A DNA stretch of 64,000 bases, from assembly GCA_026125285.1 (NCBI GenBank), contig JAHCLO010000004.1, positions 62,001-126,000 on the forward strand, read 5' to 3'. The translations under genes were made by a program, and so were the position numbers. This DNA comes from Verrucomicrobiia bacterium (GTDB taxonomy: Bacteria; Verrucomicrobiota; Verrucomicrobiia; Limisphaerales; JADLHS01). The notes beneath the pieces were generated by a model that had not been told where the DNA came from, ran no database searches, and was given only the letters and a program-made list of their open reading frames with translations. Shown here piece by piece: positions 1 through 64,000 of this stretch (the first letter of the stretch is position 1; every line of letters starts with the position of its first letter).

Positions 1-107
1 GTCATCGCCATGATGACCAGGCCGCGGTAGGCATCAAGTGAAACCAAGCGCGCAGCAGGCTCTGACGACCCTGCCGGCGAACCGGCCAGCATTGCGGATG
101 AGATCAT
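1..107 (-). CDS. N-terminus of a multi-pass acyltransferase (HGSNAT/DUF5009-like), cut by the window edge
   Basis: Only the first 35 codons lie in the window, reading leftwards from an ATG at 107. After about 18 Ala/Ser/Gly-rich residues the frame gives RLVSLDAYRGLVIMAM. That string matches the start of the first membrane segment in the heparan-alpha-glucosaminide N-acetyltransferase-like family (DUF5009/DUF1624), where an SLDAxRG motif precedes the first helix. Those proteins are inner-membrane acyltransferases acting on sugars, which fits the glycan-rich neighbourhood. No clear Shine-Dalgarno sequence is visible. The family call rests on one short motif, so the rest of the gene is needed to confirm it. 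Confidence 0.55.
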   Translation of the reverse strand, partial: MISSAMLAGSPAGSSEPAARLVSLDAYRGLVIMAM

Positions 108-247
108 GGGCCAATTCTGGCTTGTCTGGCGGCCAGCCCTAACAGCGATTCCGACAGAACCATCATCCGCGACGCCCAGATGATCCGGGACAAAAGCGAC
201 GGCGAGGTCTCAAAGGACCGTTGCTCCCCTGCCCCGCATAGAACCGT

Positions 248-2338
248 TTACTCCGCCTGCTGCTGTTGCCGTAGCTTTTTGCTTTCTTCAATGAGCTTCT
301 GCTCCGCGTCGCGCGGCATTTCCTCGTAGTGGCTGAAATCGTCCGTATGCACCCCGCGGCCACCCGTCAGCGAACGCAGCGTGCTGGAGTAGCGGTAAAG
401 CTCCTTGGCCGGCACGTGCGCCTTGATGACCTGGAAACTGCCGTCCACGTCCATGCCCTGAATCTTTCCGCGCCGGCTGGAGAGATCGCCCATCACCTTG
501 CCCATGCAATCCTCGGGGATGCGGATTTCCACCGTGTGAATTGGCTCCAACATGCAAGGGCGCGCCGCCGTGAAAGCTTCCTTGAAGGCAAAATAACCCG
601 CCACCTGGAAGGCAATGTCCTTCGAGTCCACCGGATGCATCTTGCCGTCGTAGAAGTCAATCTTCACGTCCACGACGCGGTAGCCTGCGATGATGCCTTC
701 CTCGCACGCCTTGTTGACGCCCTTTTCCACGGACGGCACGAACACACGGTCCACGTTCTGGCCAACGAGTGATTGGGTGAATTCCACTCCCGTATCGCGC
801 GGCTTCGGTTCGATACGCATCCACACTTCGGCGAACTGTCCGGCTCCGCCTGTTTGTTTCTTGTGACGATACTTCGACTCTCCCCGCGCTTTGATGGTTT
901 CCCGATACTTCACCCGCGGCTCGGCCAGTTCCACGTGGACGTTGTAACGTCGCCGCAACCGGTCGGCAATGACCTCCAAATGCAATTCCCCCTGCGCGGA
1001 AAGCACGGTTTGATGCAATTCGCCATCCACATGATGCAGGAAGGTCGGGTCCTCGTGATGCAGCGCCGACAGGCCGGAGGCGATCTTGTCTTCCTCGCCC
1101 TTGCCGGTGCTCTTGAGCGAAGCGTGAATGTTGGGTCGCGGATAAACCACCTTTGGCAGCGACACGGGTTTCTTGCCGCCGCACAGCGTGTTGCCGGTGT
1201 GCGTATCCTTGAGTTTCACCACCGCTGCGATGTCGCCGGCGTTCAACACAGGAACGGATTCGCGGTTCTTGCCGTTGAGCAGGTAAATCTGCCCGATCTT
1301 CTCCGTGCTGCGCTTGTCGGTGTTGACAAGCTCCGACCCAAACCTGATCTGGCCCGAATAAAGCCGGAAGAACGAGAGTTCACCGAACTGCGCCTCACTC
1401 ATGGTCTTGAACACATAACACACCGGATCGGGGTCGGTGAGTGACAATTCCACGTCCTTGCCGTCCGCGTCGTGCGCCTCGACTTTGGCACGGTCCACTG
1501 GCGACGAACCATACTTGGCGATGAAATCCATCAACCGCGCCACGCCGATGTTGTTCTCCGCCGAGGTGCAGAACACCGGCACGAACGACTGCTTCTGGAT
1601 GGCCGCATGCAAGCCCGCGCGCAACTCCTCCTCGGTCAGCGTGCCCTTCTCCATCCACTTCTCCATGAGCGTGTCGTCAGACTCGGCGATGTATTCGATC
1701 AACCGCTCGTGCGCCTGCGTGACGCGTTGCGCCCAGTCGCCTGTGGCGGGGGCTTCTGTGAACTTGCCGCTCCGGTCGTCCGCGTACGTGATCACCTCGC
1801 TGCGAATCACGTCGAGCAACTGATTGAAACCCGGCCCCGAGTTTATGGGCATGGCCAGCGGGAACACCCGTTCGCCGAAATGCGCGCGTAATTCGACCAA
1901 TTCGTTGTCAAAGTCCGCCTCCTCCTTGTCCAGGCCATTGACGACAATCATCTTCGGGATGCCGTACTGCGTCGCGTATTTCCAGACCGCGTCCGTGCCC
2001 ACGCCCACGCCGTGAGTGGCGTTTACCACCACCAGCGCAAAGTCGCCAACGCGCAGCGCACCGAGACCTTCACTGATGAAATCCGCGTAACCCGGGCAAT
2101 CCAGGAGGTTGAATTTCTTCCCGAGCCATTCCAGGTGCATCAGCGAGGCGGACACGGAAATCTGCCGCTGCTTCTCGCTCTCGTGATAATCGGAAACCGT
2201 GGTCCCGGCGGCGATGCTGCCCATGCGATTGATGACGCCGGCGCAGGCCAGCATGGCCTCACTGAGCATCGTCTTACCCGAAGAAGCATGCCCCACGATT
2301 GCGAAATTGCGGATGTCGCCCGCTTGATACTCTTTCAT
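248..2338 (-). CDS. Elongation factor G paralogue (EF-G-2-like translational GTPase)
   Basis: A 696-residue translational GTPase with all EF-G domains. The P-loop is GHASSGKT (residues 16-23), G3 is DCPG (80-83), and the KYRHKKQTGGAGQFAEV block opens domain IV. The C-terminal SSRRGKIQGMD block matches domain V. The G4 motif reads NGLDK (134-138) instead of the usual NKxD. This, together with the short switch region, resembles the second EF-G type (Thermus EF-G-2) more than the housekeeping FusA. No rpsL, rpsG or tuf genes are adjacent, which also argues for a paralogue. A longer frame starts at 2515, but its extra codons fall in a dispersed palindromic repeat and are not EF-G-like. I therefore use the ATG at 2338, which gives the normal family length. 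Expected role: ribosomal translocation or a specialised variant of it, in the cytoplasm. Confidence 0.9.
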   Translation of the reverse strand: MKEYQAGDIRNFAIVGHASSGKTMLSEAMLACAGVINRMGSIAAGTTVSDYHESEKQRQISVSASLMHLEWLGKKFNLLDCPGYADFISEGLGALRVGDFALVVVNATHGVGVGTDAVWKYATQYGIPKMIVVNGLDKEEADFDNELVELRAHFGERVFPLAMPINSGPGFNQLLDVIRSEVITYADDRSGKFTEAPATGDWAQRVTQAHERLIEYIAESDDTLMEKWMEKGTLTEEELRAGLHAAIQKQSFVPVFCTSAENNIGVARLMDFIAKYGSSPVDRAKVEAHDADGKDVELSLTDPDPVCYVFKTMSEAQFGELSFFRLYSGQIRFGSELVNTDKRSTEKIGQIYLLNGKNRESVPVLNAGDIAAVVKLKDTHTGNTLCGGKKPVSLPKVVYPRPNIHASLKSTGKGEEDKIASGLSALHHEDPTFLHHVDGELHQTVLSAQGELHLEVIADRLRRRYNVHVELAEPRVKYRETIKARGESKYRHKKQTGGAGQFAEVWMRIEPKPRDTGVEFTQSLVGQNVDRVFVPSVEKGVNKACEEGIIAGYRVVDVKIDFYDGKMHPVDSKDIAFQVAGYFAFKEAFTAARPCMLEPIHTVEIRIPEDCMGKVMGDLSSRRGKIQGMDVDGSFQVIKAHVPAKELYRYSSTLRSLTGGRGVHTDDFSHYEEMPRDAEQKLIEESKKLRQQQQAE

Positions 2339-2501
2339 AAGCCAATTCCAATGATCGTCCGAAGCGCTCCCCACGAGCGCGAATTGCGCGCCAATGTAGA
2401 GAGCCACTCCGCCCAAGCCAAGCGCGAAGAAACGACCCATGAGAATATCCAGCACTTGGAAGCTTGATGGGGAACCATCAACGTAAATGAAGCCATTCCC
2501 T

Positions 2502-2571
2502 GTAGCCGCTGACATAAGGAGGCGGACCCGCTCGCAAGCGCAACCATCCGCCTCCTCACGTCGGCGGCTAC
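2502..2571. repeat. GTAG-type palindromic repeat, family A copy 1
   Basis: An imperfect inverted repeat with arms of about 25 bases. It begins GTAGCCGCTGAC and ends GTCGGCGGCTAC, with a loop of about 20 bases. It matches the copies at 17521-17591 and 19783-19853. It lies upstream of the EF-G gene and overlaps the spurious N-terminal extension of that frame. Confidence 0.8.
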
Positions 2572-2636
2572 GGCTCGGGGGGCTTATGCTGCGATCCAGT
2601 TCGCGAATCCCTCGGCAACCTTCGTTGGTCGTTGAC

Positions 2637-3806
2637 TCAAATCGTCAGCTTGCGCTTGCGCGCCACGACCTCCCACCGTTCCTCCGCCCGGCCTTCACGC
2701 ACCACCACCGCCTCGGGATGCAATGCCACGGTCGGGCAAACATGCCACGGTACACCGTAGAAACATTCGCCCAATTCGATTTCCCCTGCCCTTTCCGTCT
2801 CCACCACCAGATGCTCTTCGCTGTGCGAAAGGGCCTTCGCGTCCGGCAGATTCAGGAACAACACGCGCGGATGCGGATTCTCCGAAGCAATGGCTTTGTG
2901 GCCGAGATCAAGACAAAGGCGGTTTCCACCGGGCTTGCTCACCACGCGCGTCAACACCAGCGCCGCGGGTAGGAAATCCATGTCCGCGCAGGCGGTGTCA
3001 TAAGCGGCATCCCACAAGACGCAAGTGCCGGGGCTGCACTCCACGTCCGGCTGTCGCGCGTGCATTGGAAACGTCGGCGTGCCGCCCGCCACCAGGCGCG
3101 GCACCGGCAGCCCCGCCTGCAATAACTCCCGCCGCAAAGCGCGCACCGGTGCGAGCGCCGCCGCGCACAACTCCGCGCGCTTGGCCGGATCGCTCTCGCG
3201 GATGTGTCCATCGTAGGCGTGGAGTCCGCCGGGTTTGAGTCCCGGCAGGGTGCCAAGCAAACGGTAAAGCTCCACGGCCCGTGGCCCGGGTTCGATTCCC
3301 GTGCGGTGCATGCCGCAATCAAGGTCCAACAACACTTCCACCGCCACGCCCGCCTGGCCGCACGCTGCGGAAAGCGATTGGAGCACGGACGCGTTGTCGG
3401 CAATGGTGGAGAAGCGGGTTTGCGGAAACTTCTGCGCCAGTTGGACGAAACGCCGGACCTTCGGACCAATCGGCTGATGCGCCAGCAACACATCCGCCGC
3501 CCCACAGGCTGCCGTCATTTCCGCCTCGGCGATGGTGGCGCACTTGAACTTCGTGATGCCGTGCGCCAGTTGCAGCCGGATCATTTCCGGCAGCTTGTGC
3601 GTCTTCATGTGGGGACGCAGCCGGGACACGTCACCCACCAGTGCGATCATGCGCCGGATGTTTTCCTCCGCGCGCTCGGGATAAACCAGCAACGCCGGAG
3701 AATCCACGTCGTCTGGGTTGATGATTTCATACCAACGACCGTTTCGCGAGGCGCTGACCGCCGCCGCAGATTCAACTGGCGAAGCGGGATGAATCAATTT
3801 TGACAT
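2637..3806 (-). CDS. D-threonine aldolase / D-serine dehydratase-like PLP enzyme
   Basis: A 389-residue protein of the alanine-racemase-fold group that includes D-threonine aldolase and the DSD1-type D-serine dehydratases. The PLP lysine lies in RPHMKTHK (residues 64-71). Near the C-terminus PWHVCPTVALH holds the His-x-Cys pair that binds the metal in this family. The expected reaction is metal- and PLP-dependent cleavage or dehydration of a D-beta-hydroxy amino acid in the cytoplasm. Sequence alone does not separate aldolase from dehydratase. The start at 3806 (MSKLIHP) gives family-like length; 41 further upstream codons of open frame look non-coding. Neighbours suggest no pathway. Confidence 0.83.
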   Translation of the reverse strand: MSKLIHPASPVESAAAVSASRNGRWYEIINPDDVDSPALLVYPERAEENIRRMIALVGDVSRLRPHMKTHKLPEMIRLQLAHGITKFKCATIAEAEMTAACGAADVLLAHQPIGPKVRRFVQLAQKFPQTRFSTIADNASVLQSLSAACGQAGVAVEVLLDLDCGMHRTGIEPGPRAVELYRLLGTLPGLKPGGLHAYDGHIRESDPAKRAELCAAALAPVRALRRELLQAGLPVPRLVAGGTPTFPMHARQPDVECSPGTCVLWDAAYDTACADMDFLPAALVLTRVVSKPGGNRLCLDLGHKAIASENPHPRVLFLNLPDAKALSHSEEHLVVETERAGEIELGECFYGVPWHVCPTVALHPEAVVVREGRAEERWEVVARKRKLTI

Positions 3807-3845
3807 GAGATGTGAACAGAGGTTAGCCGCGCATCCGTGCGTTGA

Positions 3846-3914
3846 CAATGGTTCACCGGCGTCAATGAATCGGTGCGGTTTCAATTCTCCTCCGGCCATT
3901 GCACTCCGCGCCAG
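3846..3914. repeat. Dispersed repeat X, copy 1
   Basis: About 68 bases starting CAATGGTTCACCGGCGTCAA. It aligns without large gaps, at roughly four fifths identity, to 4514-4581. On the minus strand each copy follows a small membrane-protein gene. No coding potential is evident. Confidence 0.7.
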
Positions 3915-4045
3915 CTTCGCGGACTGCACCGACCATGCCGGTTTAGAACTTCTACGCGGCGGCGCGAAAAGGTCGGAGGGATGCCACGCTTGAAATCCAT
4001 GTGGAACCTCCCCGAAAGATTTTCAGGAATTGGGCAATCAAGACT

Positions 4046-4354
4046 TCACTTCCGCAACTCCTCGATAAGGTAGCGACGTGCCATGGCAACGTGAATGGGG
4101 AAGAACCCACCACTACCCAAAACCACGAGCAAGAAGCCCAAGACGATGTAACTCCAATCGGTTGAATCAGCGGAGAAAGCCAAGGAGCACACCCAACAAC
4201 CCGTGCCCCAGAGCGCCATGCAGATGAAGAAGCCGACCCACGTTTGCCAGTGTCGCCAAGCTTTGGTGTGGCAGCGCTGCCAGACCTCTTCTCGTGCGGT
4301 TAGAGGCAAGGACGCCAACTCCGGGATCGAAGACACTGTGAAATAAATACGCAT
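4046..4354 (-). CDS. Small two-helix membrane protein of unknown function
   Basis: A 102-residue frame (start MRIYFTVSS). A polar N-terminal part of about 42 residues contains an Arg/Trp/His-rich stretch. Two hydrophobic segments follow, near residues 44-67 and 70-92, and the tail is basic (MARRYLIEELRK). The protein would sit in the inner membrane. I do not recognise a family. Repeat Y lies directly upstream and repeat X downstream, the same arrangement as around the next small gene. The two proteins do not resemble each other. The gene could be real but is not conserved in any way I can see. Confidence 0.5.
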   Translation of the reverse strand: MRIYFTVSSIPELASLPLTAREEVWQRCHTKAWRHWQTWVGFFICMALWGTGCWVCSLAFSADSTDWSYIVLGFLLVVLGSGGFFPIHVAMARRYLIEELRK

Positions 4355-4356
4355 GA

Positions 4357-4471
4357 CAGCCAATAGAACTGACCGGCCGGCACCCACTGGTCAACGGCCA
4401 AGTCCGGCACATGCATTTCGTTTACGCCCGCTCCAAAGGGGTGGCAAGCCTGTTTTCCCGGATTTTTGCGG
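4357..4471. repeat. Dispersed repeat Y, copy 1
   Basis: This stretch shares ACTGGTCAAC, AAGTCCGGCAC, TTCGTTTACGCCCG and GTGGCAAGCCTGTT in the same order and spacing with 5178-5296. It abuts the start of the small membrane-protein gene ending at 4046, so it may hold that gene's promoter. Confidence 0.75.
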
Positions 4472-4513
4472 AGCGAGTTCCTCACGCCAGACCAGCCATT
4501 CGGCTTAGAAGCA

Positions 4514-4581
4514 CAATGGCTCACCAGCGGCAATGAATCAGAGCAGTTTCAATACTCCTCTTGTCATCGCACCGCGCGCAC
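4514..4581. repeat. Dispersed repeat X, copy 2
   Basis: The second copy of the element at 3846-3914, starting CAATGGCTCACCAGCGGCAA. A short hairpin follows at 4596-4613 (GCGGCAG, CCCT, CTGCCGC), of the same type as one at 14177-14194. The stretch 4355-4763 has no credible gene; it holds repeats Y1 and X2 and this hairpin. Confidence 0.7.
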
Positions 4582-4763
4582 CTGCATCGAGGTCTGCGGC
4601 AGCCCTCTGCCGCTTTGTGTTGTCAGCGTTGCAGATCAAAACGGGCAGAGGACTGACACACAGGGCTGATACCCTCCAAGACCTTGCGGAATTCTCCCAT
4701 CGGGGCTCCTGAACCAGGACTCAGGTTGGCGGCTGAACAAGCAGGGGCTCGGCCAAAGTGAGT

Positions 4764-5042
4764 TCATGCTTTAAGCAACCGCCAACGAATCAGCGCCGCT
4801 ATACTCACTACCAGTGGAATAAACGTGATCACATGCAGATAGCCCAGAGGGCGAAAGTCCTCGTGCAACACAGCGATGCACGCCGCCCCACCTGCGAGGG
4901 CTATGGCCATCAAGCTGGCGACCAGGAGAACCCAGCTGCGTCCGTGTTTCCGGGGAAAGGGCACACAGAGAGCCCACATTCCAACCCACCCAGAGATCAG
5001 CCATAAGCCCCAGAAAACTACAATAATCGTGGGAATAACCAT
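4764..5042 (-). CDS. Small three-helix membrane protein of unknown function
   Basis: A 92-residue frame that is almost entirely hydrophobic. Segments lie near residues 3-27 (rich in Ile, Val and Trp), 37-58 and 70-86, and a basic WRLLKA tail closes the protein. It would be an inner-membrane protein. No family was recognised and it does not resemble the small membrane protein at 4046-4354, although both genes face the same way and sit between copies of the same repeats. It could be a cassette-like accessory gene or a chance frame in repeat-rich DNA. Confidence 0.45.
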   Translation of the reverse strand: MVIPTIIVVFWGLWLISGWVGMWALCVPFPRKHGRSWVLLVASLMAIALAGGAACIAVLHEDFRPLGYLHVITFIPLVVSIAALIRWRLLKA

Positions 5043-5177
5043 GAAGGGTCAGGCGTTGCGAATAGCGGGGATGTCACGTGGTGTGGGACCGGGATTGGGA
5101 AGCGCACCATCACCGCGCCCCGTAGCCACCCTCATCAGCATCGTTTTCATACCTCTAGCCTGTGGCTCTCCTGCTTA

Positions 5178-5296
5178 ACAGTATTGAACTGCCGAGACTC
5201 ACTGGCCACTGGTCAACCGGTAAGTCCGGCACACGCGCTTCGTTTACGCCCGACCTCCAGGCGTGGCAAGCCTGTTCTTTTGGTCTTTTCGGGGAA
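5178..5296. repeat. Dispersed repeat Y, copy 2
   Basis: The second copy of the element at 4357-4471. It lies about 135 bases upstream of the small membrane-protein gene at 4764-5042. Confidence 0.75.
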
Positions 5297-5320
5297 GCAC
5301 GCATATCACTTTCTTACATT

Positions 5321-5467
5321 GGGGAGCGCACGCGCCTTCGCGTGCGGCGGTTGACGCCCTCGTCAACTGCACGGGCGCGCCACCGCGCTTGATTCAACGC
5401 GCGGTGGCGCGCGTCGTCCCGGCGGCGAGGCGCAGCCGGGTCGCACGCGAGGGCGCGTGCGCTCCCC
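5321..5467. repeat. Large inverted repeat able to form a three-armed cloverleaf
   Basis: The outer arms, 5321-5346 and 5442-5467, are 26 bases each with one mismatch. They enclose three smaller inverted repeats: 5350-5367 (GTTGAC/GTCAAC), 5375-5412 (perfect 14-base arms GCGCGCCACCGCGC/GCGCGGTGGCGCGC) and 5418-5440 (CCCGGC/GCCGGG). No gene is evident in 5043-5581 apart from this structure and repeat Y copy 2. Confidence 0.8.
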
Positions 5468-5581
5468 GAAACCAAGGCCCACGAAACCGGGCTTGCCTGC
5501 CGCTACATCCTGGTGAATCATTCTGCCATCAGCACGTTGATGGGTTTGGGGCGGGGCATTTTGTTTTGAGATTGGGGAATA

Positions 5582-8500
5582 ATGCGGGAGGGAGATCGGC
5601 GTGCGTCGTCGTGTATGACACCCGGACGCATCATCAGACTTGCGCAGGCACAACTCGCGTTGGGCGTCGGTTGCGGATTTGCCTTCGCCGCTTCCGGTTC
5701 GTCGCCCACCATTCAATACAACCGCGACATCCGCCCCATCCTTTCGGAAAACTGTTTTGTCTGTCATGGTCCAGACCAGAACACTCGCAAAGCCCGCCTG
5801 CGGCTCGATGACCGCGAGACTGCCATCACGCGCGGCGCACTTATGCCCGGCCAGCCCGAAGCGAGTGAACTCATTGTCCGTATTCTGGCCACAGCCGAGG
5901 ACGAAGTGATGCCGCCGCCGGACTCGCGCAAGCAACTGACCGGCGCGCAGAAAGAACTGCTGCAACGCTGGATTGCCGCGGGCGCGGAATATCAACCGCA
6001 CTGGGCGTACATCAAACCCGAGCGGCCTGCGGTTCCCAAGGCTCACAATCCGCAGAGCGAAATCCCCAATCCGATTGACGCCTTCGTGCTCGCTGAATTG
6101 GAGAAACACGAAGTCCAGCCCGCGCCCGAAGCCGCCCGCCGCGCGTTGCTGCGCCGTTTGAGTCTCGATTTAACCGGCCTGCCGCCGACGCCGGAAGCCG
6201 TCGCTGACTTTCTCAAGGACCAAAGCCCCGCGGCCTACGAGCGTCAAGTGGACCGGCTGCTCGCCTCGCCGCACTTTGGCGAACGCATGGCTGTCCCGTG
6301 GCTGGACGTGGTGCGCTATGCGGACACGGTGGGCTATCACGGCGATCAGAACCAAAATATCTTTCCGTATCGCGATTACGTCATCAACGCATTCAACGCC
6401 AACAAACCCTTCGACCGGTTCACACTCGAGCAACTGGCTGGCGATCTGTTGCCCGACCCGACCGAGGAGCAGATCATTGCCACGGGATTCAACCGCCTGA
6501 ACATGATGACGCGCGAGGGCGGCGCGCAGCCCAAGGAGTACCTCGCCAAGTATCAGGCCGACCGCGTGCGCGCGGTGTCCACCGCGTGGCTCGGCTCCAC
6601 GATGGGTTGCGCCGAGTGCCACGATCACAAGTACGATCCGTTCTCGACGAAAGATTTCTACGCCATGGAGGCGTTTTTCGCGGACGTGAAGCAATGGGGC
6701 GTTTACAACGACTACAACTACACGCCCAATCCCGACCTCAAAGGCTGGAGCAACGATCACCCGTTCCCGCCGGAGATCGAAGTGGAAAGTCCGTATCTGC
6801 TGCGCCGCATGGAACAGTTGCGCCAGCAGATCGCCGAAGTTGAAACGAAGGCGGCGGCGAGCTTGCGCGCCGACTCCGCGCAACGGGAATCCTTCGGAAC
6901 GTGGCGGCGGGCCAGTTTGAATTACCTCAAGGAATGGCCTACTGGCTGGATGATGCCCATCCCGGAAGTCGTCGTTAAAATGAAAGACACCAACGCCGTT
7001 GCGACCACGAATTTCACCGTGTCGGCGGACGCTTCCGTGACGTTCAGCGGTTCGGTCCGGGACAGCACGCGATTGACTTTGCCGCTGACGGACGGTTGGC
7101 TGGCCGCCGTGCGGCTGGAGATTGTTCCGCTGGAAGACACCAATCGTGACGGGCAAAATCGGCAGCGCTCTGCTGCCATCACTCCAAGCGCCGCGTTGAA
7201 ACCGAAGTCTGGCGAGAAGGAAACGAAGCTCGTGTTTTATCACGCGGAAGCCGACCACAAGCAGGAGCGTTATTCGATGACGCTGCCCATCATCGGTGTG
7301 AAGGATCGCTGGCAGCTTTCGCCCGATCACGACTTGCAGACCGCTGTCTGGCTGCTGGCAAAGCCCGCCAAGGTCGCCGAGGGTGATTCATTGATCATCA
7401 ACCTCGGCAGTGCGCCCGTGGCGAGCGTGCGCATCTCCATTACTCCCTTCGCGAGCGGTGATCCGCTGCAATCCGGGATCGGAGAACCCTTGCGCAACGC
7501 GCTGGCGCAATCCGCGCGGCTCCGCTCAAAGGCCGACCGCAACCTGCTGAACGCAACTCATTTGTTCAGTACTGCCTGGGACGAAGCCGCGTTCGCCAAG
7601 GTGCAAAGCCTGTGGACCGATCTCCGCGAATGTCGCGGTGGCCGCGCCTGGACGATGATCACCGAAGCGCGCGAGCCGCTGACGACGCGCGTGTTGCCGC
7701 GCGGCAACTGGCAGGATGACAGCGGTGAAATCGTCGAACCGGCCACGCCGCATTTTCTGCCGCCACCCCCCGAGGCGAAGAACCGCCGACTGACGCGCCT
7801 GGACCTCGCGCGCTGGTTGGTTTCACGCGACAATCCGCTCACCGCCCGCACGCTGGTGAACCGGCTGTGGAAGGAGTTCTTTGGCCAAGGGCTGGCTCCG
7901 GTGCTGGATGATCTCGGCGCGCAGGGTGAAGCGCCGTCGCATCCCGAATTGCTCGACTGGCTGGCGGTGGAATTCATGGAGCGCGGCTGGGATGTGAAGC
8001 ACATCGTCAAGCTGATGGTCACGTCCGCCACGTACCGCCAGACCGCGAATCTCAGGCTCGAACTCAAGGACCTTGACCCCAACAACCGTTTGCTGGCGGC
8101 GCAGAATCCGCGCCGGCTGGAAGCGGAGTTTGTGCGTGACAACGCCCTGTTCATCGCTGGGTTGCTCAACCCGGAGCTGGGCGGCCCCAGCGCGTATCCG
8201 TATCAGCCGCCCGGATACTACGCGCAACTGCAATTCCCCGACCGCGATTACCACGCGAACACGGACGCGCGCCAGTATCGGCGGGGCGTCTATGCCCACT
8301 GGCAGCGCACGTTCCTGCAACCGATGCTCGCCAACTTCGACGCGCCCTCGCGCGAGGAATGTACGGCCAACCGCGTCGTCTCGAACACGCCGCAACAAAT
8401 GCTCACGTTGTTGAACGATCCGTCGTTCGTGGAAGCGGCGCGCGTTTTCGCCGAATGGGTGCTGAAGGCAAAATGCGATTCCGACGAGGAGCGAATCGAG

Positions 8501-8734
8501 CTGGTCTTCCAGCGCGCACTGGCCCGGCCCGCGAAAGCCGGCGAGAAAAGTTCGCTGCTGAGTTTTCTCAAAGGGCAACGCGAGCATTACCGGGCAGATG
8601 CCGGGGAATCGGTCAAGCTCGCGAAGGTGGGCCTCGCGCCCGCGCCGGAAGGTTTGGCCCCGGCCGAGCTGGCGGCGTGGACACAGGTTTGCCGCGTGGT
8701 CTTGAATTTGCACGAGACGATTACGAGATACTGA
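5582..8734 (+). CDS. Secreted PSCyt1/DUF1549/DUF1553 cytochrome-type protein
   Basis: A 1050-residue protein of the large family typical of Planctomycetes and Verrucomicrobia. After a signal segment (about residues 16-37) comes a cytochrome c-like PSCyt1 domain with a haem motif CFVCH near residue 58. The DUF1549 domain follows and holds a second CxxCH in CAECHDHKYDPF (Cys at 343). A long insert then leads to the DUF1553 domain (from about residue 740, with LTARTLVNRLWKEFFG). Such proteins are exported, probably haem-binding, and usually paired with a DUF1501 protein, as here. Their biochemical role is unsettled; polysaccharide oxidation is a common suggestion. The start at 5582 has GGGG a few bases upstream; an in-frame ATG at 5615 is the alternative. 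Confidence 0.9.
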   Translation: MREGDRRASSCMTPGRIIRLAQAQLALGVGCGFAFAASGSSPTIQYNRDIRPILSENCFVCHGPDQNTRKARLRLDDRETAITRGALMPGQPEASELIVRILATAEDEVMPPPDSRKQLTGAQKELLQRWIAAGAEYQPHWAYIKPERPAVPKAHNPQSEIPNPIDAFVLAELEKHEVQPAPEAARRALLRRLSLDLTGLPPTPEAVADFLKDQSPAAYERQVDRLLASPHFGERMAVPWLDVVRYADTVGYHGDQNQNIFPYRDYVINAFNANKPFDRFTLEQLAGDLLPDPTEEQIIATGFNRLNMMTREGGAQPKEYLAKYQADRVRAVSTAWLGSTMGCAECHDHKYDPFSTKDFYAMEAFFADVKQWGVYNDYNYTPNPDLKGWSNDHPFPPEIEVESPYLLRRMEQLRQQIAEVETKAAASLRADSAQRESFGTWRRASLNYLKEWPTGWMMPIPEVVVKMKDTNAVATTNFTVSADASVTFSGSVRDSTRLTLPLTDGWLAAVRLEIVPLEDTNRDGQNRQRSAAITPSAALKPKSGEKETKLVFYHAEADHKQERYSMTLPIIGVKDRWQLSPDHDLQTAVWLLAKPAKVAEGDSLIINLGSAPVASVRISITPFASGDPLQSGIGEPLRNALAQSARLRSKADRNLLNATHLFSTAWDEAAFAKVQSLWTDLRECRGGRAWTMITEAREPLTTRVLPRGNWQDDSGEIVEPATPHFLPPPPEAKNRRLTRLDLARWLVSRDNPLTARTLVNRLWKEFFGQGLAPVLDDLGAQGEAPSHPELLDWLAVEFMERGWDVKHIVKLMVTSATYRQTANLRLELKDLDPNNRLLAAQNPRRLEAEFVRDNALFIAGLLNPELGGPSAYPYQPPGYYAQLQFPDRDYHANTDARQYRRGVYAHWQRTFLQPMLANFDAPSREECTANRVVSNTPQQMLTLLNDPSFVEAARVFAEWVLKAKCDSDEERIELVFQRALARPAKAGEKSSLLSFLKGQREHYRADAGESVKLAKVGLAPAPEGLAPAELAAWTQVCRVVLNLHETITRY

Positions 8735-8737
8735 TGG

Positions 8738-8784
8738 GAAACACCAAGTGGGAAACACCAAACAGCAAAAACCAAACACCAAAG
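8738..8784. repeat. CCAAA-rich repeat, left arm of an inverted pair
   Basis: AAACACC/AAAACC-type tandem units begin four bases after the stop of the DUF1549/DUF1553 gene. They are repeated in inverted orientation at 9263-9297, on the other side of the four-helix-bundle gene. Confidence 0.7.
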
Positions 8785-8870
8785 CACTGCCAACGCCCAA
8801 GAAGCGGTTGGCGGGGGTCTCGTACTCGAGTGGCAACGGCGATAATGCCTGGGTTCTACGCGATGAGCCA

Positions 8871-9227
8871 GTGACAGCGCCTCAAGCCCGCCATCCTTTT
8901 GATTTTGAGGAGCGCACGGCGGTGTTTGGCGAGAGCATCATCCGATTCTCAAAACGGATTCCCCGCGGGCCGGGCAACGATCGGCTGATCAACCAGATTG
9001 TTGGCAGCGGGACGAGCGTGGGCGCGAATTTCTGCGAAGCGAACGATTGTGTCTCGAAGAAGGATTTTCGTTACACAGCGAAGCGTTGTCTCAAAGAAGC
9101 GAAAGAGACGCGGTTTTTCCTGCGCATGATCGCCGCGTCTGAGCCATCGCTGGCTGAGGAAGCCCGCCGGCTTTATCGCGAAGCAGCCGAGTTGATCCGC
9201 ATCCTCGCAACCATGTGCCGAAAATGA
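8871..9227 (+). CDS. Four-helix-bundle protein of the 23S rRNA intervening-sequence (S23/IVP) family
   Basis: A 118-residue protein if translation starts at the GTG at 8871; the open frame continues upstream to 8748 through repeat DNA. Family signatures are RLINQIVGSGTSVGANFCEA and the KDFRYTAKRCLKEAKETRFF stretch, ending in a Leu/Ile-rich helix. The fold is an antiparallel four-helix bundle found in proteins encoded by 23S rRNA intervening sequences and, more distantly, in Avd proteins of diversity-generating retroelements. Its function is unknown. It lies between a DUF1549/DUF1553 gene and its usual DUF1501 partner, and CCAAA-rich repeats in opposite orientation flank it. It therefore looks inserted rather than part of the operon. 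Confidence 0.85.
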   Translation: MTAPQARHPFDFEERTAVFGESIIRFSKRIPRGPGNDRLINQIVGSGTSVGANFCEANDCVSKKDFRYTAKRCLKEAKETRFFLRMIAASEPSLAEEARRLYREAAELIRILATMCRK

Positions 9228-9262
9228 ACCGTATCATTCTCCAAGCCTGGCACTTGGCTTTT

Positions 9263-9297
9263 ATTTGGTTTTTGGTGTTCGGTTTTTGGTGTTTGAA
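9263..9297. repeat. TTTGG-rich repeat, right arm of an inverted pair
   Basis: TTTGGTTTTTGGTGTTCGG and the following TTTTTGGTGTTTG form the inverted counterpart of 8738-8784. The arm ends directly before the start codon of the DUF1501 gene at 9300. Confidence 0.7.
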
Positions 9298-9299
9298 CA

Positions 9300-10751
9300 A
9301 TGAAATCATCATCCTTTGACCCGGACGCGTTCGCGCGCAGCATCAACCGCCGCACTTTTCTCGGCCGCGCGGCCTACGGACTCGGCGGCATGGCGCTGGC
9401 CTCGTTGCTGAATCCTGCCCTTCTCGGCGGCACGGCCCGCGCGGAGGAACGCTGGCGCGGCATCCTCCAGCCGCCGCATTTTCCGATCAAAGCGAAACGT
9501 ATCATCCATCTCTGCATGGCGGGTGGGCCATCCCATTTGGAGACGTTCGATTACAAACCCAAGCTTAAAGAAATTGACGGCCAGCCGTTTCCTGAATCGT
9601 TTACGAAGGGGCAGCAACTGGCGCAGTTGCAGAACACCGTACTAAAGGCGCGCGGGCCGTTCTGCGAATTCAAGCAATGGGGTGAGTCGGGCCAGCAGAT
9701 TTCCACGCTGTTCCCGCACATTGGCAGCATCGCGGACGATATTTGCATCGTGCGCTCGATGCACACGGAGCAGATCAACCACGATCCCGCGCACGCGTTC
9801 ATGAACACCGGCTCGATCATCAAGGGCCGGCCCAGCATGGGATCATGGCTGCTCTACGGACTCGGCGCGGAAACCGACAACCTGCCCGGCTTCGTGGTTC
9901 TGAATTCCGCCGGGCGCACCGGCCTGCAACCCGTCTCCGCGCGGCAATGGTCCAGTGGGTTTCTGCCGAGCAAATTTCAAGGCGTGGCGTTTCAGTCCAA
10001 AGGCGATCTCGTGCATTACATCGGGAATCCCGAAGGCGTCTGCCAGAGCACGCAACGGCAGGTGGTCGAGGAAATCCAGCGGCTCAACGGTTTTCTGGCC
10101 GAAGACACGCTCGACCCGGAAATCCAGACGCGCATCAGCCAGTTGGAACTGGCGTTCAAGATGCAAACCTCCGTGCCGGAGTTGACCGATTTCAAGAGCG
10201 AGCCGAGGGAGATGCTGGAAATGTACGGCGTGAGGAATCCGGGCGACGGCAGCTTCGCCTCGAATTGTCTGCTCGCACGCCGGCTGGCCGAACGCGGGGT
10301 GCGGTTCATCCAGCTTTATCATCGCGCGTGGGATCATCATGGGGACATCGTCAACGGTATGAAGTGGGGCGCGGAAGACGTGGATCAAGCGAGTGCTGCA
10401 CTGGTGAAAGACTTGAAGCAACGCGGCCTGTTGGACGACACGCTGGTCCTGTGGGGCGGTGAATTCGGCCGCACTCCGATGGGTCAGGGTTCCGGACGCG
10501 ACCATCATATTCTGGCCTTCTCCGTTTGGCTGGCCGGCGGTGGCATCAAAGCTGGAATCACCTGGGGCAGCACGGACGAGTTGGGCTACCGCTACCTTGA
10601 GGACGCGCAACAAATGCATGTCCACGATCTGCACGCCACCATGCTGCGGCTCTGCGGCATTGACCACAAACGCCTCACCTATCGCTACCAGGGCCGCGAC
10701 TTCCGGCTGACGGATGTGTTCGGGCAGGTGGTGGAGGGGATTGTGGCTTGA
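9300..10751 (+). CDS. Tat-exported DUF1501 protein
   Basis: A 483-residue protein with a twin-arginine signal (NRRTFLGRAAYG, RR near residues 17-18, then a hydrophobic stretch). It has the body of the DUF1501 family, related to the sulfatase/alkaline-phosphatase fold. Visible family blocks are HLCMAGGPSHLETFDYKP, HTEQINHDPAHAFMNTG and the C-terminal LWGGEFGRTPMGQGSGRDHH. The protein should fold in the cytoplasm and be exported. DUF1501 genes normally sit next to DUF1549/DUF1553 genes, as in this window apart from the inserted four-helix-bundle gene. The substrate is unknown. Confidence 0.92.
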   Translation: MKSSSFDPDAFARSINRRTFLGRAAYGLGGMALASLLNPALLGGTARAEERWRGILQPPHFPIKAKRIIHLCMAGGPSHLETFDYKPKLKEIDGQPFPESFTKGQQLAQLQNTVLKARGPFCEFKQWGESGQQISTLFPHIGSIADDICIVRSMHTEQINHDPAHAFMNTGSIIKGRPSMGSWLLYGLGAETDNLPGFVVLNSAGRTGLQPVSARQWSSGFLPSKFQGVAFQSKGDLVHYIGNPEGVCQSTQRQVVEEIQRLNGFLAEDTLDPEIQTRISQLELAFKMQTSVPELTDFKSEPREMLEMYGVRNPGDGSFASNCLLARRLAERGVRFIQLYHRAWDHHGDIVNGMKWGAEDVDQASAALVKDLKQRGLLDDTLVLWGGEFGRTPMGQGSGRDHHILAFSVWLAGGGIKAGITWGSTDELGYRYLEDAQQMHVHDLHATMLRLCGIDHKRLTYRYQGRDFRLTDVFGQVVEGIVA

Positions 10752-10902
10752 ACTCGGATTACGCTCGTTCCGATCCTTATTCGCTTGGTGCTGTCTGTGG
10801 CGAACGCGCTTCACGCGAACGGAACTCGTGCAAAGTTTATGCAGGTGGTGCTGGGGAATTCGTTCCCGTTCTACCCGGCAAAAAACCCGGATCGGTTGCG
10901 GT

Positions 10903-12345
10903 TCACCTCCATTGCCCAGGTTCATCCGACCATTCCGTCAACACTTGCCGCTGCGTGACCGGCCACCAAGCCTGAAGCCTTCCAGCCAGGCGCGTCACAA
11001 CCTCCGGGTGTTGGGATGCCAGATTGTTGTTCTCGTGCGGGTCAGACAACAGATCAAACAACTGCGGACGCTTCTCGGTCTGGGGATGGTGACGCGCATA
11101 GCGGCCAAGACGACCGTCATACGTCAACAACAGCTTCCATCGGCCTTCGATCACCCAACGATAGAGCAGACTGTCCTCGGGCCGGTCTATGTTCGCCACG
11201 TCGTGCGCGAACGTTTCACCAAACACCGCGCGACGGGGGGGCGGTTGGCCGGATTTCAGAATGGGCAGCAGGTTGAAACCGGGGAGTTCCTTGGGAATCA
11301 CCACGCCGGCTGCCGCCAGCGCCGTGGGCACGATGTCCACACTCGAGCAGAGTTGCTCGCCGCGGTTGCCCGGTTTGATGACGCCCGGCCAGCAGAACAT
11401 CGTGGGCTGGCGCACGCCACCTTCGTTGGCCGACTGCTTGGATCGCGGCGCGAATCCGGGGCCGTCCGGTTGTTGAATCCAACCGTTGTCGCCCACGTAA
11501 ACGACGAGGGTGTTTTGCGTCAGCCCTTTCTCGTCAAGGTAGCCGAGCAACTGGCCGCACGTTTCGTCGAACCACTCGACCATGGCGTAGTAACGCGCCA
11601 CGAAGTCCGACTCGATCCCCTTGGTCTTGTATTTCTGGAAAAGCCGATCCGGCGGAGTGTGCGGGTCGTGCGGGAGAAACGGCGCGTACCACAGAAAGAA
11701 CGGCTTCTTCTCGGCCAGGGCGTGATCAATGAACTCGAACACCGGCGCCATGCCCTGACGGCCAATTTTCAAACCGTCGTCGCCATGCCGCCCGCCGGGT
11801 TCGGGAAAACCGCGCGTCATCCCGTGCGTAAAGCCGCCGCGCCGATAGCTGCCCTCCCACCACTTGCCCGATTGATGGCTCAAGTAACCGCGCTCGCCAA
11901 GCAGTTTCGGCAGCGACGGCTGGCGGTCATATTGCGCAATCAATTTCTCCCGCAAAGCCCGGTAGGTTTCTGTCTCGCCGCCTCGCGAAGTCGGCGTTTC
12001 CGGCAGCAGCGCGGGGTCATTGCCGCTGATCTTGTGTTGATGCGCGTACAGCCCGGTCGCCAAAGAAGCCAGCGCCGGACGACACAGCGCCGTGGGCACA
12101 TAACCGCGGGGAAACAACACGCTCTGGGCTGCGAGGCGGTCGAGGTTGGGCGTTTCGATGTGGGGATGGCCCATGAATCCGTAATCGGTCCAGGCGTGAT
12201 CGTCCGAGATGATGAACACGAGGTTGGGGCGCTGGTTGGTAGCGGCACAGGCCGTGACCAGGACGAGCACGCAATTGGCGACCGCAAGGAGATGTCTTAT
12301 GGCAATCAAACGGATTGGGTATCGTAGGCTCATGCGGGTCGTCAT
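10903..12345 (-). CDS. Secreted sulfatase (type I family)
   Basis: A 480-residue sulfatase with an N-terminal signal segment. The family start is PNLVFIISDDHAWTDYG, whose Asp pair binds calcium, followed by HIETPNLDRLAAQS. The nucleophile region reads LCRPALASLATG, so the usual CxPxR formylglycine motif is C-R-P-A-L, with leucine where arginine is expected. Variants of this kind occur in sulfatases of these phyla, but the site must still be recognised by a formylglycine-generating enzyme, which is not in the window. The ATG overlaps the stop of the upstream sulfatase as ATGA (12342-12345), so the two are translationally coupled. Role: hydrolysis of sulfate esters or N-sulfate on polysaccharide fragments. 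Last gene of the four-gene run. Confidence 0.9.
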   Translation of the reverse strand: MTTRMSLRYPIRLIAIRHLLAVANCVLVLVTACAATNQRPNLVFIISDDHAWTDYGFMGHPHIETPNLDRLAAQSVLFPRGYVPTALCRPALASLATGLYAHQHKISGNDPALLPETPTSRGGETETYRALREKLIAQYDRQPSLPKLLGERGYLSHQSGKWWEGSYRRGGFTHGMTRGFPEPGGRHGDDGLKIGRQGMAPVFEFIDHALAEKKPFFLWYAPFLPHDPHTPPDRLFQKYKTKGIESDFVARYYAMVEWFDETCGQLLGYLDEKGLTQNTLVVYVGDNGWIQQPDGPGFAPRSKQSANEGGVRQPTMFCWPGVIKPGNRGEQLCSSVDIVPTALAAAGVVIPKELPGFNLLPILKSGQPPPRRAVFGETFAHDVANIDRPEDSLLYRWVIEGRWKLLLTYDGRLGRYARHHPQTEKRPQLFDLLSDPHENNNLASQHPEVVTRLAGRLQAWWPVTQRQVLTEWSDEPGQWR

Positions 12346-14171
12346 GGCTGACTTAGGAGGTAACGTGGAATGCGATCACCCGGTTCGGTGAGTGTCAAAT
12401 CGCGCACCAGGGCTTGCGCCGCCGCAAGCGTCACGTGCCCGGCCTGGAGCAGGTAATCCAGCGTGTTCTGCGCGGCGAGTACTTCGTAGAGGTTACCTGT
12501 CTTGAGCACCTCGCCGATGGTCCTCACTGCCGCCTCCGTCTCGCCGAGGTGGGCGATGGCTTCGGCCGCCGCCACACGCACGTCCGCCCATTCGTCGCCC
12601 AACCGACCGCGGAGTCTGGCTTTGGCCGTCGCGGCACTCTCGCCCAAGATCAAGCAACCCGTGGCCGCCCAATAGCGGATGACGGGATGCGGGTCCTCCA
12701 GCGCAGCAATGAAAGCGGGCAGATGCGCGGGGTTGCGGTCGCTGGCTTGATCCGCGAGGTCGAGGATACGCGCCAGCGGATATGCCGCGCTCTGCGCGTA
12801 GTCGTAAAGGGTCTTTTCGCCCGCGAGCTTGGCGCCCATGCCTTCCGGGATGAAGCCGGGATCGCGCGTCTTGAGGATTTCAATTCGCAGGGCGGCGCGC
12901 AGTTTCGCGAGGCGCGCGGCGTGTCGTGGGTCGGCTATGCGGTTGTTGATTTCATGCGGATCGTCGGCCAGACGGTAAAACTCCTCGCCGGGCTTCGGCT
13001 GCCAGTACGCGGCCTGGGTGGCATTGCACCGGCCTGCCGTGAACTCCGCAAACCAAGACCTCATGCTCAACTGGACCTGGAACGGATAGGAGTAGTGTTG
13101 TCCCCAAGGACGGTGCGGCGAATAGTTGCGCACGTAGCGAAACTCCCGGTCGCGAACCGCCCGCACGGTGTCGTAACGCTCATCCATGCGTCCACGAAAC
13201 AGGAAGACGTGCTGGCGCGGCGCGACCTTTTGCTCCCCGAGGAACGGTCGGCCTTCGTAATGCTCCGGAATCGGCACGCCGCACAGGCTGAAGACTGTAG
13301 CCGGTAAATCCACGAAGCTGACCAGGTCGTCCACCCAGTCGCCCGGTTTGGCCGGCGCCAGGTGCGCCCACTGCTTCGGAAAGCGCACGATCAGCGGCAC
13401 GCGCGTGCCGGAATCGTGGACGTTGCGTTTCCCGCGCGGCAGTGCGCCGCCGTGGTCGCTGTAATAGAACACAATGGTGTTCTCCGCCAATCCGGACTGC
13501 TCGAGGTCGGTAAGCACCTTGCCAACCTGAGCGTCCATAAGCGTCATTTGGTCGTAGTAGTTCGCCCAGTCGCGGCGGATCTCCGGGGTGTCGGGATGAT
13601 AAGGTGGCAGCGGGATGCGCTCCGGCGGCACGCGGAAGGCGGCCTTGCCGGGTTTGGGCGATACCTGCCCTTCGTGACTTGCAGTGAGGTTGACCACGGC
13701 AAAGAAGGGCTGTCCCGGCGCGCGGTTCCGGTAATGCGCCTGGTTGCTGCTTTCGTCCCAAATCTTTCGGGCGGGCGCGAGGTTGTAGTCTTCCTTGGAA
13801 TTGTTCGCGCAGTAGTAACCGGCGGCACGCAGATGCTCAGGGTAAAGTTGGAAAGACTCCGGAATCGCCACACGGCTGCGGTGATTGTGCGCCCCGAGCG
13901 ACGATCCATACATACCGGTGATGAGCGTGGTGCGTGCGGTCGAGCAGACGGGCGCGTTGGCGAACGCGTAGCGGTAGCGGATGCCTTGCGCGGCGAGACG
14001 GTCCAGATTGGGCGTTTGCACGCGCGGGTCACCGTAACAACCGAGATAAGGACTGTTGTCCTCGCTGGTGATCCAGAGAATGTTTGGGCGCGCGGCGACA
14101 ACTACGGAGAGCGCGGCGAACCACAGGGTTGCGATTATCAATGGTGCGTCGAACCTGCGCGGCGGCGTCAT
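12342..14171 (-). CDS. Sulfatase fused to a C-terminal HEAT-repeat domain
   Basis: A 609-residue protein from MTPPRRFDAP at 14171; the 34 further upstream codons of open frame fall in hairpin-rich DNA. A hydrophobic signal segment precedes PNILWITSEDNSPYLGCYGD. The formylglycine site is CSTAR, with threonine replacing the middle proline or alanine of CxPxR. The sulfatase body ends near residue 480. The remaining 130 residues form HEAT-like alpha repeats (IRYWAATGCLILGE, VRVAAAEAIAHLGETEAA). The fusion suggests protein-protein or surface attachment. It belongs to the minus-strand sulfatase run and its stop overlaps the next start. Confidence 0.88.
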   Translation of the reverse strand: MTPPRRFDAPLIIATLWFAALSVVVAARPNILWITSEDNSPYLGCYGDPRVQTPNLDRLAAQGIRYRYAFANAPVCSTARTTLITGMYGSSLGAHNHRSRVAIPESFQLYPEHLRAAGYYCANNSKEDYNLAPARKIWDESSNQAHYRNRAPGQPFFAVVNLTASHEGQVSPKPGKAAFRVPPERIPLPPYHPDTPEIRRDWANYYDQMTLMDAQVGKVLTDLEQSGLAENTIVFYYSDHGGALPRGKRNVHDSGTRVPLIVRFPKQWAHLAPAKPGDWVDDLVSFVDLPATVFSLCGVPIPEHYEGRPFLGEQKVAPRQHVFLFRGRMDERYDTVRAVRDREFRYVRNYSPHRPWGQHYSYPFQVQLSMRSWFAEFTAGRCNATQAAYWQPKPGEEFYRLADDPHEINNRIADPRHAARLAKLRAALRIEILKTRDPGFIPEGMGAKLAGEKTLYDYAQSAAYPLARILDLADQASDRNPAHLPAFIAALEDPHPVIRYWAATGCLILGESAATAKARLRGRLGDEWADVRVAAAEAIAHLGETEAAVRTIGEVLKTGNLYEVLAAQNTLDYLLQAGHVTLAAAQALVRDLTLTEPGDRIPRYLLSQP

Positions 14172-14275
14172 GGACGGCGGCAGTCCTCTGCCGCTTTCGG
14201 CTCGTGTCGGGTCATCGGAAAGCGCCATAGGACTGGCGCACTCCAAAACCTTTCGGCAGTGCGGACGGTTCATGG
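14172..14275. repeat. Hairpin-rich element ending in GGTTCATGG
   Basis: Two adjacent hairpins: 14177-14194 (GCGGCAG, TCCT, CTGCCGC) and 14222-14239 (GCGCCA, TAGGAC, TGGCGC). The element closes with GGTTCATGG at 14267-14275, the border found three times in the 17.4-18.1 kb block. It fills most of the space between two sulfatase genes. Confidence 0.6.
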
Positions 14276-14306
14276 AAGGAAGCTGAATCGCATCGGTTGA
14301 TTCCTT

Positions 14307-15818
14307 TCACCGCGCCGCTGTATTGAGTCCAGGAATCGGCACGGGAAACACTGAATTCTCGCTGACCTCGCGCCGCAAGAGTTCCTCCGCTTGACGGATG
14401 AGTTCGCCCTGAGCGCCAGCAAGATTTGTGGTCTCACCGGAGTCCTTGGACAGATCATAGACCTCCCATGCGCCGGGCGATTTGGTCTTGAGATTCTGGC
14501 GGACGAGCTTGTAATCGCCGAGCCGCACGGCGACCTGGCCACCATACTCGGGGAAAACCCAAATCATCGGCTTGCGTGAAGTCACGGTTTTCGATTTGCC
14601 CGTGAGCACGGGCCAGAGACTTTCGCCATCAAGTCCTTCGGGTGGCTTCAACCCAGCCGCTTCGCACAGCGTCGGAAACCAGTCGGCGAAATAGCCGGGC
14701 GTGTCATTCACCGTGCCGGCGGGAATCCGGCCCGGCAGGCGGGCGATCATGGGCACCCGCAAGCCGCCTTCGTACACACTGCCCTTGTAACCGCGCAAGC
14801 CGGCGGTGCTGTTGAAGAACGGTGGAGCCGCCCCGCCCACGTGAAACCGCGAATCCGCGCGGCCTGGATGCGTGCTGCCATTGTCGCTGGTAAAGACGAC
14901 GAGCGTGCGTTCGGCCACGCCGGCCTTGTCCAATGCACGCAGCACGCGCCCCACGTAACCATCGAGATCGTTGATCATGGCTCCGTAACCGGCGCGCGGG
15001 CGCGGGTGCGGCAAATAGCCGTTCTCGCCGCGATAAACCTCCGCGTCCCACTCCGCGGGAAATTTCTCGACCGATTCCCGCGGTGGATGAATGGCGACGT
15101 GCGGCTCGATGAACGGTAGATAGAGGAAGAATGGTTTGTCGGCGTTCGCAGCGATGAAGTTCTCCGCCTCGGCGATCAGCAACGTGGGCGCATAGGTTTC
15201 GCCGATCCAGTCTTCCAGTTTTACCTCTCCGTCGGGCTGCTTCGCGTGCCCGGGAACAGGCTGGGCGTTGATGGTGATTTTCTCCGCGTTGCGCCAAAGA
15301 TGCGCTGGATAAAAACTGTGCGCGACGGCCTGGCAGTTGTAGCCAAAGAACAGGTCGAATCCCTTGCGACTTGGATCACCGGTGCTGCCCACGGGACCAA
15401 GTCCCCATTTGCCCATTGCACCGGTCGCGTAACCGGCCTTTTGAAAAATCTGCGCGAAGGTAACGGCCTGCTCAGAAAGAGGGTACTGGCCTTCCTTGAA
15501 CTCGGGAAAACGGGTCTGCGCCTGGAGATTGCCCCGCACTTCCGCATGGCCGAGATGCTTGCCCGTCAGCAACACGCAGCGCGACGGCGCGCAAACCGGA
15601 GCGCCGCTGTAATGTTGCGTGAACCTCATTCCCTGCGCCGCGAGCCGGTCAATGTTCGGCGTGGGAATCTTCTTCTGCCCATAGCAGCCCACCTCCCCCC
15701 AGCCGAGATCATCGGCCAGGATGAAAACGACGTTGAGTCTAGCGGCAGCGACAGGTTGAGCATTTAATGCAATGGCCAGCGTCAGCAGCGTTGACAGCGG
15801 AACGAGGTAACGGCTCAT
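14307..15818 (-). CDS. Secreted arylsulfatase A-like sulfatase
   Basis: A 503-residue sulfatase with a clear Sec-type signal peptide (MSRYLVPLSTLLTLAIALNA, cleavage near AQPVAA). It has the canonical formylglycine motif CAPSR inside GAPVCAPSRCVLLTGKHLGH. Calcium-binding residues are in FILADDLGWGEVGCYGQ, and ATGAMGKWGLG and VFTSDNGSTHPG are further family blocks. It should be active provided a formylglycine-generating enzyme is encoded elsewhere. It lies three bases downstream of the sulfatase at 15822-17351 and is separated from the next sulfatase by 135 bases of hairpin DNA. The substrate cannot be assigned. Confidence 0.93.
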   Translation of the reverse strand: MSRYLVPLSTLLTLAIALNAQPVAAARLNVVFILADDLGWGEVGCYGQKKIPTPNIDRLAAQGMRFTQHYSGAPVCAPSRCVLLTGKHLGHAEVRGNLQAQTRFPEFKEGQYPLSEQAVTFAQIFQKAGYATGAMGKWGLGPVGSTGDPSRKGFDLFFGYNCQAVAHSFYPAHLWRNAEKITINAQPVPGHAKQPDGEVKLEDWIGETYAPTLLIAEAENFIAANADKPFFLYLPFIEPHVAIHPPRESVEKFPAEWDAEVYRGENGYLPHPRPRAGYGAMINDLDGYVGRVLRALDKAGVAERTLVVFTSDNGSTHPGRADSRFHVGGAAPPFFNSTAGLRGYKGSVYEGGLRVPMIARLPGRIPAGTVNDTPGYFADWFPTLCEAAGLKPPEGLDGESLWPVLTGKSKTVTSRKPMIWVFPEYGGQVAVRLGDYKLVRQNLKTKSPGAWEVYDLSKDSGETTNLAGAQGELIRQAEELLRREVSENSVFPVPIPGLNTAAR

Positions 15819-15821
15819 GGT

Positions 15822-17351
15822 TCAAAGGTTGGGAAACGACATGGTCAGGTCAAGCTCGTCGCCGAATTCCTTTTGCAGCACGAGCAGTCGCCGAAACAAT
15901 CTCTGCTTTGTCGCCTGGTACGCAGAATCGTCGGCCAGGTCTGTGAGTTCGGACGGGTCCTCCGCCAGATGATACAGCCGCGCCGCTTTGGCTTTGGGAT
16001 AGAGGATCAACTTCCAACCTTCGTGAATGATGGCGCGCTGGAGATCGAGATAGGCGCCGCAAATGGCCTCGCGCCGGGCGGGCGACGATTCCCCGCGCAG
16101 CAACGGCAGCAGACTATGGAAGCCAACGTGTGCTGGCTTCTGCACACCTGCCAACTCCAGCGCTGTGGGCATCACGTCCTGAAGGTAAATCGGGGCAGAA
16201 ATCCTTTGGCCAGCTTTCACGCCCGGCCCAACCACCATGAACGGCACGCGCAAGCTGTGATCATACAGGTTTTGTTTTCCGAACAATCCGTGATGTCCCA
16301 CTGCCAGTCCGTGATCGGCGGTGAAGAAAATCCACGTGTTCTCCGCCAGTCCATTGGATTCGAGGGTGTCGAGTACGCGGCCAATTTGCGCGTCCAGGTG
16401 CGTGATGAGCGCGTAGTATTCCCGGCGATGCACCTTCACCGCGTGCTCCGTGCGTGGGAACGGCGCCAGCCGTTCGTCGCGCAATCCAGGGCCGCAACCC
16501 ATGGCATCCTGGTGCGGATACTCTGGCAGAAAGTTTACTGGCACCTGCACGCGGTCGAGCGGGTATTGATCCACGTATTTCTGGGGCGACTGCCGCGGAT
16601 CATGCGGCGCGTTAAAGGCCACATACATGAAGAACGGTTCGCTACGCTGCCGTGCTTCGCCGAGAAACTCGATGGCATCCTCGGCCGTCACTTCACTCCA
16701 ATGTTTGCCACCCTCCCAGAAGCCGCCGAACTTCGAGTCGGACGGACTCCATGGATCGGGCTGATTGGCGAGCGGACGATTGTAGCCTGTGGGCACGTCT
16801 TGGGGCATGCCGGGGCGAATGTGCTTGGCGACGTTGAACGTCCTGGCGGCATCCGTATTGATGTGCCACTTGCCGGTGAAATAGGTGCGGTAGCCCCGGC
16901 CTTGGAGCAACTGCGGCCACAATCGGCCAGCAGTGCGTTCCTGGTCGGTGGTGTGGTAGATGGCTTGGGCGTGCCATAAGCTGCGTCCCGTGATCAGCAT
17001 GGTGCGACTGGGAATACAGACCGCGCCGCTCCACGAACCCATGTTGTAGGCATGGGTGAAGGTTGTCCCGCGCGCCGCCAACCGGTCGAGATTCGGCGTG
17101 TCAATGTCCGTATGCCCAAACGCGCGCACCGTCTCGAAGCTCTGATCGTCGGCGAACAGAAACAGAAGGTTGGGCGGTTTGGCGATGGGAGTGTTCGATT
17201 GTTCGGACCTCGATCCGGCAGGCAAGGCTTGCGAATGGACCGAGCTTGGGGAGGTCAGTGCCAACGCGACCAACACGGGCAGCGCAATGTTGCCCTGAAA
17301 AAACGCGGCGCTGGCCCGCTTGCTCCAACAGGTTTGCTTGGGCAGTGTCAT
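15822..17351 (-). CDS. Secreted sulfatase (iduronate-2-sulfatase/choline-sulfatase-like)
   Basis: A 509-residue sulfatase, first gene of the minus-strand run. The start at 17351 (MTLPKQT) puts a hydrophobic signal segment at about residues 20-35. Canonical CIPSR lies in SGAVCIPSRTMLITG. Metal-binding blocks are LLFLFADDQSFETVRAFG and FFTADHGLAVGHHGLFGKQN. The latter, with its second ADHG site, is typical of the subgroup holding iduronate-2-sulfatase and choline sulfatase. The short C-terminal region carries the usual LYHLAEDPSELTDLADD block. It probably removes sulfate from oligosaccharides in the periplasm or outside the cell. Confidence 0.92.
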   Translation of the reverse strand: MTLPKQTCWSKRASAAFFQGNIALPVLVALALTSPSSVHSQALPAGSRSEQSNTPIAKPPNLLFLFADDQSFETVRAFGHTDIDTPNLDRLAARGTTFTHAYNMGSWSGAVCIPSRTMLITGRSLWHAQAIYHTTDQERTAGRLWPQLLQGRGYRTYFTGKWHINTDAARTFNVAKHIRPGMPQDVPTGYNRPLANQPDPWSPSDSKFGGFWEGGKHWSEVTAEDAIEFLGEARQRSEPFFMYVAFNAPHDPRQSPQKYVDQYPLDRVQVPVNFLPEYPHQDAMGCGPGLRDERLAPFPRTEHAVKVHRREYYALITHLDAQIGRVLDTLESNGLAENTWIFFTADHGLAVGHHGLFGKQNLYDHSLRVPFMVVGPGVKAGQRISAPIYLQDVMPTALELAGVQKPAHVGFHSLLPLLRGESSPARREAICGAYLDLQRAIIHEGWKLILYPKAKAARLYHLAEDPSELTDLADDSAYQATKQRLFRRLLVLQKEFGDELDLTMSFPNL

Positions 17352-17447
17352 GCGGCGAGGGTAAGGCCATAACGACATCGCTCGCAAACCTGTCTTGCGA
17401 TGCGCGACAGCCGGGCAACATTGTATGAGACGATATTGGGAGTCTCT

Positions 17448-17608
17448 CCCTCACCTTTCGTCACTCTCCCGCCGGGAGAGATTTCTCCCAACCCAAGTTC
17501 GCGCTTTGGCCACCCGAAGCGTAGCCGCCGACGTGAGAAGGCGGATTCCTCTGAGCTGTAACGATGTCCGCCTCCTACCGTCGGCGGCTACGAGCATAGG
17601 GTTCATGG
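17448..17608. repeat. Extended repeat A copy 2, containing a GTAG-type palindrome
   Basis: The palindrome 17521-17591 has 25-base arms starting GTAGCCGCCGACGTGAGAAG and ending CGTCGGCGGCTAC. It is preceded by a CTCCCGCCGGGAG hairpin and the shared stretch TTCGCGCTTTGG. The whole unit recurs at 19721-19870. The right end is GGTTCATGG (17600-17608). The intergenic region 17352-18202 holds only repeats. Confidence 0.85.
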
Positions 17609-17644
17609 GTAGCCTCCTTTCTCTTGTTAAAGCATGCCTTGGGA

Positions 17645-17779
17645 CCATGAACCTGATGTGGGACAGGCTTTCCAGCCTGCCGGTTCCCCGGACTTTCCAG
17701 TCCGGGGTGCCAACGGGCGACTGGAAAGTCGCCCGCACCGGCGGACAGGAATGTCCACCCTACATCGCGAGGTTCATGG
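17645..17779. repeat. Element E: four consecutive hairpins with a TTCC/GGAA centre
   Basis: Bounded by CCATGAACC (17645-17653) and GGTTCATGG (17771-17779). Inside are CAGGCT-TTCC-AGCCTG (17664-17679), CCCCGGACT-TTCC-AGTCCGGGG (17686-17707), GGGCGACT-GGAA-AGTCGCCC (17715-17734) and GGACA-GGAA-TGTCC (17743-17756). Confidence 0.85.
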
Positions 17780-17815
17780 AAAGCCTCCAATCCCGAAATC
17801 GGGCGCGCTCTGGAA

Positions 17816-17965
17816 CCATGAACCGGAGCACTGTCAGTCCCGCGCGGAGAGCGGCGCTGAAGACGCACGCACTCCAGACGCTTCGCGAGCTTTCAGCGTC
17901 AAGTACCCTCGCGAAGCGTTTGGAGTGCGGCTGATTCATCGCCGCTTTGGGCGAAGGGGTTCAGG
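17816..17965. repeat. Element B copy 1: long palindrome
   Basis: Bounded by CCATGAACC (17816-17824) and GGTTCAGG (17958-17965). The central hairpin has 21-base arms, 17869-17889 and 17908-17928 (GCACTCCAGACGCTTCGCGA and its complement, one mismatch). Outer complementary GCGGCG/CGCCGC segments extend it. A second copy is at 19535-19660. Confidence 0.85.
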
Positions 17966-18000
17966 AAGCGTTTCCACGATTTCCGAATCGCGCAGCGGCG

Positions 18001-18099
18001 CCATGAACCGTAGTGGTGGCTCGGCAGAGCGCCGCATACTGGCTGCGGTGGGAATGGCGGCGCTCTGCCGAGACGCCGCTACGACGCAAAGGTTCGTGG
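18001..18099. repeat. Element C: GTAG-type palindrome
   Basis: The arms at 18010-18035 and 18057-18082 are 26 bases with three mismatches. They begin GTAG, end CTAC and contain a perfect CTCGGCAGAGCGCCGC core. The element is bounded by CCATGAACC (18001-18009) and GGTTCGTGG (18091-18099). Confidence 0.85.
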
Positions 18100-18202
18100 A
18101 CAGAAAAACGACGACGAGCAGGACAGCATCGCGCAGCCGTCTCTGCCCGTCTTAAACTCGCTTTAACTCGTTGGCGTCGGTTATGCCGCGCCGGTGAGAG
18201 TC

Positions 18203-19189
18203 TTAATAGTTGAACATGGGCCGCCCGTTGGCGAAGAGGATGTAGCCAGTGCGTTCGAGATACCAATTGAAATCCCGTCGGCCTTCGGCATCAAACCCCA
18301 TGGTACTCGGATACGCGTACTGCACGCGCGTGTATTTGGAAGTGCGGCTCTGCCACTTCTTGATTTCTGAATGGCCGTCCGCAAACGAGAATCCGCACGC
18401 CCCGTTGTGATAGGAAGCGGGAATATCCTGCCACGCGCTGGCACTTGGGTTATTGATGAAGTAACCGTCATTGATCGAGTCCGCGTGTTCGTCAATGAAC
18501 AGCCAGGTTTTGGCGGGACGAGGTACTTGCGATTGCTTCAGATACTGCCGGTATTCCTGGAAGCCCCAGTTCTGGCCGTTGAATGTTGGGTCACCAGTAG
18601 GGATACTCCGGAAACGGCCAAAAATCGAATTCATCGCCAGACTGCGTACACGTTGATCGAATCCGGCGATTTTCTGCACCGGGCTGAGGTAGTTGTCCGC
18701 CGGGCATTTGTAAACGCCGATCGTGGCGGCCGTGTACTTGCCCAAGACGCCGCTGACAATCCACTGTCGGTTGGTGTTGCTGCGGTCGTTAACGGATCCA
18801 CTCGCGCCCCAAGTCATGACATTGTTCACCCAATTGTCGAGCGCACCATTGTTGATCGCCTCGATCGTTTCGGCGACGCCGTAGTTGTTGGGGACGCGGT
18901 CATCGGAGTCGCCGTTGTAAAGATGCCAAGCGAGGGTGAGTTGTTTAGTGTTGTTCAAGCAGCCGATGCCTTGCGCCTTGGTTTTGGACTTGGCGAGCGC
19001 CGGCAACAACATGGCGGCGAGAATGGCAATGATGGCAATGACCACCAGCAGTTCGATGAGGGTGAAGCCGCGAGAACGGCGACCGATGTGGTTTGAGCGA
19101 CGAGTTGGCGCGAGCGTGGTATCCGCAGACTTCCCGTTCGCCTTTAGTTTGCGTGGTTGCATAATACGCGAATCGTTACGACGAAACAT
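18203..19189 (-). CDS. Type II pseudopilin-like protein (prepilin N-terminal motif, H-x9-DG type C-terminus)
   Basis: About 328 residues from an ATG at 19189, which has AAGGGG ten bases upstream; 19162 is an alternative start. A basic leader of about 50 residues precedes the prepilin peptidase site [20 protein letters not shown], whose Gly-Phe junction and Glu at position 5 are canonical. The transmembrane helix continues into the [18 protein letters not shown] block. The C-terminal region contains [20 protein letters not shown], typical of the very large pseudopilin families of Verrucomicrobia and Planctomycetes. Expected product: a membrane-anchored, processed pseudopilin, perhaps of a type II secretion or surface system. 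It stands alone, with repeats A, B, C and E on both sides. Confidence 0.93.
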
Positions 19190-19534
19190 ACACAGACCGC
19201 CCCTTCCTGGCCAGTAGCATTTTTCGGACGCTTCGCTGTTTTCGGCGGTATCAATCCGCACTGCTCAAAATTTTGGCCGCGAATGGGCCTGTCCCCGCTC
19301 CCAGCGGGGACCGGGGTGAAGGCGGGCCAAACCACAAACTGGACCAACTGGGAAGGAAGTTTGATGGACGCTCGCCCTCATCCCGGCCTTCTCCCCCAGG
19401 AGAAGGAGTATACGAGTGACGTTCGAGCTTCACGAGATGCCCGACGGCTGTCCCCCTCCGCAGGGGGAGAGGATCAGCGTGAGAATTCTCTGAACAGCTT
19501 CGCGCGGGGAACCCTTGGACCGGCGAAGCATCGG

Positions 19535-19660
19535 TCCCGCGCGAAAAGCGGCGCTGAAGCCGCGCGCACTCCAGACGCTTCGCGACCTTTCCACGTCAAC
19601 CAACCGCGCGAAGCGTTTGGAGTGCGGCTGATTTATCGCCGCTTTGGGCGAAGGGATTTA
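19535..19660. repeat. Element B copy 2: long palindrome
   Basis: The perfect or near-perfect 19-base arms are at 19566-19584 and 19607-19625 (GCACTCCAGACGCTTCGCG and the complement). The flanks GTCCCGCGCG, GCGGCGCTGAAG and GCCGCTTTGGGCGAAGGG match copy 1. The CCATGAACC/GGTTCATGG border is not conserved here. Confidence 0.82.
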
Positions 19661-19720
19661 ATGGGAGGGCGGGGATGGCACGAGCAGAATCCGAATCATG
19701 CAAAACGCCCGATTGCCGTC

Positions 19721-19870
19721 CCCTCACCGCGGGGGGAGAGAGATTTCGCCGAATCCAAATTCGCGCTTTGAACCCCCGAACCGTAGCCGCCGACGTGAGG
19801 AGGCGGATTCCCCAGAGCTGCAACGTTTTCCGCCTCCTCACGTCGGCGGCTACGAGCGAAGGGTTCGGGG
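19721..19870. repeat. Extended repeat A copy 3, containing a GTAG-type palindrome
   Basis: The palindrome is 19783-19853 (71 bases, 25-base arms, GTAGCCGCCGACGTGAGGAG to CGTCGGCGGCTAC). It is preceded by the same GAGAGATTTC and TTCGCGCTTTG segments as the unit at 17448-17608. Confidence 0.85.
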
Positions 19871-20175
19871 GGAGGGAAACAGCAGTCGTCGCTCTCTCGG
19901 TTTGCGGAAGGCAATCCTGCTACTGCCGACTCACGACACTCGGAAAGCCGGCGGACGATTCTCCCTCCCCCAGCGGGAGAGGGCTGGGGTGAGGGAGAAT
20001 CGCACAAACGAACTTTGCCCCGGCTCAGAGCAACTCTCGATTCGCCAGGATCATTCATCGCTGTCATCAATTGCTGCTTCAAGTGTCGCTAGTGCGGGGA
20101 CTCAGAAGTCTGGAGACATGCGCCCTACCACGTGTCGCAATTGGTTTGTCGCAGTACCAGGCATGAGTAAGAACC

Positions 20176-21060
20176 TCAAGCAACCAACCCGTCCCGCGCC
20201 ACACGCACCACAGCGCGAATGAATTCGGGATTCGTCCCACAGCAACCGCCGATGAAACTCGCCCCAAGCTCGATGAGTTCCGGCACGTGACTGGCAAACT
20301 CGGTCGGCGTAGCCTCATAAACGGCGCGGCCTTCCACCAGCGTGGGCAACCCTGCGTTGGCCTTGATCCAAATGGGCCGGTCGGTGGCGGCGCGCAAGCG
20401 TTTACAGACTGCGGCGAACCCGGCGATGCCCTGCCCGCAGTTCGCACCGACGATATCCGCCCCAGCGACGGTGAAAGCTTCGGCCACTTGTTCGGGCGTG
20501 TTGCCCATCATCGTGCGGTCTTTGTCTTTGCCGGAATCAAACACGGCGCTGGCCGCAACCGGCAGGCCGGTTTGGCAGGCCGCAGTGACGGCGATCCGGC
20601 CTTCCTCCAGATCGGAAATGGTTTCAATCACCAGCGCATCGGCGCCCGCGGCAGCGAGGGCACGGGCCTGTTCCGCGAACGCCACGCTCAATTCCTGCTC
20701 CGTGACTTCACCACTCATCAATAACTTGCCGCTGGGGCCAATGGAGGCGAACACCCGCGCGCGGCGGCCGGCGGCTTCGCGGGAAATCTCCACCCCGCGG
20801 CGATTGATTTCACTCACGCGGTCAGCAAGCCCATTCTCGGCGAGGCGAATGCGGTTCGCGCCGAAGGTGTTGGTGAGAATGATCTGGCTGCCTGCGTCCA
20901 CGTACGCGCGGGCAACTTCAGCGACGCGTTCCGGGTGGGTGAGATTCCAGGCATCCGGGAATTCGCCCACGGGCAGTCCGCGTGCCTGCAATTCCGTGCC
21001 CCAGGCGCCGTCGGTTACCACCGGACCACGGACGAGGAGTTGTTCGATGAACTGATGCAC
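20176..21060 (-). CDS. Homocysteine S-methyltransferase domain protein
   Basis: A 294-residue TIM-barrel methyltransferase matching the homocysteine-binding domain of MetH and betaine-homocysteine methyltransferase. Zinc ligands are in VGANCGQG and in the terminal GGCCGTNP. VVTDGAWGTELQARG and IILTNTFGANR are family blocks. It transfers a methyl group to homocysteine or another thiol in the cytoplasm. The folate-binding, cobalamin-binding and reactivation domains of full MetH are missing. A separate corrinoid protein gene ends 24 bases upstream in the same operon, so a two-part corrinoid-dependent system is likely. The methyl donor is not shown by the sequence. Confidence 0.88.
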   Translation of the reverse strand: MHQFIEQLLVRGPVVTDGAWGTELQARGLPVGEFPDAWNLTHPERVAEVARAYVDAGSQIILTNTFGANRIRLAENGLADRVSEINRRGVEISREAAGRRARVFASIGPSGKLLMSGEVTEQELSVAFAEQARALAAAGADALVIETISDLEEGRIAVTAACQTGLPVAASAVFDSGKDKDRTMMGNTPEQVAEAFTVAGADIVGANCGQGIAGFAAVCKRLRAATDRPIWIKANAGLPTLVEGRAVYEATPTEFASHVPELIELGASFIGGCCGTNPEFIRAVVRVARDGLVA

Positions 21061-21084
21061 GGCGGCAGATTTTCCACAAGTGGT

Positions 21085-21729
21085 TTACTTCGCTGCCAGC
21101 CCCAAGGCTTGGCGCGCAACGCCCACCGCACCGACGGCGTTTTCGCTGTAACCGTCCGCGCCAATATCCGTGGCATACTTTTGGGTGATGGGCGCACCGC
21201 CCACGAGCACCTTGACCTTGTCGCGCACGCCCGCCTGCGTGAGCGCGTCAATGGTGGTCTTCATGGCCGGCATGGTGGTGGTGAGAAGCGCCGACATGGC
21301 CACAATGTGCGCTCCCTGTTCGTTGACGGCGGCAATGAATTTCTCAGGCGGAACATTCACGCCCAAATCAATGACCTCGAACCCGCCGCCCTCGAACATG
21401 GCCGCCACCAGATTCTTGCCGATGTCGTGCAGGTCGCCCTTGACCGTGCCTACCGCCACGGTGCCGAGCGGTTTGGCCCCGCGCGCCGCCAACAACGGGC
21501 GGACCAGTTCCAACGCCGCCTTCATGGCGCGGGCGGAGATCAGCAGTTCCGGCACGAAGTATTCGCTGGTCTCGAAGCGCCGCCCGACTTCGTTCATGGC
21601 GGGGATCATGTACTCATCCACCAGCTTGACCGGGTCCGCGCCTTCCTGGAGGGCTTGTTCGGTGAAGGTGTGTGCGATTTTTGCGTCCCCGTTGAGGATC
21701 GCCTCGTAGAGTGATTTCAGGTCGGCCAT
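21085..21729 (-). CDS. Corrinoid (B12-binding) methyltransferase protein, MtaC/MtbC type
   Basis: A 214-residue protein with the two domains of corrinoid methyl carriers. A helical cap of about 90 residues is followed by a Rossmann-like B12 domain. The cobalt-ligating motif DLHDIGKN has the DxHxxG signature, and VLVGGAP near the C-terminus completes the binding site. It carries a methyl group on cobalt between a substrate methyltransferase and an acceptor. Its neighbour, the homocysteine methyltransferase directly downstream, is the obvious acceptor enzyme. The substrate-specific donor methyltransferase is not adjacent; the UroD-family protein at 53263 is one possible partner elsewhere in the window. 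No cobalamin riboswitch was recognised upstream. Confidence 0.9.
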   Translation of the reverse strand: MADLKSLYEAILNGDAKIAHTFTEQALQEGADPVKLVDEYMIPAMNEVGRRFETSEYFVPELLISARAMKAALELVRPLLAARGAKPLGTVAVGTVKGDLHDIGKNLVAAMFEGGGFEVIDLGVNVPPEKFIAAVNEQGAHIVAMSALLTTTMPAMKTTIDALTQAGVRDKVKVLVGGAPITQKYATDIGADGYSENAVGAVGVARQALGLAAK

Positions 21730-21856
21730 AAGTTTTTCCCAAGGTTAAGTGAGCCTAAGCTGCGACCGCGGCGCCAGCGTTGACCGTGGTCAATGATGGC
21801 CACCCCCATCGCAGACCTCTCACAGCGAACTGATTTGCCAGCAAACCAGCGTCAGT

Positions 21857-23212
21857 TCAAGCCGGGAAACGATACGGCGTGCGATAGTCGTAGCGCAGCA
21901 GTTTGTTCGCGGCGGAGTGGTTTGTGACCTTTTCCGCCTGCGCGTCCCATTCCAGCAGTGACCGCGTCTTGAGCGCGATATTGGCCAGCAGTGTCGTTGT
22001 CGTGCTGCGATGCCCCGTCTCGGCGTCGGCGTTGCACAACTTCCGGCTCTTGACGCAATCGAGAAAGTTGCGCGCGTGCGGTGCGGTAGTGTCGCCGCTG
22101 CCGGTCGCCTGTTTGGCTTCAATCAACGGCTTTTCGCCGACGCGCCAGCCGCGTTCGAGTTTGCGATCCGTCGGCATGCGCACGGGAAAGGCGTTCGGGG
22201 TAATGGCGTCCGGCACGACTTCAAAGCCGGTGGTGGTGCCGAACAACGTTCCTTTCGTGCCGCGAAACTCCAACTCGCATCGCCGCACGGACGAAGCCGG
22301 CGCAGCGGTGGCGTTGAACTGGGAGAACGTCACGAGCGATCCGCCGGGGTATTCCCAGGTGACTTCGAGCGTGTCCGGAATCTCGCGGTTGTCGTCAATG
22401 TCCGCAACCCGTCCGCCCAGCGCGGTGACAGCCGTGGGGGCGTTGTGGCCCAGGGCCCATTGAATGCAATCAAGATAATGCACCCCCATGTTCGTGACCT
22501 GACCGCCGGAGAAATCATAGAACCAGCGGAAGCGGTAGAGGCCGCGACTCTCGTTGTAACGCTGCTTCGGCGCGGGACCAACCCACGCTTCCCAATCCAG
22601 CCCCGGCGGCGGTTCGCTGTCCGGCGGATTGCCGATGCCCTTCGGCCATTCATTCTGAATGTGAAAGCAACGGGCGACCGTGACCTTACCAATGCCGCCG
22701 CCGCGAATGAAGTCCGCCATCTCGCGATACATTTCGGACGAACGGCGCTGCGTGCCCACCTGGCAGACGCGCTTGTGCCGCTTCACGGCTTCCACCATTG
22801 CGCGCCCCTCGGCCACGCACAGGGACAGCGGTTTCTCGACATACACGTCCTTCCCGGCTTCGCACGCATGTATCGTCTGCAAGGCGTGCCAGTGATCCGG
22901 CGTGTTGATGACCACCGCGTCCAGGTCCTTCATTTCGAGCAAGCGGCGGTAGTCCTTGAACGGCTTGGGATTCGTACCGATTTTCTTCGCGGCGAAATCC
23001 ACGTAAGGCTGATAGATGTCGCAAACGGCGACAACCTCGGCGTCCGGCTGTTTGAGAAACGCGTCGAGCACCTGATCGCCGCGATTGCCCAATCCGATGA
23101 AGCCCAGCCGCACGCGCTCGTTGGCGCCCAACACGCGGAACTGCGACAGCGCCGCGGCGGTGCTGATGGTGCCCAGCGTTTTGGTGAATTCCCTGCGAGT
23201 GATTGATTTCAT
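21857..23212 (-). CDS. Exported Gfo/Idh/MocA-family oxidoreductase
   Basis: A 451-residue protein with a twin-arginine-like leader ([17 protein letters not shown]) and then a Rossmann start [19 protein letters not shown]. The Gfo/Idh signature [17 protein letters not shown] supplies the catalytic-site EKP. The C-terminal domain carries [17 protein letters not shown], with the usual active-site His region. It is an NAD(P)-dependent oxidoreductase of sugars or sugar derivatives; export through Tat with bound cofactor is common in these phyla. Start 23212 is chosen because the 40 codons upstream show no homology. A Gfo/Idh paralogue lies at 24261-25508. The substrate is unknown. Confidence 0.9.
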
Positions 23213-23473
23213 AATTCGTATTCTCGTTATGATTTTCGGTTGTCCGCTCGGATCGGGTGTTCCTTGCGTCCTCTGCAAATTCCTTCGCGTCTTTCGCGCT
23301 AAAATCAAAACACATAGAACGACAAGCTCCACGCAAGAATCCCAGCCGGCCTCGTCCGCGCAACCCTTCCCTGGCGCAGAAGCTCGCGGACTCAGCGGTC
23401 CGCGCTCCGCATGCCCATTCGACTTCTTCGTCGCACACGAGGATTCTGCCGCATTGCTGGTCCAAGGACAACC

Positions 23474-24058
23474 TCAACCACCCGCGACGGAACCTGAACC
23501 CCCGTCAGCCGTGTGACTCCCGGATGCCGCTGCTGTGACAGGTGGAAACTCGCGCACCAAATCACCTAGGTCGCGGCGTGGCAGGCGCGGCGGTGTTTCT
23601 GCCGACCAACCGATGGGCAGGATGGCTACGGGCCGCAGCCCGGCGCGCAGGCCGAGGAAGCTGGCAACGCGCTGCTCCTCAAACGCCCCAACCCAGCACG
23701 TGGCCAATCCCAATGAGGTGGCCGCCAGTTGCGCGTAGGCCGTTGCGATGGTGGCATCCTGCACGCAAAACAGTTGTTCGCCGGCGGCGCCGTACTTCGC
23801 TCCGCTGCGTGCAGGATCGGCGCAGAACACCAGCACTACCGGGGCTTGGGCGATGAACGCCTGATTGAAGGTGTGTCCTGCCAGGGCGCCAATGAGGCCA
23901 CGGTCGCGCAACAAGACGATTTCATAAGCCTGCACATTGCCGGCCGACGGCGATTGATTCGCGGCGGCAAGGATCGCGTTCAATTGCTCCGCCGAAACGG
24001 GTTTGTCCTGGTAAGCGCGCACCGACTGTCGGGCGTGAATGGCTTCAAACAAAGTCAT
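23474..24058 (-). CDS. Nitroreductase-family flavoprotein
   Basis: A 194-residue protein from MTLFEAIHARQSVR at 24058. The N-terminal RQSVRAY block binds FMN phosphate in nitroreductases, and QSPSAGNVQAYEIVLL and ATCWVGAFEEQRV follow. The C-terminal 20 residues are low-complexity Ser/Gly/Ala. Expected: an FMN-dependent NAD(P)H oxidoreductase in the cytoplasm, acting on nitroaromatics, quinones or an unknown substrate. It lies between the two Gfo/Idh genes on the same strand but 200-260 bases from each, so operon membership is doubtful. The 23213-23473 gap holds a CGCGGAC/GTCCGCG hairpin (23385-23404). Confidence 0.85.
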   Translation of the reverse strand: MTLFEAIHARQSVRAYQDKPVSAEQLNAILAAANQSPSAGNVQAYEIVLLRDRGLIGALAGHTFNQAFIAQAPVVLVFCADPARSGAKYGAAGEQLFCVQDATIATAYAQLAATSLGLATCWVGAFEEQRVASFLGLRAGLRPVAILPIGWSAETPPRLPRRDLGDLVREFPPVTAAASGSHTADGGSGSVAGG

Positions 24059-24260
24059 AACTCTCGCCAAGGTTGAACGGAGACGGTTAGAGGCAGCTTG
24101 ATGCGGGTCAAGTGTTCGGCAAATACGAGTCGCGCACAGTCACTTGCACGGAGCGGGTTGAACGGAGTTCCAACCGGGAGGACTGACGAAAGGTCAAACC
24201 TCAATGGAAAGACCAAGCTCGAGATCCACGACCAGGGTGACTCTCCACGCTGGGTTCATT

Positions 24261-25508
24261 TCAACCGCTCACGATGGCCTGTGTGACCGGATCAAACTGC
24301 TGCCGTCGTCCGGTTTCCTGTGCCCGGGCGGACATGACCACCGCCACGGTCTGTTGCTGGCCAAACTGAATGTCCGCCGCCGGCAGTTTGCGGGAACGCA
24401 GACTTTCCAGCCAATTCTCCATGTGCGGTGTCACCTGCACGCCCGTGAGTTTGCGTGGCTCGGCGGGTTTGTCCCGTGTGCCACCTTCCGGGGTGATGGT
24501 CCAGTTGTCCATGTCGAGCGTCGCCTCGGTGCCATGCAAGCGGAAGTGCGACCCGGCGGCGTTGCCCAGGTCCATCGCAAAGTCGAACAGAAATCCTTCC
24601 GGGTATTCCAGGACGGTGTGAAAGGTATCCGGATGTTCGCGACCATCCTGCCACACGTAGTTGCCGCCCAGCGACACGGCGCGGGAGGGGTATTTCGCTC
24701 CCGTCAAAAAGCAGACTAGATCGGCGAAGTGCGGGAGCCACAATCCGGGAATGCCATTGGTGCAAAAGCGATAAAGCTGCCACCGCCGCAGCAATTTCGC
24801 ATCGAATGGCATCGTACCCACGCCCATGAGAAATGCCGGCCAATCCACGTCGGCTTCCAGGCAATCGGCATACGGCCGCGCCCAGCGCGCGTGATTGAAA
24901 TGCACGGCTACGGAGATGCGATTCAGTTTGCCCAGCATCCCGGCTGTGACCGCTTGCGCTGCGGCAAGGTGACGCCCATCGCTCCGCCGTTGGGTTCCAA
25001 CCTGCACAATGCGCTGCTTCGCCCGCGCCAGGGCCAGGGCCTGGTTGGCCAAAGTCAGCTCCAAGGACATCGGTTTCTCGACATAGACGTCTTTGCCCGC
25101 TGCAAGTGCCTCCAGCAGGATCGGTGTATGGCCGAAGTCCGGTGTGGCGATGACCACGGCGTCCACGTCCGGGAGTGCCAGCAATTCCTGAAACCGCGAG
25201 CAGGTTCGCGGCGCGTTGCCGCTGGCGGCGACCTTGGCGGCCGTGGATTCACGGTTCTTTTTCCACACATCACAAACGGCGGTGACTTGGACATTCTGAC
25301 TCCCGGTCGCGCGCAGGATTTCCAAGAGCAGCGCCTGGGCGCGATCGCCGGTGCCAATCATGCCGATGGAGATGCGATCATTTGCGCCGGAAGCGCCGCG
25401 TAACGCCCGTGGGCTGAGGCTCAAGGCGAGTGCGCCGAGGGAAGTGTGCTGGAGAAAGCGCCTGCGCGTGACGGTGGAACGAGGACTCTGCGAAGCGTCA
25501 TGGTTCAT
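24261..25508 (-). CDS. Exported Gfo/Idh/MocA-family oxidoreductase
   Basis: A 415-residue protein with a strong Tat leader (VTRRRFLQHTSLGALALSLS). The Rossmann motif is ISIGMIGTGDRAQALL, and the VYVEKPMSLELTLANQALAL signature is followed by [11 protein letters not shown]. It resembles the paralogue at 21857 in architecture but is not nearly identical. Both should be NAD(P)-dependent sugar oxidoreductases exported in folded form. A xylose-isomerase-like TIM-barrel gene lies 92 bases upstream on the same strand, a frequent partnership in glycan degradation. The substrate is unknown. Confidence 0.9.
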   Translation of the reverse strand: MNHDASQSPRSTVTRRRFLQHTSLGALALSLSPRALRGASGANDRISIGMIGTGDRAQALLLEILRATGSQNVQVTAVCDVWKKNRESTAAKVAASGNAPRTCSRFQELLALPDVDAVVIATPDFGHTPILLEALAAGKDVYVEKPMSLELTLANQALALARAKQRIVQVGTQRRSDGRHLAAAQAVTAGMLGKLNRISVAVHFNHARWARPYADCLEADVDWPAFLMGVGTMPFDAKLLRRWQLYRFCTNGIPGLWLPHFADLVCFLTGAKYPSRAVSLGGNYVWQDGREHPDTFHTVLEYPEGFLFDFAMDLGNAAGSHFRLHGTEATLDMDNWTITPEGGTRDKPAEPRKLTGVQVTPHMENWLESLRSRKLPAADIQFGQQQTVAVVMSARAQETGRRQQFDPVTQAIVSG

Positions 25509-25600
25509 AATTCGATTCTGGACCGAATCGCTGGTCACAGGCCAGCGTGAAGTTTGAGTAAAATGGTCCTAACACAATTGAAACCGCCACGCCGGAGAGA

Positions 25601-26425
25601 TTAGAGGAGTCGCTTGAGATGCCGGATCGAACGTTCCGCCTGTTCGACGGTGCCGCACTCGACGGAAAAAACGATGTCCCGTTTCGTCTTGCGACAAATC
25701 TTGATGACACGCGCCCAGTCAATCACGCCGTCGCCACAGGCGCAGCCGACGGGCGTGCCCGTGACTTTGCCGCGCTCGGCCCGCGAGTGCTGAACGGAAA
25801 TGTCCTTTGCGTGCAGATGTACCAGGCGGCCCACGATTTTCGTCAGCCATTGGTAGGGATCTTCACCGGCAAGATAGGAATTGCCGGTGTCGAAATTGAG
25901 GCCGATGGCCGGGCTTTTCACCAGCTTGAGGATGCGATCCAGACCTGCGGGCGTTTTGCTGTATTGCTGATGACATTCCAACCCGATGAGAATCCCGCGC
26001 GGCTCGGCCACCTTTGCGGCTTCCATTAACGTGTAGCGCATCAGCACGTGGTCTTCGGCCTTGGTGGTCCACGCCTGCTTCGGTCCTTCGTCCGTGTTCA
26101 CCACCGGCGCGCCACACTCGGCGGCGAAACGGATGGCTTGTTTGAGGTATTCCACGCCAATCTCCGGTTTCGTTATCGGCGTATGCGCCGAAAGACCTGA
26201 CAGCTTCACGCCGTGTTGCTTGCAACAGCGCTTCAGGCGAAGCGGATCATCCAGCATCGAAACGCTGTGGAAGTAACCGGCCTCACTGAGAAGCTCGCGA
26301 CCCCAATGCACCATCGGTTCGACGTGCGTGTAGCCCAGTTCCGCCGCCTTCGCGACGCCCCACTCGAACGTCTTGTCCTGATGCCGGACGAATTCGAGGT
26401 TAATTCCGAGGTGAATCTTGCTCAT
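25601..26425 (-). CDS. Sugar phosphate isomerase/epimerase (xylose-isomerase-like TIM barrel)
   Basis: A 274-residue AP-endonuclease-2/xylose-isomerase-fold protein. Motifs on successive strands are YTHVEPMVHWG, VVNTDEGPKQ, LIGLECHQQYS, GLNFDTGNSYLAGEDP, LVHLHAKDISV and DIVFSVECG. The Glu, Asp, His and Glu residues in the last four usually bind the divalent metal. No signal peptide is present, so it acts in the cytoplasm. Such proteins isomerise or epimerise keto sugars and often pair with Gfo/Idh oxidoreductases like the one directly downstream. The C-terminal arm is short. The exact reaction cannot be read from the sequence. Confidence 0.85.
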   Translation of the reverse strand: MSKIHLGINLEFVRHQDKTFEWGVAKAAELGYTHVEPMVHWGRELLSEAGYFHSVSMLDDPLRLKRCCKQHGVKLSGLSAHTPITKPEIGVEYLKQAIRFAAECGAPVVNTDEGPKQAWTTKAEDHVLMRYTLMEAAKVAEPRGILIGLECHQQYSKTPAGLDRILKLVKSPAIGLNFDTGNSYLAGEDPYQWLTKIVGRLVHLHAKDISVQHSRAERGKVTGTPVGCACGDGVIDWARVIKICRKTKRDIVFSVECGTVEQAERSIRHLKRLL

Positions 26426-26521
26426 AACATTTCTCCGTGTGTTGATGGTTGCTCATTAACTGGCCGTTCAAATCTCATCGTCTGGCAATAGAGCTGGTCG
26501 CGTGGCGCTTACGTTTGATCC

Positions 26522-27496
26522 TTAGTCCGACTTCCGCCACAGCTTGCTGCGTTGCTCGAGAAACTCCCGGGATTTGTGAGCCGGATAGACCGTCAACAAG
26601 TAACGCAATTGAAACTTCTGGCCGGCCGTGTACTGGATCGGGGTTTCTTCGAGTCCCTGCGTGGCGCTGAGATAGGCAAACGGTTCCGTCATCGTGAAGA
26701 ACCGTCCGTCGCCGTGCGCGTTGCCCGCGTGACTGAATAGCACCAGCATGAGGTCCTGGTTTTCCGAGTTGCCAGCAACGCTCGTCCATTGGGCGGGGAT
26801 CACGTTCTGCGTATTGCCGCCGGTGTAAGGTGCGTTTGCCGAATTTCCAAACCGCGCCACTTTGTCGAACGACTGCGGCAGGCGCAGCCCCAACCCGTTA
26901 TAGTTCGCACCGTGCAAACGAACACTGCCCACACCCGGGCCAACCGCGAAGGCCGCCTCCCATCGCAGCGCGATCTCCTCGTTTCGCTCATCCACGGTCA
27001 GCGTCAGCGTGCGTTCCTCAGTCAGCATGACCGGCACTGTGGCATCGGCATCCGTATGATTGGTGGAGGCCACCCAGTGAATCAACTGCGTGAATGAGGC
27101 CCGCGGCCGACCATCCGGCCCGCGGCCGGACTGGTCTGTCACCAGGCGGATGGATTTCTGAAAGCCGGGCGAATTGACTTCTTCCCAAAAGTTCACGTCG
27201 TTGACGCGGATGGCGTACATCAGTCCGTGATGATGCAGATGATCCGCCGGCGCATCGCGCAGAACGTTCTCGCCCCTCAACGTGTACAGCTCGCGCACGT
27301 AAGGTTTGAACTGATCCCTGGCAAAGGCGTACACCAGCAGCGGCTGACCTTTGAATAGCCAGGTGAGTTCTCCCTTCTCCACGTTCACCGATTCGCGGAA
27401 CAGCAACCGTCCGGAATTGACCGCTCCTTGTCCGGTTGCGTCAGCGGCGAGAACCAAGAGGCAGGCGACCAGCGGTATGAGCATGCGGCAATTCAT
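26522..27496 (-). CDS. Secreted PmoA-like (DUF6807) protein
   Basis: A 324-residue protein with a Sec-type signal (MNCRMLIPLVACLLVLAADA). The body matches the PmoA/DUF6807 family: LLVYAFARDQFKPYVRELYT, APADHLHHHGLMYAIRVNDV with a His cluster, and TEPFAYLSATQGLEETP. Despite the name these proteins are not methane monooxygenase subunits. They are beta-sandwich proteins found in polysaccharide-degradation loci, and their function is unsettled. The His triplet could bind a metal. The gene lies downstream of no close partner, about 135 bases from the divergent alpha-galactosidase gene. Confidence 0.82.
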   Translation of the reverse strand: MNCRMLIPLVACLLVLAADATGQGAVNSGRLLFRESVNVEKGELTWLFKGQPLLVYAFARDQFKPYVRELYTLRGENVLRDAPADHLHHHGLMYAIRVNDVNFWEEVNSPGFQKSIRLVTDQSGRGPDGRPRASFTQLIHWVASTNHTDADATVPVMLTEERTLTLTVDERNEEIALRWEAAFAVGPGVGSVRLHGANYNGLGLRLPQSFDKVARFGNSANAPYTGGNTQNVIPAQWTSVAGNSENQDLMLVLFSHAGNAHGDGRFFTMTEPFAYLSATQGLEETPIQYTAGQKFQLRYLLTVYPAHKSREFLEQRSKLWRKSD

Positions 27497-27631
27497 AAGC
27501 CGACTATAGGTGTTCAACCAAACCGGCCCTTGATGCAAATCAATTATTGGTCCCAGGCGACGAACATCTTTTCATCACCCTCACCCACCTTGATGGCGGT
27601 CAATGGGATGAGTTCTTCAATAGTTGTATAA

Positions 27632-29599
27632 ATGAAGTGCAATATGCGCACACGACTCTTCCTCCCCACCGTATGGCTGGCGCTCGCTTCCCTCACGCAC
27701 GCTGCCGAAACCGTCTGGTTGGACGCCCTCGACCTCAGTCAGATGACCCAAGGCTGGGGCACGCCGCAAACGAATCGCAGCATTCGCGAACAGCCCCTTG
27801 CCATCGGGGGGCGCAAGTTCGAGCGCGGCGTCGGCACGCACGCGATCAGCACGGCGCGGATGGAACTGGATGGCGGCTCGGAACGCTTCCTCGCGTTCGT
27901 CGGCGTGGATGACAATGCGAACGGACCGGCCTCGATTGTTTTCAAAGCTATTGCTGATGGCCGCATACTTTGGCAATCGGGTGTGATGAAACCGGGTGAT
28001 CCCGCCAAGGCAGTGGACCTCGATTTGCGCAGCGTGAAAACGCTTCTGTTGCAGGTGGGCGATGCGGGCGATGGGGTCAGTTATGATCACGCTAATTGGG
28101 CGGAAGCCCGCTTCATCGTCAGCGGCGCCAAGCCACGGATCGTCGGTGTTCCCGTTGAACCAGCCATCATTCTCACGCCCAAACCTGGTCCCGCCCCGCT
28201 CATCAATGGACCGACGATTTACGGTTGCCGGCCGGGAAATCCCTTTCTGTATCGCATTCCCACCCAGGGCCAACGACCCATGATTTTTTCCGCCAGTGGA
28301 CTGCCGCGTGGGCTGAAGCTGGATTCCGCAACGGGCATCATCACCGGGTCCATTGCTGAACGCGGGGAGTATCGTCTAACGCTGCGCGCGAAAAACCAGC
28401 ATGGCCGATCGTCGCGTCCCTTCAAGATTGTGTGCGGCGACACACTCTCACTCACGCCTTCGATGGGTTGGAATCATTGGTACGCGCATTACGACCGGAT
28501 CACGGACGCGATGATGCGCGAGGCGGCTGACATCATGGTCAGCAGTGGCATGGCGGACGTGGGTTATCAATACGTGAGTATTGACGATTGCTGGATGAAC
28601 GCGGCCAGGCACCAAGACCCGATGCGCGTCGGCCCGCTCCGTGATGAACGCGGCAACATCGTTCCGAACAAGTATTTTCCGGACATGAAAGCGATGACCG
28701 CTTACATCCACGCCAAGGGACTCAAGGCGGGCATTTACACATCACCCGGTCCACGCACCTGCGCCGGATTCGCCGGCAGTTATCAGCACGAGGCGCAGGA
28801 CGCGAAGCAGTTTGCGGAGTGGGGATTTGATCTGCTCAAACACGACTGGTGTTCCTACGGGCAAATCGCCAGGGACGACAAAAGCCCTGACATGTTCCAG
28901 AAACCCTACCGGCTCATGGGTGATTTGTTGAAGCAACAGCAGCGCGACATTCTGCTCAATCTTTGCCAGTACGGCATGGGCAACGTGTGGGAATGGGGCG
29001 CGGAGGTCGGCGCGCAGAGCTGGCGCACCTCCGGGGATCTCGGATTCGAGTTGAACAACATCTTCAACGTCGCGCTCAAGAACGCGGAGCATCGCGCGTG
29101 GTCGCGGCCCGGGAGTTGGAACGATCCGGATTACATCCAGATCGGTCACATCGGCAACGCGCGCGTTGGCGGTTTGCCCGCTCCGTGCCCGCTCACCCCC
29201 ACCGAGCAATACTCCTTCATGTCGCTCTGGTGTCTCATGGCCGCGCCGCTTTTCTACAGCGGCGACCTGACCCAACTCGACGAGTTCACACTCAACGTGC
29301 TGTGCAATCCCGAGGTCATCGAAGTGAACCAGGACCCGCTCGGCCAATGCGCCCGCGTGATTGAATTGGACGAAGCCACTTTGATCATGGTGAAAGATCT
29401 GGCCGATGGGGCGAAGGCGGTGGGCTTGTGTAACCGCGGCGAAATGGAAACAACTGTCACCGCGCGGTGGGCTGATTTGGGCATCAAAGGGAAACCGCGC
29501 GTCCGCGACCTGTGGCGGCAGAAGGACTTGGGCCGGTTTGCAGGCGAGTATCGCGCAATCGTTCCGCGACACGGCGTGGTGTTGGTGAAGGTTAAATAG
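27632..29599 (+). CDS. Secreted NPCBM/Ig-like/GH27 alpha-galactosidase
   Basis: A 655-residue enzyme. A signal peptide (to about residue 24) is followed by an NPCBM-type carbohydrate-binding domain (about 25-165, containing KFERGVGTHA) and a He_PIG-like Ig domain (about 190-270, SGLPRGLKLDSATGIITGS). A GH27 catalytic TIM barrel starts at LTPSMGWNHWYAHYDRI. Catalytic residues are the nucleophile Asp in LLKHDWCSYG and the acid/base Asp in WRTSGDLG; YVSIDDCWM and PGSWNDPDYIQIG are further GH27 blocks. It hydrolyses terminal alpha-galactosides outside the cytoplasm; alpha-N-acetylgalactosaminidase activity is the main alternative. Transcribed divergently from the PmoA-like gene. Confidence 0.92.
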   Translation: MKCNMRTRLFLPTVWLALASLTHAAETVWLDALDLSQMTQGWGTPQTNRSIREQPLAIGGRKFERGVGTHAISTARMELDGGSERFLAFVGVDDNANGPASIVFKAIADGRILWQSGVMKPGDPAKAVDLDLRSVKTLLLQVGDAGDGVSYDHANWAEARFIVSGAKPRIVGVPVEPAIILTPKPGPAPLINGPTIYGCRPGNPFLYRIPTQGQRPMIFSASGLPRGLKLDSATGIITGSIAERGEYRLTLRAKNQHGRSSRPFKIVCGDTLSLTPSMGWNHWYAHYDRITDAMMREAADIMVSSGMADVGYQYVSIDDCWMNAARHQDPMRVGPLRDERGNIVPNKYFPDMKAMTAYIHAKGLKAGIYTSPGPRTCAGFAGSYQHEAQDAKQFAEWGFDLLKHDWCSYGQIARDDKSPDMFQKPYRLMGDLLKQQQRDILLNLCQYGMGNVWEWGAEVGAQSWRTSGDLGFELNNIFNVALKNAEHRAWSRPGSWNDPDYIQIGHIGNARVGGLPAPCPLTPTEQYSFMSLWCLMAAPLFYSGDLTQLDEFTLNVLCNPEVIEVNQDPLGQCARVIELDEATLIMVKDLADGAKAVGLCNRGEMETTVTARWADLGIKGKPRVRDLWRQKDLGRFAGEYRAIVPRHGVVLVKVK

Positions 29600-29654
29600 T
29601 GGTCGGCGCCGGGGTATTGAGAAGCGGAAGGCTGCCGGTTCCGGGTGAGTGGGG

Positions 29655-29985
29655 GCGGGCAGGAATCCCCACCGGCCACGGTCAACATCTATGTTGGCGG
29701 CCCGAATTCACTGGCCGATTGCCAGCAATGTAATGACCGGCGTTGGAATGCCGGTCACCTTCAGGTGAAGCGGCGCGGATGCGTGCGGCGCGGACCTGAC
29801 GTTCACGCTGCAAACCGCCTCGGACCACGGGCAGATCACGGCCTTTGACCCGGACAGCGGGCAGGGCTTCTGCGGACCGAACGCTGGCTACGAGGGCACG
29901 GACGGATTCCGGTTCAACATGGCCAACTGCGGTTTCGATTCCGCTTCGCAACGGGTCACGATGTGGGTGGTACCGCCGCTTCTTA
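29655..29985 (+). pseudogene. Remnant of a cadherin/Big-type repeat domain
   Basis: Translations show the order typical of Big_9/VCBS-type repeats. One frame gives PPATVNIYVGGPNS. After a frame change comes NVMTGVGMPVTFR, an in-frame TGA at 29766-29768, then DLTFTLQTASDHGQITAF, GPNAGYEGTDGFRF and DSASQRVTMWV. Intact units read like PVTFTLSG, LTFTLQTAPAHG and NAGYNGTDSFTF. A frameshift and a stop in so short a segment indicate decay of a large surface-adhesin-like gene. The rest of 29600-30196 shows nothing recognisable. Confidence 0.65.
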
Positions 29986-30196
29986 CACCGACCTGCGGCC
30001 CAGAGGCCAACCCACCGTCAAGGCATCCTCCTCCGGCAATGTTCGGGAGCGACGGAATCCTGAAGGTAAGAAGATGTTGGTCAGTGGCGAAGGTTTCCAG
30101 CAGAGGTATGGCCCCATCACCTGCCGTTGCGCTCGCTGACACAGATTTCTCAACCGCGTGGACCGACCGATTCAATGAACGAAGGATTCAAGGCCC

Positions 30197-31783
30197 TCAA
30201 ACCGTCTTCGCCGCGCTCACGTTGTTTAACTCCACGCCCAGCTTTTTCAGCGCGTATCCGGTTTCCCTTAGATAATTCCCGTAGGACATCATCCAGTGGA
30301 AGCCTTTCATCTCCTGGAGCAGCGCGGCGCAATCACCATGGACCCGAACGTCCACCTGCGAACGGCAGATGTCCAGAAACGGGTTGCCCACAATCTTGCC
30401 CTCGAACCCGACCCATTTCTGGCAGTTGAAGTCGGGTACCAGATTCGTGCAAATTTGGCCCAGCTTCATTTCCACCTTCGGCGCGGCGCCGTAGTCGGAC
30501 TCGAAGTGCGTGTAAATCTTCGTTCGTTCGGCGCGTTTGCCGTCCATCTTGCGCGGGGCGGTGCAATGCGCCAGCGTCACCAGGTTGTCGTGCGGGAAGG
30601 TGGGATCGTTCAGGAACACCGGCAGGCCGGAAATGTAATGCAGCAAAATACCCGATGGAATCACGACAAAGTCCGATTCGCAGAACGCCAGATAACCGTC
30701 GTCGTTGAGGAAGCTCAACGGCATGCAGGCCGTCGTCTCGGAGATGGGCATGATGGTGCCCATGCAATGATGCACTGTGATCGCATCCGTTTTTGCCTCA
30801 TCCATGATGTCTTTGAAAACCTCGGTGAGGACGAAGGCGTTGACGAGGAATTTGCGGTCGGTGTGCAGCGACACCCGGGATTCGCGGAGCAGTCTTTTGG
30901 CATCAGCCTCCGCACGGGCGACGAGCGCGCCATCGGCCCTGGCTGCCTTGAGGCGCGGCGCGAGGTCTTGGTAGGGATAATCCGCGATGTCGAGTTTCCA
31001 GAGCGTGCGCGAAATCTCCGGCGCCTTCTGCATCATGCCCGCGCCCCAGCCGCCGGCGCCACCGATGGCGATGATCTTCTTGCCGAACGTGTTGTTCAGC
31101 CCGTGCAACGCCCGCAAGCGCATGGCCAGTTCCTCGTAGCTGTCCACCACCACGTCGTTCACGTCCATGCCCGGCTGGCCGTAATCGTCCACCGTCTTGC
31201 GCAAGAACCGCGGGTGAACGATCTCGTACCACAGATAAACCGGACCGGGATCATGCCGCAGGAACATCAGGTTGAAACGGTCCTTGAGCGTCATCGCTTC
31301 GAGCACGTCGCCCCCGCCGCCGGCGGCGTAAATGAGCAGTGCGTCGTGGTTTTCCTTCGCGAGGTTGGCCGCCTGTTCGCGATTGCGCACCGCGACCAGC
31401 GGACGCACCTCCAGCGGGAAATTTGCCTTGCTGGACATCTTGGCGAGTTCATCAGTGATTCGCGCCATCTCTTTAGCGGCGTCCTCATCGGTCTGAATCC
31501 CGCCCCAGTTACGCCAACTGGTGGCCTCACGGCGTGTCGGTGTGTCGTACGTAAACACGGGCTGAACCCGCAATGGTTTGATGATTCGTGGGGGGCGGGA
31601 GTTGGCGGACGTGGCATCCGCCGCACCCAGCGGCAGGGCCGGCAACGCGAGACCGCCGACGGTCAGCGCGCCGACGCGCAGGAGGAAATCGCGGCGGTTG
31701 AGGTTTTGGAACTGCACGGGCGCCGCCGCATGGCCGGCGCAACAACTGCACGTGCAACGATGGGGGATTGATGAAGTATTCAT
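30197..31783 (-). CDS. Exported sugar-isomerase-like protein (L-fucose/L-arabinose isomerase fold)
   Basis: A 528-residue protein starting MNTSSIPHR at 31783. The N-terminus carries a Cys cluster (CTCSCC, residues 10-15) before a twin-arginine signal (NRRDFLLRVGALTVGG, RR at 30-31). The remainder resembles the two-domain fucose/arabinose isomerase-like family: ALLIYAAGGGGDVLEAM, KIIAIGGAGGWGAGMM, ITVHHCMGTIMPISETTACM, DGYLAFCESDFVVIPSG and the C-terminal VRVHGDCAALLQEMKGFHW. His, Cys, Glu and Asp residues in these blocks could bind a metal. A Tat signal on such an enzyme is unexpected, since sugar isomerases are usually cytoplasmic. The substrate is unknown. Confidence 0.75.
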   Translation of the reverse strand: MNTSSIPHRCTCSCCAGHAAAPVQFQNLNRRDFLLRVGALTVGGLALPALPLGAADATSANSRPPRIIKPLRVQPVFTYDTPTRREATSWRNWGGIQTDEDAAKEMARITDELAKMSSKANFPLEVRPLVAVRNREQAANLAKENHDALLIYAAGGGGDVLEAMTLKDRFNLMFLRHDPGPVYLWYEIVHPRFLRKTVDDYGQPGMDVNDVVVDSYEELAMRLRALHGLNNTFGKKIIAIGGAGGWGAGMMQKAPEISRTLWKLDIADYPYQDLAPRLKAARADGALVARAEADAKRLLRESRVSLHTDRKFLVNAFVLTEVFKDIMDEAKTDAITVHHCMGTIMPISETTACMPLSFLNDDGYLAFCESDFVVIPSGILLHYISGLPVFLNDPTFPHDNLVTLAHCTAPRKMDGKRAERTKIYTHFESDYGAAPKVEMKLGQICTNLVPDFNCQKWVGFEGKIVGNPFLDICRSQVDVRVHGDCAALLQEMKGFHWMMSYGNYLRETGYALKKLGVELNNVSAAKTV

Positions 31784-32147
31784 GGTCGTTTCAGTTTGCC
31801 CATAAAGCCCAGAAGTTCGCTGAAGGCGGTTGTTCGATCGTCCACCTTCAGCCACTGGCATCCTTCTCCGGTTGGAGGCCGATTGCAACAGGTTTTTTCA
31901 GGAAACGAATGGCCGTGATTCACGGCGACTTAGCGAACACGATGAAGTTCGTCCGGCTTTGGGGACACCGCCGTTTCGTGGGTCAGCAAGTTCACCGGGC
32001 TGGACTATGTTGTGACCAGGACATGGTCCAGATTCACGAATGAACTGAGGAGGCTCGCTCGGTCGGGAAGTTCCTCGTGCAACGGAGTATCCCCTTGCAA
32101 CCGTTCGCGGAACACACTACCAAGGTCGTCACACGGATGGAGTCACA
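31784..32147. other. Divergent intergenic region
   Basis: Between the minus-strand sugar-isomerase-like gene and the plus-strand enolase-superfamily gene. It must hold promoters for both. I see no convincing -35/-10 pair, operator or RNA structure. Near 31820-31845 the minus strand reads AACAACCGCCTTCAGCGAAC, a string that resembles one half of integron-type attC sites but has no partner half. Confidence 0.5.
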
Positions 32148-33275
32148 ATGAACGTTAAAATCGCCAAGATCGAAGCCTTCCCTGTCAGTTACCCGACAAT
32201 CGGTTATTTCAAATTCTTTGAAGGTCCAAGCGGCCGGTCGCTGGGCCGGCCAACGGTGGTGGTGAAGATGACCGCAGACAACGGTGCGGTGGGCTGGGGT
32301 CAAAGTGTGCCGTCGCATCGGTGGAGTTACGAGACCCACGAAACCGTCCAGGCCACGATCGAACATTATCTCGCGCCTGAGTTGATTGGGCTTGATCCGT
32401 TCGACGCCGACGCGATCCATGCCGCGATGAATCGCATCATTGCACCGTCCTTCTCCACCGGACAGCCGATCTGCAAAGCGGGAGTGGATCTCGCCTTGTT
32501 CGATCTTACCGGAAGAATCCTCCGCCAGAGCGCGGCCGAGCGCTGGAACAGGACTGGGCGAAACCAGATTCCCTTGAGCTGGACAGTCAACGTGCAGTCG
32601 CTGGGCGAGGTAGAGAAAGTCGTGTCCGATGGCCTGGCACGCGGATACCAGAACTTCAATGTGAAGGTGGCGCCCGATTCAAAGTTCGACCTGGAGCTTT
32701 GCCGAACGGTCAGGCGTCTCGCCCCGGAGGGTTTTCTTTGGGCTGACGCGAATGGTGGGTATGACGAACGCACCGCGCTGGACGTTGCGCCAAGGTTGGC
32801 GGACTTGGGCGTGCCGGTACTGGAGCAACCGCTCCCCGCCAACCGGCTTACCGGCTACCAACGGCTGAAGCAACAGGGCGCGTTGCCCATCATCATGGAC
32901 GAGGGCATCGTTTCTTCGGTCGAGTTGGAAGAGTTCATCAAACTGGGCCTGCTGGACGGCGTGGCGATGAAGCCGGGCCGTTGCGGTGGAATTACCGAGG
33001 CGCGGCGGCAAGTGGAGATTCTGCTGGATCGCGGCTTGATGTTTCTCGGCAGTGGTTTGTCCGATCCGGACCTATCGCTCGCGGCGTCGCTGGCATTGTA
33101 TGGTGCGTATGATTTGAAATACCCGGCGGCATTGAACGGGCCGCAGTTTCTCGAGGGCACCGTTCTGCTGGACCCAATTCAGGTGAGTAGTGGCGAGGCC
33201 CTTGTTCCGCGTGGCCCCGGCCTTGGGGTGGTGGTGGAAGAATCGAAGCTTGGCGAAGCAGTCGGCAGCGAGTAA
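32148..33275 (+). CDS. Mandelate racemase/muconate lactonizing enzyme (enolase superfamily)
   Basis: A 375-residue cytoplasmic enzyme. An N-terminal capping domain (VKIAKIEAFPVSYP) precedes the barrel. The catalytic base region is FNVKVAPDSK, and the metal ligands are Asp in LWADANGGYDE, Glu in VPVLEQPLPANR and Asp/Glu in IIMDEGIVSS. It probably dehydrates or racemises an acid sugar or related carboxylate. The KxA rather than KxK arrangement leaves the subgroup open. The Tat-exported DUF4434 gene follows 13 bases downstream, so the two are probably co-transcribed. Confidence 0.88.
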   Translation: MNVKIAKIEAFPVSYPTIGYFKFFEGPSGRSLGRPTVVVKMTADNGAVGWGQSVPSHRWSYETHETVQATIEHYLAPELIGLDPFDADAIHAAMNRIIAPSFSTGQPICKAGVDLALFDLTGRILRQSAAERWNRTGRNQIPLSWTVNVQSLGEVEKVVSDGLARGYQNFNVKVAPDSKFDLELCRTVRRLAPEGFLWADANGGYDERTALDVAPRLADLGVPVLEQPLPANRLTGYQRLKQQGALPIIMDEGIVSSVELEEFIKLGLLDGVAMKPGRCGGITEARRQVEILLDRGLMFLGSGLSDPDLSLAASLALYGAYDLKYPAALNGPQFLEGTVLLDPIQVSSGEALVPRGPGLGVVVEESKLGEAVGSE

Positions 33276-33288
33276 ATCTTGTGGCGGG

Positions 33289-34356
33289 ATGAAAGGGATA
33301 ACCAACCGGCGACGTTTTCTCCGCGCCATGGGCTTGGGCGCCGCGGCCGGCGCGCTGAATGTGTCGTGCCGTAACGTTTCGTTGCCGCAAAGAACCAAGC
33401 CAATCAAGCCGATCAGAGGAAGTTGGATCAGCATCTGGTGGGATGACCGCCGACATTTCTACTGGAACGAGGCCTGCCGTAATTTCACCACGGAACAGTG
33501 GCAGTTTGCGGTAAAGGACGTGGCGGAACTGGGCATGGAATATCTGGTCCTGCTGGCCATTGCCAAGGGCGGTCAGGCGTTCTATGACACTCCGTTGCTG
33601 CCAAAGCTGCCGATGGTTTGTCCGGACCCGATTGGGGCCTTGCTGACCGCAGGTGACAGGTATGGTGTGAAGTTCTTCCTCAGCAGCGATTGGTATGGCG
33701 CGTGGGATCATCGCGCCCTGCATGATCCCGACCGGGTGGCCAAGCGATTTCAAATGATGGGTGAGATCGCGGAACGCTACGCGCATCATCGGAGCTTTTT
33801 CGGTTGGTATTGGCCGAACGAAGCGCATCTCTCACCATACTTCACGCCGGATTTCATCGCCTACGTCAACGAGTGCAGCGCCGAGGCGCATCGCCTGACG
33901 CCCAAAGCCAGGACTTTGACCGCGCCGTATGGCACGTATCGCGCCGTGTGCGACGACCAATTCATCCAGCAACTCGAACGACTCGACGTGGACATCATTG
34001 CGTATCAGGACGAGGTCGGTTGCCTGCGCATGGATGCCGCGGGCAGCGCGGCGGCGTTTGAACGCCTGCGCCGCGCGCATGATCGCGTTCCCGAACGCGC
34101 GCTGTGGGCGGACGTGGAGGTGTTTGCCTGGGAAGGGCCGCCCAACCAACAAACGAGCCCGCTCATCCCCGCCCCGTTTGCGCGGGTGCGTGAACAGTTG
34201 GAAGCGGTCTCACCTTTCGTGGATAGAATCCTGATCTATCAGTATCAGGGATTGATGAACAAACCGGGCACGCGGGCTTATGGCGGACACCCGGATTCCA
34301 CGGCCCTTTACACGGATTACACGCGCTGGTTGAAGACTGCGGGGCGGGGAGTTTAA
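33289..34356 (+). CDS. Tat-exported DUF4434-type TIM-barrel protein
   Basis: A 355-residue protein from [20 protein letters not shown], a clear twin-arginine signal, with a Cys at LNVSCRN that might be a lipobox. The body matches DUF4434, a glycosidase-like TIM barrel: [62 protein letters not shown] and [14 protein letters not shown]. Acidic residues in PNEAHL, YQDEVG and WADVEVF occupy positions where a glycosidase would have its catalytic pair, but no activity is established for the family. It closely follows the enolase-superfamily gene. Confidence 0.8.
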
Positions 34357-34463
34357 CCTGCTGGGGAGCATTATCGGGGACTGGCGCGGTTACCGCAGGA
34401 ATTCATGACTCAGGTCAAGGTTCACTAAAGAAACAAGACGTTCAATTCGACAAACTGAAAAAC

Positions 34464-35765
34464 ATGCAAACTCGATTCACGCTGACTCAAGCCGAGATTC
34501 CGACGCATTGGTATAATCTGCTTGCGGACTTTCCCGAACCGCTGCCGCCGCCGTTGCATCCCGGCACCAAACAGCCCATTCCACCGGAAGCCTTGCTGGC
34601 CATTTTTCCGGAGAACCTGGTACAACAGGAAATGTGTCCGGATCGGCAGGTCGAAATTCCGGAGGAAGTGCGGGACATTTATGCGTTGTGGCGGCCCACG
34701 GCTTTGCTGCGCGCGGTGCGTTTCGAGAAGGCGCTGCAAACGCCAGCGCACATATATTACAAGTACGAGGGCGCGAGTCCCGCCGGCAGTCACAAGGTCA
34801 ACACCTCTGTGGCGCAAGCTTACTTCAACAAGGTCGCCGGCACGAAGCGGCTGGCCACCGAAACCGGCGCCGGCCAATGGGGCGCGTCGCTGGCGCTGGC
34901 GTGCAAACTGTTTGGCCTGGAGTGCAACGTTTACATGGTCAAGGTGAGTTATCAGCAGAAACCGTATCGCCGGATGCTGATGCACACTTGGGGCTCGACC
35001 GTGCATCCCAGTCCCAGCGACCAGACAGAATACGGGCGCAAGTTGCTGGCCGAAGACCCGCATTGTCAGGGCAGCCTGGGCATCGCCATCAGTGAGGCCA
35101 TCGAGGACACGGTCAAGCATCCTGGGACGAAGTATTCGCTGGGCAGCGTGCTCAATCACGTTTGCCTGCATCAATCCGTCATCGGCCAGGAGGCGATCAA
35201 GCAGATGGAATTGGCGGGCGAAGAACCCGACTCGATCATCGGTTGTTGCGGCGGCGGCAGCAACTTTGCGGGTTTGGCCTTTCCGTTTATCCACAAGAAG
35301 ATCACCGAAAAGAAACTTTACCGCATCGTGGGCGTGGAACCTTCGGCCTGTCCAACGTTAACCCAAGGCAATCTGCGCTACGACTTCGGGGACACGGCGG
35401 AAATGACTCCTTTGCTGATGATGTACACGCTGGGACACCAGTTCATGCCGCCGTCTATTCACGCGGGCGGACTGCGCTATCACGGCATGTCGCCCATGGT
35501 GAGCCACGCGGTGAAGCTGGGTTTGATGGAAGCGGAGGCGTATCACCAGACGAAAGTGTTCGAGGCGGGAACGTTGTTCGCCCGGAGTGAGGGCATCGTG
35601 CCCGCACCCGAATCCGCCCACGCCATCGCTTCCGTGGTGGCAGAAGCTGTGAAGGCCCGCGAAACCGGACAGAAGCGGGTGATCCTGTTCAATCTATCCG
35701 GGCACGGCTTGCTCGACCTGAGCGCCTACGAGACTTATCTGACCGGGAAGATGCAGGATGTTTGA
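34464..35765 (+). CDS. trpB: Tryptophan synthase beta chain, TrpB2 type
   Basis: A 433-residue PLP enzyme, longer than TrpB1 (about 400). It has the TrpB2-type N-terminus with proline-rich [16 protein letters not shown] and [15 protein letters not shown]. The PLP lysine is in [16 protein letters not shown], the substrate loop is [14 protein letters not shown], the phosphate-binding glycine loop is [11 protein letters not shown], and the C-terminus has [12 protein letters not shown] and LFNLSGHG. It condenses serine with indole. TrpB2 enzymes usually work without TrpA, and no trpA or other trp gene is adjacent. A tryptophanase gene lies 5 kb downstream. The outer-membrane protein gene follows closely. 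Confidence 0.92.
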
Positions 35766-35801
35766 ATGAACCAATCGAGAACCCCAACCCAACCTACAAC
35801 C

Positions 35802-36716
35802 ATGAAACTCACATTGACTCCTCTGCTTGGCGGTGCGGCGCTCCTCGCTTTAACCACGCTCGTTCAGGCGCAACCCACGGCTCACTACGTGCCCGGCATT
35901 GAAGGCATCAAGGGTGCCAGCTTGCCGCCGCCGGGCGTTTACCTCCGGGACTACAGTGTGTTCTATTGGGCCAGCCGCGTGAACGATGACCGGGGCAAGG
36001 AGATTAAAGCCGCAGACCCGGATGTCTTTATTTTCGCCAACGTTCCGCGGTTGGTGTGGATCACGGACGTTGAGGTCTTGGGCGGTTTTGTAGGAGTGGA
36101 CGCTTTGCTGCCGCTACAATACACGAGCGCCGAGGCGGACTATCCACCGCCAACAGGCCATTTTGACGACTCGACTTTTGGAATTGGCGACCTGTTTGCG
36201 GAAACCACCCTGTCGTGGCACCTAAAGCAGTTCGACTTCTCGCTGGGCGCCGGTGTGTGGATGCCCACCGGCGATTCGCCGCGACATGCTAACGCGCCCA
36301 CGACTCGGGCTGGGCTTGGCTATTGGACTCCCATGCTGACGGCCGGGGCCACGTGGTACATTGACGAGGGGAAGAAATGGGCTTTGTCGGCTCTAAACCG
36401 TTACGAATTCAATACTGAACAACGCGATACAGACATCACCCCCGGCCAGGCTTGGACCCTCGAGTGGGGCGCGAGTTACGCATTGCGCCCGACGATTGAC
36501 CTTGGGGTGGCAGGTTATTATCAGTTGCAGACCACGAGAGACAGCGGTCGTGGCTCAGTTTCGGAGAAGGACTGGGTGTGGGGTGTCGGCCCGGAGATCA
36601 ACATGGTGTGTCCCAAGTTGGGTTTGATTACCTCCATCCGCTACGTGCGCGAAATCGAGGCCGAGAACCGGTTGCAGGGCAACACGGTGACCGTGACCCT
36701 AACGAAGCGATTTTGA
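35802..36716 (+). CDS. Putative outer-membrane transporter (MetA-pathway/PF13557-like)
   Basis: A 304-residue protein with a signal peptide (MKLTLTPLLGGAALLALTTL, cleavage after VQA). It opens with GIEGIKGASLPPPGVYLRDY, the typical start of the outer-membrane proteins grouped with the phenol-degradation MetA family. Alternating aromatic/polar beta strands follow, and the C-terminus is VTVTLTKRF with a final Phe, as in beta-barrels. It probably forms a small outer-membrane barrel for hydrophobic compounds. An ATG at 35766, directly after the TrpB2 stop, is in frame, but the start at 35802 gives the cleaner signal peptide. Confidence 0.82.
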   Translation: MKLTLTPLLGGAALLALTTLVQAQPTAHYVPGIEGIKGASLPPPGVYLRDYSVFYWASRVNDDRGKEIKAADPDVFIFANVPRLVWITDVEVLGGFVGVDALLPLQYTSAEADYPPPTGHFDDSTFGIGDLFAETTLSWHLKQFDFSLGAGVWMPTGDSPRHANAPTTRAGLGYWTPMLTAGATWYIDEGKKWALSALNRYEFNTEQRDTDITPGQAWTLEWGASYALRPTIDLGVAGYYQLQTTRDSGRGSVSEKDWVWGVGPEINMVCPKLGLITSIRYVREIEAENRLQGNTVTVTLTKRF

Positions 36717-36820
36717 ATACTCCGCAACCCCGGCGCAGTCCGCTACCATTGGATCTAATTGAGCCGCTGATGCATCGTGCAGGCCACGATGGGTGTGTGT
36801 TCCCACGCCAGCGCACATCA

Positions 36821-39358
36821 TCATTGTGATCTGATTTCCAAACGGGTGACTTTCCCGGCCTTCAACGTCAGCGGGAGTCCTTGGGCTAGTTCCGCCCCGG
36901 TTCGCACTGCGGACCGCGCGTCGCTGGCTTTCACTTGGTAGCGGCCGTCGTTTTCAATGGTAAACCATTCGGACCATTCGTTGAGTCGCGCATAGTTCGT
37001 GGGCAGGTTGAGAATGAGCCGGTGACGCGGTTGGTCAAAAATGATTTTGCCTTCCCAATCCCTCTCGGCCCGCAGTGCGATTCTTAGCGTGCCACCCTCA
37101 CGCATCGCTCCACACCGCAAGTCGGTTCGCCAAGGACGACAGACCGTTCCTTGTGTGTAGTAGCGCGCCGCCAATAGCGCCGTGCGGGCGTAATTGCCGT
37201 CGCCGTACCAGCCTTCGACGATTCCATTGTCCCGTTGTTTGCCAAGAAACAACGGCGACATTCTCTCCATCCAATCAAACCCATCGCGGACGGGAAAACG
37301 GTTCAGCAGATAGAGCGCGCCTTCGATGGCATCCGCGTAGGCATCCGCGTCACTCCAATGCAGATAGCGAGGCTGGTCAATGTTCCGCAGAGCGTTCGTC
37401 ACGGCTTCCAACAGGACGGGATCACTGGTGGCCGTGCCGAAGGTGGCGGTTGCACTCAGCGCGTAACCCCAGGTGTCGGGAGTCGCTGAATTCAGCGGCT
37501 CACCGGTCGAGGCGCGGATCAAATTGTACCACAGCCCATCCGGGTTGCGCGCTTTGTCGAGCAGGCGATGGAACATCGCTGTCAGCGGCGCACGGTAGCG
37601 GTTTGCTTTCTGCGGATTGAAAGCGCGCGTGACGACGTAAAGCTCCGCCAGCCCGCCGATGAGTTCGTTGCCATGGTCGTTCAGGTTCAATGAATCCCGG
37701 AGCACTTCATGCTTCGTAAAATCCCAACGATAGGCCGGCAGCCCGCCGTTTTTCGGGAGCACCTCGAAGCAGTAAGCGTCCCCGATGCGCTCCGCCCAGG
37801 CGAGATACCTGGGCTCGCGCGTCATCGAATAGAGCCGGGCAAGTGTTTGCAGAATGTCGCCGTTGACTTCGGAGTCGTCCGCGGGCAGCAATCCGAAATC
37901 ACTCTGCACCGGCGCGTGCTCGAAGGTGGCATCCGTCAGTTCCACCATGCGGTCAAACCACGGCCCGCGCCCCATGACCTCTGTCATCGGGAGCAGACCG
38001 TCCTTGCAGTATTCCGCAGCGTTGAAGATGAGGCGCGGTAAATCAGCGTTCGTGTGGACGAAGGCGCGATTGGTGATGGAATACCAGTCCGGCAACACGC
38101 TCAGACGTTCGGTGAGCTTCTTCTCAAGCGGGATGATTTGCAGAATCTCGTCCAGCCGTTCTGGCGCAAGGAAGTACGCGGTGAGCGTGAGAAAGGGGAA
38201 CATGTCCGCGGCGTTGTCCTGCGGCGCCCAGACCGGTTGATCCACGCGGCGGGGGAAAAGTCCGGTCTCGCGATCCCGGGTGGCCCACCAGCCGTCCAGG
38301 AGGTTGAGAGCGCGGGAGAAGTGGCGGCGCGCGATCTCGCCTCGGCGGAGCAATTCGTCCGTGGTTGGCTTCTCGCGTTGGCTGTTACTCCAGGGCCAGG
38401 GCGTGCCTATGGTTGCCTGCAAAGGATGCCAGAATTCATTTCCCCGAAACACGTGGCCGGCGGGATGAATGTCGAGCATCAGGTTCTGCCTGGCGCCCAT
38501 GACTTGATAGGCGGGTTTGATTTCTTCAAACGCTTTCTGCGCGATGTCCACGGGAAACCCGCCGGGCGCGCGTTCGCGCTCGCCGATTTCCAACACGAGC
38601 GGGCGCGGCGCGACACAGGCGAAGATGTCCGCAAAATCAAAGTGCGCTTCCAATCCCGGGAAATTCCAACACGGACAATGCCCGCGCTTCATGTTGTCAA
38701 TCGTGGTGAGCCAACCGCTGCTGTTCGCCGCCTTGAGGCGCGGGTCCATCGCGGCAACATACATGGCGGTTTCACCGCCAAGCGAAAGCCCCGCCACGGC
38801 CATGCGCTTCTTGTCCACTTCGGGGCGCGCTTCGAGATAATCCACACAACGTAGCGCGTCCCACACGCGTTCGCCCATGAGTGTCCAGTTCGTGTGTTGC
38901 AGGTCGTGCTGGCCGATGTCGGGCGAGATGACCACGTAGCCCATCTCCGCCAGGGCGCGGCCATACCAATAGAGGCTCTCGCCGCGAACGATCTGGCTGC
39001 CCGTTCCGCCGTGCCCGTGCAACGCCAACACCGCGCCGACCTTTCCTTTCCGGTCCTTCGGCACCGCCATCCACGCGTGAACCCGACGATCCGGCAGGGT
39101 TTGCAGGGACAACTCTTCCAGCACATAACCACCCGCAGACATTTCAATGCGTTGCACGACCCTGGCATCGAGCGGCCCCGACTTTGGCTTCGCCCCGCCC
39201 ATCATCAGGGCAAAGAGCTTGTCACGGCTTTGCTGCTGCCACGCGATGGTTTCGCGCTGGGTTGTCGAATCAAACTGGTGTGTGCGGCGGGCTTCGGCCG
39301 CCGAGGCGAGATGCGAGACGATCAGCAGCGCCGGGAGCACACTGGCTGGAATTCTCAT
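36821..39358 (-). CDS. Secreted esterase fused to an alpha/alpha-toroid domain
   Basis: An 845-residue protein with a signal peptide (MRIPASVLPALLIVSHLASA). Residues of about 80-330 form an alpha/beta hydrolase of the acetyl-xylan-esterase/dienelactone-hydrolase type: VLALHGHGGTGSQ oxyanion region, nucleophile Ser in VAGLSLGGETAM, and later Asp and His in LVLEIGERE and LMLDIHPAGHVF. The second half (about 350-845) is rich in Trp-containing helices: LYSMTREPRYLAWAERIGDA, WDFTKHEVLRDSLNLNDHGN and DGLWYNLIRASTGEP. It looks like a six-hairpin glycosidase or toroid lyase domain. Likely role: deacetylation plus cleavage or binding of a polysaccharide outside the cell. The second activity is inferred only from pattern. 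Confidence 0.8.
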   Translation of the reverse strand: MRIPASVLPALLIVSHLASAAEARRTHQFDSTTQRETIAWQQQSRDKLFALMMGGAKPKSGPLDARVVQRIEMSAGGYVLEELSLQTLPDRRVHAWMAVPKDRKGKVGAVLALHGHGGTGSQIVRGESLYWYGRALAEMGYVVISPDIGQHDLQHTNWTLMGERVWDALRCVDYLEARPEVDKKRMAVAGLSLGGETAMYVAAMDPRLKAANSSGWLTTIDNMKRGHCPCWNFPGLEAHFDFADIFACVAPRPLVLEIGERERAPGGFPVDIAQKAFEEIKPAYQVMGARQNLMLDIHPAGHVFRGNEFWHPLQATIGTPWPWSNSQREKPTTDELLRRGEIARRHFSRALNLLDGWWATRDRETGLFPRRVDQPVWAPQDNAADMFPFLTLTAYFLAPERLDEILQIIPLEKKLTERLSVLPDWYSITNRAFVHTNADLPRLIFNAAEYCKDGLLPMTEVMGRGPWFDRMVELTDATFEHAPVQSDFGLLPADDSEVNGDILQTLARLYSMTREPRYLAWAERIGDAYCFEVLPKNGGLPAYRWDFTKHEVLRDSLNLNDHGNELIGGLAELYVVTRAFNPQKANRYRAPLTAMFHRLLDKARNPDGLWYNLIRASTGEPLNSATPDTWGYALSATATFGTATSDPVLLEAVTNALRNIDQPRYLHWSDADAYADAIEGALYLLNRFPVRDGFDWMERMSPLFLGKQRDNGIVEGWYGDGNYARTALLAARYYTQGTVCRPWRTDLRCGAMREGGTLRIALRAERDWEGKIIFDQPRHRLILNLPTNYARLNEWSEWFTIENDGRYQVKASDARSAVRTGAELAQGLPLTLKAGKVTRLEIRSQ

Positions 39359-39709
39359 GATTTAAACATGGGCTGGAGTGCCGGTTGGTTGTTCAATTGG
39401 CCTGAAGCAAACCACAGGCGACACATCCCGCAAAGTTTTTTTGCAGACTCCAGTGCTTCTGCCCCATGATGCTCGGATGATCCTGACTCGGCACCGACTT
39501 CCAGCAGGGCAGCGCAAGAACGCAGGGATCGCAGTCATCCGGTGGTTGCGTTGAGTTGGGATTCGGCTATCTTGCGCGTCCTGTCAGTGCGAGGACGGGC
39601 TTCCGGGCACGCACCCGTATGTGCGCGCCCCCTTCGGGGCAACCTGTGGGGAGGATTGTCTTCAGAAGCTGGTGATTCCCGCACCCAGGCAGGAAAACAG
39701 AACCATCAA
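39359..39709. other. Intergenic region between divergent genes
   Basis: Lies between the minus-strand esterase/toroid gene and the DUF481 gene. A short CCCCTTCGGGG hairpin sits near 39630. No gene, operator or structured RNA was recognised. Confidence 0.45.
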
Positions 39710-40486
39710 ATGAAGAACAAATGGAATTACTGTGCCGTCCGCGGATTCGGTGCCTTCATTGCCGCAGGCGCGTTGGGTTTCTGGGCGGGCAACGTCAGCG
39801 CTCAAGAAAAGCCGGAAGAGAAAAGCAAATGGGAAACCACGGCGGCCGCCGGCGCCACGCTCACACGTGGCAACAGCGAGACTTTTCTCGGTACCGTCAG
39901 CCTTGACACCAAACGGAAATGGGAGCGGGACGAAGCCGCGTTCGGCGTGGGTGGGGGCTACGGCGAGGCCAAGGTGGATGGGGAGAAGCAGACCAACACC
40001 GAGTATGTCCGCGGTTTCGGACAATACAACCGGCTGTTCACCGAACGGCTGTACGGCGGTCTCCGATTGGATGGCGAGTACGACGGCATCGCGGGCGTGG
40101 ACTATCGGTTCCGCGTCAGCCCGTTGCTCGGCTACTATGTCATTAAGGAACCAAAGACGTCCCTGACGTTGGAGGCGGGTCCTTCCGTGGTTTTTGAGAA
40201 ACTCGAGGGCCAGTCCTCGGACACGTACGTGGGTGCGCGGTTTGGCGAGCGTTTCGAACACAAGCTCACCGACACCACCAAGATCTGGCAGACTTTGGAA
40301 TACATCCCGCAAGTGGACCGATGGACGGAGAAATATCTCTTGCTTGGCGAAGTAGGTATTGACACGGCCATCACCAAGAAATTGAGCCTGCGCACGGTGG
40401 TGCAGGGCACCCACGACAGCGAGCCGGCTTCCGGTCGCAAGAAGAATGATCTGCGGCTGATTGCGGGTATCGCCTATAAGTTCTGA
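39710..40486 (+). CDS. DUF481 (YdiY-like) outer-membrane beta-barrel protein
   Basis: A 258-residue protein. The start at 39710 gives a signal segment (residues about 10-28, ending NVSAQ). The body matches DUF481, the family of the salt-induced YdiY protein: ETTAAAGATLTRGNSET, KRKWERDEAAFGVGGGYGE, YGGLRLDGEYDGIAGVDYRF, RFGERFEHKLTDTTKIW and the C-terminal LRLIAGIAYKF with final Phe. It is an outer-membrane barrel of unknown role. A rho-independent terminator follows directly, so this is the end of its transcript. Upstream open frame to 39542 is not convincing coding sequence. Confidence 0.88.
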   Translation: MKNKWNYCAVRGFGAFIAAGALGFWAGNVSAQEKPEEKSKWETTAAAGATLTRGNSETFLGTVSLDTKRKWERDEAAFGVGGGYGEAKVDGEKQTNTEYVRGFGQYNRLFTERLYGGLRLDGEYDGIAGVDYRFRVSPLLGYYVIKEPKTSLTLEAGPSVVFEKLEGQSSDTYVGARFGERFEHKLTDTTKIWQTLEYIPQVDRWTEKYLLLGEVGIDTAITKKLSLRTVVQGTHDSEPASGRKKNDLRLIAGIAYKF

Positions 40487-40516
40487 GTTTCACCGTCGGG
40501 CAAACAGTTTTTTGCC

Positions 40517-40553
40517 AAGCCGGCTTCGCTCCTGCGGGGCCGGCTTTTCGTTT
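40517..40553 (+). terminator. Rho-independent terminator after the DUF481 gene
   Basis: Stem AAGCCGGC (40517-40524) pairs with GCCGGCTT (40539-40546), with a 14-base loop, and runs into TTTTCGTTT. It lies 31 bases after the stop codon. Confidence 0.8.
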
Positions 40554-40775
40554 AGTCTTTGCCTGATTGATTTGCTTGGTTGGTAAGGTGCTACCGAGGC
40601 TGTGTAGGAGCGAGTTACTGTTGCGAGTTTCGACTTGCGATCACGATGTTCAAATTGCAGTCTACTCGGGCGCAGAGGCCGCGGGCATAAGGGTTCCCAC
40701 CAGGCGGATTTCACGAATGCGCAAGAGCGGCAAAACAACGCTCAAACCAAGTAATAACAGAGCAGGGCGGTTAAC

Positions 40776-42221
40776 ATGAAAATCACTCTATCCAACGGCA
40801 AAGTCATTCCGGTCGAAATGCACAAGACGCGGATTGTCCAGAAGATCAACCTGCAACCGATCAAACGCCGGTTGGAGGCCATTCAGGAAGCCGGTTACAA
40901 CACCTTTCTGCTCCGCACCAAGGATGTTTTTCTGGACCTGCTCACCGACAGCGGCACCAATGCCATGAGCGATCACCAGCTTGCCGCCATGATGGTGGCG
41001 GATGATGCCTACGCCGGCAGCGAGAGCTTTTACCGCCTGGCGGATACCGTTAGAGAAATCCTCGGCTTCGAGTACACCATGCCGGTACATCAAGGGCGCG
41101 CGGCCGAGCATCTGCTGGCGAAGGTGTTTGTCAAGCCGGGCGACGTCGTGCTGATGAACTATCACTTTACGACCACCAAGGCGCACTTTGAACTGGCCGG
41201 TGGCAAAGTGATTGAGATCTTCACTGACGAAGCCATGAACACCGAAAGCACGCACGCGTTTCGGGGCAATTTGTGTCTGAAGAAGTTCCGCGATTGCATC
41301 AAGCGCTACGGTGCGAAGAAGATTTCCTTTGTCCGCATGGAAGCCACCACGAATTTGATTGGAGGGCAACCGTTCTCCCTGGGCAATCTGCGCGAGGTCA
41401 AGAAGCTGGCGGCAGCGCACAAGATTCCGCTCGTGTTTGACGGCAGCCTTATTTCCGAGAACGCCTATTTCATCAAGGAACGCGACCCGGAGTGCCGGAA
41501 CATGACCGTCTCCCAGATCATCAGCGAAATGATGAGCCTGGTGGATATTCTGTACTTATCCGCCCGCAAGAGCACCTGCGTGCGCGGCGGCATGATCGCC
41601 ACAAACAGCAGGGCGTACTTCGACCGCCTGCTTGCCTGGCTGCCACTGTACGAGGGCTTCTCCACCTACGGCGGCATGTCCATCAAAGAATTGGAGGCGA
41701 TGAATGTCGGTCTGCGCGAAATGACGGATTACGACGTGGCCTGCGCCTCGCCGGAGTTCATCGAATACTTCGTCAGCCGGCTGATGGAAGCGGGACTGCC
41801 GGCGGTCACGCCGGGCGGCGGGCTGGGATGTCACCTGGATGCCAAACGCTTCCTGCCGCATCTACCGCAAACCCAGTATCCCGCCGGTGCCCTCGCGGCG
41901 GCGGTGTATCTGACTTCCGGCGTGCGCGTCATGGAACGCGGCACGGTTTCGACGGACCGCGACGAACGCGGCAACGACGTGCCGGCCGATCTCGAACTCA
42001 TCCGCCTGGCTCTGCCGCGCCGCACCTACTCGCTTTCCCATATCGAATACGCGGTGGATCGTCTTTCCTGGCTTTACCGTCATCGCGATCTCGTGGGAGG
42101 ATTGAAATTCGTGGAAGAACCCAAGGTGCTGCGTTTCTTCTTCGGCCGGATGAAACCGCTGAATGACTGGGGAACCAAGCTGGCTAAAGCCTTCAAGGCG
42201 GATTTTGGCGCGCGAAGTTGA
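40776..42221 (+). CDS. tnaA: Tryptophanase / tyrosine phenol-lyase (beta-eliminating lyase)
   Basis: A 481-residue PLP enzyme, the normal length for TnaA/Tpl. Blocks in order: TDSGTNAMSDHQLAAMMVAD, YTMPVHQGRAAEHLLAKVF, MNYHFTTTKAHFELAGG, PLVFDGSLISENAYFI, and the PLP-lysine region ILYLSARKSTCVRGG. YPAGALAAAVYLTSGVRVME follows. It cleaves tryptophan to indole, pyruvate and ammonia, or tyrosine to phenol; the sequence alone does not decide, and tryptophanase is the commoner case. No TnaC-like leader with the critical Trp is visible upstream. Upstream is the DUF481 terminator; an AGGGCGG ribosome site precedes the ATG. Confidence 0.88.
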   Translation: MKITLSNGKVIPVEMHKTRIVQKINLQPIKRRLEAIQEAGYNTFLLRTKDVFLDLLTDSGTNAMSDHQLAAMMVADDAYAGSESFYRLADTVREILGFEYTMPVHQGRAAEHLLAKVFVKPGDVVLMNYHFTTTKAHFELAGGKVIEIFTDEAMNTESTHAFRGNLCLKKFRDCIKRYGAKKISFVRMEATTNLIGGQPFSLGNLREVKKLAAAHKIPLVFDGSLISENAYFIKERDPECRNMTVSQIISEMMSLVDILYLSARKSTCVRGGMIATNSRAYFDRLLAWLPLYEGFSTYGGMSIKELEAMNVGLREMTDYDVACASPEFIEYFVSRLMEAGLPAVTPGGGLGCHLDAKRFLPHLPQTQYPAGALAAAVYLTSGVRVMERGTVSTDRDERGNDVPADLELIRLALPRRTYSLSHIEYAVDRLSWLYRHRDLVGGLKFVEEPKVLRFFFGRMKPLNDWGTKLAKAFKADFGARS

Positions 42222-42329
42222 ATCCTGCGTTCGCGTGCCGCGGTGGAGAACAGGGTAGGGGACATGGTGCGCGGGCGAGGTTGAAGGGATGAGTGCCAAC
42301 TCGCCGCGAGCCGAGGGTCCAAGATCAGC

Positions 42330-43028
42330 TCACGCAGCTTTGCGGTGGCGGTAACTGACAGCCATTCCGTCGTCTTCCACGGCACGTAGGATGACGGTGT
42401 CGAAGTCGGGATGATGGCGAACCAACTCCAGGTAGTCCTTCATCTTGTCCGCCAGCAGGATTGCGTTATGGGCGATGAGCAGTCCGCCGGGTACCAGCAA
42501 CCGCGGAAGCAGCTTCTTGAAATAATCCACCTGGCCGCCTTTGTCCGCGTCGAGGTAGGCAATCTCGAACGGATCGGTGAGGGTTGGGACGATTTCATGT
42601 GCATCGCCCTGCTTGAAATTGACCCGTGCCGTCAGGCCGGCATCGGCCATGTGTTTCCGCGCCAGTTCCACTCGCTCCGGCAGGATTTCAATGGTCGTCA
42701 AACTTCCGCCCGTGGCTTCCAATGCCAGCGCCAGCCAGATGGTGGTGTACCCGTGTGCGGTTCCGAGCTCCAACACGCGCCGGGCGCGCGTGGCCTTGAC
42801 CAACAAGTTGAGGAATCGTCCCTCATCCTTCGGCGCGCTGGGATATTGACTGCTGATGGCGTCCAACTGCGCCATGATCTGCTCCAGTGATTCCGGTTTG
42901 GTGGACGCCGCCCCGGCCTCAGCCTCGAAACCCCGCATCAGTGCCGCTCCGCTCAACCAACCACCCACGCCAGCGGCGCCCGAGGTTCGGAGAAACTCGC
43001 GTCGTTTGATCCGGCCTTTCGCCTTCAT
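42330..43028 (-). CDS. Tat-exported SAM-dependent O-methyltransferase
   Basis: A 232-residue class I methyltransferase of the caffeoyl-CoA/catechol O-methyltransferase type. SAM-binding motif I is VLELGTAHGYTTIWLALAL, the acidic motif II region is LTTIEILPE, and AYLDADKGGQVDYFKKLLP and GLLIAHNAILLAD follow. The N-terminus (start MKAKGRIKRREFLRTSGAAG at 43028) is a complete twin-arginine signal with a hydrophobic stretch. A periplasmic SAM-dependent enzyme is hard to explain, because SAM is cytoplasmic. Either the leader anchors it on the inner side, or the signal does something else. Convergent with tryptophanase, divergent from the ECF gene. Confidence 0.85.
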   Translation of the reverse strand: MKAKGRIKRREFLRTSGAAGVGGWLSGAALMRGFEAEAGAASTKPESLEQIMAQLDAISSQYPSAPKDEGRFLNLLVKATRARRVLELGTAHGYTTIWLALALEATGGSLTTIEILPERVELARKHMADAGLTARVNFKQGDAHEIVPTLTDPFEIAYLDADKGGQVDYFKKLLPRLLVPGGLLIAHNAILLADKMKDYLELVRHHPDFDTVILRAVEDDGMAVSYRHRKAA

Positions 43029-43181
43029 GCTCACACTATTGCGCCATCGGTTCACTACCGCAATCGGCAAAGCTTGCTCCGCTCCTGCACAGTATCAGCT
43101 AACAACCTGGTCGGAACTCCACATTTCCGTTGGGCAGTTTTTGTGTCCGGTTTAACCAAGGGTGGCGATATACTACTGAAG

Positions 43182-44624
43182 ATGAGCGCAACCGTGAACG
43201 ACCGCGACCTGCAATTGCTGGCGCGTTATCATCGGCAGCACGCCGAAGACGCTTTCGCCGAAATTGTCCGTCGCCATCTGAATCTCGTGTATTCCGCCGC
43301 GCTCCGGCAGGTCCGCTCGCCGCAACTGGCCGAGGAAGTCGCGCAATCGGTTTTCACCGATCTCGCCCGCCAAGCCGCGAACCTCAAGCCCGAAACCGTG
43401 CTCAGTGCGTGGCTCTACCAAGTGACGCGCCGCACGGCGATAGATGTGGTTCGCCGGGAAGCCCGCCGGCAGTTGCGCGAACAAATCGCCACCGAAATGA
43501 ACGCCATGAACGCCACAGCCGATGAATGGCCGCACATCGAACCGCTGCTCGACGAGGCAATGTCCGCGCTGGATGATACTGATCGTACCGCCGTCCTGCT
43601 CCGCTATTTCGAAAACAAATCCCTGCGCGAAGTCGGACAAACCCTTGGCGCGAGCGAGGAAGCCGCGCGCAAACGGTTGAGCCGCGCGGTGGAGCGGTTG
43701 CGCGAGTTTCTCGCCAAACGCGGGGTCAGCGTCGGCACGAGCGGGCTGATTGCCGTGGTCACGGCGAACGCCATCCAAGCCGCACCGGTGGGATTGGCCG
43801 TTTCCATTTCCGCCACAGCCGCTCTTGCCGGATCAATGCTCGCAACCACGACAACCGCAACTCAAGTAACCATGAACTGGCTCAACCTCAAATCCATCGC
43901 GGCCATCGCCGCCGCCGCCATCACCGCCGGAACCGGCACTTTTCTTGTGCAGGAGCGCGAGACAAGCCGGCTGCGCGAGCAGCAGCAAGACATGGTCATT
44001 CAACATGAAGAACTGGTGCGCGAGCGAGACTTCGCCCTAGCTTCTGCCGCGGCAAAGAGTGACGAGCTTGACCGCGTGCAAAAGGACAAGCTTGAATTGT
44101 TACGGTTGCGAGGCGAAGTCGGCGTATTACGCAGACAGGCAAAAGAACTCGAGAGTTCCAAAACCGAGAACGTTCAGCTTCGCGCCGCGCTGGCCGCCAA
44201 AGAGCAGAGCCTTGAGTCGTTGGCATCTGACTCACCGGAGGGAAGCGACAAAGCAATTGGGATAATGAAACTCACCCACGCCAAGCAATTTATGCTGGGG
44301 ATGCATCTCTACGCCGGAGACAATGCCGACCGGTTTCCCGACAGTTTTGAAGTCCTGGTTCCATACTTTGGCGATACTGAAAACCCCGCCCTCACTAATC
44401 TGAACCAGTTCGAGATCGTCTATTCGGGAGCGATAACCAATATCCCCTCACCTGCATCAACGATCGTCATCCGGGAAAAGGAATCCTCTTTCCTAAATGG
44501 TAAATGGGTCAAAGCTTACGGATTTGCCGATGGCCATTCGGAAATAAAGTCACTTCCAGAGGAGGGATTCGAGGTGTGGGAACAACGACACATGATTCCA
44601 TCTGCGGCACCAAGCGACAGGTGA
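43182..44624 (+). CDS. ECF sigma factor fused to a membrane segment, coiled coil and pseudopilin-like domain
   Basis: A 480-residue protein. Residues about 10-95 are sigma-70 region 2 (FAEIVRRHLNLVYSAALRQV, LSAWLYQVTRRTAIDVVRRE). Residues 125-178 are region 4 (LLRYFENKSLREVGQTLGAS, with the helix-turn-helix). A hydrophobic stretch (188-222) and a clear transmembrane helix (235-256) follow, then a Glu/Arg/Leu-rich coiled coil (257-347). Residues 360-480 read THAKQFMLGMHLYAGDNADR and [15 protein letters not shown], closely resembling the pseudopilin at 18203 ([30 protein letters not shown]). A membrane-tethered sigma factor carrying an extracytoplasmic pseudopilin-like sensor is one reading. 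Start 43182 (MSATVNDRDL) excludes 36 unrelated upstream codons. Confidence 0.88.
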   Translation: MSATVNDRDLQLLARYHRQHAEDAFAEIVRRHLNLVYSAALRQVRSPQLAEEVAQSVFTDLARQAANLKPETVLSAWLYQVTRRTAIDVVRREARRQLREQIATEMNAMNATADEWPHIEPLLDEAMSALDDTDRTAVLLRYFENKSLREVGQTLGASEEAARKRLSRAVERLREFLAKRGVSVGTSGLIAVVTANAIQAAPVGLAVSISATAALAGSMLATTTTATQVTMNWLNLKSIAAIAAAAITAGTGTFLVQERETSRLREQQQDMVIQHEELVRERDFALASAAAKSDELDRVQKDKLELLRLRGEVGVLRRQAKELESSKTENVQLRAALAAKEQSLESLASDSPEGSDKAIGIMKLTHAKQFMLGMHLYAGDNADRFPDSFEVLVPYFGDTENPALTNLNQFEIVYSGAITNIPSPASTIVIREKESSFLNGKWVKAYGFADGHSEIKSLPEEGFEVWEQRHMIPSAAPSDR

Positions 44625-44692
44625 ACTGCCCAAGACCGGGGCCACGGGACAGGTTGTGGCCGCGTGCGCCGCACGTTCCCAGCGGCATCCCC

Positions 44693-45733
44693 TCAACTGT
44701 GTCCGGTGCCCGTGGCCGTAATCTCCGATAACTTCACCGGACGCCCTTCGCGCAAGGACCTGGTGGCCGCCAGACCCATGATGACCGGTTGCAGTCCGTC
44801 CAATCCCGTTGCCGGTGGCGCTTGATCATGCAACACCGCGTCCACGAATGCCCGCATCTCAATGACGTAGGCTTCGGCATAGCGTTCGAGGAAGAAGTGC
44901 AGCGGCTTGGCGGCATGCACTCCCGCCGCGTCAGTCAGGAGATGCGCGTCCGGTGTGCGATTGCCCGCCGACGCCGATCCTTTTGAACCGAACACTTCGA
45001 TGCGCTGATCGTAGCCGTAGATGGCTTGGCGGCTGTTGTCTATCGTGGCCAGCGCACCATTCTTGAGCCGCATCGTGACAATGGCTGTGTCCACGTCGCC
45101 CGCGTCGCGGATGGCGGGATCCACGAGAGCGTCGCCAATCGCGTAAATTTCCTCCGCCTCGCTGCCGCTAAGAAATCGCACCATGTCGAAGTCGTGAATG
45201 GTCATGTCCAGAAAGATGCCGCCGGAAACCTTGATGTAGTCCAACGGCGGTGGCGCGGGATCACGACTGGTGATGCGAATGACATGCGGCTGGCCAACTG
45301 CACCGGCGGCAACCAGTTCGCGGACTTTCGCAAAGCTCGGGTCGAAACGGCGATTGAAGCCGATCTGTAACTTGACCTGCGCTTTTTCCACGACCGCCAG
45401 CGCGGCGCGAATCCGGGCGAGGTCGTAGTCAATCGGCTTCTCGCAGAAGATGTGTTTTCCTGCCGCCGCCGCCTCCTGGATGATCTGTGCGTGCGTGTCG
45501 GTGGAGGAACAGACCGCCACCGCCTCAATGGCAGGATCAGCGAGGAGTTCATGGTAGTCCGCCACCGCTTTGCCGACATGATGCTGCGTGGCGACTTTCT
45601 TCGCGGCATTGATGGCCGGGTCCGCCGTAGCCGCCAACCGCGCGCCGGGGATGCGCGTGGCCAGATTCTCCGCGTGAATGTGGCCAATACGGCCGCAGCC
45701 AATGACCCCGACGTTCAAAGTTCGATTTGCCAT
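44693..45733 (-). CDS. iolG: Myo-inositol 2-dehydrogenase
   Basis: A 346-residue Gfo/Idh/MocA enzyme without signal peptide, the usual IolG length. The NAD site is VGVIGCGRIGHIHAENL. IFCEKPIDYDLARI holds the catalytic-site EKP, LQIGFNRRFDPSFAKVRE is typical of IolG, and GGIFLDMTIHDFDMVRFL supplies the substrate-binding Asp and His. It oxidises myo-inositol to 2-keto-myo-inositol (scyllo-inosose) with NAD. It is the last gene of the iol operon, nine bases after iolE. The tyrosine-containing YGYDQRIEVFGSKG block also matches IolG rather than the exported Gfo/Idh paralogues of this window. Confidence 0.92.
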   Translation of the reverse strand: MANRTLNVGVIGCGRIGHIHAENLATRIPGARLAATADPAINAAKKVATQHHVGKAVADYHELLADPAIEAVAVCSSTDTHAQIIQEAAAAGKHIFCEKPIDYDLARIRAALAVVEKAQVKLQIGFNRRFDPSFAKVRELVAAGAVGQPHVIRITSRDPAPPPLDYIKVSGGIFLDMTIHDFDMVRFLSGSEAEEIYAIGDALVDPAIRDAGDVDTAIVTMRLKNGALATIDNSRQAIYGYDQRIEVFGSKGSASAGNRTPDAHLLTDAAGVHAAKPLHFFLERYAEAYVIEMRAFVDAVLHDQAPPATGLDGLQPVIMGLAATRSLREGRPVKLSEITATGTGHS

Positions 45734-45742
45734 GTAACCCTC

Positions 45743-46657
45743 CTACAATCCAAGCTGGCGCAGATAATCACGATTGTGCTGCGCGAACGCTTTCGGCGCG
45801 CCCATGCCAGGCAGCACATCCTGCTCGACAACGATCCAGCCGGTGTAATTCGTGCGGCGCAATTCCTCAATCACGGCGGCGAAATCCACGTCGCCTTTGC
45901 CCAGTTCGCAGAAGATGCCGTGTTTGAGCGAGTCAAAGTAATCCCAGCCTTCCGCACGCGACTGCTGATGCACGGCAGGGCTGCAATCCTTGAAATGCAC
46001 ATGCCAGATGCGGTCGCGATGTTGGCGCAACGCCGCCAGTGGATCGCCGCCGCTGAAACGGAAATGTCCCGTGTCATAGCACAAGCCGACTAGGTTTGGC
46101 TCCGTGAGTTCGAGCAAACGGGCGACCTCGTCCGCCGTTTCGACAAAGCCGGCGGCGTGGTGATGAAAGACACAACGCAGACCGGACCGCTCCCGAACCG
46201 CACGGGCGACGTGCTCGACGCCATGGGCGAAGGTCTGCCATTGCGTCCCGGTCAAACAATCCGCGTTCGTGATGCGCCCCGCCTTTCGGGTGCGGTTGAA
46301 ATCCTTGCCATTGTCGTCGGCGAGCACGATAAAAGGGGATTCACCTTCCACTGCGGCCAGCAATTTGGCGGTGCGTACGGCGACCTCTGCTCCGGTCGCG
46401 TGGGCGTTGGAGTCCGCGAACGCCACGGGCACGAACGCGCCGACCATCGCGAGCTTGCGCGCGTCAAGTTCGCCGCGCAGCGCCACAGGTTCGGTGGGCA
46501 GGAATCCCCAATCGCCAAACTCGGTTCCGGCATAGCCGGTGTCGCGGATTTCATCCAGCACCTGGGCAAAACCCAGCGCCTTGCCCGGCAGGTCAAATTC
46601 CAGTACGCCCCACGAACACGGAGCGTTGGCAATGCGAATGGAGTCGGACGGATTCAT
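45743..46657 (-). CDS. iolE: Myo-inosose-2 dehydratase
   Basis: A 304-residue xylose-isomerase-fold TIM barrel starting MNPSDSIRIANAPCSWGVLE at 46657. The opening APCSWGVLEFD and GYAGTEFGDWGFLPTEP are typical of IolE. Metal-site blocks VFHHHAAGFVETADEV, GLCYDTGHFRFSGGDP and IWHVHFKDCSPA follow. It dehydrates 2-keto-myo-inositol to 3D-trihydroxycyclohexane-1,2-dione. Length and position between iolA and iolG support this; inosose isomerase (IolI) is the alternative and is usually shorter. Nineteen bases separate it from iolA. Sixty-three upstream codons of open frame overlap iolA and are excluded. Confidence 0.88.
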   Translation of the reverse strand: MNPSDSIRIANAPCSWGVLEFDLPGKALGFAQVLDEIRDTGYAGTEFGDWGFLPTEPVALRGELDARKLAMVGAFVPVAFADSNAHATGAEVAVRTAKLLAAVEGESPFIVLADDNGKDFNRTRKAGRITNADCLTGTQWQTFAHGVEHVARAVRERSGLRCVFHHHAAGFVETADEVARLLELTEPNLVGLCYDTGHFRFSGGDPLAALRQHRDRIWHVHFKDCSPAVHQQSRAEGWDYFDSLKHGIFCELGKGDVDFAAVIEELRRTNYTGWIVVEQDVLPGMGAPKAFAQHNRDYLRQLGL

Positions 46658-46676
46658 GGTCTGGGATCTCGTGGAA

Positions 46677-48149
46677 TTAGAATCTTCGCGACCACTCCTT
46701 GGGCCAGCGTTCGATGACGACTTTTGTTTGAGTGAAGAACTCGATGGCGTGCCGGCCCTGCCCGTGCAAATCGCCGAAGAAACTCTCCCGCGCCCCACTG
46801 AACGGAAAGAACGCCATCGGCGCGGCCACGCCAATGTTGACCCCAACGTTGCCGACTTCGGCTTCGTAACGGAACTTTCGTGCGCTCGCGCCGCTCGTGG
46901 TGAATATGCAGGCCATGTTGCCGTAGGCGCCGCGGTTTACGAAGGCGATGGCATCATCCACGGTATTCACGTGAATCAAGCCGAGCACCGGGCCAAAAAT
47001 CTCCGTCCGTACCACGTCGCCGTTCGGGTTCATCTCATCCAGGATGGTGGGCCGCACGAAATAGCCGCGTTCATACCCCGCGATTTTTGGATCGCGCCCG
47101 TCCACCAGCGGTTTGGCGCCTTCGTTGACGGCCTGACCAATCAGCCCTTCGATCCGGGCCTTGCTCTGCGACGTGATCACTGGCCCCATCTGCACTTGCT
47201 CATCCAGTCCGTTGCCCACCACCCGGCTCGCCGCCGCCTCGCGGATTGACTCGGTGAACCAGGAACGGGCCTTACCCACCGTCACCACCAGCGACCCGGC
47301 CAGACAACGTTGCCCGGCGCAGCCAAAGCCGCTGTCGGCCACGATGCGCGTCGTGCTTTCCGGGTCGGCATCCGGCAGGACGAGCAGAGGATTCTTGGCC
47401 CCGCCCTGGCATTGCGCGCGTTTGCCGTTCGCCGCCGCGCGGGCATAGACGTGCTTCGCCACGGGCGTCGAGCCGACAAAACTGACCGCCTTCACCAGGG
47501 GATGGTCGAGCAGCGCATCCACCGCTTCGCGTCCGCCGTTGACCAGATTGAACACGCCTTTGGGCAGGCCGGTCCGCGCGATCAACCCGGCTATGAGTTG
47601 CATCGTCAAGGGCGTACGCTCGGAGGGCTTCACGACGTAGGTGTTACCGCACGCGAGCGCGTAGGGCATGAACCAGAACGGGATCATGCCGGGGAAATTG
47701 AACGGACAGATGCAGGCGCATACGCCCAGCGGTTGGCGGATCATCAATTCGTCAATGCCGCTGGCGATGTCCTCGGAAAACTGGCCCTGGAGCAACGCAG
47801 GCGCGCCGGCGGCCGTTTCCACGTTCTCGATGGCGCGCCGCATTTCGCCGCGCGATTCCGCGAGGGTCTTGCCACATTCAATGGTGATGCTGCGCGCCAG
47901 CTCCTCGAAATGCGATTCCATTTCGTGCTTTAGCTTGAGCAGGAACTGAACGCGATCCGTGACCGGGGTTCGCCGCCATTCGGGAAAAGCCTCAGCCGCC
48001 GCCTGAACCGCCAGGTCCACTTCCGCGGCGGAGGACAACGGCACGCGCGCGATGGTTTCCGCCTTGGCGGGGTCAGTCACTTCGAGGACTTCCGTCGCGG
48101 CGGAAGCCTGCCAGGCATCGGCAATAAAATTGGGAATGGGTGTGCTCAT
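46677..48149 (-). CDS. iolA: Malonate-semialdehyde/methylmalonate-semialdehyde dehydrogenase
   Basis: A 490-residue CoA-acylating aldehyde dehydrogenase of the MmsA/IolA type. [20 protein letters not shown] is the family's cofactor-site block; [28 protein letters not shown] and the catalytic Cys in [13 protein letters not shown] follow. The C-terminus has [20 protein letters not shown]. It converts malonate semialdehyde from the aldolase step to acetyl-CoA and carbon dioxide with NAD and CoA, and can act on methylmalonate semialdehyde in valine breakdown. The place in the iol operon, seven bases after iolD, supports the inositol role. Confidence 0.93.
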
Positions 48150-48156
48150 GGGTTGC

Positions 48157-50019
48157 TCAAAGGAAATACTTCTCGTTCTTTACCGCCTGCTCAAATGCCT
48201 TCCGCGCCTTCTTGACCGTGGTCAGGCTGGAAACTTCCGCAATCGGCACGTCCCACCAGGAATCATAACCCGGAGCGCGTTTCTCGGCGTCGGTTTCAAT
48301 CACGATTACCGTGCTGCGCTTCTGCCGGCGTGCTTCGACCAGCGCTGATTTCAATTGCGAAATATCACGAACCGGGATGACGTGCGCGCCCAGGCTGCGG
48401 GCGTTGGCAGCAAAATCAATCGGCACGTTGGCCCCGTCCAAGTGGCCGGTTCTCGGGTTGCGTTGTTTGTAGCGGACGCCGAAATGTTGGTTGCCGATGG
48501 CCTGCGACAAACCGCCGATGCTCTGAAAACCGTGATTGTCGAGCAGCACCACGGTGAGCTTGATGCCCTCCTGCACGGCCGTGACCAGTTCGCTCGACAT
48601 CATCAACCACGAGCCGTCGCCGACCATGACATAGACTTCACGATCCGGCGCGGCCAGCTTGATGCCGAGGCCGCCCGCGACTTCGTAACCCATGCATGAG
48701 TAGCCGTATTCCAGATGGTAGCCCTTGGGATCGCGCGTGCGCCAGAGGCGGTGCAAATCGCCGGGCAGGCTGCCCGCCGCGCCCATCACCACGTCACGAG
48801 GCCGCGCGAAATCATTCACCGCGCCGATGACTTCGGCCTGACTCACCGGCAGGCCTGTGGTTTTGTGATAAAGGTGATTTACTTCGCGATCCCAGGCGCG
48901 ATTCAATTTCTCGGTCCGACTGCGATAGGCCGCGGTGACGTGCCAGCTCCGCAGTGCTTTGCTCAGCGTCTCAATCGCGGCACGGGCATCCGCCACCATT
49001 GGCAACGCGCTGTGCTTAAACGCATCGAACTCCGCGACGTTGATGTTGATGAACTTCACTTTCGGGTTCTGAAACGCCGTCTTCGAGGCGGTCGTGAAAT
49101 CGCTGTAGCGCGTGCCGATGCCGATGACCAAGTCCGCCTCGCGTGCGATGCGGTTCGCGGCAAACGTGCCGGTCACGCCAAGCGCGCCAAGGTTCTGCGG
49201 ATGATTATAGGGCAACGAACCTTTGCCCGCCTGCGTCTCCCCGACGGGAATGCCGGTAGCGGCGGCGAAATTTGCCAACGCCTTGTCGGCCTCACTGTAA
49301 AGCACGCCGCCGCCGGCCACGATCAATGGCCGTTTGGTCGCGCGAATCCATTCCACCGCACGAGCGAGCAGTGTTTTCTCCGGCGCCGGCCGGGGGATGT
49401 ACCAAACGCGCTCCTCGAACAGTTCGACCGGATAATCGAAGGCTTCCGTCTGGACGTCCTGCGGCAAGGCGAGGGTGACAGCGCCGGTGTCGGCCTGTGA
49501 AGTCAGCACACGCATCACTTCGGGCAGGGCGTTCATGAGTTGATCGGGCCGATTGATGCGATCCCAGTACTTCGAGACAGGCCGGAAGCAATCGTTCACG
49601 GAAACATCCTGCGAGTTGGGATGCTCCAGTTGCTGCAATACCGGACCAACGTTGCGGCGCGCGAAGATGTCGCCGGGGAGCAGCAACACCGGAATGCGAT
49701 TGATGGTGGCCGTCGCGGCGCCCGTGACCATGTTCGTTGCGCCCGGGCCAATCGAACTCACGCAGGCAAACGTGCGCAGGCGGTTGCTCATCTTGGCATA
49801 CGCGCTGGCGATATGCACGGACGCCTGTTCATTCTTGGTATTGATGTAACGGAACCGCGGATATTGCAGCAGCGCCTGCCCAATACCCGCGATGCAACCA
49901 TGGCCGAATATGCCCAGGCAACCGGCGAAGAAGGGTTGCCGCCGACGATCACGTTCGACTTGTTGTTGGAGCAGGAATTGGATGATGGCTTGGGCGGTGG
50001 TGAGGCGTTTGGTCTTCAT
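48157..50019 (-). CDS. iolD: 3D-(3,5/4)-trihydroxycyclohexane-1,2-dione hydrolase (ThDP-dependent)
   Basis: A 620-residue ThDP enzyme of normal IolD length. The N-terminal domain has [17 protein letters not shown] and [18 protein letters not shown], with the ThDP-activating Glu. The middle domain contains GVLGVTGTF-like and [13 protein letters not shown] blocks. The C-terminal ThDP/metal motif is [20 protein letters not shown] followed by [13 protein letters not shown]. It opens the ring of trihydroxycyclohexane-dione to 5-deoxy-D-glucuronate. It lies 52 bases after iolC. The strand, spacing and complete set of neighbours make the assignment secure. Confidence 0.94.
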
Positions 50020-50071
50020 GATGAGATTGATTTCTGATTTTTAGTGCGAGGTCAAATTGATGGTTCACTGG

Positions 50072-51091
50072 TTAGAATCCGCCGTGGTCGGCAATAAATC
50101 TCATCGCTTCGTCCTCATAAGCCATGAAGTTGGCGCAGCCATGGCGAGTGACAACAATCGCTCCGCCGGCGTTGCCCATGCGCGCCGCTTTGTAGAAGTC
50201 CCAGCCCTTGACCAGACCGTAGATGAATCCCGCGGCGAATGCGTCGCCCGCGCCGAGCACGTTATGGACTTCAACCGGAAACCCCGGAACGTCCACGGGC
50301 GCGGTGCCGGTCTCGAAGAGTGTGGCGCCCTTTTCGCCGCGTTTCACGACGATGGTCTTCGGGCCGCGCCGTTGCATCCCCTGTACTGCCGCGTGCAGGT
50401 CGCCTGCCACGTGCGCGCCGGAAATCTGCGAATGTGTGACATTCACCTGCGTCGGGTCCGTGAGGGTGACGGCTTTGCACTCGTCGTCCGTGCCGAGCAC
50501 GATGTCCACCAAGGGCAAAACGGAGCGCACCACCACGCCAAACGCCCGCGCGTCGTGCCATTGGTTGGGGCGAAAATCCACGTCCAGCACGATGGTTGCC
50601 CCCGCGGCTTTGGCCTGTTCCACGGCGAACAAGTTCGCGCTGCGGCTCGGCTCGCGGCTCAAGCCGGTGCCGGAAAACTCGAATACGCGGCAACTGCCCA
50701 CGGGGGTCTGGAGCACGTCATCAATCGAGAGCTGGTTGTCCGCGCAGTTGTCGCGGTAATAGACCAGCGGGAATTTGTCCGGCGGTTCGATGCCCAGCAG
50801 CACGGCACTGGTGCGCGTGCCGGGCTTGCGGGGAATGAACCTGGTTTCCACACCATCCTGCTTCAGAAACTTCAAGATGAAATCCGCCACCGGGTCCTCG
50901 CCCACCGCCGTGAGCACCGCCGTTTTGAGTCCCAAACGTTGCGCGCCGACGGCGATGTTCGTCGGCGAACCGCCGACATAGGCGGCGAAGGACTGGATGT
51001 CCGCAAACGTCGCCCCGACGTCGTTCGCGTAAAGATCAATGGACGAGCGACCCATCGTGATGAGATCGAAAGCCGGTGAGTGGTCGGGCAT
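50072..51091 (-). CDS. iolC: 5-dehydro-2-deoxygluconokinase
   Basis: A 339-residue PfkB-family sugar kinase. The N-terminal substrate motif is GGSPTNIAVGAQRLG (residues 40-54). The C-terminal ATP/anion-hole motif is NVLGAGDAFAAGFIYGL, with catalytic Asp at 283. LITMGRSSIDLYANDVGATF matches IolC starts. It phosphorylates 2-deoxy-5-keto-D-gluconate to the 6-phosphate, the substrate of IolJ and, in several bacteria, the inducer of the operon. No IolR-type repressor lies in the window. Thirty bases separate it from iolB. Confidence 0.93.
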   Translation of the reverse strand: MPDHSPAFDLITMGRSSIDLYANDVGATFADIQSFAAYVGGSPTNIAVGAQRLGLKTAVLTAVGEDPVADFILKFLKQDGVETRFIPRKPGTRTSAVLLGIEPPDKFPLVYYRDNCADNQLSIDDVLQTPVGSCRVFEFSGTGLSREPSRSANLFAVEQAKAAGATIVLDVDFRPNQWHDARAFGVVVRSVLPLVDIVLGTDDECKAVTLTDPTQVNVTHSQISGAHVAGDLHAAVQGMQRRGPKTIVVKRGEKGATLFETGTAPVDVPGFPVEVHNVLGAGDAFAAGFIYGLVKGWDFYKAARMGNAGGAIVVTRHGCANFMAYEDEAMRFIADHGGF

Positions 51092-51121
51092 GCCGAAGGA
51101 TGGTTCAGGTTGGGTTGAGGG

Positions 51122-52009
51122 TCAGCTACGTTCCATCGCCAGTGTGACCAGCGGCACGCGCGGGTCGGTGTTTATCCACGTCTGCTTGATCCAAGCGTGT
51201 TCGGGGTCGTCGGCGTTGGCCAGTGATTGCGCGCTGCCGGCCAGGAAATTCAGATAGTACGTCGTGTAACCGTGGGCGGACGCGACGGGATGATACCCTT
51301 CGGGCACGAGTACCGCGTCGCTGTCGCGGGCGACGATGGTCTCGTCCAGCCGGGCGTCGGCCGTATAGACGCGCTGGATGGCATAACCCTGGGGCTTGTC
51401 CAGTTTGTAGAAATAAACCTCCTCCAGGTCGGCTTCAAGGAGTTGGCCCGCGTCATCAACGCGATGCACATCGTGTTTGTGCGGCGGATAAGAACTCCAG
51501 CTTCCCGGCGGCGTATAGACTTCCACCGCGACGAGCCGGTGGCAGTTGAAGCCGGGCGGGATAATGGAGTTGATCTGGCGCGTGGCGTTTCCGCCGCCGC
51601 GAATCTCGATGGCGACCTGTTCCGGTGTCACGAGTTGTGCCGGGTGGTTGCCCTCCGATTTGCACCAGCCGCAAGCGAAGTCCAGTTCCTCGCTCAACGC
51701 CGTCACCGCGAAGTCGGTCTGCGCCGGCAGATACAGAGCGTACGGCATGCCGGAAAAAACGTCCGGCCGCCGCCCGATCTTCGGCCAATGACCGCGTGAC
51801 GATTGAACAGCGCACGCGCCGCCGAGAATTACCAGGCCGTATTCGAAGTCGCCCGTGCTCGCATCCCACTGCTCGCCACGCTTCATGCGGCGTGCCGAGA
51901 AGTGGAGGTGTTCCCAGCCGGCAGATTCGGGTGTCACGCGGACATATTCGCCCTGTGCCGCTTGCGGGCGAATCAAAAGAGGCGAGCTTGGAGAAAGGCG
52001 GTCTTTCAT
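51122..52009 (-). CDS. iolB: 5-deoxy-glucuronate isomerase
   Basis: A 295-residue bicupin protein starting MKDRLSPSSPLLIRPQ at 52009. Family blocks are AGWEHLHFSARRMKRGEQWD, EEVYFYKLDKPQGYAIQRVY and the metal-binding cupin motif SYPPHKHDVHRVDD, whose His residues bind the divalent metal. The C-terminus has VPEGYHPVASAHGYTTYYLN. It isomerises 5-deoxy-D-glucuronate to 2-deoxy-5-keto-D-gluconate. The ATG overlaps the stop of the aldolase gene (ATGA, 52006-52009), giving translational coupling. Upstream in-frame codons are the repeat-derived tail of the aldolase read in another frame. Confidence 0.94.
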   Translation of the reverse strand: MKDRLSPSSPLLIRPQAAQGEYVRVTPESAGWEHLHFSARRMKRGEQWDASTGDFEYGLVILGGACAVQSSRGHWPKIGRRPDVFSGMPYALYLPAQTDFAVTALSEELDFACGWCKSEGNHPAQLVTPEQVAIEIRGGGNATRQINSIIPPGFNCHRLVAVEVYTPPGSWSSYPPHKHDVHRVDDAGQLLEADLEEVYFYKLDKPQGYAIQRVYTADARLDETIVARDSDAVLVPEGYHPVASAHGYTTYYLNFLAGSAQSLANADDPEHAWIKQTWINTDPRVPLVTLAMERS

Positions 52010-53070
52010 CGTGTGGATTCGAGCGGCGTGCGGAGAGCTTTGTCCGCGTGTTTGTCGTGCGGGGGCTGCGGACTCGCGGACAAGGCTGTCCGCGCTCCGA
52101 CGTTTACTCCGCCGCTTGGCGAAAGCTTCGCTGTAGTGAGCGCCGGCGTCCTTCCGGCGGCACCCAGCGACTCGCATTTCTTCGCGACCAGTTCGGCGAA
52201 CTCATTGATGTAGGTCCGGCCCGGTTGCATGAAATCAAATTCACCCGGACAATCGCGAAAGAACTCACGATGCACCCGCGTCCAGAGGAGCCGGCCATCG
52301 GTGGCGATGTTCACCTTGGCGACGCCGAGCGCAATCGCCTGGGAAAGTTCGGCTTCGGAAACACCGCTCGCGGAGGAATCGAATTCGCCTCCAGCTCTGC
52401 GGAGGCGTTCGATTTCGTCGCGAGGCACCGCGGAACCGCCATGCAGCACCAAGGGGAAGCCTGCGAGCCGGCGGTGGATTTCCGCCAGCATGTCCAGATG
52501 CAGCCGCTGGTTGCCGGAAAACTTGTAGGCACCGTGACTGGTGCCAATGGCCACGGCCAGACTGTCACAGCCAGTGCGCGCGACGAATTCCTCCGCCTGA
52601 GCCGGGTCGGAGAGCAACGCGCCTTTTGCCTCCGCAGAGGGCTCGTCCTCGACGCCTTGGAGTTGGCCCAACTCCGCTTCCACCGCAATGCCCTGCGGGT
52701 GCGCTCGCTCAACCACGCGGCGGGTGACGGCGACATTCTGCTCGAACGGCAGATGAGAGGCATCAATCATCACCGAACCGTAATGCCCGGATGCAATAGC
52801 TTGCGCGCAACTGGCTTCGTCGCCGTGGTCGTGATGCACGGCGAAGGTAACTTCCGGGTAAACCATCTCTGCGCCGCGCAGCAATTGTTCGAGCATGAGC
52901 GGATGGGCGTAGTCGCGCATCACGCGGGTGAACTGGACGATGATTGGCGCGCGGGCGGCTGCCGCGCCGCGGAACAGGCCGTGGAACTGTTCAAGGTTGC
53001 ACACATTGAATGCGCCCAGCGCGTAACGACCGCGAGCCGCGTGGAGCAATTCAAGAGTGGCAATGCGCAT
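52006..53070 (-). CDS. iolJ: Class II aldolase (6-phospho-5-dehydro-2-deoxy-D-gluconate aldolase) with a repeat-derived tail
   Basis: A 354-residue class II aldolase, about 50 residues longer than usual. Start MRIATLELLHAARG at 53070. Zinc ligands are in VTFAVHHDHGDE; VMIDASHLPFEQN, VEAELGQLQGVEDE, AVAIGTSHGAYKF, LVLHGGSAVPRDEI and VNIATDGRLLW follow in the expected order. It splits 6-phospho-5-dehydro-2-deoxygluconate to dihydroxyacetone phosphate and malonate semialdehyde; fructose-bisphosphate aldolase is the alternative. The last 50 residues (after KKCESLG) have no homology and are a translation of hairpin repeats at 52040-52155. First gene of the iol operon. A 900-codon open frame extends upstream antisense to the UroD gene and is not coding. 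Confidence 0.9.
   Translation of the reverse strand: MRIATLELLHAARGRYALGAFNVCNLEQFHGLFRGAAAARAPIIVQFTRVMRDYAHPLMLEQLLRGAEMVYPEVTFAVHHDHGDEASCAQAIASGHYGSVMIDASHLPFEQNVAVTRRVVERAHPQGIAVEAELGQLQGVEDEPSAEAKGALLSDPAQAEEFVARTGCDSLAVAIGTSHGAYKFSGNQRLHLDMLAEIHRRLAGFPLVLHGGSAVPRDEIERLRRAGGEFDSSASGVSEAELSQAIALGVAKVNIATDGRLLWTRVHREFFRDCPGEFDFMQPGRTYINEFAELVAKKCESLGAAGRTPALTTAKLSPSGGVNVGARTALSASPQPPHDKHADKALRTPLESTR
52040..52155. repeat. Hairpin repeat DNA inside the 3' end of iolJ
   Basis: Contains CGCGGACA-AGGC-TGTCCGCG (52075-52094) and a GCCGGCG/CCGGCGG hairpin near 52141-52162. The same CGCGGAC/GTCCGCGCTCCG type of hairpin occurs at 23385-23409. The repeat is read in frame as the C-terminal tail of the aldolase. 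Confidence 0.65.
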
Positions 53071-53262
53071 GGCGTAATTTTCTTTCCGCCATGAGTGCCG
53101 GATTGCCCGCCGTTCGTCAATCAAGCTTTGCTCCAAGCCGCTTAGAACTGCGACCCAGCAGGACGCCGACCTGCCGGCACGCAAGTCGGCGTGCCCGCAC
53201 TCCGGCGAGTTATGATTTTTCTCGTCCACGCAACGACATAGGCTTAACTTCGCGCCGGGTTT

Positions 53263-54705
53263 ATGAATGTGGATCAACTCTACGAGGGGCGGCTCAATCG
53301 CTACGTCACCGCCATGCGCAATGAGAAGCCGGACATGATTCCGATCCGGCCCTTCGTTGCCGAGTTTACCGCCAAGTACGCGGGCTACACCTGCCAGGAA
53401 GTCGCGCACGACTACACCAAGGCCTTCGAGGCGGCGATCAAGACCGCGAAGGATTTCGATTGGGACGCCATCGTGCCGAACATGGTCTATGTGTGGACGG
53501 GACTCGCGCAGGCGGTGGGGCTGCGTTATTACGGCATTCCCGGCATCGGCATTCCGCACACGACCGGTTTCAATTACATCGAGCCGCCCGAGGATCAGGC
53601 GTGGATGCGCGCGGATGAATACGACGCGCTCATTGATGATCCGACGGCCTTTCTCTACAACGTCTGGCTGCCGCGCGTTTCCACCGAAGTCAGCAGGATC
53701 GGTGAAGCGTCCACCTACCGAAACAATCTCTCCTTCGTCAAAGGCGCCATGGCGATGCTGTCCTACTTCTACGCGTTTGGTCCGCAGGTCGCGCGGATGC
53801 GCACGGAATGTGGCACGGTTTCGGCCATCGCGGGAATTTTCAAAGCGCCGTTCGACATCCTCGCCGACAAGCTGCGCGGCTACGTCGGGCTCACGATGGA
53901 CATGCACACGCAGCCGGACAAGGTGTTGAAGGCGTGTGAGGCGCTCGCGCCGCATCTGTGTCACGTGGGACTGACCACTGCCGATCCTGCGAAGCTGGTG
54001 CCCATCGGTTTCTGGATGCATCGCGGCTGCGTGCCGTTCATCAATCCCAAAACTTTCCATTCGCACAACTGGCCCACCCTCAAGCCCATCATCGAGGAGT
54101 TTTGGAAGCACGGTCACCAAACCCTCTTTTACGCGGAAGGCAGGTGGAAGCATCACCTTGATTCCTTCCGCGAACTGCCGGACCGCAGCATTGTCTTCCA
54201 CTGCGACCAGGACGATGTTTTTCACGTTCACGAAAAGCTGCACGACAAGTTTGCGATCAGCGGCGGCGTGCCGAACACGTTGTTGAGTTTCGGCAAGCCC
54301 GACGAAGTCCGCGCCTTTTGCACGCGCGTCATCAACGAGGTTGCGGTGAATGGCGGTTACATCATGGACGCCGGCGCCATCATGCAGGACGACACGAGCA
54401 TCGCGAATTTGCGGGTGCTCACGGAAACGACGCGGGAGTTGGGCGGGTATCCCAGCGGCTCCTACAAAACGCCGGTCGCGACACCGCCGTGCGATCTGCT
54501 GACGTCTCTCGCCGACCGGGAGTTGACCATCGGCATGTCGGGCCGACCCCAATCGCGGGTGAACCCCGGGGTCTGCTTTCCCTGGGCAGACCGCGTGAAG
54601 GACCTGCCCGAGATCACTGGCAGCCCGGAATTGATCCGCAAGATTTGGGAGGACATTGACAGTTTTGGGAACATGTATATCTGGCAATTGCTGTTGAGCT
54701 TTTAG
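53263..54705 (+). CDS. Uroporphyrinogen-decarboxylase (UroD)-family protein
   Basis: A 480-residue protein, longer than true UroD (about 350). The start is NRYVTAMRNEKPDMIPIRPF, with later blocks KDFDWDAIVPNMVYVWTGLA, ILADKLRGYVGLTMDMHTQP, RSIVFHCDQDDVFHVHEKLH, AISGGVPNTLLSFGKPDEV and VNGGYIMDAGAIMQDDTSIA. These fit the UroD superfamily that includes methylcobamide-dependent methyltransferases (MtaA/MtbA type) rather than haem synthesis. His and Cys residues in FHCDQDD could bind zinc. No hem genes are nearby. A DUF1638 gene, often found near corrinoid methyltransferases, lies 1.2 kb downstream on the other strand. Probable role: methyl transfer to or from a corrinoid protein; substrate unknown. 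Confidence 0.75.
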   Translation: MNVDQLYEGRLNRYVTAMRNEKPDMIPIRPFVAEFTAKYAGYTCQEVAHDYTKAFEAAIKTAKDFDWDAIVPNMVYVWTGLAQAVGLRYYGIPGIGIPHTTGFNYIEPPEDQAWMRADEYDALIDDPTAFLYNVWLPRVSTEVSRIGEASTYRNNLSFVKGAMAMLSYFYAFGPQVARMRTECGTVSAIAGIFKAPFDILADKLRGYVGLTMDMHTQPDKVLKACEALAPHLCHVGLTTADPAKLVPIGFWMHRGCVPFINPKTFHSHNWPTLKPIIEEFWKHGHQTLFYAEGRWKHHLDSFRELPDRSIVFHCDQDDVFHVHEKLHDKFAISGGVPNTLLSFGKPDEVRAFCTRVINEVAVNGGYIMDAGAIMQDDTSIANLRVLTETTRELGGYPSGSYKTPVATPPCDLLTSLADRELTIGMSGRPQSRVNPGVCFPWADRVKDLPEITGSPELIRKIWEDIDSFGNMYIWQLLLSF

Positions 54706-54801
54706 CAACCTCGCCGCCTCATGGTTTCGGCTGAAAGCAAACGATTGCGCTGCGGTGCTTGGCCTCGGGGCAGACCGATCTTATGGCATCAGACTTCTTA
54801 C

Positions 54802-55932
54802 ATGCGCAGGTTGGCGCTGGCTGGTTGGCCGGTCTGGATCGCGTTGCTCACGCTTTGCGCCCTTGCATGCGGTTGCCGTACAGTTCCACCTTCCACGCCT
54901 CCGTTGGAATGGATTGGGGTTGGTGCTGATGGCAAGGAATTCGTATGCGAACCGTCGGGTCGCACGTTCACGCCGTGGGGCTTCAATTACGATCACGATG
55001 AACAAGGCCGGTTGATTGAGGATTACTGGGACTCCGAATGGTCGAAGATCGAGAGCGATTTCGCGGAAATGAAGAGCCTGGGGGCGAACGTGGTTCGCAT
55101 TCATTTGCAGTTTGGCAAATTCATGCGCGACCCGACGCAGCCCGATCCACATGCGCTGGGCCAACTACTGCGACTCGTCAAGCTCGCCGAGCGCACGGGT
55201 CTTTACCTTAATCTCACGGGACTGGCTTGTTATCACAAAGCGGATGTTCCCGCCTGGTATGACGCGCTCCCGGAGAGGGAGCGCTGGGCCGTGCAGGCGC
55301 GCTTCTGGGAAGCCATTGCGGCGCAGTGCGCAGACAGTCCCGCGATATTCTGTTACGACCTGATGAATGAACCGGTGGTGCCCGGCGGCGATGGCCGGCG
55401 TGATGACTGGCTGGGCGGGGACTTTGCCGGCAAACATTTCGTGCAGTTCATCGCTTTGGAACGCGCGGGTCGGGCGCGACTGGACATCGCTTTGGCATGG
55501 GTTCAGCAACTTACTGCCGCCATTCGGAAACACGACTCCCGTCACTTGATCACCGTAGGGCTGGTGGACTGGAGTCTGGATCGGCCGGGCTTAACTTCAG
55601 GGTTCGTGCCGGAGAAAATCGTCGGCGACCTGGATTTCATCAGCGTGCATCTCTACCCGGAGAAATCAGCCGTGGATGACGCGCTGGCAACGCTCCGTGG
55701 ATTTGCCTTCGGGAAACCGGTGGTCATTGAAGAAACGTTTCCGTTGCGTTGCTCGCGGGAGGAATTCGCGGACTTCATGCTGCGGTCGCGCGACGTGGCC
55801 TCAGGGTGGTTCGGCTTTTACTGGGGCAAAACTCCGGAGGAATGTCGCGCCGCCGGGACCATCGGCGACGCCATGATGTTGAACTGGCTGGAATTCTTTC
55901 AAACCCAAGCGCCGCAATTTGTCCGTCCCTGA
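54802..55932 (+). CDS. GH5-like (cellulase-fold) lipoprotein
   Basis: A 376-residue protein starting MRRLALAGWPVWIALLTL at 54802. The signal ends in CALACGC, a likely lipobox, so it would be an envelope lipoprotein. The TIM barrel shows TFTPWGFNYDHDEQGRLIED, GANVVRIHLQFGKFM, YDLMNEPVVPGG, with the acid/base Glu of clan A glycosidases, and GKPVVIEETFPLRCS with the nucleophile Glu. FISVHLYPEKS supplies the conserved His-Tyr pair. It probably cleaves beta-linked polysaccharides or oligosaccharides in the periplasm or at the surface. Substrate unassigned. It follows the UroD-family gene by 96 bases. Confidence 0.85.
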   Translation: MRRLALAGWPVWIALLTLCALACGCRTVPPSTPPLEWIGVGADGKEFVCEPSGRTFTPWGFNYDHDEQGRLIEDYWDSEWSKIESDFAEMKSLGANVVRIHLQFGKFMRDPTQPDPHALGQLLRLVKLAERTGLYLNLTGLACYHKADVPAWYDALPERERWAVQARFWEAIAAQCADSPAIFCYDLMNEPVVPGGDGRRDDWLGGDFAGKHFVQFIALERAGRARLDIALAWVQQLTAAIRKHDSRHLITVGLVDWSLDRPGLTSGFVPEKIVGDLDFISVHLYPEKSAVDDALATLRGFAFGKPVVIEETFPLRCSREEFADFMLRSRDVASGWFGFYWGKTPEECRAAGTIGDAMMLNWLEFFQTQAPQFVRP

Positions 55933-55947
55933 AGCAAGTCCTGCACT

Positions 55948-56742
55948 TCAGGATGCTGCCACTGCCGTGCCGATTATGCTGTCGTCATAAGTTGCGACCA
56001 CTTTCTCACCGGGCGGTACGATTAGAAAGTCATTCTCCGGCCACTCGCCGTCCATCCAACGCTGAAACAGACGGAGGTCGCCCGCTACCTGGTCGAAGTC
56101 CCAACCACGCTCGGCGCAAGTCTGTTTCACCTGCTCGTCGAGCTTGAGCGGCTTGGTGAAATCAAAATCAATCAGCACACCGTGGGAATAATGGTTGGCC
56201 CACTCGCCCATGACCTCGCGCAGGTACTGCGCCTTTTCCTCGCCATATTTCGTGACCCAGTATTCGTGCGTGGCGTTGAGATTGGCGCTGGCGTTGGCGG
56301 GCAGGAACATGCCGCCCGGATCGCCGGGCTTCAATCCGCGCCGCGTGCGGCACTCCAGCCAGCCGGACGTGAAGTAATAGCTGCCCGGCCGGTTGCTGAA
56401 TAAATCCTGGTAGCGCTCCTTCGAGCCGAGGAAGAACGTGATGCAATCGTGCGCGCGCGGAATCACCAGCGGCGTATGCTCGGTGGTGAGGCCGACGAGA
56501 ATTTTGCTGCACAATCCGTAGCCCAGCAGGATGGCTTCGTATTTGCCGGCGGGCACGGCGTTGATGCGCTTTTGAATCTCCTCGCGTCCGCGGCACGGAA
56601 CATCGTGGTAGCCCTGCGTCAGGAACTCCAGGTCGTGCAAATTGGGCGAGCGCGCTGCCGCGTGACAGATTTCGCGGAACGCGATTTCGCAGGCGATGAC
56701 TTTGAGGAATTTCCTTGGGGCCGATTCCATCGCGTCAAGCAT
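55948..56742 (-). CDS. DUF1638 protein
   Basis: A 264-residue cytoplasmic protein. KFLKVIACEIAFREICHAAA, AILLGYGLCSKILVGLTTEH, LVIPRAHDCITFFLGSKERY and GSYYFTSGWLECRTR match DUF1638. Conserved Cys and His residues (ACEI, GLCSK, AHDC, LECR) suggest metal or cofactor binding. The function is unknown; the family often sits beside corrinoid methyltransferase genes in methanogens and anaerobes, which fits the UroD-family gene at 53263 and the corrinoid protein at 21085. The start may be 56742 or, 12 bases on, MESAPRK. A perfect 27-base-arm palindrome lies directly upstream. Confidence 0.82.
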   Translation of the reverse strand: MLDAMESAPRKFLKVIACEIAFREICHAAARSPNLHDLEFLTQGYHDVPCRGREEIQKRINAVPAGKYEAILLGYGLCSKILVGLTTEHTPLVIPRAHDCITFFLGSKERYQDLFSNRPGSYYFTSGWLECRTRRGLKPGDPGGMFLPANASANLNATHEYWVTKYGEEKAQYLREVMGEWANHYSHGVLIDFDFTKPLKLDEQVKQTCAERGWDFDQVAGDLRLFQRWMDGEWPENDFLIVPPGEKVVATYDDSIIGTAVAAS

Positions 56743-56744
56743 CA

Positions 56745-56820
56745 GTAGGGCGCGTCACTCCGTGCGCGCCGCAAAGAGAGTTCGTTCTCGCCCCGGCGCG
56801 CACGGAGTGACGCGCCCTAC
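56745..56820. repeat. GTAG-type palindrome D with perfect 27-base arms
   Basis: The arms are 56745-56771 and 56794-56820, starting GTAGGGCGCGTCACTCCGTG and ending ACGGAGTGACGCGCCCTAC, with a 22-base loop and no mismatch. It lies between the DUF1638 start and the DUF1080 stop, 2 bases from the former. Confidence 0.92.
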
Positions 56821-56850
56821 CTCTCGTGCTGCAAAACCTCGGCGCCATGT

Positions 56851-57867
56851 TCACTGGCGCGGTCGCAACGTCAGATTCCGATACTCCACGCTGGTGTGGT
56901 CGCCCTGCAAATAGATCGGGCCGGGGCGCGTTACGTCGGACCACAGCGCGCCGCCCGTGCAACCAGCGAGCGGTTGATTGTCCACGATTTTGGTGCCGTT
57001 GAGAATCACCGTGACATGCCGGTCCACCAGCGTGATGTCATAAGTTTGCCATTCGCCGGCGTGTTTCTCGGCGGCAACGGTGGGTTTGATGCGACTGTAG
57101 ATGCCGCCCATGTTGTGCGCGTCCAGCGGCTTGCCATAAGTATCCGAAACCTGCACCTCGTAAATGCCACGAAGATAGATGCCGCTGTTGCCGTTCTTCG
57201 GCACCCGCACTTCCAGCTTCAGGTTAAAATCCTCAAATTCCCGCTCCGTCCGCAAGTTGCCGTAATTCTTTCGGGGCTTACCTTCTTCCTGAATCGCTTC
57301 GTTGACCAGCAGGCCGTCCTTGGCGCGCCAGCCATTGGGGGCCCGTGTTTCCAGCAGCCGCCAACCGGTGAGGTCCTTGCCATTGAAGAGCGAAATTGGC
57401 TCGCCGAATTTGATCGTCGCGAGGTCCGGCGCGGGCGGCAACGGCGGCTGGCGTTTCCCAGTGAACTCCGCCTTGTCCTCGCCCGGGCTGTTCGCGCGTG
57501 GCTTCACCGAAGTCAGTTTCAAATCATCTCCATTGGCGATGGCCGTTATCGTTTCGGTGATTCTGGTTTTGACGGTTTTGCCTGCGGCATCCTTGCTCTG
57601 CGCGGTGTGAATGCGCGTGACAACCAGTTTGCCGTCCTCGACGTGCGCCGATTCGAGTGGGAACACACTGCCACCGCCCCATAGCATACTGGCCTGAAGG
57701 CCTCCGTTCCGCTCCTCGACGCCCAGCCAACCGGCGCCGCCGCCCGGAATCGTGAGCGCCCACGCGCCGAGATAAGGGTTCGCGGCGGCAGATGCGGCAA
57801 CCGCAAAAATGACTGGAACCAATGGTGGGATTATATGAAAGAGTGAAGTCAACTTGTTACATTTCAT
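56851..57867 (-). CDS. Secreted DUF1080 (3-keto-disaccharide hydrolase-like) protein
   Basis: A 338-residue protein with a signal peptide (start MKCNKLTSLFHIIPPLVPVI at 57867, cleavage near ASAAA). An N-terminal beta domain (about 28-125, WALTIPGGGAGWLGVEERNG) precedes the DUF1080 domain: SLFNGKDLTGWRLLETRA, FEDFNLKLEVRVPKNGNSGI, YLRGIYEVQVSDTYG and GPIYLQGDHTSVEYRNLTLR. DUF1080 proteins have a concanavalin-like fold and several hydrolyse 3-keto-glycosides produced by exported Gfo/Idh oxidoreductases, two of which occur in this window. Co-oriented with, but 79 bases downstream of, the phosphoesterase gene. Confidence 0.88.
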   Translation of the reverse strand: MKCNKLTSLFHIIPPLVPVIFAVAASAAANPYLGAWALTIPGGGAGWLGVEERNGGLQASMLWGGGSVFPLESAHVEDGKLVVTRIHTAQSKDAAGKTVKTRITETITAIANGDDLKLTSVKPRANSPGEDKAEFTGKRQPPLPPAPDLATIKFGEPISLFNGKDLTGWRLLETRAPNGWRAKDGLLVNEAIQEEGKPRKNYGNLRTEREFEDFNLKLEVRVPKNGNSGIYLRGIYEVQVSDTYGKPLDAHNMGGIYSRIKPTVAAEKHAGEWQTYDITLVDRHVTVILNGTKIVDNQPLAGCTGGALWSDVTRPGPIYLQGDHTSVEYRNLTLRPRQ

Positions 57868-57946
57868 GGCGAGCGTGTTATGGCGTTTGCGGGCAAATGG
57901 CACAAGTGAAAAATGCCGAGGAGGGAATGCCGACGGTTTGCCCAAT

Positions 57947-58774
57947 TCAGGCCGGCTTGACCTCGACAAACTCGCGGTGGATCGCGCCTTCCCGCGCCGT
58001 GCAAACGAAGTAACCTTTCTCCGTCGTGCCGTCATGATTGCCCCGGCTGATGGCGCAGCAACGGTTCGTGGTGAGCGTGGCCGCACCGGCGTGTCGTTCG
58101 GTGAAGCCGTGGAAGTGACCGTTGAACACCGCCACCAGATTGAAATCCAGCAGCCGAGCCAGCAGGTCGTCGGCGTTCAACGGCCGGTAGCGTATCCCTT
58201 CGCCCAGGGGAAAATGCGTAAACGCCACCGTGGGCATCGCGCGATCCCATTTAGGCAGCCGATCGTCCAGCCAGCCCAGCGTGACGGATTGAATCCGCGT
58301 TTTGTCCCACTTCGTGCCTTCACTGGAATCCAAACCCATGAACCGCCAGCCGCGATGCACGAATTCATAGTTGAGACTGCCGGCAAATAACTGGTCCCAA
58401 ACCGAACGGTCGGTGTCGGAAACGTAATCATGGTTCCCGATCACCGCATGAATGGGCATCCGCAAGGACCGCAACGCGTCGCACATGCCGCCGAGTTCGG
58501 CGGCGGTACCGTGCTCGGCCAGGTCGCCCACCATCAGGCAAAACTCCGGCCGCACCGGGTGCGCATGGATGCTGGCGCGCACCCGCTCGAACCATTCCGG
58601 GCATTGCGGACTTTGAAAATGGGTGTCGTTGATCACCACGAAGGAAAAATTGCCGCCGCGACCACGGTCCGACCACCGGGCGCAGCCGGGCCACGCGCCA
58701 AGGGCGAGCAAGGTCCCGGCACTGAGGCGCAACCAGTGGCGGCGTGAAGTCTGACGCGCAGTTGGGTGGTTCAT
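57947..58774 (-). CDS. Tat-exported calcineurin-like metallophosphoesterase
   Basis: A 275-residue protein. The N-terminus SRRHWLRLSAGTLLALGAWP is a Tat-type signal ending in GC, which may be a lipobox. The metallophosphoesterase motifs appear in order: INDTHFQ, VGDLAEHG, IGNHDYVSD, FTHFPLGEG and FNGHFHGFTE. They supply the Asp, His and Asn ligands of a two-metal centre. Substrate unknown; phosphodiesters or phosphomonoesters in the periplasm are likely. It lies seven bases downstream of the GspE/PilB-type ATPase gene on the same strand, but the functional link is unclear. Confidence 0.88.
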   Translation of the reverse strand: MNHPTARQTSRRHWLRLSAGTLLALGAWPGCARWSDRGRGGNFSFVVINDTHFQSPQCPEWFERVRASIHAHPVRPEFCLMVGDLAEHGTAAELGGMCDALRSLRMPIHAVIGNHDYVSDTDRSVWDQLFAGSLNYEFVHRGWRFMGLDSSEGTKWDKTRIQSVTLGWLDDRLPKWDRAMPTVAFTHFPLGEGIRYRPLNADDLLARLLDFNLVAVFNGHFHGFTERHAGAATLTTNRCCAISRGNHDGTTEKGYFVCTAREGAIHREFVEVKPA

Positions 58775-58781
58775 AACGCGG

Positions 58782-59999
58782 CTAAATCATGTCGGCGGCC
58801 AGCACGCGGATGGTGTCTTCCAAGGTGGTTTGACCGGTGAGCACGCGTTGCAGTCCATTCTGCCAAAGGGTGCGCATGCCTTGCTGGATGGCGATTTCTT
58901 CGAGCGCGGAGGTCGGCAGCTTTTTGAGCACCGCTTCGCGGAACGGTTCGCCGACGACCAACAGTTCCGTTACGGGCAAGCGACCGGAGAAGCCGGTGTG
59001 GTTGCACCGCTCGCAGCCGGCCCCGCGACGGAATTGCGCCTCTGGCAAGGACGCTTCGGGCACGACCTTAAGTTGACTCGGCTCCGGTTCATAAGGCTGA
59101 AGGCAGTGCTCGCAATTGCGGCGCACCAGGCGCAGACCCAATACGCCCAGCACGCTGGACGCCAGCATGAAGGGTTCGATCTCCATGTTGATCAGCCGCG
59201 TGAACGCGCCGGCCGAAACCCCCGAGTGAATCGTGCTGATCACCAAGTGTCCGGTCAGTCCGGCTTGCACCGCAATGGCGGCGGTTTCCGGGTCGCGAAT
59301 CTCCCCGACCATAACCACCTCCGGGTCCTGCCGCATCAGACTGCGCAGCGCCTTGGCGTAAGTGAAGTCTTGCGCGGGGTTGATCTGCGTCTGGCTCACC
59401 ATCGGCAAGTTGAACTCCACCGGGTCTTCCACCGTGCTCAGGCTGATGCTCGCGCCGTCGCGTTGCATGAGATAACACAGCGATGAGTACATTGTGCTGG
59501 TCTTGCCGGAACCGGTCGGACCGGTGAACAGGATTAATCCGCTGGTTCGCTTGAGCAGCCGCAACAAACCGGTCAGCGTCGCGTCGTCGAATCCCAATGT
59601 GTTCAGATCGAACCGCCGGTCGCGGGGATCGAACAGCCGCACCACGACCTTTTCGCCGCGGGTGGTGGGAAAAATGGAAATCCGCAACTGCACGTCGTCC
59701 AGTTCCGGTCCGCCCAGGGCCGCACCGTCTTGCGGCAGACCGGCCTGGTAGGTGACGAGATTGGCCATGACCTTGAAACGCATGGAAATTTTGTCGAGAA
59801 AATCCAGCGGCAGTTGGATCACTTCATTGAGTACGCCATTGACCCGCGCGCGCACGGCGATGGAACTTTCCCACGGTTCAATGTGCAGATCACTCGCGCC
59901 GAGCCGGATGGCGTCTTGCACCAGGCAATTGACCAACACGCTCACTTCCACGCCCTGCGCGACGCTCTCGGATTCCAGGTAGTGGCGGGTGTAGCTCAC
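58782..59999 (-). CDS. GspE/PilB-type secretion ATPase lacking the N1 domain
   Basis: A 405-residue ATPase, shorter than typical GspE/PilB (about 500-570). It begins at the N2 domain (LVNCLVQDAIRLGASDLHIE) and so lacks the N-terminal domain that docks to the inner-membrane partner. Walker A is LFTGPTGSGKTSTM, the Asp box is VEDPVEFNLPMVSQTQIN, Walker B is VVMVGEIRDPETA, and the His box is GHLVISTIHSG. The zinc-binding tetracysteine is CEHC and CERC. It powers assembly of type II secretion or type IV pilus filaments. No other gsp or pil gene is adjacent; the window's pseudopilin is 40 kb away. The start is a GTG at 59999 with a weak ribosome site. Confidence 0.9.
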   Translation of the reverse strand: MSYTRHYLESESVAQGVEVSVLVNCLVQDAIRLGASDLHIEPWESSIAVRARVNGVLNEVIQLPLDFLDKISMRFKVMANLVTYQAGLPQDGAALGGPELDDVQLRISIFPTTRGEKVVVRLFDPRDRRFDLNTLGFDDATLTGLLRLLKRTSGLILFTGPTGSGKTSTMYSSLCYLMQRDGASISLSTVEDPVEFNLPMVSQTQINPAQDFTYAKALRSLMRQDPEVVMVGEIRDPETAAIAVQAGLTGHLVISTIHSGVSAGAFTRLINMEIEPFMLASSVLGVLGLRLVRRNCEHCLQPYEPEPSQLKVVPEASLPEAQFRRGAGCERCNHTGFSGRLPVTELLVVGEPFREAVLKKLPTSALEEIAIQQGMRTLWQNGLQRVLTGQTTLEDTIRVLAADMI

Positions 60000-60169
60000 G
60001 GTGCGTGGAGCTTACTTGGGATCGGGATTTGGTTTCAAGCCTTCCGGCCGGATGGCTCCGTGCCAACACCAGGTCAAAAGTCGGGTTGAATCCGGCCCGT
60101 TGCCCGGCTCAAATCCCTTGCCAAGGCGGCTAATGTTGATTAAAAGCAATCCGTCCCCACCGAACGCAC

Positions 60170-60955
60170 ATGCAGACGTCCGACGAAACTTCAGTTGCGC
60201 AACATGCGCAGCTTTTCGCCACGACCCATTGGAGTGTCGTGCTGCAGGCTGGGCACGGCGACTCCGCGCAATCCATGCAAGCGCTTGAGACGTTATGCCG
60301 TTCGTATTGGTATCCGCTCTATGCCTACGTCCGGCGGCACGGCCAGAGTCCGCACGATGCCGAGGATCTGACTCAGGAATTCTTTGCGCGGTTGCTGGCA
60401 CGTGACTACATCCAGCTCGCCGACCGCAACCAAGGCCGCTTCCGCACGTTTCTGCTGTCTTCCCTCAAACGCTTCCTGATCAACGATTGGAAAAAGGGAA
60501 ATCGCGAGAAGCGGGGTGGCGGTCAGAAAGTGTTGTCGCTGGACGAGGAAATGGCCGAGACCCGTTTCTCAGCCGAGCCTTCCGCAGATCAACCGCCCGA
60601 CACGCTTTACGACGGTGGTTGGGCGGCGGTCCTGATGGATCGCGCATTGACTGCGTTGCGGACGGAATTCCAGCACGCGGGAAAGCTGGAATTGTTCGAG
60701 CGGTTGAAGGGATTTGTCTGGGGCGAGAAGTGCGGGCTGTCGTATGCAGAGATGGCTGGGCAGCTCGGTATGACCGAAGGCGCGGTGAAAGTCGCGGTGC
60801 ATCGTCTGCGTCAGCGTTACGGAGAGCTGTTACGCGCCGAAATCGCTCAAACGGTATCCACCCCCGCCGAAGTGAACGAGGAATTGCGTTATCTGGTTTC
60901 CGTCATCCGCGATGGTTTGGCGAATTCCGGTAACGTTGCTTCGCAGAAGTTGTAG
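60170..60955 (+). CDS. ECF-type RNA polymerase sigma factor
   Basis: A 261-residue sigma factor. [17 protein letters not shown] and the region-2 block [20 protein letters not shown] followed by [19 protein letters not shown] are typical of sigma factors paired with Ser/Thr kinases in Verrucomicrobia, Planctomycetes and Acidobacteria. Region 4 is [20 protein letters not shown] with the helix-turn-helix and [13 protein letters not shown]. The kinase gene begins 22 bases downstream, so the pair forms one transcript and the kinase probably controls the sigma factor or a shared output. No anti-sigma factor is visible. A 170-base region separates it from the divergent GspE gene. Confidence 0.92.
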
Positions 60956-60977
60956 CAACCGACTACACGACATTTCC

Positions 60978-63900
60978 ATGGCTGAACCAACCCACTCGCC
61001 GCAGTGCGGCAAATGTGGCGCACCGTTGAGCGGCTACGCGCCGGACGGCCTTTGCGCGGCCTGCCTGCTGGAATGTGCCATCGAAGTCGAGCCCCCGCTT
61101 ACCCCGTCCCTCTCTCCCACTGGTGGAGAGGGTGGCGTCTCGCCGGGTGGGGGGGAGTTTCCCCCATTGCCGCAGCCCAATACCAAACCTCCACGTCCCG
61201 ACGAGGAATCTCCCGGCTCGGTGATCGGAAGGTACAAATTGCTGGAGAAAATTGGCGAAGGCGGCTTCGGCGTCGTTTATGTCGCCGAGCAGCGCGAACC
61301 GGTCAAGCGGCGCGTCGCGCTCAAGATTATCAAGCTCGGAATGGACACCCGGCAGGTGGTCGCCCGGTTTGAGGCGGAGCGCCAGGCTTTGGCGATGATG
61401 GATCACCCCAATATCGCCAAGGTGTTCGACGCGGGTGCGACTGAAACGGGCCGGCTTTACTTCGTGATGGAACTGGTACGTGGTATTCGCATCACCGAAT
61501 ATTGCGATCAGCACAATCTCTCCACGCCGGAGCGCCTTGAGCTGTTCATCAAAGTTTGTCAGGCCATTCAGCATGCGCACCAAAAGGGGATTATTCATCG
61601 GGACATCAAACCTTCCAATATCCTGGTCACCGTCAACGACGGTGTGCCAGTCCCCAAGGTGATTGATTTCGGGATCGCCAAGGCGACGCAGGGCGAACTC
61701 ACCGACAAGACGGTCTATACGCAATTCCAACAATTCATCGGGACACCCGCCTACATGAGTCCGGAGCAGGCGGAAATGACCAGCCTGGACATTGATACGC
61801 GGAGCGACATCTACGCGCTGGGCGTGCTGCTCTACGAATTGCTGACCAGCAAGACGCCGTTTGAGCAAAAGGACCTGCTGAAAGCCGGGCTGGATGGAAT
61901 GCGCCGGATGATCCGTGAACAGGAGCCGGCGCGACCCTCGACCCGGGTAAGCTCGTTGGGTGACGAGGAGCGAACCACCACGGCTCGACGACGTGGCCTT
62001 GACGCGCACAAGTTGGTGCATCTGTTGCGTCTCGATCTGGATTGGATCGTGATGAAGTGTCTGGAGAAAGACCGAACGCGCCGTTACGAGACAGCCAATG
62101 GGCTGGCGGCTGACATTCGACGACACTTGGAAAACGTGCCGGTCATTGCGTGTCCCCCAAGTGCAGTCTATCGCTTTCAGAAAATGGTTCGGCGAAATAA
62201 ACTCGCGTTTGCCGCCACGGCTGCTGTGGCGACAGCGCTGGTGATTGGACTTGGCTTCGCCACGATCATGTTTTTTCGCGAGGCCAAGGCCCGAGGCCGG
62301 GCGCAAGTGCAGGAGCAAGAGGCCAGAGAAGCAGAGGCCCAAGCCAGAGCCATCCTTGAATTCTTTCAGCGGCATGTGTTGGCCGTGGCCCGTCCGGCAG
62401 GCGAGCCCAATGCAATCTCCCGCGATGTGACTGTAAGGGAGGCGTTGATTGAGGCCGAGAAGCAGATTAGTGCAACGTTTTCAAACCAACCGCTAATCGA
62501 AGCGCAGCTTCGGGAGACGCTGGGGGAGACGTTTTGGTATCTGGGCGATGTCGAGCGATCCCTGGTGCAATGTGAGCGAGCGCTGGAGTTGTTTCGGGCC
62601 AAACTGGGCCCTGATGCAAAGCACACTCTCACTACCATGAACAATCTGGCGAATGCCTACGAAAATACTGGCCAGTTTGAAAAGGCCTTGCCGCTGGCGG
62701 AGGCGGTAATGAAGCGCCTGCAGGAGATTCAAGGAATGAACTCCCGCGATACGTTGATCGCGATGCACGGCCTGGCCTACCTTTACCACTCCATGGGAGA
62801 TGACGAGAAGGCCCTACCCCTCGAACTAAAGACGTTGGAATTGAGGAAACGAGCGTTGGGTGTGGCCGATGCCGACACGTTGTCTTCCATGGACTGCTTG
62901 GGGATGATTTACATGTCGCTGGGTCAGATTACTAATGCCATCGCAATTTGCGAGGAATCGGTCGCCATAGCGCGGACGAACTTCAGCCCCGATGACCCGA
63001 CGACCCTCAGTGCCATGGCAAACCTCGCCAGTGCCTACCAAAGAAACCGGCAGGTCAAAGACGCGCTGCCCCTGCGTAAGGCCGTGCTTGAACGTCGTCA
63101 GAGGATTTACGGCCCGAAATCTTCTCAGACTTTGATTTCGATGATGAATCTGGCAAGCGCTTACGAGTTGGATGGGGACATAAAGGCAGCGATTGATTTG
63201 AACGAAAAGGTGTTGGGCTTACGGCTTTCCGAATTGGAGCCTGATCACCCAGATACGTATTACTCCATGCACAACCTGGCTGCGGCATATAGCAAAGGAG
63301 GGCGACTCCCGGAGGCCATCGAATTGGCGAAGAAAACAGTTGAAGGACGGAGGAAGAAACTCGGACCAGACCATCCGGAAACGCTCAAGTCCATGAGTAG
63401 TCTCGCGGTTTACTATCAAGACGAAGGGCAGTTCTCAAATGCGATCCCAATCTATGAACAAACGTTTGCTCTGGCGGAATCAAGGTTCGGCGCCAACCAC
63501 CCGACGCCACTGGAGTTTTTGCACAAGCTTGCGTTTGCTTACTACGAGGCCGGACAGTGGTCGAACGCTATTCCGAAATTGCAGGAAGCGCTGAAGCGCT
63601 ACCAGGCCCAGACTGGCGAGACTTCCGGCTCAGCCTTGGTAGAGATGACGCGTTTGGGAGTGGCATATGCCATGTCCGGCCAGTCCAATCAATCAGCGCA
63701 GATGTGGATGGAATTCGTATCCGCGCGGAAGAACGCACCCGAGGCTGACGCACTGGCTGTTGCGAACACCCTGGCTCAATACGTTACGGGATTACTCGAA
63801 CGCAACCGGATGGTAGAAGCTGAGCAACCTGCCCGCGCGTGCCTGGCAATACGTGAGACGTTTATCCCCGACGACTGGCGGACTTTCAATACGCGCAGCC

Positions 63901-64000
63901 AGGTCGGCGGGGTTTTCCTTGGACTAAAGCAGCATGCTGACGCCGAGCCAATGCTGCTTTCGGGTTACGAAGGTATGAAGTTGCGCGAGAGCAGAATACC
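60978..64000 (+). CDS. Zinc-ribbon/Ser-Thr protein kinase/TPR protein, 3' end outside the window
   Basis: An open frame of 1007 residues that runs off the right edge. The N-terminus has a CxxC pair of zinc-ribbon type ([14 protein letters not shown]). A Pro/Gly linker (about 40-75) contains repeat-derived [13 protein letters not shown]. The kinase domain has [13 protein letters not shown] (from about 92), HRDIKPSN (from about 205), IDFGIAKA and [12 protein letters not shown] transmembrane helix lies near 407-432 ([19 protein letters not shown]). The outer part consists of tetratricopeptide repeats from about residue 540, with units like [21 protein letters not shown] membrane Hanks-type kinase with an extracytoplasmic protein-binding sensor, coupled to the upstream ECF sigma factor. 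Confidence 0.93.
61101..61137. repeat. CCCTCTC/GAGAGGG hairpin repeat inside the kinase linker
   Basis: ACCCCGTCCCTCTC and the pairing GAGAGGG (61108-61114 with 61126-61132) match the intergenic hairpin at 19961-19997 in inverted form. It is read in frame between the zinc ribbon and the kinase domain. Confidence 0.6.

Follow-up and report, generated by a model that had tools for sequence, protein, structure and literature searches.

Architecture of the array in the window

How four different palindromes came to lie in a row between the same two short borders is the question raised by this locus. The window, which is the whole stretch of 64,000 nucleotides analysed, carries a sulfatase gene (15822–17387) and a prepilin-type gene (18203–19261), both on the minus strand, and the array (17468–18099) occupies the intergenic region between these co-directional genes. 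The four palindromes that the first-pass annotation had described are present at 17520–17592, 17655–17766, 17868–17929, and 18009–18083. The starting border CCATGAACC was found at 17645, 17816, and 18001, as had been reported, and the end border GGTTCATGG is exact at 17600 and 17771 and differs by one base at 18091 (GGTTCGTGG) and by two bases at 17958 (GGTTCAGGA). To the left of palindrome A2, we found a degenerate second border (GCTTCGGGTGG on the minus strand, about 17510–17520). The spacers had been described as 36–37 nt long and sharing AGCCTCC, which does not apply to the third one (34 nt, lacking AGCCTCC); these spacers are the conserved tails described below.

Read on the minus strand, the array consists of four head-to-tail units in the order C, B, E, and A, and each unit comprises CCATGAACC or a variant of it, a palindrome set off by a few bases on either side, GGTTCATGG, and approximately 36 nt leading to the next CCATGAACC. 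Unit 1 begins with a 5′ head arm at 18091–18099 (CCACGAACC on the minus strand) and encloses REPIN C (18010–18082), a head-head pair of REPs GTAGCGGCGTCTCGGCAGAGCGCCGC; its tail (17958–18009, GGTTCATGGCGCCGCTGCGCGATTCGGAAATCG...) ends in the 5′ head arm of unit 2. The interior of unit 2 is the long palindrome B (17825–17957, with a core at 17868–17929 and CGCACTCCAGACGCTTCGCGAG arms), and its tail (17771–17824) ends in the 5′ head arm of unit 3 (CCATGAACC). Unit 3 encloses E, a palindrome with four hairpins (17655–17766, GTAGGGTGGACATTCCTGTCC...), and its tail (17600–17653, GGTTCATGGTCCCAAGGCATGCTTTAACAAGAGAAAGGAGGCTACC) ends in the 5′ head arm of unit 4. Unit 4 encloses REPIN A (A2, 17521–17592), a head-head pair of REPs GTAGCCGCCGACGTGAGGAGGCGG, and its tail, which is of the A/B type (17468–17520, GCTTCGGGTGGCCAAAGCGCGAACTTGGGTTGGGAGAAATCTCTCCC), runs into a GGGAGAG palindrome. 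As single-stranded DNA, the array strand folds far more stably than shuffled sequences do (z = −17.7). A second small cluster lies on the minus strand at 19472–19855 and contains a framed B (19566–19625, tail from 19521) and a framed A (19783–19853, tail from 19782).

Families F, A, and G are also represented in the window by unframed REPINs or REPs (56745–56820, 2502–2571, 52025–52099, and 23385). When the sulfatase was used as the query in a single scan of the genome contigs, distant relatives only were obtained; its closest matches belong to Verrucomicrobiota and Planctomycetota. One protein of the window matched the Verru_Chthon model with a score below the cut-off, and these matches together make Verrucomicrobiota the likely phylum.

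The frame and its directional tail

An HMM of the tail was built from the spacers in the window. The search gave the directional consensus GGTTCNNGGnnnCnATGCGCG...GAAnCTCYCC and detected 87 copies in 2.05 Mb of the window's genome (E ≤ 1e-4), a density that is somewhat inflated because the sample includes stretches picked for holding such repeats; the reversed sequence gave no match at E ≤ 0.01. The whole genome contains at least 128 tails. A strong palindrome lies directly upstream of 68 of the 87 tails, compared with 4 of 300 random positions. The unit is therefore a head formed by hairpin arms plus a tail, with the palindrome inside the head. We refer to this unit, the head CCATGAACC[interior]GGTTCATGG followed by the conserved 36-nt tail GGTTCNNGGnnnCnATGCGCG...CTCYCC, as the frame, and it lies on the minus strand in the window. 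The borders had been taken for the outermost arms of each palindrome; they are instead the stem of an independent directional element. A search of the 7.16-Mb genome for border pairs, as the first-pass annotation had proposed, found CCATGAACC-N(60–90)-GGTTCATGG at 8 places against none for the reversed control pattern, which indicates that the pairing is not due to chance.

The tails have a mean identity of 62%, 63 of the 73 classified by position are intergenic, and neighbouring tails within 260 bp point in the same direction in 30 of 33 pairs. Counted by region, the strand of the tail was the same as that of the flanking genes in 13 cases, opposite in 10, between divergent genes in 7, and between convergent genes in 5, which shows no bias. 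RNAalifold gave no consensus secondary structure in the tail. The lack of both a gene-orientation preference and a consensus fold favours a DNA element over an RNA. With respect to replication, tails were divided 8 to 13 between strands that the GC skew is too weak to define reliably. No copy-by-copy covariation was found between the head arms, where a within-family shuffle equalled or exceeded the observed value in 547 of 1000 trials.

A Shine-Dalgarno sequence with an ATG start in the tail and border (AAAGGAGG...ATGAAC) was rejected; it occurs in E-type tails only and is not conserved. Tails frequently lead into another, separate repeat, CTCTCCC..GGGAGAGGG..GGTGAGGG (window 17440–17500, C1:355242, and L003), and at C1:355242 the unit seems to be placed in the loop of that repeat.

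REPIN families and palindromes inside the frame

A, C, and E of the array and F elsewhere in the window consist of short hairpins that carry a GTAG-like tag (GTAG or GTGG) and are arranged as head-head REP dimers with the tags outside (GTAGCCGCC..GGCGGCTAC, GTAGCGGCG..CGCCGCTAC, and GTAGGGCGCG..CGCGCCCTAC); they are REPINs. Family G is similar and has a GGAG tag. Interior B, a longer palindrome containing CACTCC/GGAGTG arms, carries no GTAG tag and is therefore classed only as a palindromic repeat. The families have 9–47 copies each in the 2.05 Mb, and each is present in many genomic copies, some bordered and some not. The flanks of the unframed REPINs of framed families are not conserved. The occurrence of these families outside the frame indicates that frame and REPIN are separable repeats. 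The array had also been interpreted as one whose interior diversifies, an idea that finds no support here, since the interiors are distinct repeat families that are found elsewhere without the frame.

One type of tail can follow different REPINs: the C-type tail stands after G at L005:1586 and C14:117996, and the A/B-type tail stands after F at C23:336500 and C4:154735. Family C joins the head through at least three to four left junctions (TCGA-type, TGAGTCC, TTTGCGT/GTTCCGT, and TCC), which indicates several events. Within families one junction dominates, which means that framed copies also multiply jointly with their REPIN.

REPINs of family F often occupy a second, different frame, TGACAAACAAAT..GAGACNAGG-[F]-CGCAGGATGTATCGAAACTTCTTTGTCGCGGTGCC (flanks at C4:71781, C2:40840, and C14:116287, for example), of which two near-empty copies were seen in G000 (C45:128241 and C15:35512). 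Repeated GGTTCTCCCCACCCGCGTGGGGATGGTCCG units in G000 (C12:254343–257004) are probably a CRISPR array.

Occurrence of the frame and of empty heads in relatives

Of 57 genomes from the order, 18 contain tails, with a patchy distribution; a search with stricter filters of 194 other genomes sampled from the phylum gave none, and the frame is best read as order-specific. The search of relatives that had been suggested was positive, since the frame recurs in genomes of the same order with other palindromes inside. G100, G160, and G143 carry it around palindromes such as GTAGTCCCGCCTTTAGGCGG, and the G100 frames also hold the families F and G known from the window's genome. A strict pattern for empty heads gave 12 matches in 5 of 245 genomes and no match in the reversed control. 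G101 has six copies at unrelated loci of the empty head CCATGAACC-TGTCA-GGTTCATGG (TGATA in one copy), the loop of the empty head is CTCTCA in G050 and AACCA in G143, and further empty heads were seen in L243 and L312. The window's own genome yielded no clean empty head, its copies nearest to empty being C23:47808 and L003:1205–1280.

Repeated insertion at a fixed border, as had been proposed, is largely borne out by the many further loci, the unrelated interiors, and the empty heads in related species, except that the border belongs to the host repeat. The empty and filled heads compared come from different loci or from different species, and no allelic pair of the two was found. The only genome of the same genus, G001, has different neighbours at the array site and is not syntenic, and the G100 relatives are too divergent (only approximately 70% identical), with contigs that end at the site.

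Several further forms were seen in relatives. Near-identical empty frames starting with CAGCAGTTCTGCCC and mostly continuing into a GGAGCGCG REPIN lie at unrelated loci of G101 (L254, L259, L261, L264, and L265) and are a recently active form. In some relatives the head surrounds long perfect palindromes, CTCCCAAACTTTGTCGCATATGCGACAAAGTTTGGGAG for instance, and not GTAG REPs (L240, L248, and L250). At L312 (G100 C12), the palindrome CCTAATGCCTTTCGGTAATTTCAA..TTGAATTACCGAAAGGCATTAGG is nested in another REPIN, which is itself framed.

A matched empty and filled loop in G100

One empty head in G100 reads GAACC-TGGCTCCTGT-GGTTC, and three filled heads read, with point differences, GAACC-TGGCTCC-AGGAGCGCGGCG...GCGCTCC-TGT-GGTTC. 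When the filled heads are joined at CT on both sides, the empty loop results exactly. The TnpAREP enzyme cleaves at CT or CA (PMC8266576), and the CT join fits RAYT chemistry. The same trace would be expected from a deletion between the GCTCC direct repeats. The pair thus supports RAYT action without proving it, and is equally compatible with insertion and with excision.

RAYT genes

RAYT genes are present in the window's genome. The one at L015 scored above the NCBIfam cut-off for REP-associated tyrosine transposase and is flanked by family G REPs. Among the families checked, G is the only one with a cognate RAYT flanked by the same REP; none was found for A, C, E, or F in this 95%-complete genome. 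A tail lies within 1.5 kb of 1 of 41 PF01797 loci in 8 genomes, and on this count of adjacency to RAYT genes the frame itself does not behave as a RAYT-mobilised MITE would. At L018 (G000 C37:20687), a Y1_Tnp-like match lies inside an open frame of 1531 amino acids, possibly an insertion or fusion of a REP/RAYT within a large coding gene.

Discussion

We consider it probable, at roughly two chances in three, that the block consists of four head-to-tail copies of a dispersed, order-specific frame, the loops of which have been repeatedly colonised by unrelated palindromic repeats, mostly REPINs. The frame recurs across the order with different contents or with none, and therefore resembles a natural site at which short mobile DNA can dock. 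REPINs may enter or leave the head loop as single-stranded hairpins, and the enzymes that cut these hairpins at CT or CA dinucleotides would be transposases of the RAYT type (Y1/HUH). Chaining head to tail may reflect the pyrimidine-rich CTCYCC in which each tail ends and which precedes heads. What the data show is the architecture, copy number, and direction of the frame, its conservation at the level of the order, interiors that differ between species, empty heads, and one matched pair of empty and filled loops; the enzyme, the direction of change (by insertion or by excision), and the frame's own means of spread are inferred. More speculatively, the head could be a conserved docking hairpin with an exposed loop that several RAYT/REPIN systems across the order prefer as a target and use reversibly, so that the frame would endure while successive families settle, depart, and replace one another in the slot; we regard this extension as tentative.

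A reading close to that of the first-pass annotation is that frame and interior form one composite miniature transposon, with the borders or the tail as its ends and the interior moving along. Such a unit would account for the single junction and family-typical tail of most framed copies of a family, for blocks such as A-E and B-C that recur at several loci, and for the near-identical frame copies of G101. It is nevertheless unlikely, given interiors without frames and frames without interiors, one tail type behind different families, several junctions within one family, and the single RAYT locus of 41 with a frame beside it. The recurring composite blocks, together with the other repeats (GGGAGAGGG...GGTGAGGG) that adjoin the arrays, could also be expected of a passive BIME-like mosaic in which REPs and other extragenic repeats are gathered by recombination between repeats, without insertion preference. 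Interiors of unrelated families at one fixed position of the frame in many genomes and the almost always unidirectional chaining make this improbable.

A structured RNA or 3′-UTR device, in which the palindromes would serve as interchangeable stabilising hairpins, agrees with the intergenic position between two co-directional genes in the window and with the extreme folding. This explanation appears very improbable to us, because the tails show neither a strand bias to flanking genes nor a consensus structure, and Rfam gave only sub-gathering, miRNA-like chance matches to the palindromes, so that membership of an Rfam RNA family was rejected.

Colonisation of a shared frame, our preferred reading, bears on a process that the literature describes as poorly understood, namely REPIN dissemination (PMC8266576). 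Little is known of the sites at which REPINs insert or of whether it is RAYTs that move them, and the frame offers hundreds of natural sites with one defined sequence, empty or differently occupied. The matched loop of G100 joins at a dinucleotide that RAYTs are known to cut. The target choice of RAYTs is thereby directly testable with short oligonucleotides. Furthermore, the nesting of REPs in palindromes, noted in three genomes in 2013, can be order-wide with one shared host element.

Among known systems, an integron attC array was rejected since its core sites RYYYAAC and GTTRRRY are not matched by CATGAAC and GTTCATG, and a CRISPR array was rejected since the tails average 62% identity and the "spacers" are dispersed palindromic repeats. 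The BIMEs of enterobacteria are likewise mosaics, in which conserved linker motifs connect clustered REPs, whereas here the linker is an independent element of the whole order and has the REPs inside its head. The double inverted repeats, or TIRs, of TIRtrons (PMC3733652) resemble the array in joining REP-like units to unrelated stem-loops repeated in the genome, but the frames do not flank transposase genes. Families A, C, E, and F agree with the REP/REPIN and RAYT (TnpAREP) systems of the GTAG super-family, being GTAG- or GTGG-tagged head-head hairpins that are intergenic and of high copy number in a genome with RAYT genes; they differ in that many copies lie inside a second conserved directional repeat common to unrelated REP families. 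We found no paper in which the border sequence appears together with REP terms. The closest likeness in having a REP dimer mid-way in a longer palindrome is to the cases reported by Di Nocera et al. 2013 (PMC3733652), which are A. variabilis GTAG-15, T. roseum GTAG-23, and H. neapolitanus CGTC-1. One REP family was reported per palindrome in that study, and the unlinked target was not found in A. variabilis and H. neapolitanus, whereas here many families share one frame that has a directional tail, forms head-to-tail chains, and also occurs empty. REP dimers inside palindromes are thus already known, and what appears to be new is a single frame common to unrelated families.
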